43,517 nucleotides of DNA. Origin: Bifidobacterium breve. Lineage in GTDB: Bacteria > Actinomycetota > Acidimicrobiia > Acidimicrobiales > Acidimicrobilacustridaceae. A program made the position numbers and the translations under genes. The notes beneath the pieces are model-generated. The model had not been told where the DNA came from. It saw only the letters and a list, made by a program, of their open reading frames with translations, and did not search any database. The stretch lies in contig CAMAYJ010000010.1 of assembly GCA_945862505.1 (NCBI GenBank), positions 1-43,517 on the forward strand, in the 5' to 3' direction. Below are positions 1-43,517 of the stretch, in pieces. Position 1 is the first letter of the stretch. The number at the start of each line of letters is the position of its first letter.

Positions 1-972
1 GGTTCGCTTTCACAGGTATTTACTCCGTTCTTTCGCGTTTGGGAACGAACGGCATGGTCGCCCTGGCCTACGCAGGGACAGGCAGAGATCACTGCAGATC
101 CCGGCGATGGAATTCCTCAGCCCGATCGGCCGTATCCGCTGCTCGATGGTGAAACGGGCGATGCCGCTCTTGCCGGTGAACGTGGCGCGCAGGCTCGCCT
201 CGATCTTGCCATTGCTCGAGCAGATTCTTACGACGGAGATCGCAACACGCCTTCGATCCTTGGAACATCGCAACTTTCGGTTGACCTTCGCTTTGGAACG
301 CTGTCACCGCGTTTGATCGCTCAGGTTGTGGGCGAGTCAAGCGCTGGTCGTGCGGCTCTCGTGCGCCAACTTGCCTGGCGTGATTGGTATGCGCATCTGC
401 TTTTCGCAACACCAACGCTTGTCGATCAACCCATGAAGCCCCAGTACGCAGCAATTCAGTGGCGGCAGGATGACAAGAGTTTCGAAGCATGGAAGAACGG
501 ACTCACGGGCTATCCGTTTGTCGACGCAGGTATGCGTCAACTGAAAGAGTCCGGCTGGATGCACAACCGCGTGCGCATGGTTACGGCCTCGTTTCTTGTG
601 AAGAATCTGCTCATCGATTGGCGCCGTGGTGAGCGATATTTCCGCCATGTACTGCTTGATGCTGACGTTTCCCAGAACGTTGGAAACTGGCAATGGGTTG
701 CGGGCACTGGTCCCGACGCGTCGCCTTACAACCGTGTCTTTAACCCGGTGCTCCAGGGCCAACGATTTGATTCCGAGGGTGACTACATCCGTCGTTGGGT
801 GCCCGAACTTGCAGGTCTCGATGCAACAGCCGTTCATGAACCATGGGCGATTGGTCCCCTTGAACTTGCAGCCGCTGGTGTTGAACTTGGAACCGACTAT
901 CCGGAACCGATTGTTGATCTCGCGTTTAGTCGCGGTCGGGTGCTTGACGCGTACGGAGCAGTCAAGCGTTAA
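1..972 (+). CDS. Deoxyribodipyrimidine photolyase / cryptochrome family, C-terminal part (5' end cut by window)
   Basis: The frame is open from base 1 to the TAA at 970-972, so the start lies before the window and about 323 residues are seen. They cover the FAD-binding, all-helical domain of the photolyase/cryptochrome family. Recognisable pieces are VFTPFFRVW near the beginning, the LRFGTLSPR segment, QLAWRDWYAHLLF, and the strongly conserved NWQWVAGTGPDASPYNRVFNP stretch that lines the FAD and lesion pocket. The family repairs UV-induced cyclobutane pyrimidine dimers using light. The N-terminal antenna domain is not in view, so class and antenna pigment cannot be judged. The gene converges on the whiB-like gene, with three bases between the stop codons. 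A later ATG-less start inside the window is unlikely because homology continues to base 1. Confidence 0.93.
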   Translation, partial: GSLSQVFTPFFRVWERTAWSPWPTQGQAEITADPGDGIPQPDRPYPLLDGETGDAALAGERGAQARLDLAIARADSYDGDRNTPSILGTSQLSVDLRFGTLSPRLIAQVVGESSAGRAALVRQLAWRDWYAHLLFATPTLVDQPMKPQYAAIQWRQDDKSFEAWKNGLTGYPFVDAGMRQLKESGWMHNRVRMVTASFLVKNLLIDWRRGERYFRHVLLDADVSQNVGNWQWVAGTGPDASPYNRVFNPVLQGQRFDSEGDYIRRWVPELAGLDATAVHEPWAIGPLELAAAGVELGTDYPEPIVDLAFSRGRVLDAYGAVKR

Positions 973-975
973 CGA

Positions 976-1278
976 TTACGAAGCACGTGCAGCGTCTTGT
1001 ACTGATCGGCGACTAATCGAGCGAGGAGAGTGACCAGCAGCGGCGCGCTGCTCTTCGTTTTCGCCACCCCAGAATCCGTTCTCGCGGTTGTCTCGAGCGA
1101 GTTCACGACACGCAATGTTGACCGGACAACCATCACACATTGCTTTGGCCGCGACTTCGCGGCGTACACGGCGTTCGGGTCGCTCTCCTGCAACCCCGAA
1201 CAACAAAGTGGTTCGACCCTTGCACGAAGCGTGATCCATCCATTCGGGTCGGGCAGTTGCGAGCAGTGTGGATTCCAT
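976..1278 (-). CDS. WhiB-family iron-sulfur transcriptional regulator
   Basis: About 100 residues with the WhiB signature: an isolated Cys in the ASCKG segment, then CDGCPVNIAC (CxxCx5C), giving the four ligands of a [4Fe-4S] cluster, followed by the GFWGG turn and a basic C-terminal tail (RSISRRS) of the kind that contacts DNA. WhiB proteins occur in Actinobacteria and their phages and act with the housekeeping sigma factor in redox, stress or developmental control. I choose the ATG at 1276-1278 because GGAG lies 7 bases upstream on the minus strand and the length suits the family. The frame is open up to 1395, which would add a 39-residue tail without conserved features. Which WhiB subclass this is cannot be decided. 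An inverted repeat lies about 55 bases upstream. Confidence 0.9.
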   Translation of the reverse strand: MESTLLATARPEWMDHASCKGRTTLLFGVAGERPERRVRREVAAKAMCDGCPVNIACRELARDNRENGFWGGENEEQRAAAGHSPRSISRRSVQDAARAS

Positions 1279-1320
1279 GTCGACTCCAGTGGGGTAGGTG
1301 CACCGAGGGAACAGCAGGTA

Positions 1321-1345
1321 AGCACTTTTGAATTTAGTGCTAAAT
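1321..1345 (-). promoter_or_regulatory. Overlapping inverted repeats upstream of the whiB-like gene
   Basis: Two inverted repeats share bases: AGCACT (1321-1326) with AGTGCT (1336-1341), and ATTTAG (1332-1337) with CTAAAT (1340-1345). They form an AT-rich island in GC-rich surroundings, 45-70 bases before the chosen whiB start. On the minus strand a TAAATT hexamer (TANNNT, actinobacterial -10 type) falls within them. This could be an operator over the whiB promoter. No matching -35 box is evident, and the role is inferred. Confidence 0.35.
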
Positions 1346-1433
1346 CCTCTGGCTTCCACTCGGAATCTTGGGAGAATGCCTGTGTCATCGGCCACAGGCC
1401 TGATTGCCGGGGATCGGCCGTGGATCGGCAGGG

Positions 1434-1460
1434 TTGAGAAGTAGGCGTGGCCCCTAGGCT
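1434..1460 (+). promoter_or_regulatory. Likely promoter of the hem operon, near-leaderless
   Basis: TTGAGA (1434-1439) and TAGGCT (1455-1460) resemble -35 and -10 boxes, 15 bases apart (slightly short). The GTG start codon begins 7 bases after the -10 box, the arrangement expected for leaderless transcripts, which are common in Actinobacteria. No Shine-Dalgarno sequence is seen before the GTG, which agrees with this reading. Confidence 0.45.
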
Positions 1461-1466
1461 CAGCTC

Positions 1467-3002
1467 GTGACTGTGTTTCTCGTGGGAGCCGGACCGGGTG
1501 ATCCGGGGTTACTGACCGTGCGTGGGGCTGAGGCCCTGGCCATGGCCGATGTTGTGGTCTTTGATCGGCTTTCGGTTGGCGCGCTGCTTGGACTCGCCCC
1601 GCTCGCTGCCGAACAGATCAGTGTGGCGAAATCTGCTGGTCAGGCCGTTATGGCCCAGGACGACATCAACGAGCTCTTGATAGAGAAGGCAAGGCAGGGC
1701 AAGACCGTCGTCAGGCTCAAAGGCGGAGATCCGTTCGTTTTCGCCCGCGGAGGCGAGGAAGCCGCGGCGCTCGCAGCGGCCGGTATCCATTACGAGGTAG
1801 TGCCCGGCGTGACCTCCGCGATCGCAGTTCCGGCCTATGCCGGAATCCCCGTGACGCTGCGCCACTCATCAACCTCGTTCACCGTGATCACCGGTCATGA
1901 GGATCCCGACAAGGGCGACGAGGTCAATTGGGAAGCCGCCGCTCAATTGGGCGGAACCATCATCATCCTCATGGGGGTTGGGCGACTGTCAAAAATTGTT
2001 GATCGTCTCTTGGCCGGTGGCCTCGCGCCCGACACTCCAGCAGCGGCGATTCGATGGGGAACACGTCCGGAGCAACACACGGTCCGGTCAACGCTTTCGG
2101 CGATCGCTAGCGAACCACTCGAATCGCCGAGCGTCATTGTGGTTGGTCAAGTGGCAGCGATGGACCTTTCGTGGTTCGAATCTCGTCCGCTTTTTGGCAA
2201 GAAGGTGATCGTTACGCGACCGCGGCATCAATCGTCGGTGCTCGCTGATCGTTTGCGCGATGAAGGTGCCGAAGCGCTCATGGTGCCAACAATCGAAATC
2301 GTCGATCCCACCGATCAAGGTGCAGCGCTTCGCTCATCGATCGATCATCTTTCGTCCTATGATTGGTTGGTTCTGACGTCTGCGAACGGTGCGTTGCGGT
2401 TCTGTGAGTTGTTGCGAGATGGACGCGATCTCGCTGGTGTGAAAATTGCTGCCATCGGCCCGGGTACGGCGGAAGTTCTTGCTGACTTCAACCTCATTGC
2501 CGATCTGGTGCCCGAGCGATTTATTGCTGAGTCGTTGCTGGAAGCATTTCCATTGCCAAGTGAAACCGATCTACGTCGTGTGTTGCTTGCTCGAGCAGAA
2601 GTAGCACGAGATGTTCTTCCTGATGGTCTTCGCGATCTTGGTTGGCGAGTCGATGTTGTTGATGCGTACAGAACAATCCCTGTTGAACCCAACCACGAAG
2701 AACGCGAGCGCATCACTCAAGCCGACATCGTCACGTTCACGTCGTCGTCGACTGTAGAAAATTGGATCGCCGCTTTCGGAAGCGACACACTGCCAAAATT
2801 GGTTGCGTGCATCGGTCCCATCACCGCCGATACTGCGCACCGTGCCGGGCTTCGAGTCGACGTCATTGCCGAGGTGCATACGATCGATGGACTCGTTGAT
2901 GCCCTCGTTGAACGGGTCGCTCACCCCGATGCACCAAAGTCGACAGTGCGTCGACGCACCAGTCGTGGTCCCCGATTCGGCCGCAAACCGCGGCGTGCCT
3001 AG
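1467..3002 (+). CDS. cobA/hemD: Fused uroporphyrinogen-III C-methyltransferase / uroporphyrinogen-III synthase
   Basis: A 511-residue two-domain enzyme. Residues 1 to about 240 are a SUMT (CobA) domain: VGAGPGDPGLLTVRGAEAL at the N terminus, GDPFVFARGGEE, and VPGVTSAIAVPAYAGIPVT, the SAM- and substrate-binding motifs. It methylates uroporphyrinogen III to precorrin-2, towards sirohaem and cobalamin. Residues about 245-490 are a HemD domain (FGKKVIVTRP, LTSANGA, FTSSSTVENW), which cyclises hydroxymethylbilane to uroporphyrinogen III. The fusion is common in Actinobacteria and Firmicutes. The last 25 residues form a strongly basic tail (RRRTSRGPRFGRKPRR). The start is a GTG with no clear ribosome site; a second GTG two codons later is possible. 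hemB follows after 11 bases. hemA and hemC, often beside it, are not in the window. Confidence 0.93.
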   Translation: MTVFLVGAGPGDPGLLTVRGAEALAMADVVVFDRLSVGALLGLAPLAAEQISVAKSAGQAVMAQDDINELLIEKARQGKTVVRLKGGDPFVFARGGEEAAALAAAGIHYEVVPGVTSAIAVPAYAGIPVTLRHSSTSFTVITGHEDPDKGDEVNWEAAAQLGGTIIILMGVGRLSKIVDRLLAGGLAPDTPAAAIRWGTRPEQHTVRSTLSAIASEPLESPSVIVVGQVAAMDLSWFESRPLFGKKVIVTRPRHQSSVLADRLRDEGAEALMVPTIEIVDPTDQGAALRSSIDHLSSYDWLVLTSANGALRFCELLRDGRDLAGVKIAAIGPGTAEVLADFNLIADLVPERFIAESLLEAFPLPSETDLRRVLLARAEVARDVLPDGLRDLGWRVDVVDAYRTIPVEPNHEERERITQADIVTFTSSSTVENWIAAFGSDTLPKLVACIGPITADTAHRAGLRVDVIAEVHTIDGLVDALVERVAHPDAPKSTVRRRTSRGPRFGRKPRRA

Positions 3003-3013
3003 GCTCTGCGTCG

Positions 3014-3997
3014 ATGAGTTTCCCGCAACGTCGACTTCGACGGCTTCGTCGCACTCCGGCTCTTCGCCGGTTGGTGGCTGAAACACGTCTCTCTCCCGAT
3101 GATTTCATCGCGCCGTTATTCGTGCGTGAAGGGATCACCGAGCCTCAACCGATTGCTTCGATTCCTGGCATTGTCCAACACACGCTCGGGTCGCTCCGTG
3201 CCGAAGTCGCCGACCTTGTTGGGCTGGGTGTGCCAGGCGTCATTCTCTTTGGCATCCCAGAACACAAGGACGAGGTTGGTTCCGGAGCATGGGATCCAAA
3301 TGGAATTGTTCAGGTCGCATTGCGAGAATTACGCGACACGTTCGGCGATCGCGTTGTGCTCATCACCGACCTCTGTCTTGATGAATACACCTCGCACGGT
3401 CACTGTGGCGTTCTCGATGGACGCGGAAGTGTCGACAACGACGCCACTCTCGATCTTTACGCGAAGGTCGCTCTTGCTCAAGCCACTGCGGGCGCCGATA
3501 TCGTTGCTCCTTCAGGGATGATGGATGGTGCTGTTGCCGCAATCCGTAGCGCACTTGACGGCGGAAATTTCCTCGAAACCGCGATCATGGGGTACTCAGC
3601 GAAGTACGCGTCGGCTCTTTACGGTCCATTCCGCGATGCAGTCGATGTCACCATCGAAGGCGGCGGTGACCGCAAGGGGTATCAACAAGATCCCGCTAAC
3701 GCCCGTGAATCGCTTGAAGAGATTCGCCAAGATCTGCTTGAAGGCGCCGATATTGTGATGGTGAAGCCAGCGATGTCCTATCTCGACATCATTGCGAGGG
3801 CGCGTCAAGAAGTCCACGCTCCCATTGCGGCATACCACGTGTCTGGCGAATACGCGATGGTGAAAGCTGCCGCTGAACGCGGATGGATCGATGGCGACGC
3901 AGTCGCAATTGAACACCTGACTTCAATCCGGCGAGCTGGCGCTGACATGATCCTCACCTACTTTGCGCGCGAAGTCGCCGAACTTCTTAACGATTGA
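3014..3997 (+). CDS. hemB: Delta-aminolevulinic acid dehydratase (porphobilinogen synthase)
   Basis: 327 residues, normal family length. The enzyme condenses two 5-aminolevulinate molecules to porphobilinogen in the cytoplasm. The two Schiff-base lysines are visible: Lys197 in MGYSAKYAS and Lys251 in VMVKPAMSYLD. The metal-site loop reads DLCLDEYTSHGHCG (residues 119-132): the first and third Cys of the zinc triad are kept (Cys121, Cys131) but the middle one is Asp123, a mixed form between zinc-type and magnesium-type enzymes that I believe is usual in Actinobacteria. The gene lies between cobA/hemD and hemL, spaced by 11 and 4 bases, as part of one operon. The ATG start is preceded by the same nine bases, CCTAGGCTC, found before the cobA/hemD start. 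Confidence 0.97.
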   Translation: MSFPQRRLRRLRRTPALRRLVAETRLSPDDFIAPLFVREGITEPQPIASIPGIVQHTLGSLRAEVADLVGLGVPGVILFGIPEHKDEVGSGAWDPNGIVQVALRELRDTFGDRVVLITDLCLDEYTSHGHCGVLDGRGSVDNDATLDLYAKVALAQATAGADIVAPSGMMDGAVAAIRSALDGGNFLETAIMGYSAKYASALYGPFRDAVDVTIEGGGDRKGYQQDPANARESLEEIRQDLLEGADIVMVKPAMSYLDIIARARQEVHAPIAAYHVSGEYAMVKAAAERGWIDGDAVAIEHLTSIRRAGADMILTYFAREVAELLND

Positions 3998-4001
3998 GAT
4001 C

Positions 4002-5267
4002 ATGAAACAAACAAACGAATCGTTGTTCGAACGTGGTCAACGCGTCATCCCCGGTGGCGTGAATTCTCCAGTGCGGGCGTTTCGCTCTGTCGGCGGAACT
4101 CCGTACTTTGTTGCGAGTGGAAGCGGCGCACGAGTAACTGACGTTGAAGGAACGACGTTCCTTGATCTCGTTCAGAGCTACGGGGCGATCATCGCTGGTC
4201 ATGCTCATCCGAAGATCATCGAAGCGATCCAGAAAGCAGCAACCGACGGAACATCGTTTGGTGCGCCTACCCCTCGTGAAGTCGAATTAGCCGAAGCAAT
4301 CAACGAACGCGTTCCGTCATGTGAAAAGTTGCGCATGGTGAACAGCGGGACCGAAGCAACAATGAGTGCGATTCGCGTAGCGCGCGGTGCGACTGGTCGC
4401 CCAAAGATTCTCAAGTTCGCTGGCAACTATCACGGACACAGCGATGGGCTTCTTGTCTCTGGTGGAACAGCGATGGCTTCGCTTGGAATTCCTGCCTCGG
4501 CTGGGGTTACCGACAACGCGATTGCCGACACGATTGTTGCTCCCTACAACGTGGTCCCCACCCTTGACGACACCTTCGCTGCAGTCATTGTCGAACCGTG
4601 CGCAGCGAACATGGGACTCGTTCCGCCGGCACCCGGTTTCCTTGAAGGGTTGCGCGTCGAATGTGATCGTGTTGGCGCATTGCTCATCTTCGATGAGGTG
4701 ATTACAGGATTCCGTGTTGGACGCGGTGGAGCGCAACAACTTTTGGGCGTCAAACCTGATCTGACTGCATTCGGAAAGATCATCGGTGGGGGATTGCCTG
4801 TCGGTGCATTCGGTGGTCGCGCCGACGTGATGGACAACCTTGCTCCTCTAGGTCCGGTGTACCAAGCGGGAACGTTGTCGGGAAACCCACTGGCAACCGC
4901 AGCAGGTCTCGCTGCGCTTTCACTGCTCGATGACGACGCCTATGCACTGATCGAATCGCGCGCTGAATGTCTCGCCGGTTCACTTGCGAACGCCTTCGGG
5001 TCTGCGGGTGTAACCGTTTGTGTCCAGCGCTTTGCATCGCTTGTTGGATTGTTCTTCGGCGCCACCGCGCCAACTGACTACGTGAGTGCGCGCACAACCG
5101 ATGAAGCGTTGTATGCATTGTTCTTCCACGAACTTCTTGATCGCGGCGTCGCGATTGCGCCAGGCGCGTACGAAATCATGTTCCCGGGCCTCGCTCACGA
5201 CGACCAAGTTCTCACCGCGATTAGCGATGCTGCGCATGAGGCCGCTGTTGCGGTCGCGTCACGCTGA
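4002..5267 (+). CDS. hemL: Glutamate-1-semialdehyde 2,1-aminomutase
   Basis: 421 residues. The PLP enzyme turns glutamate-1-semialdehyde into 5-aminolevulinate, the C5 route to tetrapyrroles. The start ATG at 4002 gives the family N terminus (SLFERGQRVIPGGVNSPVR); an in-frame ATG at 3963 lies inside hemB and is rejected. Visible features: the MVNSGTEATMSAIRVARG phosphate-binding segment, IFDEVITGFR with the Asp that pairs with the PLP ring, and the PLP lysine Lys259 in TAFGKIIGGGLPVGAFGG. It begins 4 bases after hemB and ends the operon before a terminator hairpin. Its partner hemA (glutamyl-tRNA reductase) must be elsewhere. Confidence 0.97.
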   Translation: MKQTNESLFERGQRVIPGGVNSPVRAFRSVGGTPYFVASGSGARVTDVEGTTFLDLVQSYGAIIAGHAHPKIIEAIQKAATDGTSFGAPTPREVELAEAINERVPSCEKLRMVNSGTEATMSAIRVARGATGRPKILKFAGNYHGHSDGLLVSGGTAMASLGIPASAGVTDNAIADTIVAPYNVVPTLDDTFAAVIVEPCAANMGLVPPAPGFLEGLRVECDRVGALLIFDEVITGFRVGRGGAQQLLGVKPDLTAFGKIIGGGLPVGAFGGRADVMDNLAPLGPVYQAGTLSGNPLATAAGLAALSLLDDDAYALIESRAECLAGSLANAFGSAGVTVCVQRFASLVGLFFGATAPTDYVSARTTDEALYALFFHELLDRGVAIAPGAYEIMFPGLAHDDQVLTAISDAAHEAAVAVASR

Positions 5268-5290
5268 TTGAAGAACACGGAACGTGCAAG

Positions 5291-5316
5291 GACCCCGCCG
5301 AAGCGGGGCCCTTTTC
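5291..5316 (+). terminator. Rho-independent terminator of the hem operon
   Basis: CCCCGC (5293-5298) pairs with GCGGGG (5303-5308) around a CGAA loop, followed by CCC and TTTT (5312-5315). It lies 24 bases after hemL in the 70-base gap to the convergent cytochrome c gene. The T-run is on the plus strand only, so it serves hemL. Confidence 0.75.
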
Positions 5317-5337
5317 AAAACTGATTGAATCAAACGA

Positions 5338-6135
5338 TTACGACTTGCTACCGACCGGTGTCGTCCAATTCGGCTGAATGGTGAGTTTGCCGGTTGGATC
5401 AAAGAGCAGTTTGCCGTCAGGTGTGATGAGTTCGCCGGCAGCATCGAGCATCGGCTTTCCATCGGCATAAGTGATGTTGCCTTCGGCATCGACTGTGGTC
5501 TTGCCACCCGAAAGTGTTTCCCACTCGTAACGAACAACGGCGAGTAACTGGGCCTGGCTGAGGGACTTGTCGAAGTTCGGCATCGGATTGCCGTTGTAAC
5601 TCATCGTCTTGTGCTGTCCACCTGCACGAGCCGGGTCGCCATAGGGCGTGCCCGCGGGCCCGGTGCCATTCGAACCAATCCAGACAAACTCGAGTTGTCC
5701 GATGATGTCGGGGAAGGTGGCGACTAGGGCGCCGTCGGTCATCACACGTCCGACGCCACCGCCACCTCCAGCACCGTGACAGCCGGCGCAATTGGTGGCG
5801 AAGATCGCTTGACCTGTTGCAAGTTGTGATGGCTCACCATTTGACGAAGGCGAAAGGCCTCCGATGTAAATGACGGCCCACAGCGGCAGAAAAGCAAGCA
5901 CGGGCATGGCCCAGTAGGGGATCTTCTTCCGCTTGAGCGCAGCTTCGACATACGGCGGAACTGGTTCCGGCGCGGCCGCAGGGACAACGGCGGCAGGCGC
6001 AGCGGCCGCAGTGGCCTTCTCGATCGGGGCACTTTGGGCAGCAGGCGCGGCCTCGGTCGCGTCGGGGGATCCACCGTCGAGCGATGTCCGACGGTCTTTA
6101 GAGCGCTTGAGCAGGTGCTCGGGTACTTCGGTCAC
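5338..6135 (-). CDS. Membrane-anchored mono-haem cytochrome c
   Basis: 265 residues. A cytoplasmic N-terminal tail rich in Ala and Pro (1-65) is followed by one membrane segment (about 74-93) and an exported class I cytochrome c domain with the haem site CAGCH (Cys116, Cys119, His120). Met185 in NPMPNF is the likely sixth haem ligand. The C terminus (about 215-253) holds two to three copies of a short DxxGxxxxxDGK-type repeat. The start is a GTG at 6133-6135 with GGAGG 5 bases upstream. The N terminus, MTEVPEHLLKRS, closely matches that of the cytochrome b partner subunit at 8211. Divergent from the Rieske/cytochrome b genes, it probably carries electrons to or from that complex; this role is inferred from position. 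The exact subfamily is not recognised. Confidence 0.85.
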   Translation of the reverse strand: MTEVPEHLLKRSKDRRTSLDGGSPDATEAAPAAQSAPIEKATAAAAPAAVVPAAAPEPVPPYVEAALKRKKIPYWAMPVLAFLPLWAVIYIGGLSPSSNGEPSQLATGQAIFATNCAGCHGAGGGGGVGRVMTDGALVATFPDIIGQLEFVWIGSNGTGPAGTPYGDPARAGGQHKTMSYNGNPMPNFDKSLSQAQLLAVVRYEWETLSGGKTTVDAEGNITYADGKPMLDAAGELITPDGKLLFDPTGKLTIQPNWTTPVGSKS

Positions 6136-6433
6136 GGTTCCTCCGAAGCGGACGGGGAGTTATGGGAGCAGTGATCTTGGCGGGTTCGCCGGCGAAGCCG
6201 ACGGACACCTGCCGTAAGGAGTCAAACCTAGACGACGCGGAGAGCGCGGAGCCAAGTATGGGCTCTCGAATCTCGGTGTCTCGCAAAAATCTGTCCGGTG
6301 AAATGTCACCCCCTTGGATGTCTCAACTCCCCCGCGGCGGTGCTAGACAAGTGGGGCGCCATTCGGCATGTTCGGCATGGCAGAGTTACGTCCAGACCAT
6401 TTGTGCAAACGTTCACGAGGGAGGCCAACCCGG
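6136..6433. promoter_or_regulatory. Divergent control region between cytochrome c and the Rieske/cytochrome b genes
   Basis: About 298 bases, or 232 if the downstream gene starts at 6368. It must carry promoters for both directions, but I see no convincing -35/-10 pair. Visible elements: the perfect palindrome TTCGCCGGCGAA (6185-6196); an inverted repeat GGTGA-AATG-TCACC (6297-6310), a possible operator; and a perfect tandem 9-mer TTCGGCATG (6362-6370, 6371-6379). The GGAGG for the minus-strand cytochrome c and the GGGAGG for the plus-strand gene lie at the two ends. Confidence 0.5.
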
Positions 6434-6889
6434 GTGGTTGCGTTCATCGCATCGGTAATTGTGACGGTCCTCTTGACCGCACTTGTTATTCCGATGGCCA
6501 AGCGACGTCCAGTAGGTACACCGCTCACATGGGGTGAGGCAATGGTCGCCTCTGTGTATGCGTTTTTCCTTATGTTTTGGGCCTATGGGCTCGTCCCTCA
6601 TCTGTTTCTCACGTGGACGGACAATGAACTGGGGTGGCGTCCCGACAAACTTCTTTTTGGTCCCGGATCGATCCTCAAGCCTCAGGCTCTCGGGGGCTGG
6701 AGCCCAATCACGATCACTTACCAAACCATTCGCGATATCGCGGCGGTCTTGATCTATGTCGTCCTTCTCGGCGTGCAGATCGCCCTCTGGGTCTGGTGGC
6801 AAAACCGAGGCAAGCGAGCCGCTGCAGCGGAATCGGCGCAGGCAACCGCCACCTCCGAATACGGCCGACCCCTGGTTCGGAAGAGCTGA
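6434..6889 (+). CDS. Small membrane protein of the Rieske/cytochrome b gene cluster, function unknown
   Basis: About 151 residues from the GTG at 6434, which has GGGAGG about 10 bases upstream. An ATG at 6368 in the same frame would add 22 residues (MFGMAELRPDH...), and the choice is open. Three hydrophobic segments are seen: one at the N terminus (VVAFIASVIVTVLLTALVI), one around EAMVASVYAFFLMFWAYG, and one near the C terminus (AAVLIYVVLLGVQIALWVW), followed by a basic and Ala-rich tail. I see no haem or iron-sulfur motif and do not recognise the family. It ends 2 bases before the ferredoxin gene and leads the cytochrome b operon, so it may anchor the ferredoxin-like protein to the membrane complex. 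That is inference. Confidence 0.8.
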   Translation: MVAFIASVIVTVLLTALVIPMAKRRPVGTPLTWGEAMVASVYAFFLMFWAYGLVPHLFLTWTDNELGWRPDKLLFGPGSILKPQALGGWSPITITYQTIRDIAAVLIYVVLLGVQIALWVWWQNRGKRAAAAESAQATATSEYGRPLVRKS

Positions 6890-6891
6890 CC

Positions 6892-7308
6892 ATGGCCCGC
6901 ATTGACGCCAATCCTCCGATGCCCGAATTCCGCGACGATTACGTCCTGCGGGAAGTCGACGCGGAATGGCTGTCGAAGGCGGTCAAGCCCAAGCAATTCA
7001 TTCATATTGATCAGTCTGAGTGCATCACCTGCGAAGGCTGTGTCGATATTTGTCCCTGGAAGTGCATTCACCTGGTTCGCACTTCTTCCATTGACGAGGC
7101 CATCGGCACCGAAATGCCGGGGGATGACCCAGGCGACCATTCGGTCTTCCTCATTGACGACGATGTTTGTACCCGATGCGCACTTTGCGTCGACCGCTGT
7201 CCCACAGGTGTCATCATTCTCGGAAAGGTCGGCGCTGCGCCGGCCGATGGTGACTCCCACCAACGCACGGCCACCCATGGTTATGGGTACGGCATGCGCC
7301 TCGGTTAG
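6892..7308 (+). CDS. Two-cluster [4Fe-4S] ferredoxin-like protein (NuoI-like fold)
   Basis: 138 residues with two classic CxxCxxCxxxC motifs: Cys44, 47, 50, 54 (CITCEGCVDIC) and Cys93, 96, 99, 103 (CTRCALCVDRC), each expected to hold a [4Fe-4S] cluster. An extra Cys58 follows the first motif as in NuoI proteins, and 38 residues separate the motifs, so it looks more like a NuoI or membrane-complex ferredoxin subunit than a small soluble ferredoxin. The ATG at 6892 begins 2 bases after the membrane-protein gene. It lies upstream of cytochrome b, an unusual neighbour for a Rieske complex. It may deliver electrons to the cytochrome b complex or to the 11-subunit complex I. Its role is inferred only from context. 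Confidence 0.85.
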   Translation: MARIDANPPMPEFRDDYVLREVDAEWLSKAVKPKQFIHIDQSECITCEGCVDICPWKCIHLVRTSSIDEAIGTEMPGDDPGDHSVFLIDDDVCTRCALCVDRCPTGVIILGKVGAAPADGDSHQRTATHGYGYGMRLG

Positions 7309-7411
7309 TTCCAACTGTTTTTCCTTTGTTTTTCTGTCTTTCTGTCCAATCTGAACTCGAATCACCCTCCCGGGATCGATCATCGATTTCGGCTCACACG
7401 GAGTAACTGTC
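7309..7411. other. Intergenic region with a pyrimidine-rich tract before cytochrome b
   Basis: The 103-base gap starts with a T/C-rich run (about 7311-7350) and contains a short palindromic stretch ATCGATCATCGAT (7375-7387). GGAG at 7400-7403 is the ribosome site of the next gene. A perfect 6-bp hairpin (ACCCAT/ATGGGT, 7273-7288) lies inside the end of the ferredoxin gene, about 25 bases before the T-rich tract. Partial termination or an internal promoter is possible, but neither is convincing. Confidence 0.4.
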
Positions 7412-8200
7412 TTGGCCAAGACCATGGAGCGTCCCAACGGGAAGAAGACCCCCGCACAACGCGTCAGTGAAGTCGTCGACAAGACGCAGGGCTCACAAGC
7501 CTGGAATTCAATCTTTCGACCAGGCTCGGTCTTCCGAAAGGGCTACACCGATAGCCCTCGTAACCGTTCGTACGTGATCATGAACAGCGTGCTGTACCAC
7601 CTTCACCCGGTGAAGGTGAAGCGACACGCGGTCAAGGTCAGCTACACCCTGTGCCTCGGCGGCCTGAGCTTTTTCCTCTTTATTCTGCTGACCATCACGG
7701 GTATTTTCCTGATGTTCTTCTACCGCCCCACCGCGGCGCAGGCATGGAATGACATCTACACACTGCAAACCTCAGTGGCCTTTGGTCTGCTCGTGCGAAA
7801 TATGCACAGATGGGGGGCCCACCTCATGGTGTTGACGGTCTTTCTGCATATGGCTCGCGTCTTTTATCACGGCGCCTACAAGCCACCTCGAGAATTCAAC
7901 TGGGTGATCGGCGTCATTCTTCTGACCCTGACCCTTCTTCTTTCCTTCACCGGCTACCTGCTTCCGTGGGATCAGCTCGCACTTTGGGCGGTGACGGTCG
8001 GTACGAACATGATGGGCTACACCCCTGTGTTCGGTGACCAAGTCAGATTCGTGCTCCTTGGTGGTAAGGAAATCGGTACCGACACGCTGTTGCGTTGGTA
8101 TGTGTTGCATGTGTTGTTTGTTCCGTTCGTGACCGTCATCTTTCTTGCGATCCACTTCTGGCGGGTCCGCAAGGACGGCGGCATCTCCGGACCGTTGTGA
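7412..8200 (+). CDS. qcrB: Cytochrome b, b6-type N-terminal half of a split cytochrome b
   Basis: 262 residues. After a 55-residue basic cytoplasmic leader come four membrane helices. Two pairs of haem-binding His are seen: in RNMHRWGAHLMVLTVFLHM (14 apart) and in LHVLFVPFVTVIFLAIH (15 apart, the spacing typical of b6). GYLLPWDQ and KPPREFNW are the usual loops. Cys81 in YTLCLGG lies where the haem-ci-binding Cys of cytochrome b6 is found. With the next gene it forms the quinol-oxidising membrane core of a Rieske/cytochrome b complex (complex III or b6f equivalent). The start is a TTG at 7412 with GGAG 8 bases upstream; an ATG at 7424 is the alternative. Splitting cytochrome b is not the usual state in Actinobacteria such as Mycobacterium. 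Confidence 0.93.
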   Translation: MAKTMERPNGKKTPAQRVSEVVDKTQGSQAWNSIFRPGSVFRKGYTDSPRNRSYVIMNSVLYHLHPVKVKRHAVKVSYTLCLGGLSFFLFILLTITGIFLMFFYRPTAAQAWNDIYTLQTSVAFGLLVRNMHRWGAHLMVLTVFLHMARVFYHGAYKPPREFNWVIGVILLTLTLLLSFTGYLLPWDQLALWAVTVGTNMMGYTPVFGDQVRFVLLGGKEIGTDTLLRWYVLHVLFVPFVTVIFLAIHFWRVRKDGGISGPL

Positions 8201-8210
8201 TCGAGGAGCC

Positions 8211-8990
8211 ATGACCGAGATCCCTGAACATCTCCGTAAGCGAGCCGAAGAGGCCAAGGCCAAGGCAGCAGCCAAGGCCGCTGGTGACGCGCCTGCCGAG
8301 GCCGCTACTGAAGCACCCGCGGCTGCCGAAAGCGCTGGCGACAGTCGCATTCCGGCCCATTTGCTTGCGCGTTCCAAGTCCGCAAAGGCCAACAAGGAAG
8401 GTGGCGCGCCAGCCACCGCTCCTGCTGCAACCGGCGGCGGCGTCGCCACCGCAGTTGCCGATGCCGCCCCGCCTCCGACCGTCACTGGTCCCGGGGGACA
8501 CACGCAGCGTCTCCTCACCGTGGTGAAGGCCGGCTCGATTCAGGATCTGAAGTCGACCCCGATCGACAAGGTTCACACTTGGCCACATCTGTTGGCCGTT
8601 GAATTTGTTGCCGCGTTGGCCATCACGGTTTTCACCTTGATCTTCTCGATCTTCGTGAATGCCCCACTGCTTGAACTGGCGAATATCAACCAAACCCCGA
8701 ACCCTTCGAAGGCCCCATGGTATTTCCTCGGTCTTCAGGAACTTCTCACCATGTTCCACCCCATGGTTGCTGGTGTGACCATCCCGGGCATGGGCATTTT
8801 CTTGCTCATTCTTTCCCCGTATATCGATCGCAATCCTTCAAATAAACCTGAGGATCGCAAGTTTGCGATCTCACTTTTCACGATTCAGATGATGTTCTGG
8901 GCCGTGCTTGTCATTATTGGTTCCTTCTTCCGTGGTCCTGGCTTCAACTTTGTGACGCCGTGGACTGGCGGTCTGTTCTTCGAGTTGTGA
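8211..8990 (+). CDS. Cytochrome b C-terminal half (subunit IV / PetD-like) with Ala/Lys-rich N-terminal extension
   Basis: 259 residues. The first 110 or so are low in complexity (Ala, Pro, Lys) and begin MTEIPEHLRKRAEE; a second copy of the motif, RIPAHLLARSKSAK, lies near residue 45. The rest has three membrane helices matching the C-terminal part of cytochrome b: LLAVEFVAALAITVFTLIF, the NPSKAPWYFLGLQELL Qo-site loop, and IPGMGIFLLILSPYIDRNP. The PEWY motif of bc1 and b6f enzymes reads APWY here, so the catalytic Glu is missing. The ATG at 8211 follows GAGGAG. It lies 10 bases after the b6-like gene. Together the two would form one quinol oxidation site with the Rieske protein. Confidence 0.9.
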   Translation: MTEIPEHLRKRAEEAKAKAAAKAAGDAPAEAATEAPAAAESAGDSRIPAHLLARSKSAKANKEGGAPATAPAATGGGVATAVADAAPPPTVTGPGGHTQRLLTVVKAGSIQDLKSTPIDKVHTWPHLLAVEFVAALAITVFTLIFSIFVNAPLLELANINQTPNPSKAPWYFLGLQELLTMFHPMVAGVTIPGMGIFLLILSPYIDRNPSNKPEDRKFAISLFTIQMMFWAVLVIIGSFFRGPGFNFVTPWTGGLFFEL

Positions 8991-9015
8991 TGGCGCAAGC
9001 GCAGGAGTCCCCCAA

Positions 9016-9870
9016 ATGAATCCTCTAGTCATCGTCATCCCCGTCGTCGTCGTTCTTGCCGGCGTGGTGTTGTTCGCTGCTTCACGTCGACGCGACAGTG
9101 GCGGCGCTACTGGTGCGTTGAGCCGCGAAACGCTAAAGCGCGACAAGTCGGCAACCGCGCTTGAGTCCGACGCCGAACTTGTTGGCGTGTCGGGTCGTCA
9201 GGTGGAAGCATCCGCGGCGCTCGATCGTCGACCGGCCGCTCCGGCAACAACGAATACTGAAGTTGCGCCATTCGTTCCGCCCGACGCCGATGCACTCGGT
9301 ATCTCGCGCCGCAAGTTCTTCAACCGTTCCATCATCGTGTTGATGGGCCTCAGCCTTTCGGGCTTTGGTGCGGCGATTCTGGCGTTCCTTTGGCCGATGC
9401 CGAAGGGTGGCTTTGGTTCAAAGATCCGCGTCGGCAATGTGGCCGAGATTTCCGCCAAGATCACGGCGAGCAAGGGGTTCCTGTACTCCGCCGAAGGTCG
9501 CATGTGGATGACTAACTATCCGATTTCAGCGTTCGAGAAGGCGAAGAAGGTCTACCCGGCAGCGGTGCTTCCGTCGATGGAAGCGGGCATCGTTGCGCTC
9601 TATCAAAAGTGTCCGCATCTCGGTTGCCGTGTTCCTTCTTGTGCAACCTCGCAGTGGTTCGAATGCCCGTGCCACGGTTCGCAGTACAACGCGGCCGGTG
9701 AGAAGAAGGGTGGTCCGGCGCCTCGGGGCATGGATCGCTTCGCGACTTCGGTCACTGGCGGCGTGCTCACCGTCGATACGGGCCAGATCTTCCAAGGTCC
9801 GGCGATCGGAACCAATACGACTGGCCAAGAAGCTGAAGGCCCGCATTGCGTGGGTGGAGGAGAGCACTGA
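9016..9870 (+). CDS. qcrA: Rieske [2Fe-2S] protein of the cytochrome b complex
   Basis: 284 residues. The cluster motifs are complete: CPHLGC (ligands Cys199 and His201, disulfide Cys204) and CPCHGS (ligands Cys217 and His220, disulfide Cys219). A hydrophobic stretch at residues 3-22 and a second at about 107-127 suggest two membrane passes; the second is preceded by SRRKFFNR, a twin-arginine signal, as expected for a folded Fe-S protein exported by Tat. Between them is a charged linker. The protein takes the first electron from quinol at the Qo site and hands it to cytochrome c. AGGAG lies 10 bases before the ATG. Its TGA overlaps the ATG of the di-haem cytochrome gene by one base. Confidence 0.95.
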   Translation: MNPLVIVIPVVVVLAGVVLFAASRRRDSGGATGALSRETLKRDKSATALESDAELVGVSGRQVEASAALDRRPAAPATTNTEVAPFVPPDADALGISRRKFFNRSIIVLMGLSLSGFGAAILAFLWPMPKGGFGSKIRVGNVAEISAKITASKGFLYSAEGRMWMTNYPISAFEKAKKVYPAAVLPSMEAGIVALYQKCPHLGCRVPSCATSQWFECPCHGSQYNAAGEKKGGPAPRGMDRFATSVTGGVLTVDTGQIFQGPAIGTNTTGQEAEGPHCVGGGEH

Positions 9871-10970
9871 TGCACGACCTGTATCTCTTGGCCAGCGCAC
9901 AAAAGACGGTCGGCTATGTGGTTGCCGTCGTTTTGCTTCTCGGGTTTGTGGTCGCCATCGCCGTCAACGTGCGCAAGGGACGCGCCGAGGTTGGTTCGGA
10001 AATCGAACTTGCCCCGAATCGCAAGCCCTACATGGACGACGAGGAACTCGAAACGAAGAAACTCGACCGCACACTCGGTCTTGGTCTCGTTGCGCTCGGT
10101 GTCATTGCACTCGCATTGCCGCTCTACTGGCTCGCTGAACCAAGTCGTCAAACTGACATGGTGAAGGAATTCGAAGATGTTGCGGTCTCACGCGGCGAAA
10201 ACATTTATGTGAATGCAGCGCAGTGCGCGAATTGTCACGGTCCTAACGGTGTTGGTGGTGCTGCGAGTTACACGATCCTCGATCCAAAGACCGGCGCGTA
10301 TGTCGATCAGGTTCAGTGGAAAGCTCCCGCCCTCGACACGGTGATGTATCGCTACACCCCCGAGCAGGTCACCTACATCCTCAATTACGGGCGTGGCTAC
10401 TCGCCGATGCCAGCATGGGGTGCACCCGGTGGTGGTCCACTCACCGAGCAACAAATCGCTGACGTAATCGCGTATCTCACCTCGATTCAGTTACCAGCTG
10501 AAGAGTCTCAGAAGGCTGTGCAAGAGGAACTCGACAAGGTGTGCAAAGCCGACGCGGCCAACAACTGCACTATTGCCGGTGGTTCCTACAAGACGCTTGG
10601 TGAAGCAATCTTCAACCTCGGTTATTCCGATGGCTTCGCCGCGGGCGCCTATGCCTGCGGCCGTTGCCACACCTCGGGTTGGTCCTACGGCAAAGCGCAA
10701 GTCGCCGGCGGTGGAGCCATGGGCCCCAACTTCACCGGTGGGTCTGAAATTCGCCAGTTCCCCGTGGCGGAAAAGCAGGCGGAATTTGTTTCGGCCTACC
10801 CGAAGATGGGTACGTCCTATGGCACTAACGGGTGGTCAAGCGGCCGAATGGGCAGCTTCGGCACCAACCCCAGTGCGGCTGATCCCAAGACCGCAATCAT
10901 GAGTCAGGATCAGGTCATGCTCACGCCCAATCAGATCGCGGCAGTTGTCGCTTACGAGCGGACCCTTTAA
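9870..10970 (+). CDS. Membrane-bound di-haem cytochrome c of the Rieske/cytochrome b complex
   Basis: 366 residues with two hydrophobic segments near the N terminus (about 13-33 and 70-88) and two haem c sites: CANCH (Cys119, Cys122, His123) and CGRCH (Cys263, Cys266, His267). Met180 in SPMPAWG is the likely sixth ligand of the first haem. It takes the place of cytochrome c1 or f as electron acceptor from the Rieske protein, similar in role to actinobacterial QcrC, which is also di-haem, but I would not call it a clear QcrC. The ATG at 9870 overlaps the qcrA stop and has GGAGGAGAG upstream; an in-frame ATG at 9846 lies inside qcrA and is less likely. The downstream gene starts on the last base of its TAA. 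Confidence 0.92.
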   Translation: MHDLYLLASAQKTVGYVVAVVLLLGFVVAIAVNVRKGRAEVGSEIELAPNRKPYMDDEELETKKLDRTLGLGLVALGVIALALPLYWLAEPSRQTDMVKEFEDVAVSRGENIYVNAAQCANCHGPNGVGGAASYTILDPKTGAYVDQVQWKAPALDTVMYRYTPEQVTYILNYGRGYSPMPAWGAPGGGPLTEQQIADVIAYLTSIQLPAEESQKAVQEELDKVCKADAANNCTIAGGSYKTLGEAIFNLGYSDGFAAGAYACGRCHTSGWSYGKAQVAGGGAMGPNFTGGSEIRQFPVAEKQAEFVSAYPKMGTSYGTNGWSSGRMGSFGTNPSAADPKTAIMSQDQVMLTPNQIAAVVAYERTL

Positions 10971-11920
10971 TGCAGACCCTCCAAATCATCGCTGGTATCT
11001 CTTTCGATCCGGGCATCCGCGGCATCCTCGTTGTGCTGGTTGGCGTTTCCGTTCTGATGGGTTCGACGTACCTCATCCTCAGTACCAACCTCGGGGCCCG
11101 TCTTGGTTTCCTCGTGGCGTTCACCGGTCTCTTTGGTTGGCTAACGATTCTCACGTTTATGTGGTGGCTCACCCCTCCCGCCATTGGCCCGCGCGGGAAT
11201 ATCCCGACATGGAAGCCAGTTGAGATCTATGTGAACGGTGGCGGCGATACCGCGAAAACCGACTCGCTCAATGTATTAGTGGATCCGGCGTCTTTGCCCA
11301 AGGCCGACAGGATCCTTGCGGACAACCCTGATTTGGCGAAGGACTTTCCGAATGCAAGCGGCACATCGCTTTCAGATATTCAGAGCAATTACCCCGATGT
11401 GGTGAGTGGCTACATCTCTCCCGATTCGCTGAACGGATGGAAACTGGTCTCCGCCTCGAGTGCCGGTGAGGCTCAGGCTGCAGCCGACGCCGAACTCGTG
11501 GCTTCGGGAGTTTTCAAGACCACCGCCGATTACAAGAAACTCAATACCTGGCAATTCGGTGGCAAGCCGACGCTGGCTGAAGACTGTCCCGATGGCGGCA
11601 TCATTTGTCGAGTGACGCATCGCGTTTCCTCGGCCTTTCAAATCAAGAATCCCCAGAACTTCACGGTTGTTCAAGTGCAACAAGTGATTCCTCAAGAAAC
11701 AATTCCGGGTCAGGCGCCTCCGATTCCGAAAGCCGATCCCACGAAGCCGGTGATCTCAGTCGTGTTCATTCGCGATATCGGTAACGAGCGAGTGATTCCG
11801 TTCTTGTACTTCGTAATCTCCTTAGCGCTGTTCATCCTTTCTGCTGCGGCCTTGCACAATCGTGACAAGACGCTCATGAAGAACAAGGCGATGGCCGAAG
11901 CTGCGAGCAAGGAAAGCTGA
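10970..11920 (+). CDS. Unrecognised membrane protein between the cytochrome b complex and complex I genes
   Basis: 316 residues, family not recognised. Topology seen: two membrane segments near the N terminus (about 17-38 and 45-67), a soluble stretch of roughly 190 residues, and one membrane segment near the C terminus (FLYFVISLALFILSAAAL), then a basic tail. The soluble part has two Cys (CPDGGIIC), which could form a disulfide if exported, and no haem or Fe-S motif. It begins on the last base of the di-haem cytochrome stop codon and ends 5 bases before nuoA1, so it is translated with both complexes. It may be an accessory subunit of the Rieske complex or a link between complexes. This is inferred from position alone. 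Confidence 0.85.
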   Translation: MQTLQIIAGISFDPGIRGILVVLVGVSVLMGSTYLILSTNLGARLGFLVAFTGLFGWLTILTFMWWLTPPAIGPRGNIPTWKPVEIYVNGGGDTAKTDSLNVLVDPASLPKADRILADNPDLAKDFPNASGTSLSDIQSNYPDVVSGYISPDSLNGWKLVSASSAGEAQAAADAELVASGVFKTTADYKKLNTWQFGGKPTLAEDCPDGGIICRVTHRVSSAFQIKNPQNFTVVQVQQVIPQETIPGQAPPIPKADPTKPVISVVFIRDIGNERVIPFLYFVISLALFILSAAALHNRDKTLMKNKAMAEAASKES

Positions 11921-11925
11921 ACAAC

Positions 11926-12384
11926 GTGGGCCAGTATCTGCCGATCTTCGCAATGCTTGTGCTGGCGATCATTTTCGCTGTTGTGAGTCGCGTGATTTCT
12001 CAACTACTGGCACCCCGTCAACCTTCCGAATCAAAGTCTTCGCCCTACGAATGCGGGATCGTGCCCGATCAGTCGACGCCCGAACGCTTGCCTGTGAAGT
12101 TTTTTCTTGTGGCCATGATCTTCATCGTGTTCGACATCGAAATCATTTTCTTGTTTCCGTTCGCCGTGGTGTTTCGTTCACTGGGCGGTTACGGAATCGC
12201 CGCAATACTCATCTTCACCGCAGCGGTATTTGAGTCGTTTGTGTATCTGATTGGCAACGGCGCGCTTGACTGGGGTCCGATCAAGCACCTTCGTCGTTCT
12301 GACATTGTTTCGCCTGCCCGAACCGCTACGAGCACCATTCGTCGCGTCGGTCTCGAAGGCCGCTCCACCAAAGAGGCGGCATAA
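11926..12384 (+). CDS. nuoA: NADH-quinone oxidoreductase subunit A (copy 1)
   Basis: 152 residues, GTG start. Small membrane subunit of complex I near the quinone channel, with three helices. The family segment SSPYECGIVPDQSTPERLPVKFF and the following FIVFDIEIIFLFPFA are clear. The C terminus carries about 35 extra, mainly basic residues after the third helix compared with common NuoA proteins. First gene of the 14-gene cluster; its TAA is directly followed by the nuoB GTG. Confidence 0.95.
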   Translation: MGQYLPIFAMLVLAIIFAVVSRVISQLLAPRQPSESKSSPYECGIVPDQSTPERLPVKFFLVAMIFIVFDIEIIFLFPFAVVFRSLGGYGIAAILIFTAAVFESFVYLIGNGALDWGPIKHLRRSDIVSPARTATSTIRRVGLEGRSTKEAA

Positions 12385-12972
12385 GTGTCAAACGAGACAA
12401 GACCTACTGGCGGACTCCTTGAGTCAGGCCTTGAAGGACTCAGCCATAACTTCTTCACCGGCACGCTTGAGGAACTTGTGAAGTGGGCTCGTCGTCATAG
12501 CGTTATGCCAGCCACTTTTGGTCTTGCGTGTTGCGCGCTCGAGATGATGGCCGCCGGCGGACCGCATTACGACCTTGCTCGTTACGGAATGGAAACCTTC
12601 CGCGCGTCGCCGCGCCAAGCCGACCTCATGATCGTTGCCGGTCGTGTCTCGCAGAAAATGGCTCCGGTTCTTCGCCAGATCTACGACCAGATGATGGAAC
12701 CCAAGTGGGTTATTTCCATGGGTGTCTGTGCATCCTCGGGCGGCATGTTTAACAACTACGCCATCGTTCAGGGCGTCGATCAGATTGTCCCCGTCGATGT
12801 GTACGCCCCAGGTTGTCCGCCTTCGCCGGAAACGCTTATGCACGCGATTCTCACGCTGCACGACCAGATCAAAAATGGCGAACTCACGCGCCGCAAGGGT
12901 GAAGGCGCCGGTCTTGTTGTCGAACAGCTTGGCCCCAATGGGCCTGTGCCTGTCACCTTGGGTCAGGGCTGA
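12385..12972 (+). CDS. nuoB: NADH-quinone oxidoreductase subunit B (copy 1)
   Basis: 195 residues, GTG start directly after nuoA. It holds cluster N2, the last Fe-S cluster before quinone. The four ligands are seen: adjacent Cys49 and Cys50 (GLACCALEM), Cys115 ([10 protein letters not shown]) and Cys144 (APGCPPSPE). The loop [17 protein letters not shown] is typical. It has an N-terminal tail of about 35 residues and a C-terminal extension after the NuoB core. Roughly half of the core residues match copy 2 (28030), so the two are old paralogues and not a recent duplication. Confidence 0.97.
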
Positions 12973-12974
12973 AC

Positions 12975-13505
12975 ATGACCGATGTCGACGCCCAAGACGG
13001 CGAGGTTGACATCCCGACCGAGATCGCACCCGAGACACTTTTCGGAACGTTGCTGACTCGTTCGCACGAGCAACTTGTGCTTCATCCAACTCGGGAGGAG
13101 TACGCCGGACTGTTGGTGACTTTGCAGGCCGATGGCTATCACTCGATTATCGATCTCTGTGGTGTCGATTACCTCACCAATTTTTCGCGTGAACTTCCTC
13201 CGGGCATTACGCCAGAGCGTTTCGAAGTCGTCGTGAATCTCATCAACCATCGCGAACATGCTCGGTTGCGACTGCGCGTGCAGATACCTGAATCCGATCC
13301 AGTACTTCCAACAGCGTTTGGGCTCTACGCAGGCTCTGAAGCAATGGAGCGCGAAACGTTCGACATGTTCGGCATCGTCTTCGATGGTCACCCTGATCTC
13401 ACCCGAATTCTCATGCCCGAGGACTGGATTGGTCACCCCCTGCGCAAGGACTACGACATTGGTCGTATTCCGGTGCAGTTCAAGGGTGCTCCGGCGAATC
13501 GTTGA
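12975..13505 (+). CDS. nuoC: NADH-quinone oxidoreductase subunit C (copy 1)
   Basis: 176 residues. Peripheral-arm subunit without cofactors that packs on NuoD. The conserved core is seen: DLCGVDYL, the RL(R)[12 protein letters not shown] segment, and [36 protein letters not shown], the 30-kDa-subunit signature (residue run split by function here). It starts 2 bases after nuoB and ends 4 bases before nuoD. It is separate from NuoD and not fused as in E. coli. Confidence 0.96.
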
Positions 13506-13509
13506 TCTC

Positions 13510-14844
13510 ATGACCGCTACTCACGAACTTCCAACCAACGTGAATCAGACCTCCGAAGGCGCTCAGGAACTGACCTCCGCCGGCGTTGTTGCCGCAGGAG
13601 AGCGGTTGCGCGAGTTGGGCGCGGTGCTCCGGCTTTCAGAAAACGACGCACTCCTTGCCGAGCGCGAACAAGTTTCTGACGACGAAACCATGATCATCAA
13701 CATGGGTCCACAGCACCCGTCGACTCATGGTGTGTTGCGTCTCATGCTTGAACTTCAGGGCGAAACCGTTCTCCGCTGTAAGCCGATCATTGGTTACCTC
13801 CACACCGGCATGGAACGCACCGGTGAAGAACTCACCTATCTGCAGGGCCCCACCAACGTGACGCGCATGGACTATGCCGCGCCGTTGTTCACCGAATTGG
13901 CATTTTCCCTCACCGTCGAAAAGCTTCTCGACATTGAGGTTCCCGAGCGTGCGATCTGGATCCGCATGCTCATGACCGAGATGAATCGCATCTCGTCACA
14001 CTTACTTTTTATGGCAACAAACGGTATGGATCTTGGTGCCGTCTCCATGATGCTCTACGGCTGGCGTGAACGCGAAGAAGCACTTCGCTTCCTTCAAGAA
14101 GTCACCGGCCTGCGCATGAACCACAACTACATCCGTCCCGGTGGCGTCGCTGCTGACCTTCCCGACGGTTGGCGCGATGGCGTGCTGCGTCTTCTCGACA
14201 TGCTCCCTCCTCGCCTCGCTGAATACGACACCCTGATGAACCAACAGCCGATTTGGCGTGAACGTCTCCAGGGTGTCGGCGCGATCTCTGCTGAGGAATG
14301 CCTTGCTCTCGGGGTTACGGGACCAATGCTTCGTTCAACGGGTTACGACTGGGATCTCCGTCGCGACATGCCGTACCTCGCGTTCGACCAGGTCGAATTC
14401 GATGTTGTTGTCGGTTCCTACGGTGACTGTTTCGATCGTTACGCCATTCGACTTGCTGAAATTCACGAGTCAATGAAAATTGTGCGTCAGTGTCTCGAGA
14501 AGATGCCGAAGGGCGACTACCGCATTCAGGACAAGAAAGTCACTCCGCCGCCGCGTGCGCGTATCGACGAGTCCATGGAGGCGCTTATTCATCACTTCAA
14601 GATCTTCACTGAAGGCTTCAAAGTTCCCGAGGGCGAGGCTTACGTCGCAATCGAATCACCTCGTGGCGAACTTGGTTGCTACATCGTGAGCGACGGTTCT
14701 TCGAAGCCGTATCGGATGCATGTTCGTGCGCCAAGTTTCGTGAATCTGCAAAGCCTTCCGCACCTCATGCATGGCAGTCTCGTGGCCGATGCCGTTGCAA
14801 TCATCTCGAGCGTCGATCCCATCCTTGGGGAGGTCGATCGCTGA
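13510..14844 (+). CDS. nuoD: NADH-quinone oxidoreductase subunit D (copy 1)
   Basis: 444 residues from the ATG at 13510; the first 60 form an extra N-terminal tail before the conserved MGPQHPSTHGVLRL. Quinone-site subunit. The loop His of STHG is present, and the Tyr that binds the quinone head group is kept as Tyr122 (TRMDY). At the position of the methylated Arg of mitochondrial NDUFS2 (LHRG) this protein has Thr99 (YLHTGMERT), a form I recall from actinobacterial NuoD. The C terminus ends DPILGEVDR. Its TGA overlaps the nuoE ATG. An upstream ATG at 13258 lies inside nuoC and is rejected. Confidence 0.97.
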   Translation: MTATHELPTNVNQTSEGAQELTSAGVVAAGERLRELGAVLRLSENDALLAEREQVSDDETMIINMGPQHPSTHGVLRLMLELQGETVLRCKPIIGYLHTGMERTGEELTYLQGPTNVTRMDYAAPLFTELAFSLTVEKLLDIEVPERAIWIRMLMTEMNRISSHLLFMATNGMDLGAVSMMLYGWREREEALRFLQEVTGLRMNHNYIRPGGVAADLPDGWRDGVLRLLDMLPPRLAEYDTLMNQQPIWRERLQGVGAISAEECLALGVTGPMLRSTGYDWDLRRDMPYLAFDQVEFDVVVGSYGDCFDRYAIRLAEIHESMKIVRQCLEKMPKGDYRIQDKKVTPPPRARIDESMEALIHHFKIFTEGFKVPEGEAYVAIESPRGELGCYIVSDGSSKPYRMHVRAPSFVNLQSLPHLMHGSLVADAVAIISSVDPILGEVDR

Positions 14845-15458
14845 TGGCTCGCCTCACGAACGACAACGTTGAACTCGCGCGCGAAATCATTGGCCGTTAC
14901 CCACGTCCAAAGTCTGCGCTTATTCCGCTGTTGCATCTTGCACAAGAACAAGACGGGCACCTCACCGACGAAGCAATGGCTCACATCGCTGAACTTGTGA
15001 GTGTTTCTTCTGCCGAGGTTCTCGGAACGGCATCGTTCTACGAAATGTTCAAGATGGAACCCGTCGGTCGTTACATGGTGAATATTTGCACCAATATTTC
15101 TTGTCAGTTGCGCGGCGGCGAGGAACTCCTTGCTCATGCCGAAAAAACACTCGGGATCCGTCCGGGGCAAACCACTTCCGATGGGCTTTTCACCCTTGAA
15201 GATGTCGAATGCATCGCTGCCTGCACCGAAGCCCCGTGTCTGCAGGTCAACTATCGCTACGAACATCGCATTTCGAACGAAGGTTTCGATCAGCTCATGA
15301 ACGATTTGCGCGATGGTCGCCGTTCTGACATCCCCCCTCACGGAGTACTGGCTGAAATTCGTCAGCACATTCCCGCCGATCGGCGCGCTGGCAATGTCAC
15401 TCCTGAAGACACAGTGATACCGGTTTGGGTCGCAGCAGCGGGGGAGGGCGAGAAATGA
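14844..15458 (+). CDS. nuoE: NADH-quinone oxidoreductase subunit E (copy 1)
   Basis: 204 residues. The 24-kDa-type subunit of the NADH-oxidising module, with a thioredoxin-like fold and a [2Fe-2S] cluster (N1a). Ligands are seen as Cys82 and Cys87 (CTNISC) and Cys123 and Cys127 (CIAAC). The segment GTASFYEMFKMEPVGRY is typical of the family. Start and stop overlap nuoD and nuoF (ATGA), suggesting coupled translation. Confidence 0.97.
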   Translation: MARLTNDNVELAREIIGRYPRPKSALIPLLHLAQEQDGHLTDEAMAHIAELVSVSSAEVLGTASFYEMFKMEPVGRYMVNICTNISCQLRGGEELLAHAEKTLGIRPGQTTSDGLFTLEDVECIAACTEAPCLQVNYRYEHRISNEGFDQLMNDLRDGRRSDIPPHGVLAEIRQHIPADRRAGNVTPEDTVIPVWVAAAGEGEK

Positions 15459-16798
15459 TTACCGATGCTCCTCGAATCATCACCTCGCGTTTCGATAGGG
15501 CCGATAGCCACACGCTTGCTGGTTACGAAGCCACCGGTGGTTATCAGGCGTTGCGTAAAGCACTTTCGATGGGTCCGGCCGCAGTTGCCGACGAGGTCAA
15601 GACCGCAACTCTTCTTGGACGCGGCGGCGCCGGTTTCCCTGCCGGTGTGAAGTGGGGTCTCGCTCCCGAGAATGTGTGGCCGCGTTACCTCGTAGTCAAT
15701 GGCGATGAATCCGAACCCGGCACCTACAAAGACCGCCTCCTTATGGAGCGCGATCCCCATCAACTTATTGAGGGTGTTCTCCTTGCGAGCTATGCCATCG
15801 GTTGCGGTCAGGCCTTCCTTTATGTCCGCGGCGAAATGGCCCTTGCTCAAGAACGCATTGCCACTGCGTTAAATGACGCCTATGCCGCTGGCTACGTGGG
15901 CAAAAACATTCTTGGCTCCGACTTTTCTGTTGATGTCGTGCTCACATGGGGCGCTGGCGCGTACATCGTGGGCGAAGAAACCGCGCTCATCGAAAGTCTT
16001 GAAGGCAATCGTGGAATGCCTCGCCTTAAGCCTCCGTTTTTCCCGGCGGCGAAGGGTCTGTACATGCAGCCCACGATCGTGAATAACGTCGAGACACTTG
16101 CAAATCTGCCTTGGATCGTTACCAACGGTGGCGAAGCGTTTGCTGCACTCGGCGCCGAAACATCTCGGGGCACTCGCATGTTTGCGGTCTCGGGGCATGT
16201 GAAGAACCCCGGTGTCTTCGAAGTTGAATACGGGGTCACAACGTTCCGTGACCTCATCTTCGCCCCCCAATATGCGGGTGGCATCCTCGGCGATCGCGCT
16301 CTCAAGGCGTTTATTCCTGGCGGCGCCTCGGCTCCATGGTTCTTTGAAGAGCATCTCGATCTGCCGCTCGAGAAAGTCACCGTTGACCGAGCGGGATCAA
16401 TGCTCGGTTCTGGCGCTGTCGTTGTGATGGACGAAACCACCGACGCGGTCAAGGCCTGCCTGCGCGTGGTTCGGTTCTTCGCTCGCGAATCCTGCGGCAA
16501 ATGCACACCGTGTCGTGAAGGTACGACTTGGCTGCAAAATATTTTACAGCGAATTCAGGACGGATACGGCCGTCCCACCGATCTTGATTTGCTGATGGAT
16601 GTTTCCGACAACATTTCTCCTGGAATCACTTGGCCGCCCAAGCAGACCACGATCTGCCCGCTTGGACCATCAGCGGTCTCGCCGATTGCTTCGGCAATGC
16701 AGCGATTCCGTCCCGAGTTCGAGGCGCGCATCGCACAGGCCGAAGAAGCTCGTCACTCGGTCCCGGTGAACTTCACGAAGGCGTCTTCGCATGGCTGA
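15455..16798 (+). CDS. nuoF: NADH-quinone oxidoreductase subunit F (copy 1)
   Basis: 447 residues. Subunit that binds NADH and FMN and carries cluster N3. Nucleotide-binding loop GRGGAGFPAGVKW, the FMN-site segment GAGAYIVGEETALIESLEG, and the [4Fe-4S] ligands Cys347, Cys350, Cys353 (SCGKCTPCREGT) and Cys401 (TICPLG) are all present, so this copy should oxidise NADH. It starts at the ATG overlapping the nuoE stop and overlaps nuoG by 8 bases. Confidence 0.97.
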   Translation: MITDAPRIITSRFDRADSHTLAGYEATGGYQALRKALSMGPAAVADEVKTATLLGRGGAGFPAGVKWGLAPENVWPRYLVVNGDESEPGTYKDRLLMERDPHQLIEGVLLASYAIGCGQAFLYVRGEMALAQERIATALNDAYAAGYVGKNILGSDFSVDVVLTWGAGAYIVGEETALIESLEGNRGMPRLKPPFFPAAKGLYMQPTIVNNVETLANLPWIVTNGGEAFAALGAETSRGTRMFAVSGHVKNPGVFEVEYGVTTFRDLIFAPQYAGGILGDRALKAFIPGGASAPWFFEEHLDLPLEKVTVDRAGSMLGSGAVVVMDETTDAVKACLRVVRFFARESCGKCTPCREGTTWLQNILQRIQDGYGRPTDLDLLMDVSDNISPGITWPPKQTTICPLGPSAVSPIASAMQRFRPEFEARIAQAEEARHSVPVNFTKASSHG

Positions 16799-19469
16799 GT
16801 CTGACGTGACCGCAATCGACGGCGTCGCCGTAGAAATTAATGGCGTCGAGTTCATCGCTCGTAAGGGCGAACTCCTTATCGATGCCGCAGAGCGCGCTGG
16901 TACCTACATTCCGCGTTTTTGTTACCACGAGCGCATGAAGCCAGTTGGCATGTGCCGTATGTGTTTGGTCGAGGTCGACACTGGTCGCGGTCCCGCGCTT
17001 CAGCCGAGCTGCATGATCGAGTGCACGCCGGGAATGAAAGCCGACACCGAATCGGCAGTGACAAAGAAGGCGCAAGACGGCGTTCTTGAGTTCCTCCTCG
17101 CCAACCATCCGCTCGATTGCCCGGTTTGCGATAAGGGCGGCGAATGTCCGCTCCAAGATCAGACGATGGCTTATGGGCCTGGCGAGAGTCGCTTCATTGA
17201 AGAGAAGCGACACAACGAAAAGCCGATTCCGATTAGCGACCTCGTGCTGCTGGATCGCGAACGTTGCATCCTTTGCGATCGATGCACGCGCTTTGCCAAG
17301 GACGTTGCCGGCGATCCGCTCATTCACTTCATTCATCGCGGCAACAACACCGAAGTCAACACGTTCCCCGATGAACCGTTTGCGTCGTACTTCAGTGGCA
17401 ACACCGTGCAGATCTGCCCGGTGGGTGCGCTCACGGCCACGACCTATCGCTTCAAGGCCCGTCCTTGGGATCTTGAGACCACCGAATCAACCTGCCAAAC
17501 CTGTTCGGTTGGCTGTCGTATCTCAATCGATTCCTCACGCGATCAGGTCCAACGATTCGCCGGTGTCGATATCGATCCGGTCAACTGGGGCTGGCTCTGT
17601 GACAAGGGCCGTTTCTCGAGCCAAGTCGTTACCTCAGATGCTCGGCTCTCCGAACCACTCGTGCGCGATGGGTCCAACCTTGTCGCCGCCAAGTGGTCCG
17701 ATGCGCTGAATCGTTTCGCAAGCGCCCTCGACAACGCGTCATCGGCGCAGTCGATCGGGGTTATCGGTGGTTCACGTCTGACCAATGAAGACGCCTACGC
17801 ATGGTCAAAACTTTTCAAGGGCGTTCTCGCTACCGACAACGTCGATGCGCAGCTCGGCGATGGTCTGCCTGCGCACGCCGTTCTTGGGCTTCCAGCCGCA
17901 ACGATTGACGAAGTTTGCGCTCCGGGTGGCACGGTGCTGCTGCTTGGCCCCGACGTCAAAGAAGAACTTCCGGTTCTTTTCCTCCGACTCCGTCACGCCG
18001 CTGTTGAAGATCGCGTCACTCTTATTGAGGTTTCGCCGCGTTCGTCTGGGCTCACGTCTCTCACAAAAGCATCGGTGCACCCACGTCCGGGCGAAACCGC
18101 CCATGTTGTTGCCGCACTCATGGGATCAGCGGCCATCGACCGCGAAATTGCCGGCGTTTCCATCGGCGAACTCGACGCAGCTCGGAATTTGCTGAACGCC
18201 GCAGCCGGTCCGATCACTGTTGTTCTCGGTCGGGCATCGTTAGCGGAAGCTTCCAGTGTGACAGTTGCCGCGGCGTCAACAGTTCTTGCGGCTCGCCCTG
18301 ACACCACCTTTCTTTCAGCGCTCCGACGTTCCAATGTGCGTGGCGCTCTCGACATGGGCCTCGCTCCGGGTCTTCTTCCTGGGCGCGTCACTCTCGACGA
18401 TGCTCGTGAGTGGTATTCCGAAATCTGGCCTGCGCTTCCGGTTGCCGAGGGTCTCGACACTGAAGGCATCCTTCGCGCTGCTGCCGACGGACGCATTGAT
18501 GTACTCGTTCTTCTTGGCGCTGACCCTCTCGCCGATTTTCCCGATGCCGACTTGGCCGAGCGCGGCCTCACAGGCGCTCGAACTGTGCTGGCGGTCGACA
18601 CTGCCCTCAATGCGTCGAGCAAACGAGCCGATGTCGTGCTCGCAGCAGCAGGCTTTGCCGAGAAGGCGGGTACGACAACCAATATCGAAGGTCGCGTCAG
18701 CACTCTTTCGCAACGCGTCACTCCGCCCGGTACCGCTCGCGCCGACTGGATGCTCGCCGCCGAGGTTTCGTCACGGCTTGGCACCGATCTTGGCTTCGAG
18801 AACTTCACTGATGTGCTCGCCGAAATCTCAGCAGTCGCTCCGGCGTACCTTGCGCTCGATCAGGCCATTGCCGAGGGTTCGCTCGATGGAGTTTTGCTCC
18901 CGCTCGATGTTGTTGTGATCATCGATGAAGACGAAGACGACCTTGTGATCGTCGACGAAATCGTCACGATGTCCGAAGACGGAGCGGCTGTCGATGTCAC
19001 TGCTGATGTCGCCGACGACAACGTCGAAGATGCCGACCATGTCGAAGGACTCATCGAACTGATCGCCGACGATTTCGATGTTGCCGGTTCTTTGCCTCCG
19101 TTTGTGCAGTTCGCCCCGGTCACAAACATTGCGTCGCCGCCTCTCGATTCTTACGGGTTCCGTCTTGTCGCATCGCGAAAACTGTACGACCAGGGAACTC
19201 TCGTCCAGTCAGCCCCCGCACTCGCTCCGCTTGCGTCTGGTTCAACGGTTTCTCTCAATCCGTGGGAATTCGATCGACTGGGCGTTTCCGAAGGCGGACG
19301 TGCTGTTGTTCGTACGGCAAAAGCCTCGGTAAAGGTTGTCGTCCGATCCGATGCCGGCGTGCCTCGTGGCGTTGCCGCAATGATCGTGAACCAAGCCGAC
19401 GGCCGCGTGAGCGATCTGGTTTCTGCCGATGAGCTTGTTGCCGAGGTCAGAATCGAGACCGATTCATGA
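16791..19469 (+). CDS. nuoG: NADH-quinone oxidoreductase subunit G (copy 1)
   Basis: 892 residues. Large Fe-S subunit of the NADH module. Ligand sets seen: [2Fe-2S] Cys44, 55, 58, 74; N5 His106, Cys110, 113, 119; N4 Cys159, 162, 165, 209; and N7 Cys235, 238, 242, 270, the off-path cluster present in E. coli and Thermus types. A molybdopterin-oxidoreductase-like domain without catalytic role follows, ending with the dinucleotide-binding-like fold. Between them, residues about 700-765 are an unusual stretch dominated by Asp, Glu and Val (IIDEDEDDLVIVDEIV and similar), probably a flexible acidic linker. The TGA overlaps the nuoH ATG. Confidence 0.96.
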   Translation: MAESDVTAIDGVAVEINGVEFIARKGELLIDAAERAGTYIPRFCYHERMKPVGMCRMCLVEVDTGRGPALQPSCMIECTPGMKADTESAVTKKAQDGVLEFLLANHPLDCPVCDKGGECPLQDQTMAYGPGESRFIEEKRHNEKPIPISDLVLLDRERCILCDRCTRFAKDVAGDPLIHFIHRGNNTEVNTFPDEPFASYFSGNTVQICPVGALTATTYRFKARPWDLETTESTCQTCSVGCRISIDSSRDQVQRFAGVDIDPVNWGWLCDKGRFSSQVVTSDARLSEPLVRDGSNLVAAKWSDALNRFASALDNASSAQSIGVIGGSRLTNEDAYAWSKLFKGVLATDNVDAQLGDGLPAHAVLGLPAATIDEVCAPGGTVLLLGPDVKEELPVLFLRLRHAAVEDRVTLIEVSPRSSGLTSLTKASVHPRPGETAHVVAALMGSAAIDREIAGVSIGELDAARNLLNAAAGPITVVLGRASLAEASSVTVAAASTVLAARPDTTFLSALRRSNVRGALDMGLAPGLLPGRVTLDDAREWYSEIWPALPVAEGLDTEGILRAAADGRIDVLVLLGADPLADFPDADLAERGLTGARTVLAVDTALNASSKRADVVLAAAGFAEKAGTTTNIEGRVSTLSQRVTPPGTARADWMLAAEVSSRLGTDLGFENFTDVLAEISAVAPAYLALDQAIAEGSLDGVLLPLDVVVIIDEDEDDLVIVDEIVTMSEDGAAVDVTADVADDNVEDADHVEGLIELIADDFDVAGSLPPFVQFAPVTNIASPPLDSYGFRLVASRKLYDQGTLVQSAPALAPLASGSTVSLNPWEFDRLGVSEGGRAVVRTAKASVKVVVRSDAGVPRGVAAMIVNQADGRVSDLVSADELVAEVRIETDS

Positions 19470-20680
19470 ACATGCTCGGTGGCGATCCGCTTCTCTCCGG
19501 ACAGATTGACCTCGCTGTCGTGCTTATTGTCTTACTCAAGGTCGTTGCCGTTTTTGCGTTCCTTTTGGTGGCGACAATGCTCATGATTTGGTTTGAGCGC
19601 AAGGTCGTTAGCGATTTCCAGAATCGTGTTGGCCCGAATACGGCTGGCCCGTTCGGCATCCTTCAAACACTCGCCGATGGCATCAAGTTCTTTTTCAAAG
19701 AAGACCTCATCCCCGACAGGGCGGAACGACGCGTCTTCATCCTTGCGCCGCTCCTTACTGTTGTTCCTGCGTTTTTGTTGTTCACGATCGTCCCCTTCGG
19801 CGGCGACTTCAGTAATGGGCACGACGGTTCAGTCGAATTATTTGGCCACACCACGTATCTGCAGTTGGCAGACCCGGCGATTGGTATTCTCTTCGCGCTC
19901 GCCATGTCATCGATAGCGGTTTACGGCGTCATGCTCGCCGGTTGGTCCTCAGGCTCGAAGTATCCGCTCCTCGGATCCGTGCGTGCCTCGGCACAGATGG
20001 TGTCCTATGAAGCTGCACTTGGTCTTTCGGTATGTGCAGTCGTTCTCACCACAGGCACACTCAGCACGCACGGCATCGTGGTGGCCCAGGCCGGCAGCGG
20101 CTGGGGCGGATTCATTCCTCATTGGAATTTGATCGCGACCGGTTTCGTTCCGTTCGTGGTGTTTTTGCTTGCGAGCCAAGCGGAACTCAACCGTCCCCCC
20201 TTCGATCTTGTCGAAGCCGAGCAGGAACTCGTTGGCAGCTATCACACCGAGTATTCGTCAATCCGTTTCGCGCTTTTCTTTGTTGCCGAGTTCATGAACT
20301 CGGTCACGATGGCAGCCATCATCGTCACGCTGTTCTTGGGCGGCCCCGCCGGCCCCGCACTTCTCGGTCCAGGTTGGCTCTGGGGAATCATCTGGTTCCT
20401 CCTCAAGATGACAGCGTTTCTGTTCTTGTTTGTCTGGGTTCGCAGCACACTTCCGCGCGTTCGCTACGACCAACTCATGGACCTTGGATGGAAGGTGCTC
20501 ATTCCTCTTTCTCTCGGATGGTTGCTCCTCCTGGCCACATTCTGGGTTGCTCGTGATCAGCACTGGAACGGATTCGTGACAGTTGGGCTTGGTGCTGTGG
20601 TTGGGCTTACCGGTTACGGGCTTCTCAAAGGCGCGATTGCAACTTCTAAAGCTCGTCGACTCGAAGGGGTGGTGGACTGA
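19466..20680 (+). CDS. nuoH: NADH-quinone oxidoreductase subunit H (copy 1)
   Basis: 404 residues, with about eight membrane helices. It forms the quinone chamber where the arms of complex I meet. Conserved stretches: ERKVVSDFQNRVGPNTAGP, LADGIKFFFKEDLIP, the NRPPFDLVEAEQELVGSYHTEY loop (split here: NRPPFDLVEAEQE, then GSYHTEYSS) with the acidic residues of the E-channel, and RVRYDQLMDLGWK near the end. Its C terminus carries about 40 more residues than copy 2 (30360). Overlaps nuoG and nuoI at start and stop. Confidence 0.97.
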   Translation: MNMLGGDPLLSGQIDLAVVLIVLLKVVAVFAFLLVATMLMIWFERKVVSDFQNRVGPNTAGPFGILQTLADGIKFFFKEDLIPDRAERRVFILAPLLTVVPAFLLFTIVPFGGDFSNGHDGSVELFGHTTYLQLADPAIGILFALAMSSIAVYGVMLAGWSSGSKYPLLGSVRASAQMVSYEAALGLSVCAVVLTTGTLSTHGIVVAQAGSGWGGFIPHWNLIATGFVPFVVFLLASQAELNRPPFDLVEAEQELVGSYHTEYSSIRFALFFVAEFMNSVTMAAIIVTLFLGGPAGPALLGPGWLWGIIWFLLKMTAFLFLFVWVRSTLPRVRYDQLMDLGWKVLIPLSLGWLLLLATFWVARDQHWNGFVTVGLGAVVGLTGYGLLKGAIATSKARRLEGVVD

Positions 20681-21405
20681 TGGGATACCTCGGAGGTTTC
20701 CTCGTCAGCCTGCGCCAGATTGGTCGCAAGCAACGAGTTACGACGCAGTACCCGAAGGAAAAGGCACCAAAGCCGATCCGTGTGCACGGGCGTCACGTTC
20801 TCAATCGCTACGAAGACGGAATGGAAAAGTGCATCGGCTGCGAACTCTGCGCCGGCGTCTGTCCTGCGAAGTGCATCTTTGTTCGTGGTGCCGATAATCC
20901 GATTGACGATCCCGTATCTCCTGGCGAACGCTTTGGGTACATCTACGAGATCAATTATCTCCGTTGCATTCACTGCGATCTCTGCGTCGAGGCCTGCCCG
21001 ACCGAAGCAATTACCGAAACTAAGATGTTCGAGTTCTCGTTCACTAACCGGGCCGATGCGATCTACACCAAAGCTGAACTCGTCGTTGACGACGATGGAA
21101 TGCCGCAGAAGATGCCATGGGAAGACTGGCGCGAAGGCGAAGACCTTCCGACGTCAGCCTGGATGCGCGCCACGTCGCCGTCTGGGTCTGCCGCGTTCGA
21201 AGGCGTCGTTGGGTGGTCTGGTGAACTTGGTTACGGCATTCGCGCTCCGGAAGCCGCACAAGAGATCAAGGACTCGATCACGACTCCGCTGGACATGATC
21301 GATGAGCATGGCCACGGGATCGAGGACCACGCCCCAGGAACCGCTGAACATGTTTCGCCTGGGCACGACGATCACGCTGACGATGGAAGGGGCGGTGATC
21401 TCTGA
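20680..21405 (+). CDS. nuoI: NADH-quinone oxidoreductase subunit I (copy 1), with His/Asp-rich C-terminal tail
   Basis: 241 residues. Carries clusters N6a and N6b: Cys51, 54, 57, 61 (CIGCELCAGVC) and Cys96, 99, 102, 106 (CIHCDLCVEAC). The core ends near residue 175; a tail follows that is rich in His, Asp, Glu and Gly over the last 35 residues (EHGHGIEDH, PGHDDHADD). Such a tail could bind metal ions; it is absent from copy 2. Starts on the last base of the nuoH stop; nuoJ starts 2 bases after its end. Confidence 0.96.
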   Translation: MGYLGGFLVSLRQIGRKQRVTTQYPKEKAPKPIRVHGRHVLNRYEDGMEKCIGCELCAGVCPAKCIFVRGADNPIDDPVSPGERFGYIYEINYLRCIHCDLCVEACPTEAITETKMFEFSFTNRADAIYTKAELVVDDDGMPQKMPWEDWREGEDLPTSAWMRATSPSGSAAFEGVVGWSGELGYGIRAPEAAQEIKDSITTPLDMIDEHGHGIEDHAPGTAEHVSPGHDDHADDGRGGDL

Positions 21406-21407
21406 TC

Positions 21408-22010
21408 ATGGAGACCGTCGTCTTTATTGTGAGCGCGCTGATTGTGCTTGCTGGTGGCCTCGGAGTTGTTTCGTCGCGCAATCCGGTGCACGCCGCACTC
21501 AGCCTTATCGCCACGCTGTTCGGAATCGCAGTGCTGTTCCTCAACCTCGGTGCGCAACTCCTCGCAGTTGTCCAGGTCATCGTCTACACCGGAGCGATCG
21601 TCGTTCTGATTTTGTTCGTCATGATGTTGCTCGGCGTTGATCGCGAAGAAGACCTCGAAACCGAGCCATTGGTGGGCCAGCGGCTTCTTGCCGGCCTTAT
21701 TGGTCTTCTTTTCTTGGGTGCGGTTCTGGCCGTCATCGTCATCGGCAGGGAAGCCATCGTTACGGGAACACAGTCAGTCACCGGTGCAATCTCGCCAACG
21801 ATCTCCAACATCTCGCAAATCGGTACCGCGCTGTTCACGACTTATGTGTTTGCGCTTGAAATCACTGCGGGTCTTCTCACGATCGCTGTGGTGGGAGCTG
21901 TTGTTCTTTCCCGACGTCCGAATGATCTTGCACCGATTCCGGAGCCCGAATCCATGATCAACATGGGCGACGAACCTCTTACTGCCATTCCCGAGGAAGG
22001 AGCGCACTGA
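21408..22010 (+). CDS. nuoJ: NADH-quinone oxidoreductase subunit J (copy 1)
   Basis: 200 residues, five predicted membrane helices. Membrane-arm subunit whose third helix switches form during turnover. Conserved pieces: [50 protein letters not shown] (split: [17 protein letters not shown] and LFVMMLLG). The tail after the last helix is acidic. The TGA overlaps the nuoK ATG. Confidence 0.95.
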
Positions 22011-22318
22011 TGGAATCAAACCTTTCCTTGGCGTACCTGATGCTTTCGGCGATCCTCTTTGTGATCGGTGGCGTTGGCGTGCTTATCCGTCGGAATCCGC
22101 TCGTCATGATCATGTGCGTCGAACTCATGCTTAACGCCGTGAACCTTTCGTTCGTGACGTTCGGAAAGATGCTGAATGACATCTCTGGTCAGATCATCGT
22201 GTTCTTTGTGATGGTCGTTGCTGCAGCTGAAGTTGTGATTGGCCTCGCCTTGATTGTGGCGATGGCACGACGTCGTCCCGGCGCTACCGCCGATGACCTT
22301 CGGACATTGAGGGGATAG
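22010..22318 (+). CDS. nuoK: NADH-quinone oxidoreductase subunit K (copy 1)
   Basis: 102 residues, three helices. The two buried Glu of the proton path are present: Glu38 ([12 protein letters not shown]) and Glu74 ([11 protein letters not shown]). Related to MrpC of Na+/H+ antiporters, but its position between nuoJ and nuoL assigns it to complex I. Followed 5 bases later by nuoL. Confidence 0.95.
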
Positions 22319-22323
22319 GGGAC

Positions 22324-24306
22324 ATGGTCGGACTCGTCTGGTTGATCCCTGCACTGCCGCTTGCAGGATTCTTGATCTTGGTGTTTTTCGGTAAGCGCAT
22401 TGGTGAACCACGGGCTGGTTGGATCGGCACGGGTGCGGTCGCCCTTTCGTTTGTGACCGCCTGTGTTGTGTTCGCCGGACTTTGGGGCGAGCCGGAACAC
22501 ACCTACGAACTCTCGTTGTTTGAATGGATCCCAGCTGGCAACTTCAGCGTTGATATTGGTTTCTTGCTTGATCCTCTTTCAATGGCGATGGTGCTGTTTG
22601 TAACGGGCATCGCATCTCTCATCCATCTCTACTCAATTGGGTACATGCATGGAGATAGTCGCTTCCCGCGTTTTTTCACATACCTGAACTTGTTCGTGTT
22701 TTCGATGCTGGTGCTCGTACTGGGTAACAACATGGTTCTCACGTTCCTCGGGTGGGAAGGTGTGGGTGCGTGTTCGTACTTCCTTATCGCCTTCTGGTTC
22801 GAGAAGGAAGAAAACGCCAGCGCCGGCAAGAAGGCGTTCATTACCAATCGCGTTGGCGACTGGGGCTTCATGGTCGCAATCTTCATGACGTTTTTTGCCT
22901 TTGGCACCGTCACCTATACCGAGTTCCTTCCGTTGTCTCCGGGACTCGCGGAAACCACAGCGACGTTCATTGCGCTGATGCTGTTTATCGGCGCCATTGG
23001 CAAGTCGGCACAGATTCCGTTGTTCATCTGGTTGCCCGACGCCATGGCTGGCCCCACCCCAGTGTCGGCGCTTATTCACGCTGCAACGATGGTGACCGCA
23101 GGCGTGTACTTGCTGGTTCGTGTGAATCCGATCATCGCCGCTTCGGCATCCTGGATTCCTTGGATGATCGCCATTGTCGGTATCGCAACAGCATTCCTCG
23201 CCGCGACGATCGCTATGGCTCAACAGGACATCAAGAAGGTCCTCGCATACTCAACCGTTAGTCAGCTTGGCTACATGTTTTTGGCTGTAGGGGTCGGCGG
23301 ATACAGCGCAGCGATCTTCCACATGATCACTCACGCCTTCTTCAAAGCGTTGCTCTTCCTTGGAGCTGGTTCAGTCATCCACGGCATGCACGATGAGCAA
23401 GACATGCGCCGCATGGGTGCTTTGCGCAAGATCATGCCGGTCACCGCAGTCACGTTCATTATTGGCTGGCTTGCTATCGCCGGTGTCCCGCCGTTCTCAG
23501 GCTTCTGGTCGAAAGACGACATCCTTGCGTATGCACTCCATAAGAGCCCGATTCTCTATGTGATTGGTCTGATCACTGCATTACTCACCGCGTTCTACAT
23601 GAGCCGTCTCGTATTCCGCGTCTTCTACGGCGATGCACGTTGGGGCGAATCAGCCGAGGGTGAACTCGCCAATCTCAAGGCTCATACGGCTTCCGATGTC
23701 GCTGAATCGGATGATCATGCCGATGCCCATGATGATGCGCACGCCGATGCTGGCCACGGTGCAGTGCATCCGCATGAATCGAAGTGGCCAATGTTGGTCC
23801 CGCTTATCGTGCTGGCGTTCTTCGCCGCTATTGCCGGGTTCTTGAACCTTCCGTTCACTCATAACCTTGAGTTCCTCAACAACTGGCTTGAGCCGGTCGT
23901 TGGCGAGAATCAAGCGCACCTCAATCTTGGCGGTGCTCAGCTCACCTTTGAACTCGTTCTCTCAACGACGATTGCTCTGCTCGGCATCTTCGCTGCCTAC
24001 ATGGTGTACCTGAAGAACAAAGTGGATCCGCGTCGCATTGAACTCCCGTTCTTCGCCAACGGCTGGTATATCGATCAAAGCATCACAAAGTTCATGGGTG
24101 GGATTGGTCGTAAAGGCTTTGAACTCATCGCCATGTTCGACAAGGTGGTTATCGATGGTGCAGTTAATGGTGTCGGACGAGCCACTCGTGGTGGTGCCGC
24201 CCGACTCCGTTCGATCGAGAACGGTTATGTGCGCTGGTATGCACTCATGATCGGCGTTGGTGCGGTTCTCCTCGTTGCCTTCGCAATGACGCAGGTGAGC
24301 TTCTGA
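22324..24306 (+). CDS. nuoL: NADH-quinone oxidoreductase subunit L (copy 1)
   Basis: 660 residues. Distal antiporter-like proton-pumping subunit. Conserved motifs: GWEGVGACSYFLI, FITNRVGDWGF, LPDAMAGPTPVSALIHAATMVTAG and DIKKVLAYSTVSQLGYM; the C-terminal half includes the long lateral helix region. Residues about 457-487 form a loop rich in His and Asp (DDHADAHDDAHADAGHG), a potential metal-binding stretch not found in copy 2. Overlaps the nuoM start by one base. Confidence 0.96.
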   Translation: MVGLVWLIPALPLAGFLILVFFGKRIGEPRAGWIGTGAVALSFVTACVVFAGLWGEPEHTYELSLFEWIPAGNFSVDIGFLLDPLSMAMVLFVTGIASLIHLYSIGYMHGDSRFPRFFTYLNLFVFSMLVLVLGNNMVLTFLGWEGVGACSYFLIAFWFEKEENASAGKKAFITNRVGDWGFMVAIFMTFFAFGTVTYTEFLPLSPGLAETTATFIALMLFIGAIGKSAQIPLFIWLPDAMAGPTPVSALIHAATMVTAGVYLLVRVNPIIAASASWIPWMIAIVGIATAFLAATIAMAQQDIKKVLAYSTVSQLGYMFLAVGVGGYSAAIFHMITHAFFKALLFLGAGSVIHGMHDEQDMRRMGALRKIMPVTAVTFIIGWLAIAGVPPFSGFWSKDDILAYALHKSPILYVIGLITALLTAFYMSRLVFRVFYGDARWGESAEGELANLKAHTASDVAESDDHADAHDDAHADAGHGAVHPHESKWPMLVPLIVLAFFAAIAGFLNLPFTHNLEFLNNWLEPVVGENQAHLNLGGAQLTFELVLSTTIALLGIFAAYMVYLKNKVDPRRIELPFFANGWYIDQSITKFMGGIGRKGFELIAMFDKVVIDGAVNGVGRATRGGAARLRSIENGYVRWYALMIGVGAVLLVAFAMTQVSF

Positions 24307-25958
24307 TGACCGCCTCGATCCTTTCCTCCGTGTTCGCCTCTGAAGGCGCGGCCTCGTTCCCAATTCTTCCGGCACTGATTTTTGTGCCGTTGATTGGAGC
24401 GATTCTTATTGCGCTTATGCCGCAGTCGCGCCCCGAACTTTCGCGACAGATGGCAATTATTACGGGGCTCCTCACGGGCGTTCTCAGTATTGCGTTGTTG
24501 GTCGAGTTCAAGACCGGCGATGCCGGATTCCAGTTTGTCGTTCAGCAAACCTGGGTGCAGTCCCTCGACATCAAGTTCTTTCTTGGCGTCGATGGCATCT
24601 CGTTATTCCTTGTTGTGCTCACAGGAATCTTGTTCCCGATCGCGCTTTTCGCAGCGAAGCCAGAACACAGCCCGAAGGGTTACTACGCGTGGCTCACACT
24701 GCTCATGGCGGGCTGTATGGGAGCGTTCCTTTCGCTCGATCTTTTCCTGTTCTTCTTGATGTTCGAAGTCACCCTGGTTCCGCTCTACATGCTCATTGGC
24801 AAGTGGGGCCACGGTCGCCGGGTCTACGCCGCAACAAAGTTCTTCCTCTACACGATGCTTGGTTCAGCGTTCATGCTGGTTTCCATCGTCACTCTGGCGG
24901 TTGTTGCGGGGGCGGGCGATAACGGTGGCGTGTCGTTTGACTTCACCAAGATCATCGCTTCTGACAGTTTGGCAACAAGCACCGGCCGTTGGTTGTTCTT
25001 GGGCATGGCCATTGCGTTTGCGGTGAAGGTCCCATCCTTCCCCTTCCATACGTGGCTGCCCGATGCGCACACCGAAGCGCCGACCGCGGGCTCAATCGAT
25101 TTGGCCGGCATCCTTCTGAAACTTGGCACCTACGGTTTTCTTCGTTACGGACTTGAACTGTTCCCCGAAGCGACGGTGTGGTTTGCGCCAGTGATGTTGA
25201 CCTTGGCCACAATTGGTGTGGTCTATGGAGGCATCGTCGCGGCCATGCAACGCAACCTCAAGCGCCTCATCGCCTATTCGTCGGTCTCCCACATGGGCTT
25301 TGCGCTTATGGGTCTGTTCGCGCTGAACGTCGAGGGCATCGAAGGTTCTGTGCTGCAGATGATCAACCACGGCATTTCAACTGGCGCTCTGTTCATCCTT
25401 CTCGGATTCCTCTACACCCGCCGCCACACCTACGAGATCTCTCAACTCAAGGGCATCGGCAAGGTCGCACCGGTCTTTGCTGGAATCTTCACCCTCGTGA
25501 TGCTCTCCTCGATCGGGGTTCCTGGGCTCAACGGATTCGTTGGCGAATTCCTCATTCTTCTGGGCACCTTTATGGCGCACCGTTGGTGGGCCGTCGTTGC
25601 TGCTACTGGCGTCATCATCGCGGCGTTGTATCTGCTCTGGGCCTACCAGCGCGTGTTCCAAGGCGAGCCAGACGAAGCAAACAAGTCATTCCCGGATCTC
25701 AATATCTCTGAGAAACTTGTGTTGGTCCCGCTCATTGCTCTCATCATCTTCCTTGGTATCTATCCGAAGCCGGTCCTCGATCGCATCGAGCCTTCAGTGA
25801 AGCGGGTAGTTACACGGCTTGAGATGAAAGTCGATGGGTTCCAAGAACCAATCACTCGTAACGGCGCTGATTTACTCCGCGTCACCGAGTCATCGCACAC
25901 GATGAATGGTGAACATGGCCTTGGCATCGCAGCGAACGGACCGGAGGCGAACAAGTGA
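24306..25958 (+). CDS. nuoM: NADH-quinone oxidoreductase subunit M (copy 1)
   Basis: 550 residues, about 14 helices. Antiporter-like proton-pumping subunit. Visible: FLGVDGISLFLVVLTGILFP, FFLMFEVTLVPLYMLIGKWG with the key Glu, FPFHTWLPDAHTEAPTAGS with the proton-path Lys before it (AVKVPSFP), and LKRLIAYSSVSHMGF. The tail of about 40 residues after the last helix is polar. The stop overlaps the GTG start of nuoN. Confidence 0.96.
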   Translation: MTASILSSVFASEGAASFPILPALIFVPLIGAILIALMPQSRPELSRQMAIITGLLTGVLSIALLVEFKTGDAGFQFVVQQTWVQSLDIKFFLGVDGISLFLVVLTGILFPIALFAAKPEHSPKGYYAWLTLLMAGCMGAFLSLDLFLFFLMFEVTLVPLYMLIGKWGHGRRVYAATKFFLYTMLGSAFMLVSIVTLAVVAGAGDNGGVSFDFTKIIASDSLATSTGRWLFLGMAIAFAVKVPSFPFHTWLPDAHTEAPTAGSIDLAGILLKLGTYGFLRYGLELFPEATVWFAPVMLTLATIGVVYGGIVAAMQRNLKRLIAYSSVSHMGFALMGLFALNVEGIEGSVLQMINHGISTGALFILLGFLYTRRHTYEISQLKGIGKVAPVFAGIFTLVMLSSIGVPGLNGFVGEFLILLGTFMAHRWWAVVAATGVIIAALYLLWAYQRVFQGEPDEANKSFPDLNISEKLVLVPLIALIIFLGIYPKPVLDRIEPSVKRVVTRLEMKVDGFQEPITRNGADLLRVTESSHTMNGEHGLGIAANGPEANK

Positions 25959-27586
25959 TCGGTTCCCTCTTCGCTCAGGCTGCTGTCACGTCTGCGACAG
26001 CAGATAATGGGATCGTTCATGTTGTTGGACCATCCATTGATTGGGTCGCTCTTCTGCCGCTGCTGATCTTGCTTGTAGGCGCGCTCCTTACGCTCACGTT
26101 CTCCTCCTTCTTGAAGGGTCATGCGCCGAAGGGTCTCTTTACCTGGACCACTGTTGCGATCGCTATCGGCGCCGCGATCAGTGCGGTTCCAATGTGGGCG
26201 CGAGTACAGGGCTGGAATTCGCTGCTGTGGTGGAACCTCGATCATGCTCAAACCGGACCGTTCAGTACGGCTGGGGGAGCGGTTGGTATCGACGGTTTCT
26301 CACTGTTCATCACGGTGGTGCTGTGTGTCGGCGTTGTGCTTGCAGCGCTCCTTGCCGATGATTTCTTGCGCCGCGAATCAATGAGTGGTCCCGAGTTCTA
26401 TGTCCTGCTGCTTCTGTCGGCGGTCGGTGGCGTCATCATGGCCATGTCGAACGATCTCATCGTTCTGTTCATTGGTCTTGAAACACTCTCTATTGCCGTT
26501 TATGTGCTCGCAGGTATGAATCTGCGTCGAGTGCAGTCTCAGGAATCAGGCCTCAAATACTTCGTTCTTGGTGCATTCTCTTCCGCCTTCCTGCTCTACG
26601 GCATTGCGATGCTTTATGGAGCAACTGGATCAACAAACTTTGTCGACATTCGTGAGTTCATGGCGACGGTTGTCCCGATCCACAACGGATTACTGCTTCT
26701 CGGACTCGTACTCGTGCTTGTCGGTCTGGCATTCAAGATCTCTGCCGTGCCATTCCACGCATGGAGCCCCGATGTTTATGACGGCGCTCCCACTCCAGCG
26801 ACTGCATGGATGGCTGCCGGCGTGAAGGCTGCCGCAGTCGCGGGCCTCGTTCGGGTCTTCATGCTGACGTTCTCGAATTACGCCTCGACATGGAAACCCA
26901 TCATGTACGTCTTGGCCATTTTGTCGATGGTCCTTGGCGCTGCGCTTGCGATCGTTCAGAGCAACGTGAAGCGGATGTTGGCCTATTCCTCGATCAGCCA
27001 TGCGGGTTTCATTCTCATGGCGATTCAGGCGAACAGCGGAAACGGCATCACCGCGTCAGCGTTCTATGTCGCCGTCTACACCTTCATGGTGGCGGGCTCG
27101 TTCGGTGTGGCCGCCATTGTCGGCCGCAAAGGCGATGGAAACCACGAATTGTCTGATTATCAGGGCCTCGTTCGCTCGAATCCGTGGTTGGCGGGCTCAT
27201 TCATCCTGTTGCTCTTAGCTCAGGCCGGTGTTCCCTTTACCGCTGGCTTCTTTGCCAAGTTCCTGGCGATTACCGCTGCCGCCGATGCTCATGCAGTGCC
27301 CTTGGCTCTGGTGGCCATGGTTTCGGCCGTCATTTCGGCATTCCTGTATCTGCGGATCATCGTGGCCATGTTCATGTCAGGTGGCGACGACGGTGTTGAG
27401 GATGTTCCCCGCGCAAACCGCCTCCGGGTTCCAATGGCCGCCGGACTGGCCATCGGTATCTGTGTTGTTGTTTCGGTCGTTTACGGTCTGTTCCCAGACC
27501 TCCTTCTACACAACGCTCGCGCCGCCACCCCGGCTGCGGTTCAGTTCGAGCGTCCCGCCACAGGGTCCACCACCGCCGGTGGCTGA
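25955..27586 (+). CDS. nuoN: NADH-quinone oxidoreductase subunit N (copy 1)
   Basis: 543 residues, about 14 helices. Third antiporter-like subunit. Motifs: FIGLETLSIAVYVLAGMNLR, ESGLKYFVLGAFSSAFLLYG, FKISAVPFHAWSPDVYDGAP and NVKRMLAYSSISHAGFIL. GTG start overlapping the nuoM stop, with GGAGG 8-9 bases upstream. Last gene of the 14-gene cluster; a 78-base gap follows. Confidence 0.96.
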   Translation: MIGSLFAQAAVTSATADNGIVHVVGPSIDWVALLPLLILLVGALLTLTFSSFLKGHAPKGLFTWTTVAIAIGAAISAVPMWARVQGWNSLLWWNLDHAQTGPFSTAGGAVGIDGFSLFITVVLCVGVVLAALLADDFLRRESMSGPEFYVLLLLSAVGGVIMAMSNDLIVLFIGLETLSIAVYVLAGMNLRRVQSQESGLKYFVLGAFSSAFLLYGIAMLYGATGSTNFVDIREFMATVVPIHNGLLLLGLVLVLVGLAFKISAVPFHAWSPDVYDGAPTPATAWMAAGVKAAAVAGLVRVFMLTFSNYASTWKPIMYVLAILSMVLGAALAIVQSNVKRMLAYSSISHAGFILMAIQANSGNGITASAFYVAVYTFMVAGSFGVAAIVGRKGDGNHELSDYQGLVRSNPWLAGSFILLLLAQAGVPFTAGFFAKFLAITAAADAHAVPLALVAMVSAVISAFLYLRIIVAMFMSGGDDGVEDVPRANRLRVPMAAGLAIGICVVVSVVYGLFPDLLLHNARAATPAAVQFERPATGSTTAGG

Positions 27587-27649
27587 TCACACAAGATTGC
27601 ACTGCTTTCTCTATGCGACAAGGATTTCATGCCGTGTTCGGCCTTTCTG

Positions 27650-27655
27650 TAATGT
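27650..27655 (+). promoter_or_regulatory. Possible -10 box for the second complex I cluster
   Basis: TAATGT fits the TANNNT pattern and lies 9 bases before the nuoA2 ATG in the 78-base gap between the two nuo clusters, the only gap of this size after 7411. No Shine-Dalgarno sequence is seen before nuoA2, which would fit a nearly leaderless start. No good -35 box is seen, so confidence is low. Confidence 0.3.
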
Positions 27656-27664
27656 CCGTGAACA

Positions 27665-28039
27665 ATGACTGAGTACTCCGATTTCGTCAGGCAGTACCTC
27701 ACCGTTGTGATTTTCGCGGGCGTTGGTATTGGTCTTGGTGCCGGTCTGCTTGGCATTGGCAAGATCTTCCGCCCCACTCGTCCTCAAGAGCAGAAGTACC
27801 TGGTCTACGAGTCAGGGGTCGACCCGGTCGGTACGGGTTGGTCACAAAGCCAGATTCGCTATTACATCTATGCGCTGCTCTTCGTCATGTTCGATGTTGA
27901 AGCGGTCTTCATGTTCCCGTGGGCTACACGACTCGAGGCCTATGGTGTCTTTGGTCTGGTCGAGATGCTGATTTTTGTGGCGATCTTGGCGCTTGGTCTG
28001 CTCTATGCCTGGCGGAAGAAGGTGCTCCGATGGGCTTAG
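27665..28039 (+). CDS. nuoA: NADH-quinone oxidoreductase subunit A (copy 2)
   Basis: 124 residues, three membrane helices, normal length and without the C-terminal extension of copy 1. Conserved stretches: [19 protein letters not shown] and [21 protein letters not shown], with the acidic residues of the third family motif. First gene of the 11-gene cluster. It overlaps nuoB2 by 10 bases. Confidence 0.95.
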
Positions 28040-28530
28040 TTGAAAGTGGCAAGCTGCCCAAGCCGCTGGCCAAACTCCTCAACATTTCCCGTAAGTATTC
28101 GATTTGGGCCTACCAATGGGGTCTTGCGTGTTGCGCGATCGAAATGGGTGCGGCGTTCGCATCGCCGCGTTACGACGTCATGCGCCTTGGCGTGATCCCG
28201 TTCCCCGCGAGCCCGCGCCAAGCCGACCTTGTCGTGATCGCGGGCACAGTGACCGACAAACTTGCTCCCGCCGTTGTGCGTCTTTACGAGCAGATGCCCG
28301 ATCCGAAGTACGTCATCTCAATGGGTTCCTGCGCCAATTGCGGCGGTCCTTACTGGGATAGCTACTCAGTGACCAAGGGTGTCGATCAGTTGATTCCGGT
28401 TGACGTTTACGTTCCTGGCTGCCCGCCACGTCCGGAAGCACTGCTTGAAGGAATCATCCTTCTTCAAGAACGCATTGCTCACGAGGACATGGCTGAGCGT
28501 TGGAAGGGTGGACCAATTGTCATCAGCTGA
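28030..28530 (+). CDS. nuoB: NADH-quinone oxidoreductase subunit B (copy 2)
   Basis: 166 residues. Carries N2: Cys34 and Cys35 ([10 protein letters not shown]), Cys101 ([10 protein letters not shown]) and Cys131 (VPGCPPRPE). The ATG at 28030 overlaps the end of nuoA2; the frame is open further upstream but that part is nuoA2. Compared with copy 1 it lacks the long N-terminal tail and has CANCGG after the third ligand in place of CASSGG, as in many non-actinobacterial NuoB proteins. Confidence 0.97.
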
Positions 28531-29191
28531 CACAGAAACGCCCGAAGAGGCAGCGCCCGCGACCGACGATGCGCGAGAAGCCGTTCTGGCCGAATTCACG
28601 GCGCGCCTCGGTGAAGGTGTTCTTGGTTCTCACATTCGCGTCGGTGACGATCTTTGGATCCGCGTCGAGCGCGCTCATTGGCTCGAAGCGGCCGAGGTCG
28701 CACAGTCGATGGGTTACCGATTCTTCGATTTTCTTTCTGCGATCGACTGGCTTCCTTCGCCGTTCGGTCGCGACATGGATGCGCAAGAAGACCTCGTTGT
28801 TGCGGGCACTCCGGCCAAGGAACCTGAAGCAATGGTGCAGGGCTACGCCGGTGGCGATACCCGTTTCCAACTTCTTGCTCGTTTGTACTCAATCAGCGCA
28901 GGAATGGGCATCACCTTCAAGTGTGATCTTCCCGACGACGACCTCACTGCGCCGACATGGTCAAACGTGTTTGCCGGTGCGAACTGGCACGAGCGTGAAG
29001 CGCGCGAAATGTTTGGCTTTTCGTTCGATGGCCATCCGAACATGATCAACATGTACTTGCCTGTCGATTTTGTGGGCAATCCGCTTCGTAAGGACTTTCC
29101 GTTGCTGGCTCGCCGGGTACGCCCGTGGCCCGGCATCGTTGACGTTGAACCAATGCCCGGTGTTGCCGATGAGGAAGGAGAGGGCGAATGA
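28517..29191 (+). CDS. nuoC: NADH-quinone oxidoreductase subunit C (copy 2)
   Basis: About 224 residues. The core motifs are present ([19 protein letters not shown] and [12 protein letters not shown]), with an acidic N-terminal tail. The frame has no ATG at a sensible place: TTG at 28517 has AGGG/GGTGG 5-8 bases upstream, and GTG at 28508 is the alternative. Either overlaps nuoB2 by about 14-23 bases. It is about 50 residues longer than copy 1, with an insert around [20 protein letters not shown]. The stop overlaps nuoD2 by 4 bases. Confidence 0.93.
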
Positions 29192-30363
29192 CCGCTGTTA
29201 GTGATCCGCAATCTGTTGCTGCCCTCGTTGCCGAAGCGAACGACAACCGCGTGAACCTCGATTTCGAAACCGAGGGAATGACCCTCAACATGGGTCCGCA
29301 GCATCCCGCTACTCACGGAACGCTCCGCATCATCGCTCGCCTCGATGGCGAGCAGGTGATTTCTGCCGAACCGATGTGTGGCTACATGCATCGCGGCTAC
29401 GAAAAACTCACCGAGGTTCGTACCTATCCGCAGATCAATGCGCTTATCAATCGCATCGACTGGCTCGGAAGTTTCGCCAATGAGGTTCCGTTCATCCTTG
29501 CGGCGGAGAAGTTGATGGATGTTGAAGCACCTCCTCGTGCGCAGTGGATACGCACAATTCTTTTTGAAATGTCGCGTGTTGCAAACATCTCCCTGTTCCT
29601 CGGTGACTTTGGTTTGCAGCTTGGCGGCATGACCGCTGGTTTCTATGCATTCCGTGATCGCGAATGGGTACTCAACCAGATCGAATCTGCAACCGGTGGT
29701 CGGTTCCACCCGAACTTCGATCGCATCGGTGGCCTGAAAGACGATCTGCCCAAGGGCTGGATCGAAGAGTCACATACGGCGATGGACAAACTTCTCGCTT
29801 TCTGCGACGAGATGGAAGACCTTCTCGTCGGCAACGAAATTTTCCAAGGCCGGACCCGCGGTATCGGCGTCATTCCAGCCGAGATCGCGCTTTCCTACGG
29901 CCTCTCCGGCGCCAACCTTCGCGCCTCCGGAGTCGACTGGGATCTTCGCCGCGACAATTGTCCGCCAGGACTTGTCTATGACAAGGCCGACTGGAAAGTC
30001 TGGACACATCCCGACGGCGATTGTTTCGCTCGCACCTGGGTCCGCCTTCAGGAAACTCGTGAAGCAGCAAAGATCGTGAAGCAATTGCTCGACACCATCC
30101 CAAGTGGTCCGGTTATGGCCAAGGTTCCGCGCATCATCAAGGTGCCTGCGGGCGAGGCCTACGTCGCGACCGAGAACCCTCTTGGCGAAATGGGTTACTA
30201 CGTCGTGTCGAAGGGTGACCTCGTTCCCTTCCGCGTAAAGATCCGCTCGGCCTCGTTCAACAACATTTCCGTACTGCCATGGGTGGCCCGGGGCGCGTAT
30301 GTCCCCGATCTCATCTCGATCCTCGGCAGCCTCTATTTCATTTTGGGTGACATCGACCGATGA
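29188..30363 (+). CDS. nuoD: NADH-quinone oxidoreductase subunit D (copy 2)
   Basis: 391 residues. Quinone-site subunit with LNMGPQHPATHGTLRI at the start and FILGDIDR at the end. The loop His of ATHG is present. Arg69 in YMHRGYEKL matches the Arg that NDUFAF7 dimethylates in mitochondrial NDUFS2. At the position of the quinone-binding Tyr (Tyr87 in Thermus, Tyr108 in cattle) it has Trp92 (NRIDWLGS). The copy 1 protein has Thr and Tyr at these two sites. Overlaps nuoC2 and nuoH2 by 4 bases each. Confidence 0.97.
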   Translation: MTAVSDPQSVAALVAEANDNRVNLDFETEGMTLNMGPQHPATHGTLRIIARLDGEQVISAEPMCGYMHRGYEKLTEVRTYPQINALINRIDWLGSFANEVPFILAAEKLMDVEAPPRAQWIRTILFEMSRVANISLFLGDFGLQLGGMTAGFYAFRDREWVLNQIESATGGRFHPNFDRIGGLKDDLPKGWIEESHTAMDKLLAFCDEMEDLLVGNEIFQGRTRGIGVIPAEIALSYGLSGANLRASGVDWDLRRDNCPPGLVYDKADWKVWTHPDGDCFARTWVRLQETREAAKIVKQLLDTIPSGPVMAKVPRIIKVPAGEAYVATENPLGEMGYYVVSKGDLVPFRVKIRSASFNNISVLPWVARGAYVPDLISILGSLYFILGDIDR

Positions 30364-31397
30364 CACTTCTCCTTGCTTCGTTCGCGCCGCCGTATTGGCT
30401 TTCGACCCTCATCAAGGTCATCGTCATTAGCGCGGTCGTGCCTACTACTGCTCTGATTCTTGGCATGGTCTTCTTGTTCAAGATCATGTCGTGGATGCAA
30501 AGTCGTCTTGGACCGCAAGAAGCAGGCCCGCGCGGAACCCTGCAGCTCCTTGCCGACGGAGTGAAGTTCCTTCAAAAGGAAGACATTGCGCCGAATGGTG
30601 CCGATCTTTGGGTCTTCAAGGTCGCTCCGCTTGTTGTGCTGATGTCAACGCTCCTTCTCTATGTGGCGTTGCCGGCATCGATGCATCTTGTTGTTGCCGA
30701 CCTCGACGTAGGCGTGTTCTTTGTGCTGGCTATTGCGTCGTTATCAGTCATTGGTGTGCTCATGGCTGGGTGGTCATCGGCGAGCAAGTACTCGCTCATG
30801 GGAGCGCTGCGTGCTGCTGGTCAGCTCATTGCGTATGAACTTCCAATGGTGCTCGCCGTCATCGGCGTGGTCATTCAAGCGGGCACGATGAGCCTGAATG
30901 GCATTGTTCTCGCTCAGAACGACGGTTCGATCTTTGGTTGGGGCGGAATCGGGTTCCCCTACATCCTCACCCAGTTCCTTGGCTTCTTTATCTTTATCGC
31001 CGCGGTGCAAGCCGAACTCACGCAGCCTCCGTTCGACATGCCCGTCGCCGAATCGGAAATCGTTTCCGGTTACCAGGTGGAATACACCGGATTCCGTTTC
31101 CTCATCTTCTTCTTGGCCGAATTCGCAACCGCCTTCGCCTTTGCCGCGATCGCAGCAGTGTTGTTCCTCGGCGGTTGGGCCGTCCCGTGGCTTCCCACCG
31201 AGAGCGATTGGTATTACGTGCTCGGCCCGATCGTTCTGTTCGCAAAGGTCATGATCGTCTCCTTCATCATCTTCTGGGTGCGCTTCACTTACCCACGTTT
31301 TCGTGAGGATCAGCTTCAGAGCCTCGCTTGGAAAGTCCTTATCCCGTTGGCCCTCGTAAACATTGTGGTCACTGCTGTGCTGAAGGTGGTGCTCTGA
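30360..31397 (+). CDS. nuoH: NADH-quinone oxidoreductase subunit H (copy 2)
   Basis: 345 residues, about eight helices. Conserved: [37 protein letters not shown], the [19 protein letters not shown] loop with acidic residues of the E-channel, and [20 protein letters not shown]. In contrast to many NuoH proteins the first motif lacks the ER(K/R) start. Directly follows nuoD2, there being no nuoE, F or G in this cluster. The stop overlaps nuoI2. Confidence 0.96.
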
Positions 31398-31906
31398 TGC
31401 CTCCCAAGCCCAAGGTTCCAGGCCTCATTAAGGGTCTTGGCGTCACGTTCGGCGAGATGGTGAAAACCCTCAAAGACGGTCCGCAGACAACTCGCTATCC
31501 GCACGAGCGTGAAGAAGTCGCGCCGCGTGCTCGTGGTGTCATTGCGCTGCACGAAGAGAACTGCACCTCGTGCATGTTGTGCGCGCGTGAATGTCCCGAT
31601 TGGTGCATCTTCATCGAGGCGCATAAGTACCTCGCTCCGCCTCGCCGTGAAGGCGGCAAGCCTCGTCAGAAGAATGAACTCGACCGTTTCGACATCGACT
31701 TTTCGCTCTGCATGTATTGCGGAATTTGTGTCGAGGTCTGCCCGTTCGATGCGCTGTTCTGGAGCCCGGAACACGAGTACTCCGAAGTCCGTATTGCCGA
31801 TCTTCTTCACGACAAGAGCCGTCTCGATCAGTGGATGCAGACCGTTCCGGAATTTGAGGCCTACGAAGCTGGCGCTGAAACCAAGGTCAAGAAGGTTCCG
31901 CGCTGA
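31397..31906 (+). CDS. nuoI: NADH-quinone oxidoreductase subunit I (copy 2)
   Basis: 169 residues. Two [4Fe-4S] clusters: Cys56, 59, 62, 66 ([11 protein letters not shown]) and Cys105, 108, 111, 115 ([11 protein letters not shown]). Without E, F and G, this subunit would be the entry point for electrons, taken directly from a ferredoxin or an unknown partner, as in the 11-subunit complexes of archaea and chloroplast NDH. The ATG at 31397 overlaps the nuoH2 stop. The C-terminal tail has Lys and Arg residues (TKVKKVPR) that could bind an acidic donor. Confidence 0.96.
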
Positions 31907-32415
31907 TGCTCGCCCTGCTCGTCGCTCAGAACATCGCGTTTTACATTATTGCCGCCCTGATGGTGGTCGGTGCTCTGCGCGTTGTTACCTGTAAGAACCT
32001 GATGCATGCCGCGTTGTGGCTTGTTCTTGTTCTTGCTGGGGCTGCTGCGCAGTACATCCTTCTGGCTTCCGAATTCGTTGCCATCACTCAGGTATTGGTG
32101 TACTTGGGTGCCATCATCGTGCTGTTCCTTTTCGGCGTCATGCTTACACGAGCTAAGACCGGCACTGACGAAGATCTCGACAATAAGAACTCTGCAAAGT
32201 TCATTGGCGGCGGAGTCGCTGTCCTGCTCCTTGGGCTGATGGGCTACTCACTCATCGACGGTTTCAAAGACACCGAGTTTGGCAACCTGATGGTGCAGCG
32301 CACCTCCGAGGTGAGCGATTCGATTTTCTCCACGTATTTGATTCCGTTTGAGGTTCTGTCGGTTCTGCTGCTTGCAGCTTTGATCGGCGCAATCGTGATT
32401 GCGAGGCGTGACTGA
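31906..32415 (+). CDS. nuoJ: NADH-quinone oxidoreductase subunit J (copy 2)
   Basis: 169 residues, five helices. Conserved: [41 protein letters not shown]. Shorter than copy 1 (200 residues), mainly by lacking the acidic tail. Starts on the last base of the nuoI2 stop and ends on the first base of nuoK2. Confidence 0.95.
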
Positions 32416-32729
32416 TGTATCTGAACCAGTTCCTCCTCTTGGCCGCGATTCTTTTCTGCATCGGCGTGTATGGCGTGCTTGCCCGCAAGAACGGCGTGCT
32501 CGTTCTCATGTCGATTGAACTTATTCTCAATGCCGTGAATATCAACCTGGTTGCGTTCGGCGCTTATTGGAACGCCAACGACAACACGAATGTCTCAGGC
32601 CAGGTATTCGCACTCTTTGTGATCGCCGTCGCAGCGGCCGAGGTCGGAGTTGGCCTTGCACTCGTGCTTCTCATCTACCGGAACCGACAGAGCATCGATA
32701 TCGATGATGTCGACATGTTGAAGGGCTGA
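32415..32729 (+). CDS. nuoK: NADH-quinone oxidoreductase subunit K (copy 2)
   Basis: 104 residues, three helices, with both buried Glu of the proton path: Glu35 ([12 protein letters not shown]) and Glu76 ([12 protein letters not shown]). Ends 5 bases before nuoL2. Confidence 0.95.
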
Positions 32730-32734
32730 TCAAC

Positions 32735-34960
32735 GTGTTCAACATGATCGACAAGGTTTGGATCATCCCCGCCCTCATGGCGTCATCGTTCCTCGTGATC
32801 CTTTTCTTCGGTAAACGCTGGGGCACCCGCGCCACCGCCGGAATCGGTATTGCCGCTGTCTCAATTTGTCTCATGCTTTCAGTAATCGTTGCTGGCAACT
32901 GGATCAGTCGCGTGAATCACCCGCCCGCTGGGGCCGCCTTAGCCGCAGAGGTTCTTCAAGCCAACGGCCTCACTCCGCAAACCGGCGAGAACATCGCCGG
33001 TGAAGTCAACGCCGAAACGCACGATTCAGGTGAGACCGTTGCTGCGGGTTCACACTCATCGACGAGCGAGGCCACCACCGAGGCGTCGGCTTCGGAGCAT
33101 GGCGGCGAACACGAATCTGTTCCGCCGGTTGTTCGCACCGTTACCTGGTTCCAAATCGGCGGCATGGAATTCGAAATGGGCACGCTGGTCGACGGCCTCG
33201 CCGCCATGATGCTCATCACGGTTTGCATCATTTCGTTGCTCGTGCACATTTACTCAACTGAGTATCTGCACGGCGATGTTCGCTTCACTCACTACTATGC
33301 ATTCCTGTCGTTGTTCACGGCGTCGATGCTCTTCTACGTCCTCAGCTCGAACACACTGCAAATGCTTGTGGGCTGGGAATTGGTGGGCGTCTGTTCATTT
33401 GGGCTGATTGGCCATTGGTGGGAAGAGAAGAAAAACACCGATGCTGCGCTCAAGGCGTTCCTCACGAACCGTGTTGGCGATATCGGCCTCATCCTTGGCG
33501 TCATCATCACGTTCTTTGCCGCAGGCGGAACAAGCTTCAACGTTCTCCACATCAACGAATACGCGCTGTCTCAGGGCGCGAACACCACGCTCCTTCTGCT
33601 AGGAGCGCTGTGTCTTTTCGGCGGCGTCACTTCAAAATCGGGCCAATTCCCGCTACACACGTGGTTACCCGACGCCATGGCCGGCCCCACGCCGGTGTCG
33701 GCACTTATTCACGCCGCGACCATGGTTGTCGCTGGCGTGTATCTAATCGCTCGTCTCTACGCAGTCTTCTTTTCTGGTCTCGCTATCGGCAGCAGCACGT
33801 TCCACTACGTGGCATTCATTGGTGGCTTCACCACCATCATCGGCGGACTGTTGGCATTCGTTCAGACCGACCTCAAAAAAGTGCTGGCCTACTCAACGAT
33901 CTCGCAGCTCGGTTACATGGTCATGGCCCTCGGTGTTGGCGCCTGGACCGCTGGTGTGTTCCACCTCTTTACCCACGCGTTCTTCAAGGCGTGCTTGTTC
34001 CTCGGTGCTGGTTCGGTGAGTCACGCATGTCACCACACCTTTGATATGCGTGAAATGGGTGGTCTCCGCAAGAAGATGCCAGTCACGCATGCCACCTTCC
34101 TGATCGCCACACTCGCGCTTGCCGGCATCTTCCCGCTGGCGGGCTTCTGGTCGAAGGATGAAATTCTCGCTGGCTCTGCGAGCGGCCAAGACAACGCGTA
34201 CACGATCATGTTGATCTTCGGTCTAATCACGGCGTTCCTTACTGCCGCATACATGGGTCGCGCCTACTGGATGACTTTCTGGGGCGATTACCGCGGTCAC
34301 GCAAAGCCGCACGAATCACCGAAGGTCATCACCGTTCCGCTCATGATTCTTGCTGGATGTGCAGTGGTGTTGGGCTTCACGAACTTTCCCAAGTCGTTCT
34401 TCGGTTTCAAACTGCCTGGGAGCTTCACCACGAGGTTTGAACATTTTGTTGAACCCACGTTTGCCTTCCCGCCGATTCAGCATGCTCCATTCACCCCGTG
34501 GTTGGCGATTGCGTCAACGATTCTTGCGGCCGGTGGTTTGTTCGTCGCCTATCAATACTTCGAGAAGAACCGCGGCCCGCATGGCCTGACCTCGCGTAAC
34601 AAGGTTGCCATGGCTGGTTACACATTCCTTGAGAACAAGTACTACCTCGACGAGCTCTACACCGGTGTTATCGCCGGCAGCACCAAGGGCCCACTCGCTC
34701 GTGCTGCAAATTGGTTCAATCAAAACATTCTCGATGGCATTATCAATGGCATCGGTCTTGGCGCTCGAAAGATCGCCGCAGTGGTGTACGTAGTTGCCGA
34801 TCAGCTCATCATCGATGGTGCAGTAAACGGATCTGGTCAGGGTTCTGAAGGAGCAGGTCAACTGCTTCGGAAGATCCAGACCGGCAAGGTCCAGCAGTAC
34901 GCCTCGATTCTCTTTGCCGGTGCGGTAGTCCTCGCCGGTGTACTCGTGTTCGTCGTCTAG
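32735..34960 (+). CDS. nuoL: NADH-quinone oxidoreductase subunit L (copy 2), with periplasmic insert
   Basis: 741 residues, about 80 longer than copy 1. Antiporter-like motifs: GWELVGVCSFGLIGHWW, FLTNRVGDIGLI, LPDAMAGPTPVSALIHAATMV and DLKKVLAYSTISQLGYM. Most of the extra length lies between the early helices, residues about 65-135: a polar stretch rich in Glu, Ala, Ser, Thr and His (GSHSSTSEATTEASASEHGG), expected on the outer face. GTG start; an ATG three codons later is possible. nuoM2 follows after 17 bases. Confidence 0.95.
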   Translation: MFNMIDKVWIIPALMASSFLVILFFGKRWGTRATAGIGIAAVSICLMLSVIVAGNWISRVNHPPAGAALAAEVLQANGLTPQTGENIAGEVNAETHDSGETVAAGSHSSTSEATTEASASEHGGEHESVPPVVRTVTWFQIGGMEFEMGTLVDGLAAMMLITVCIISLLVHIYSTEYLHGDVRFTHYYAFLSLFTASMLFYVLSSNTLQMLVGWELVGVCSFGLIGHWWEEKKNTDAALKAFLTNRVGDIGLILGVIITFFAAGGTSFNVLHINEYALSQGANTTLLLLGALCLFGGVTSKSGQFPLHTWLPDAMAGPTPVSALIHAATMVVAGVYLIARLYAVFFSGLAIGSSTFHYVAFIGGFTTIIGGLLAFVQTDLKKVLAYSTISQLGYMVMALGVGAWTAGVFHLFTHAFFKACLFLGAGSVSHACHHTFDMREMGGLRKKMPVTHATFLIATLALAGIFPLAGFWSKDEILAGSASGQDNAYTIMLIFGLITAFLTAAYMGRAYWMTFWGDYRGHAKPHESPKVITVPLMILAGCAVVLGFTNFPKSFFGFKLPGSFTTRFEHFVEPTFAFPPIQHAPFTPWLAIASTILAAGGLFVAYQYFEKNRGPHGLTSRNKVAMAGYTFLENKYYLDELYTGVIAGSTKGPLARAANWFNQNILDGIINGIGLGARKIAAVVYVVADQLIIDGAVNGSGQGSEGAGQLLRKIQTGKVQQYASILFAGAVVLAGVLVFVV

Positions 34961-34977
34961 GAGCCCAGGACAATTCG

Positions 34978-36537
34978 ATGAAAGATTTCCTGAACAGTTG
35001 GGGTATCAGCCTGATGGTGTTCCTCCCCCTTGTGGGAGCGCTCGCCATGTTGGTCGTGCCCAAGGCCAAAGAGCAGTTCCACAAGGTCGTTGCACTCGCG
35101 GCAAGCCTCGTGGTCGGATTCATTGGAATCCTGCTCATGACCAACTTCGACTACGACGCGAGCGGAAGCTTGCAGTTCGTTATCGATAAGGCATGGATCC
35201 CGATCATTAATAGTCGGTACATCGTGGGCATCGACGGCATCTCGCTGCCGATGATCGCCCTCACGTTGCTCATCGTGCCGTTGTGCATCATCTATTCCTG
35301 GAATCGCTTCCCGGAGCCGAAGAATCCCAAAGCGTTCCTCATCCTCATCCTCATTCTGGAAACGGGAATGCTCGGAACGTTTGTCTCACAGGATCTCATC
35401 CTGTTCTTCGTCTTCTTCGAGGTTGTCCTTCTGCCGATGTACTTCATGATCGGCGTCTGGGGTGGCGAGAAGCGTCAGTACGCCTCGCTCAAGTTCTTCC
35501 TCTATACGTTGTTTGGTTCGGCGCTCATGATAGTCGCCTTCCTTGCGCTGTATTTCCTGTCTGACCCGATTGAAGTCGGCGGACAACTCATGCATTCGTT
35601 CGATATGCGCATCCTGCCGGAATTGGCAACAGGCATTTCAACGGGCGCCGCGCTCTGGATCTTTGGCGGCATGTTTATGGGCTTCGGCATCAAAGTGCCG
35701 ATGTTCCCGTTCCACACGTGGTTGCCCGACGCGCACACCCAAGCGCCGACCGTTGGCTCAGTCATCCTTGCTGCAGTGCTCCTGAAGCTCGGAACCTACG
35801 GCTTCATCCGCATCGCCATTCCGATCCTTCCGAGTGCTGCTGAAAAGTGGGCGCCGTTTATCGGCCTACTTGCAGTCATCGGCATTATCTACGGAGCGTT
35901 GTGTTGTTTGGCGCAGTCCGACATGAAGCGACTGATTGCGTTCTCATCTGTCTCACACATGGGTTTTGTGATGCTCGGCATCGCCACGCTGACCACCTTT
36001 GGTTTCCAAGCCGCCATCTTTGGCATGGTTGCCCACGGTCTCATCACCGGCTTGCTCTTCTTTGTGGCTGGATCCACCAAGGATCGCTATCACACCCTCG
36101 ATATTTCTCGCCTCGGCGGAATGCTCAAGTCCATGCCTCATATGGGCTGGATCCTCGGCTTCTCGGTGATGGCTTCGCTCGGTCTTCCCGGTTTGGCGGG
36201 CTTCTGGGGAGAATTCCCAGCGATCTTGTCTGCTTACAACCCCGGCCTTGGTCTGAACGTTGCCTTCTTCCGTGTACTCATGGTGATCGCTGCGGTCGGC
36301 ACTGTGTTGGCAGCTTCGTACTTGCTGTGGATGTATCAGCGAGTGGGCTTCGGCGTGCCGACGAAGGAATACGAAGACGATCCGCACCTGCACGACGTCA
36401 CATTCACTGAGTGGTTGGCCTGGACGCCAATTCTCGTGCTCATCGTTGTGCTCGGCTTCATGCCCAACATCATTTTCAAGGTCACCGATGGTGCAGTTGA
36501 GCGCACAATTGCGATCGTGAACGGGCTCGGAGGCTGA
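34978..36537 (+). CDS. nuoM: NADH-quinone oxidoreductase subunit M (copy 2)
   Basis: 519 residues, about 14 helices. Motifs: IVGIDGISLPMIALTLLIVP, FFVFFEVVLLPMYFMIGVWGG with the key Glu, KVPMFPFHTWLPDAHTQAPT, and DMKRLIAFSSVSHMGFVML. AGGAG occurs 13-16 bases upstream of the ATG. It ends 4 bases before nuoN2, and the GGAGG near its end serves as ribosome site for nuoN2. Confidence 0.96.
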   Translation: MKDFLNSWGISLMVFLPLVGALAMLVVPKAKEQFHKVVALAASLVVGFIGILLMTNFDYDASGSLQFVIDKAWIPIINSRYIVGIDGISLPMIALTLLIVPLCIIYSWNRFPEPKNPKAFLILILILETGMLGTFVSQDLILFFVFFEVVLLPMYFMIGVWGGEKRQYASLKFFLYTLFGSALMIVAFLALYFLSDPIEVGGQLMHSFDMRILPELATGISTGAALWIFGGMFMGFGIKVPMFPFHTWLPDAHTQAPTVGSVILAAVLLKLGTYGFIRIAIPILPSAAEKWAPFIGLLAVIGIIYGALCCLAQSDMKRLIAFSSVSHMGFVMLGIATLTTFGFQAAIFGMVAHGLITGLLFFVAGSTKDRYHTLDISRLGGMLKSMPHMGWILGFSVMASLGLPGLAGFWGEFPAILSAYNPGLGLNVAFFRVLMVIAAVGTVLAASYLLWMYQRVGFGVPTKEYEDDPHLHDVTFTEWLAWTPILVLIVVLGFMPNIIFKVTDGAVERTIAIVNGLGG

Positions 36538-36541
36538 TCCG

Positions 36542-38053
36542 TTGCTCGCCCAGTTGCTGACTTTCGCCTGGAACGCACCCAGCATCGACTACCACGCCCT
36601 CGCGCCCGAAATCATCGTGGCCGTGACCATCGTGGTGTTGATTCTCCTCGACGCGTTCACTGGCGAGCGCTCGCGATGGGCGTCGTCATCGGTTGCCGGT
36701 ATCGGTCTGCTGGTGGCACTCATCCCGATCGCAACGCTTGCGTACGACGGAGTAAACCGGGTGATGTTCGGTGGCGGATTCGTCGTCGACAACTACGCGC
36801 TCATTCTGCAGGCGTTGTTCCTCGTAGCTGGTTATATCGTGATTTTGCTCTCGACGAACTACATCGCCGAAGGGGACTATCACGAGGGCGAGTACTACAC
36901 CCTCCTTCTTTCTTCGATCCTCGGCATGATGGTCATGGCCTCAGCTCGTGATCTCATCAGCATCTTTATTGCCCTCGAACTCGTCTCCATCCCGGCCTAC
37001 ATGTTGGCGGCATGGCGGAAGCGTGATCAGAAGAGCAATGAAGCGGGTTTGAAGTACTACCTCATGGGCGTTTTCGCTTCGGCGATTCTGCTTTACGGCA
37101 TGTCGCTGATTTTTGGAATCACGGGTTCGACGCTGCTTGTTGACATCGGGGCGGAACTTGGTTCCTACGTTTCCTCGCAACCCATCATCACGCTGGGAAT
37201 CGCGTTCGTGCTCATCGGCTTTGCCTTCAAGGTGTCTGCGGTGCCGTTCCATCAGTGGGCGCCCGATACCTACGAAGGTGCGCCCACTCCGGTCACGTCG
37301 TTCCTTGCGGTTGCTTCGAAGGCAGCAGGTTTTGTCGCCATCCTCAACGTTCTCTTCATTGGCTTCTACGAGCGCCACGACGTCTGGGAACCGCTCATGT
37401 GGGTGCTTGCCGCGCTTTCCATGACCGTGGGAAATCTCATTGCACTTCGGCAGACCAATGTGGTGCGCATGCTGGCCTACTCGGGCATCGCTCAGGCCGG
37501 TTACATCCTTGCTCCGCTTGCCGTTGCTGGAGCCACTCTCGGCACAGGAAGCGAAGCACTCCGGTCCATCGTGGTGTATCTGCTTATCTACGCAGGCATG
37601 AACCTCGGTGCATTTGCTGTGGTGCTTGCCGTGGCGCGCAAGACCCGCTCTGGTGACATCAAGAGCTTTGGCGGACTGTTCTCGTATGCACCCGCACTCA
37701 CGGTGTGCATGACGATTTTCCTCTTCTCCCTCGCGGGCATTCCGCCGGCAGCGGGTTGGTTCGCGAAACTTTCAATCTTCAGTTCGTTAGCTTCGGCCGG
37801 AAGCGCATCGGGTTACGTTCTCGCTGTCATCGTCGGTCTGAACTCGGTGATCGCATTCGGTTACTACGGCCGTCTGATTCGTGTCATGTGGATGGACGAG
37901 GCTCCCGATGGCGATCGCACGCCAATCAAGGTGCCAGCCTCGCTTTCGTTCGCACTCATCATCACGGTTGCCGTCACCCTCGTATGGGGTGTGTTCCCGG
38001 GTGCACTTACGCACTTCACCGACCAGGTCAACCTTTTCTCATTGCTGCGCTGA
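36542..38053 (+). CDS. nuoN: NADH-quinone oxidoreductase subunit N (copy 2)
   Basis: 503 residues, TTG start at 36542 with GGAGG 7 bases upstream inside the end of nuoM2. Motifs: FIALELVSIPAYMLAAWRK, EAGLKYYLMGVFASAILLYG, FKVSAVPFHQWAPDTYEGAP and NVVRMLAYSGIAQAGYIL. Last gene of the 11-gene cluster; the methyltransferase gene begins 31 bases later. Confidence 0.96.
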   Translation: MLAQLLTFAWNAPSIDYHALAPEIIVAVTIVVLILLDAFTGERSRWASSSVAGIGLLVALIPIATLAYDGVNRVMFGGGFVVDNYALILQALFLVAGYIVILLSTNYIAEGDYHEGEYYTLLLSSILGMMVMASARDLISIFIALELVSIPAYMLAAWRKRDQKSNEAGLKYYLMGVFASAILLYGMSLIFGITGSTLLVDIGAELGSYVSSQPIITLGIAFVLIGFAFKVSAVPFHQWAPDTYEGAPTPVTSFLAVASKAAGFVAILNVLFIGFYERHDVWEPLMWVLAALSMTVGNLIALRQTNVVRMLAYSGIAQAGYILAPLAVAGATLGTGSEALRSIVVYLLIYAGMNLGAFAVVLAVARKTRSGDIKSFGGLFSYAPALTVCMTIFLFSLAGIPPAAGWFAKLSIFSSLASAGSASGYVLAVIVGLNSVIAFGYYGRLIRVMWMDEAPDGDRTPIKVPASLSFALIITVAVTLVWGVFPGALTHFTDQVNLFSLLR

Positions 38054-38084
38054 ACCACTGCGGTTCGCGTTGCGCTGAACGATC

Positions 38085-39227
38085 ATGACCGACGAGTTCC
38101 GATCTCGGTCTCCAGTCGGAACAACGTTGTCATTTGCGCAGTACATGGACATTGCGCTCTATGCCGAGTCTGTTGGCTTCTACTCAACGGTTGGTCGTGC
38201 TGGTCGTCGTGGTGACTTTCTTACCAGTCCCGAAGTCGGCCCTTTGTTTGGCGCGTTGATTGCTCGACGACTCGACGAGGAATGGTTGGCACTCGGTTCT
38301 CCCGAAACCTTTGTCGTTGTTGAGTTCGGAGCGGGGCCGGGAACGCTCGCTCGCTCGATTGCGTTCGCAGGACCAGAATGCGCGCCAGCACTTCGCTACC
38401 TAATGGTGGAACGTTCTGCAGAACAACGCGCACTGCATGCTGAACACCTTGAAGGATGGATGGGCGACTTCGACGCTGCAGGTGTTGAAACGTTCGTGAG
38501 CGGCGTCGGTCCCGGCCCGAAGTTCGCCTCAAGCCCGATCGCACCGTATGGAATTACTGGCGTCATTCTGGCCAATGAACTGCTCGACAATCTGGCCTTC
38601 GACATCGTTCGACACGATGGTGCAGGAAACTTCGAACGACTCGACGTCCATCACACCGGAGAGGGTCTTGAGTTTGCGGTTGCTCCAACCGAGGTTCCCG
38701 CGTCACTTGCCCCTGTGTTGTTCTCGGCTCCGGCGGGGGAGTGGATGCCGCTCCAGGAACATGCGGTGCGGTGGCTTATGGAAGCGGTCGATCGACTCGA
38801 ACGTGGTGTGGTGATTGTCATTGACTACGGCGCAACAACCGCAGAGATCGCTGCTCGTGTGGAAATGGGCTGGCTCCGGACATTCGTTGGGCAAGAGCGC
38901 GGTGGGCACCCACTTGATACTCCTGGAAGTTGTGACATCACCGCCGATGTTGCTGTCGACCAACTTGCGACCGCAGTCCGACCAACGGTCATCACTACGC
39001 AACGACAGTTCCTCGAACGGTTAGGCATTTCACATCTTGTCGAAGAAGGTCGCCAAATCTGGATCGAAAAAGCGTCGGCCCCTGATGTCGAGGCACTGCG
39101 AGCCCGAAGTCGGATAGGCGAGGCCGAGGCGCTTCTTGAATCGGGCGGTTTGGGTGATTTTGTCGTTCTTGAATGGACCATCGGAATGGCGGAGGCGCCC
39201 GAGGGGTCACCAGAGAACCTTCGGTAG
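38085..39227 (+). CDS. MidA / NDUFAF7-family SAM-dependent protein-arginine methyltransferase (complex I assembly factor type)
   Basis: 380 residues. Family features in order: LSFAQYMDIALYAESVGFYS, RRGDFLTSPEVGPLFGALIA (43-60), the SAM-binding motif VVVEFGAGPGTLARSI (77-92), YLMVERSAEQRALH, and LANELLDNLAFDIV (about 161-174). In mitochondria NDUFAF7 symmetrically dimethylates an Arg of NDUFS2 (the NuoD counterpart) and is needed for complex I assembly; bacterial members are little studied. Here the gene sits 31 bases after nuoN2, and NuoD2 but not NuoD1 carries the target Arg. A role in maturing the second complex I is therefore likely but inferred. ATG start with no strong ribosome site. Confidence 0.9.
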   Translation: MTDEFRSRSPVGTTLSFAQYMDIALYAESVGFYSTVGRAGRRGDFLTSPEVGPLFGALIARRLDEEWLALGSPETFVVVEFGAGPGTLARSIAFAGPECAPALRYLMVERSAEQRALHAEHLEGWMGDFDAAGVETFVSGVGPGPKFASSPIAPYGITGVILANELLDNLAFDIVRHDGAGNFERLDVHHTGEGLEFAVAPTEVPASLAPVLFSAPAGEWMPLQEHAVRWLMEAVDRLERGVVIVIDYGATTAEIAARVEMGWLRTFVGQERGGHPLDTPGSCDITADVAVDQLATAVRPTVITTQRQFLERLGISHLVEEGRQIWIEKASAPDVEALRARSRIGEAEALLESGGLGDFVVLEWTIGMAEAPEGSPENLR

Positions 39228-39258
39228 GATGACCAACGCAAAGGGCGATCGTTCGCCC
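39225..39258 (+). promoter_or_regulatory. Possible promoter and hairpin upstream of acs
   Basis: TAGGAT (39225-39230) fits a -10 box. It is followed by a perfect hairpin GGGCGA-TCGT-TCGCCC (39243-39258) that would lie in the 5' leader, 20 bases before the acs start. There is no T-run after the hairpin, so it is either a leader structure or an end signal of the upstream operon. No -35 box is clear. Confidence 0.3.
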
Positions 39259-39277
39259 ACCGTTTACGGGGAGTGTC

Positions 39278-41236
39278 ATGACTGAACCGACGATTGAGGA
39301 CTATCTCCACGAGAACCGCTTGTTTCCTCCGTCACCGGAGTTCAAGGCAAATGCGCTGACGTCCGACGATTCGCTCTATCGCGAGGCCGATGCTGATTAC
39401 GAAGCGTTCTGGGCGCGCCAGGCTCGCGAACTACTCACGTGGAACTCTGATTTCACCACCACTCTTGAGTGGGAGCTCCCGTTTGCAAAGTGGTTTGTTG
39501 GCGGAACCCTGAACGTTTCTGAAAATTGTCTCGACCGTCACGTGGCCAATGGGATTGGCGATCGCGTCGCCTATCACTGGGAAGGCGAACCGGGGGACAC
39601 GAGAACTATTACTTACGCCGATCTTCTTGAAGAAGTAAAGAAGTTCGCCAATGTGCTTAAAGGTCTTGGACTCAAGAAGGGCGATCGAGTCGCTATCTAT
39701 ATGCCGATGATCCCGGAACTCCCGGTGGCGATGTTGGCGTGCACTCGGATTGGTGTTGCTCATTCGGTTATTTTCGGTGGCTTCTCGCCCGATTCGATTA
39801 TTGATCGCGTTCAAGATGGCGAATGCAAAGTCGTTATCACTGCCGACGGTGGCTACCGACGCGGTGCGGCATCACTACTGAAGCCCAATGTTGACGATGC
39901 CGTGGGTTCGTGCCCATCAGTTACTGATGTTGTCGTTGTGCAACGCACCAACTCCGACGTCACGATGGTGGAAGGTCGCGACCACTGGTACCACGACCTC
40001 ATGGGAACAGCATCGGCCGATTGCCCAGCAGAGCCGATGGATTCCGAGCAGTTGTTGTATCTGCTTTACACCTCAGGAACCACGGCCAAGCCCAAGGGCA
40101 TCATGCACACCACCGGCGGTTATCTGACGCAGGTCGCGTTTACCTACAAGTACGTCTTTGATCTCAAGCCCGAAACCGATATCTATTGGTGCTCTGCTGA
40201 TATTGGCTGGGTGACAGGTCACAGTTACATCGTTTACGGACCTCTTGTGAACGGTGCAACGTCGGTGCTGTATGAAGGCACTCCCGATACGCCGGGCAAA
40301 GATCGCATGTGGGACATCATTGAGCGTTACGGCGTCACGCAGCTTTACACCGCGCCCACTGCTATTCGTACGTTCATGAAGTGGGGAGAACAAGAGCCCC
40401 AGAAACACGATCTCTCGTCGCTTCGTTTGCTGGGTTCGGTTGGTGAATCGATCAATCCAGAAGCGTGGATGTGGTACTACGAACACATCGGTTCAAGCTG
40501 TTGTCCGATCGTTGATACATGGTGGCAGACCGAAACTGGCGGCCAAATGATTACGCCGCTTCCTGGCGTTACCACCCTCAAACCTGGCTCTGCGTGCATG
40601 GCATTGCCGGGGATTGGCGTTGAAGTTGTCGACGAGGAAGGCCACACCATTGAACATGGTGGTGGTTACCTGACTCTGACGCGTCCGTGGCCATCGATGC
40701 TGCGCGGTATCTGGGGCGACCCCGAGCGTTACAAAGACACCTATTGGAGTCGTTATCCCGGTCGTTATTTCGCTGGCGATGGCGCCAAGATCGATGAAGA
40801 CGGCTATCTCTGGTTGCTGGGTCGCGTCGATGACGTCATGAATGTTTCGGGCCACCGAATTTCCACCACCGAGGTTGAAAGCGCGCTTGTCGATCACACG
40901 TCTGTCGCGGAAGCTGCTGTTGTTGGAGCGACCGACGATCTCACTGGGCAAGCCATTGTTGGTTACGTCATTGTGCGCGGGGGAGTGGTGGCCGACGATG
41001 CACTGGTTGATGAATTGCGCTCTCACGTAGCGACCAAGATCGGGCCCACCGCGCGTCCGAAGCGCGTCATCATTGTTCCTGATCTCCCGAAAACCCGAAG
41101 CGGAAAAATCATGCGTCGTTTGCTGCGCGACATCGCCGATGGCCACGAATTGGGCGACACCACAACCTTGGCCGACCCATCCGTTGTCGACGCCATTCGC
41201 GAAAGCGCGTTGCACGGTCCGGGTAGCGGCAAGTGA
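39278..41236 (+). CDS. acsA: Acetyl-CoA synthetase (AMP-forming)
   Basis: 652 residues, the usual length. It activates acetate to acetyl-CoA through acetyl-AMP. Seen: the N-terminal ACAS domain ([15 protein letters not shown]), the ATP-binding loop [15 protein letters not shown] (264-278), [10 protein letters not shown], the hinge region around [14 protein letters not shown], and Lys610 in [13 protein letters not shown], the catalytic Lys that is acetylated for control in this family. GGGGAG lies 5-10 bases before the ATG. Its stop overlaps the next gene by 4 bases. Confidence 0.97.
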
Positions 41237-41712
41237 CCGCTCCCGAGAACTGGTGCTGGCGTGAAGGGCCGGTCGCTCCTGGCCCCAGCGTGGTCTTCGA
41301 CATGGATGGTGTGCTGTCGAACGCCAGTGACCGCCAGCATCACATTGCTAATCGTGACTGGGACGCATTTTTCGAAGCGTGTGGCGAGGACGAGGTCATT
41401 CATGAACTATCACGATTACTCAGTCTTTTAGCGCCTGATCTTCATGTGGTCCTACTGACCGCACGACCATTGCGCGTGCAACCGCAAACGCTTGAATGGC
41501 TTGCTCGCCATGACTTACGTTGGGATCTGTTGTGTATGCGTCCTGATCGATCCGGACTAGAAGCCTGGCAATTCAAACAGCAGACTGTCGGTGAATTACG
41601 CGAATTCGGACTCGATCTCAAACTCGCGTTCGAAGACGACCGAAAGAACGCCGACATGTTCCACGGCGAAGGAATCCCGTGCGTGTACATCCACTCGGGG
41701 TACTACGAGTAA
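41233..41712 (+). CDS. HAD-superfamily phosphatase-like protein (polynucleotide-kinase phosphatase type)
   Basis: 159 residues. Motif I is [15 protein letters not shown] with Asp23 and Asp25, the nucleophile and acid/base of HAD phosphatases. VVLLTARP matches motif II (Thr), Lys in FKQQTVGEL may be motif III, and [11 protein letters not shown] is motif IV. The compact size without a cap and the order of motifs recall the 3'-phosphatase domain of phage T4 polynucleotide kinase and related small proteins. The substrate is unknown. The GTG start overlaps the acs stop (GTGA), so the two are probably co-translated. It converges on yajQ, with 8 bases between them. Confidence 0.8.
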
Positions 41713-41720
41713 GACGCGTG

Positions 41721-42209
41721 TTAGTCGCGGAAGTTTTCGAACTGCAGAGGGATCTCGAGATCGACCTCTTTGAGCCCGGCGATGACGGCCTGAAGATCGT
41801 CACGCTTCTTTCCAGTGACGCGAACCTGTTCGCCTTGGGTCTGTGATGACACACCCTTGAGGCCGAGTTCCTTGATTGCCTTGTTGACGGCCTTGGCCTT
41901 TTCGCTGGAAATGCCCGCAACGATTTTGATGGTTTGGCGAACGGTGCTGCTTGCAGCGTCTTCGACTTTGCCGTAGTCGAGGGACTTGAGCGATACCTTC
42001 CGCTTGACCAACTTCTCTTCAAGAACCTGGCGAACGGCATTGAGCCGATCGGGACTTGCCGACTTCATCTCGATGGAGAGTTCTTTGTATTCGACCGATG
42101 AGTTGGTGTTCTTGAAATCAAAGCGAGTGGTGAGTTCACGTGACGCCTGGTCGACGGCATTACGAACTTCCTGCTCATCGACCTCGGACACAACATCGAA
42201 GCTCGGCAT
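41721..42209 (-). CDS. yajQ: YajQ family protein (UPF0234), nucleotide-binding
   Basis: 162 residues from the ATG at 42207-42209, preceded by GAGGAAA on the minus strand. The N terminus PSFDVVSEVDEQEVRNAVDQA and the C-terminal LQAVIAGLKEVDLEIPLQFENFRD are diagnostic (quoted in part as SFDVVSEVD and LQFENFRD). Family members bind nucleotides or RNA, and a Xanthomonas homologue binds cyclic di-GMP; the role here is unknown. The frame is open upstream to 42320, but that part runs into the tRNA-Tyr gene and is not coding. Confidence 0.95.
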   Translation of the reverse strand: MPSFDVVSEVDEQEVRNAVDQASRELTTRFDFKNTNSSVEYKELSIEMKSASPDRLNAVRQVLEEKLVKRKVSLKSLDYGKVEDAASSTVRQTIKIVAGISSEKAKAVNKAIKELGLKGVSSQTQGEQVRVTGKKRDDLQAVIAGLKEVDLEIPLQFENFRD

Positions 42210-42268
42210 GGATTTCCTCGTTTCGACCGATCGCCCGGGGGCGAAGGTGAGTGGGTTCCAGCCGGCAG

Positions 42269-42287
42269 CCCCGCCCGATGGGCGGGG
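42269..42287 (-). terminator. GC-rich hairpin between tRNA-Tyr and yajQ
   Basis: CCCCGCCC (42269-42276) pairs perfectly with GGGCGGGG (42280-42287) around three bases. It lies 7 bases beyond the 3' end of tRNA-Tyr in the direction of transcription. There is no T-run, so it may be a processing signal or a T-less terminator. Confidence 0.4.
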
Positions 42288-42293
42288 GCCGGA

Positions 42294-42378
42294 TGGTGGG
42301 CCGGGATGGATTCGAACCATCGAAGGCAGAACCGACGGGTTTACAGCCCGTTCCCTTTGGCCACTCGGGCACCGACCC
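42294..42378 (-). tRNA. tRNA-Tyr (anticodon GTA)
   Basis: The minus strand folds as a class II tRNA: acceptor GGGTCGG with CCGGCCC, anticodon GTA (plus-strand bases 42342-42344) in a CTGTAAA loop, long variable arm, and T-arm with GGTTCGAATCC. The 3' CCA is encoded (42294-42296). The minus-strand TATGGT about 12 bases upstream (42390-42395) may be the -10 box. Confidence 0.93.
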
Positions 42379-42434
42379 TGAAGGGGGAAACCATAGCGGA
42401 GCGCTGACTGCCCTCCGAAAGTGCCGGATTGGCC

Positions 42435-42980
42435 TCAGAGCATCCGCTGCATGATGACAACATCGAGCCACTTGCCAAATTTTCGGCCGACTTCCCGTTC
42501 GGTACCGACGATTTCGAAGTCGAGAGAACTATGCAGGCCGATCGAGGCGTCGTGGCCGCCGACGATTCGGGCCATCACGGCATGAAAGCCCCGGGTAGCG
42601 GCAATGTCGAGAATCTCGGCCAAAAGGGCTCGGGCCACGCCTCGGTCCCGGAAGTCGGCATGGACGTAGACCGAATCTTCAACAGTGGTGGCATAGGCCG
42701 GGCGGTCTCGGTAGGGCGAGAGCGAGGCGAAGCCCACGACCTGGCCATCGATTTCGGCCACAACCACGGCCATTGCGCCGGAACGCTGGTCGAGCCAGGC
42801 CAATTGGTCGTCGAGCGACCGGGGGACAAGATCAAAGGTCACCGTGGAACCGGTGACCTCGATGTTGTAGATCTCACGGGTCGCTTCGGCATCTTCGGGG
42901 CAGGCGAGACGTAGGTTCACACCGGTCACCGTACCGGCGGCTCCGGTCGTGAGTTGGGAATCCCCTGTGGGGCGTGCCAA
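42435..42980 (-). CDS. GNAT-family N-acetyltransferase (phosphinothricin acetyltransferase-like)
   Basis: 181 residues. The GNAT fold is shown by the N-terminal RLACPEDAEATREIYN, the acetyl-CoA-binding segment VHADFRDRGVARALLAEIL (V-x-x-x-x-R-x-x-G-x-A form), and the end segment GLHSSLDFEIVGTEREVGRK with FGKWLDVVIMQ, typical of the Pat/Bar subgroup that acetylates small amino-group substrates. The natural substrate is not known. The TTG at 42978-42980 has AAAGGAGG 7 bases upstream and is taken as start; a GTG at 42927-42929 is the alternative, giving 164 residues. Confidence 0.88.
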   Translation of the reverse strand: MARPTGDSQLTTGAAGTVTGVNLRLACPEDAEATREIYNIEVTGSTVTFDLVPRSLDDQLAWLDQRSGAMAVVVAEIDGQVVGFASLSPYRDRPAYATTVEDSVYVHADFRDRGVARALLAEILDIAATRGFHAVMARIVGGHDASIGLHSSLDFEIVGTEREVGRKFGKWLDVVIMQRML

Positions 42981-43013
42981 GATAACGCCTCCTTTGTCGG
43001 GCTTGCCCGACGC

Positions 43014-43086
43014 GCCCCCTTAGCTCAGTCGGCAGAGCGTTTCCATGGTAAGGAAAAGGTCGACAGTTCGATTCTGTCAGGGGGCT
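43014..43086 (+). tRNA. tRNA-Thr (anticodon GGT)
   Basis: Cloverleaf: acceptor GCCCCCT with AGGGGGC, D-arm TAGCTCAGTCGGCAGAGC, anticodon loop ATGGTAA between TTTCC and GGAAA, T-arm CAGTTCGATTCTG. The discriminator is T43086 and CCA is not encoded. It is 36 bases before tRNA-Met and upstream of tuf. Confidence 0.93.
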
Positions 43087-43122
43087 CTGTGCCGGAGGGG
43101 CTCTCGCCCGACCGGCCGCCAT

Positions 43123-43199
43123 GTCGGCGTAGCTCAGCTGGTCAGAGCACTCGGCTCATAATCGAGTGGTCGTCGGTTCAAGTCCGACCGCCGACACCA
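43123..43199 (+). tRNA. tRNA-Met, elongator type (anticodon CAT)
   Basis: Cloverleaf: acceptor GTCGGCG with CGCCGAC, D-arm TAGCTCAGCTGGTCAGAGC, anticodon loop CTCATAA, T-arm CGGTTCAAGTCCG, and encoded CCA (43197-43199). G1-C72 pairs, and the anticodon stem lacks the three G-C pairs of initiators, so it is not an initiator. A tRNA-Ile with modified CAT is less likely but not excluded. Confidence 0.9.
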
Positions 43200-43341
43200 A
43201 TCGGGACTTCGGTTCCCACTCGGTGCAAAATGCAGGAAATCCGCACCAACCGCACTACCAAGTTCGCACTACCGAAGTCAGACGTACAAATCCAACACGT
43301 ACTAATACAGGCAATGGCCACGAAAGGCACCAGGAGAAATC
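43200..43341 (+). other. Leader region between tRNA-Met and tuf
   Basis: 142 bases without a gene. It has two copies of CGCACTACC (43251-43259 and 43265-43273) and two of ACGTAC (43282-43287 and 43297-43302). AGGAG at 43332-43336 is the tuf ribosome site. A tuf promoter may be here, but no clear -35/-10 pair is seen; read-through from the tRNA genes is also possible. Confidence 0.4.
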
Positions 43342-43517
43342 ATGGCACGCGAGAAGTTTGAGCGGACTAAGCCCCACGCGAATGTGGGCACGATGGGTCA
43401 TATCGATCATGGTAAGACCACGTTGACCGCGGCGATCACGAAGGTGTTGGCCGATGCGGATCCGACGAATAATTCGTTTACGGAGTTCGCGAATATTGAT
43501 AAGGCGCCGGAAGAGCG
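43342..43517 (+). CDS. tuf: Elongation factor Tu, N-terminal part (3' end cut by window)
   Basis: The first 58 residues of EF-Tu, the GTPase that brings aminoacyl-tRNA to the ribosome. The G1 loop is [15 protein letters not shown], and the start [16 protein letters not shown] is standard. Small changes from the common GTIGHVDHGK (Met and Ile in two hydrophobic positions) are conservative. The gene runs off the window. It follows tRNA-Thr and tRNA-Met, recalling the tRNA-tufB cluster of E. coli. Confidence 0.96.

Follow-up and report, generated by a model that had tools for sequence, protein, structure and literature searches.

The window, by which we mean the whole stretch of 43,517 nucleotides that was analysed, contains the operon of a bc complex. 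The operon encodes MemX, Fd, PetB, PetD, a Rieske subunit, CytC2 and an unnamed protein, and is followed by nuo genes (Table 1). The gene of a further cytochrome c, CytC1, is located upstream of the bc operon and is transcribed divergently.

Table 1. Features of the window that are discussed in the text.
Feature	Coordinates	Strand	Description
CytC1	5338..6135	-	Monohaem cytochrome c, putatively membrane-anchored; N-terminal tail of ~60 aa; cytochrome cy-like architecture
Module copy in CytC1	6100..6126	-	VPEHLLKRS; profile match 6046-6138, E 8e-12 (sequence in profile)
MemX	6434..6889	+	Small membrane protein of the operon; orthologues align from VVAF on
Fd	6892..7308	+	Dicluster 4Fe-4S ferredoxin of the bc operon; Pfam Fer4 families; start 6892
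PetB	7412..8200	+	N-terminal half of cytochrome b; Pfam Cytochrome_B E 1.1e-45; without module
PetD	8211..8990	+	PetD-like subunit (C-terminal half of cytochrome b); Ala/Pro-rich N-terminal tail of ~90 aa
PetD module copy 1	8220..8246	+	IPEHLRKRA; profile match 8208-8300, E 5.7e-11 (sequence in profile)
PetD module copy 2	8349..8375	+	IPAHLLARS; profile match 8343-8429, E 2.6e-5
Rieske	9016..9870	+	Rieske iron-sulphur subunit; Pfam Rieske E 3.2e-10; without module
CytC2	9870..10970	+	Cytochrome c subunit of the bc operon; Pfam Cytochrom_C E 2.1e-13; without module

CytC1 matches Pfam Cytochrom_C (E 1.2e-7). Its gene starts with GTG, with GGAGG just before, and its N-terminus reads MTEVPEHLLKRS. 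We classify CytC1 as cytochrome cy-like, as a predicted helix (residues 74-94, mean pLDDT 82.9) is followed by one haem domain with invariant C116, C119 and H120. The helix would span the membrane, which would place the haem domain outside. An assignment of CytC1 as the CcoP subunit of a cbb3 oxidase was rejected, as its match to the curated CcoP model TIGR00782 (E 1.1e-7, 31.4 bits) is far below the cut-off of 179.95; yet relatives of CytC1 adjoin FixO or COX1 genes in other families. PetD matches Pfam Cytochrom_B_C (PF00032, E 7.9e-8, 32.9 bits) above the cut-off of 20.7, and the order of its gene with those of PetB and the Rieske subunit identifies it as subunit IV/PetD. The PetD core of a record titled Bifidobacterium breve (L276), probably a misnamed bin, is 100% identical to that of the window. 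The Fd gene is a steady part of this operon: wherever a locus extends more than 5 kb upstream of PetD the gene is present (56 of 56 loci), and 18 of 20 neighbourhoods from other classes have it too. This suggests that the bc complex includes a dedicated electron-transfer subunit on the cytoplasmic side. MemX is likewise present in all 56 of these loci.

The N-terminal regions of CytC1 and PetD share a module of the approximate form [IVLM]PxxLLxR[SA], which occurs twice in PetD. The PetD N-terminus, including the first copy, reads MTEIPEHLRKRA; the second copy, IPAHLLARSKSAK, begins at residue 47, where relatives mostly have IPAHLLERS. A preliminary description of this DNA had reported a motif common to the two N-termini and had placed it at 8211-8390. 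Both N-termini read as described there and all three copies are confirmed. The two PetD copies are within these coordinates; the CytC1 copy lies outside them, on the opposite strand at 6126-6100. The frame 6368-6889 was considered as a third carrier, since it seems to open with RPDHLCKRS upstream of the likely MemX start. It was not counted as a module, since orthologues align only from VVAF on and the stretch is not kept.

The similarity exceeds chance in the host genome. The DNA pattern [ILVM]PxH[LF][LF]xR occurs at five places in 2.3 Mb, compared to none for a reversed control. Two of these places are in the CytC1 and PetD genes and the other three are in frames of 87-127 aa; the first PetD copy (HLRKR) is outside this pattern. 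With a looser DNA pattern, 32 places were found compared to 15 for the control. A 31-column profile of the module (A1) results in just three host matches at E≤1, all in CytC1 and PetD. As two of the window copies are themselves part of A1, only the match of the second PetD copy (E 2.6e-5) is independent in this genome. Recovery in other genomes is a stronger test of the module than the host search.

To the locus sample for such a comparison we admitted relatives by their PetD core alone and kept the best 80 of at least 589 in named genomes, so that the sample leans to close relatives; it includes Acidimicrobiia, Acidimicrobiales, Microthrix and Ilumatobacteraceae, among others. In these best 80 loci, the module is found at 15 bits or more in 73 of the 76 PetD frames with a marker peptide, 46 of them with two or more copies, and in 60 of the 61 CytC1 frames. 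Two of the three PetD misses are cut at a contig end and the third is interrupted by a stop, with the motif visible in the part upstream of it; the CytC1 exception carries the variant TEIPQHLLDRT. Among 11,039 six-frame ORFs, only two other frames score, and both read as gene fragments, one of PetD and one of CytC1.

The conservation is confined to the module. The mean frequency of the top residue at positions 4-11 from the start is 0.93 in 72 PetD and 0.89 in 59 CytC1 sequences, in a set of uncut frames that was chosen by a loose form of the motif, which slightly favours these positions (59 of the 61 CytC1 passed). For linker residues 25-60, the corresponding values are 0.27 in PetD and 0.35 in CytC1. 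In an alignment of 46 CytC1 sequences, the invariant columns are M1, P5, L8, R69, P73, P84, C116, C119, H120, G124, G126 and M185. Thus, P5 and L8 of the module are as invariant as the haem CxxCH motif.

Furthermore, the modules of PetD and CytC1 are more similar within a locus than between mismatched loci, with means of 57.05 compared to 53.66 for 73 loci, a few genomes being present twice, and of 58.29 compared to 52.71 for 34 non-redundant loci. None of 20,000 permutations, which ignore phylogeny, reached the observed value in either set. Residues 12-24 alone co-vary weakly (the value is reached by 1,393 of 20,000 permutations for the 73 loci and by 174 of 20,000 for the 34 non-redundant loci). 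In nine of nine pairs of PetD and CytC1 modules, half or more of the identical residues have different synonymous codons, a count taken without a background rate; this speaks against recent gene conversion in those pairs.

We then find the module across the class. In 119 class genomes, a strict DNA pattern occurs at 119 places in 78 genomes, compared to 22 places for the reversed control. Some of these places are chance, and many form pairs about 2 kb apart, one on each strand. The PetD core is detected at E≤0.001 in 105 of these 119 genomes, a number that includes matches to some frames of more distant cytochrome b. Where a PetD tail lacks the strict pattern, it mostly has a relaxed form, e.g. 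IPEDLLRRSAEAKAKALG, and the module is present in most PetD tails that were read across the class. The best A1 match has E<1e-6 in 53 of 60 class genomes. The remaining seven are five genomes without a PetD match, G020 and G036, whose PetD has a single divergent copy, IPENLLERA (best A1 match in the genome E 0.69). No PetD match was obtained for ten near-complete genomes of this order (G014, G047, G055, G059, G063, G067, G099, G102, G106 and G118), and it is possible that families f3, f4 and f5 have lost this bc complex.

When the search is extended to 198 genomes of the phylum, A1 matches at E≤0.001 are found in 15, all of which belong to the class, i.e. in 15 of its 17 members; the other two (G014 and G047) have no PetD match. 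None of the 181 genomes outside the class has an A1 match at E≤0.001 among the candidates scored, at most 39 per genome. A strict DNA pattern for the whole phylum, which does not cover Lys at one position, gave 13 places outside the class in 396 phylum genomes, and we judged these by eye to be chance. Neither of the two outcomes that the preliminary description named as contrary to it is seen: the module is not frequent in unrelated proteins, be it in the host genome, in the closest loci or in the profile searches of the phylum, and nearly all orthologues of PetD and CytC1 in the sample of closest loci have it. PetD orthologues outside the class have Ala/Pro-rich N-terminal tails too, on which A1 scores at most 3.3 bits in the 40 frames read. 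These tails (L440-L499) have different conserved stretches, e.g. PDEVYEQVLAEETAKGSSPAVAQARAKAARVRA or IDQEVYDRLIAEGKSERIARAKAKAA. A profile built from them scores in PetD in 19 of 20 neighbourhoods, as expected by construction, and in no other protein. Aligning the class module to this out-of-class PetD module with hhalign results in a local probability of 10-22% over 13-14 columns (E 0.001-0.003 for one comparison). The out-of-class module is found in two copies in L450/L483 and L457/L489.

Several other proteins of the class also carry the module, as seen in a survey of 20 stretches fetched from among the matches listed. In family f13, it is carried by KorA, the alpha subunit of 2-oxoacid:ferredoxin oxidoreductase, in which it is located in the N-terminal tail (L257 and L260) or in the C-terminal tail (L256, L258 and L259). 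L258 and L260 match TIGR03710 with E ~1e-195, and the other three were recognised as KorA by sequence. CcoO/FixO-like cytochromes carry it as well, with FixO matches in L275 and L213 and similarity by eye in L435-L438. A third type of carrier is a polytopic membrane protein of about 400 aa at ten look-alike loci (L262-L270 and L274). The four tested (L262, L263, L270 and L274) match no plausible Pfam family, and in L270 and L274 they adjoin COX3 and Caa3_CtaG genes, i.e. genes of a caa3 oxidase. Relatives of CytC1 adjoin FixO or COX1 genes according to Pfam in L206, L213 and L275, and are near such genes by eye in L205, L212 and L435-L438; one relative has three modules. In other families of the class, the motif thus marks further electron-transport proteins as well. 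The observation is larger than first noted.

In many carriers outside the window, the module extends to about 45 residues (profile A5). This long form has a first helix of net positive and a second of net negative charge; the short copies of the window have only the positive helix, with net charges of +2, +3 and +3. Three observations concern single loci. In L435:4462-6238, from a family with small genomes, the N-terminal tails of neighbouring CcoO-like and CytC1-like proteins are identical over about 70 residues, which suggests local copying of the tail. In L120:1076-1522, a protein of one genome that is weakly Nfu_N-like (Pfam E 0.0018, below the cut-off) ends in VPPHLLERSRAARARLKG. Frames with module copies are also found in G038 (L271).

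Neither Pfam nor the PDB has a significant match to the module. Six module peptides gave nothing above a curated Pfam cut-off (best E 0.11). The same holds for 21 extended modules, for which five families matched below the cut-off with one member each (best E 0.019). In a sequence-profile search of the PDB, the best match has E 0.19 with A5, and A1 gave none up to E 10.

In PetD, AlphaFold2 predicts one helix at residues 6-23 (block mean pLDDT 72-81 for residues 1-20) and another at residues 49-63 (46-68); the helix predicted in CytC1 covers residues 6-19 (82-83). Linker blocks have a pLDDT of 32-46 in PetD and 47-53 in CytC1. As the overall quality of the PetD model is low (mean pLDDT 58.8, pTM 0.25), we use only its helix tendency. 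In these models, the module helices are predicted to sit inside tails that are mostly disordered. The motif had been described as amphipathic. However, the same hydrophobic moment is reached in 17-38% of shuffles of three module peptides, so that the helix is not unusually amphipathic and a membrane-surface helix is not supported. A conserved phosphorylation site was rejected, as Ala follows the Arg in 92% of first PetD copies. The N-terminus of subunit IV is on the n-side, and in KorA the module is cytoplasmic, since KorA is a soluble enzyme. From this topology and the soluble carrier, we infer that the tails face the cytoplasm.

A helical module that is short, recurs within flexible tails and is common to electron-transport proteins, at both N- and C-termini, has the look of a docking site. 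We think it probable that the module is portable and serves for docking: placed on disordered tails in the cytoplasm, it would gather electron-transport proteins by binding a shared partner. The core of about 20 residues, or the helical mini-domain of about 45 residues in other families, would act as a plug into a shared cytoplasmic site, and the flexible Ala/Pro-rich tail as its tether. The plug would keep the bc complex, via PetD, and its putatively membrane-anchored CytC1 near each other. In other families, oxidase-associated proteins and the 2-oxoacid:ferredoxin oxidoreductase would be held near the bc complex too. Candidates for the shared site are a hub, the Fd of the operon or the module itself.

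The preliminary description had likewise proposed a docking site that gathers respiratory proteins. The distribution of the module fits this proposal, except for genomes in which PetD is the sole carrier. When 13 genomes were searched again at E≤0.1, the matches were in PetD only in nine (G003, G107, G072, G048, G052, G068, G015, G009 and G032) if two partial non-PetD matches with E>0.07, one each in G107 and G068, are set aside; at E≤1, a few more weak matches appear in some of the nine. The nine genomes (PetD only at E<0.07) span families f11, f16, f19, f20, f22, f27 and f28, and that of G003 is a single contig. The gathering of several module-bearing proteins is thus not universal. With PetD as the sole carrier in nine of the 13 genomes, joining PetD to CytC1 cannot be the only job of the module, which in PetD should also function independently of CytC1.

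Among the alternatives, the one that survives best is that the modules bind one another without a hub, so that PetD tails pair with the tails of CytC1 or oxidases, or the two PetD subunits of the bc dimer pair with each other. The same module on every carrier, the similarity matched within loci and the tails with two or three copies would all fit such pairing, which the positive first and negative second helix of the long form could favour. However, the short copies of the window have the positive helix only, and in the nine genomes where PetD is the sole carrier just the pairing within the bc dimer is left. We consider this alternative rather unlikely.

A second alternative is that Fd of the bc operon docks onto the module, which thereby brings ferredoxin-using enzymes to the bc complex. 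Fd, on the cytoplasmic side, is a speculative candidate for the partner: its gene is steadily present as described above, and KorA, which reduces ferredoxin, carries the module in family f13. However, there is no known reason for CytC1 and CcoO to bind ferredoxin, and Fd also accompanies PetD modules of a different sequence, which makes this reading improbable.

More improbable still, in our estimate, is a handle for a shared factor of assembly, insertion or turnover, such as a chaperone, insertase or protease adaptor, in place of lasting docking. Most copies are at the extreme N-terminus, the identified carriers are redox or oxidase-related, and the weakly Nfu_N-like protein has the motif at its end, which is consistent with a handle. 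However, the internal second and third copies and the C-terminal copy in KorA are hard to reconcile with a signal that is N-terminal and purely co-translational. Furthermore, the cofactor-bearing Rieske subunit (21 neighbourhoods), CytC2 and Fd have no match to the module profile of 8 bits or more. Lastly, the tails are of low complexity and Ala/Pro-rich, and basic, Ala-rich tails might have converged by chance or through their composition. This is already contradicted by the conservation confined to the module, by the specificity for two genes in the closest relatives and by the 181 genomes of other classes, none of which matches at E≤0.001, and we give it next to no credence.

Returning to the docking module that we favour, a broader version of it is possible, though tentative. 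One helical module, grafted onto cytoplasmic tails, may serve as a 'plug' system of the Acidimicrobiia that wires the bc complex and its cytochrome c to terminal oxidases and to a soluble enzyme that reduces ferredoxin. Electrons from the oxidation of 2-oxoacids may then pass via a bc-bound ferredoxin within one assembly, and other classes of Actinomycetota may rely on PetD modules of their own to the same end. Should the module dock, bacteria would have a simple and transferable means of arranging a respiratory chain from the cytoplasmic side, and its sequence would mark the proteins that are part of the assembly. This would suggest how respiratory complexes hold together in the Acidimicrobiia, which are known here mainly from metagenome-assembled genomes.

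When comparing the module to known systems, two small binding elements come to mind. The FtsZ C-terminal peptide is a short conserved docking peptide that ends a disordered linker. FtsZ ends of the class, e.g. DFDVPSFL, are loosely similar to the module ([IV]P followed by a hydrophobic pair); however, the module is repeated and present on several proteins. Identity with the FtsZ peptide was rejected, as HLLxR[SA] is absent from 10 of 10 FtsZ C-termini of the class. The peripheral subunit-binding domain of pyruvate dehydrogenase E2 is a small helical binding module with an Ala/Pro-rich linker, and it is not among the Pfam families matched by the module peptides. Three motif strings are absent from the literature searched, where a match anywhere in the text was counted, and no such motif is described in the best-ranked papers on the subject, as far as their titles and the opening parts of their abstracts show.

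Among respiratory assemblies, mycobacteria and corynebacteria have an obligate III2IV2 supercomplex, in which the dihaem cytochrome cc of complex III is the electronic link, according to the available excerpt of PMC8361435. This system likewise belongs to the Actinomycetota and couples complexes III and IV. In contrast, cytochrome b is split here and the proposed link is a tail module, which that excerpt does not mention. Within the literature seen in this form, the closest system is the bc1-cbb3-cytochrome cy supercomplex of Rhodobacter capsulatus. The available part of PMC7876108 reports that the native supercomplexes are scarce and unstable, and that for this reason they were joined on the n-side by an engineered fusion. 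Both systems combine a bc complex with a membrane-anchored cytochrome c, putatively so in CytC1, and the module too would be on n-side tails. Unlike the assembly described in that part of PMC7876108, the one proposed here involves a conserved natural tail module, in another phylum and known from sequences. If the module docks, it would be a natural counterpart of the engineered inner-side fusion of Rhodobacter.
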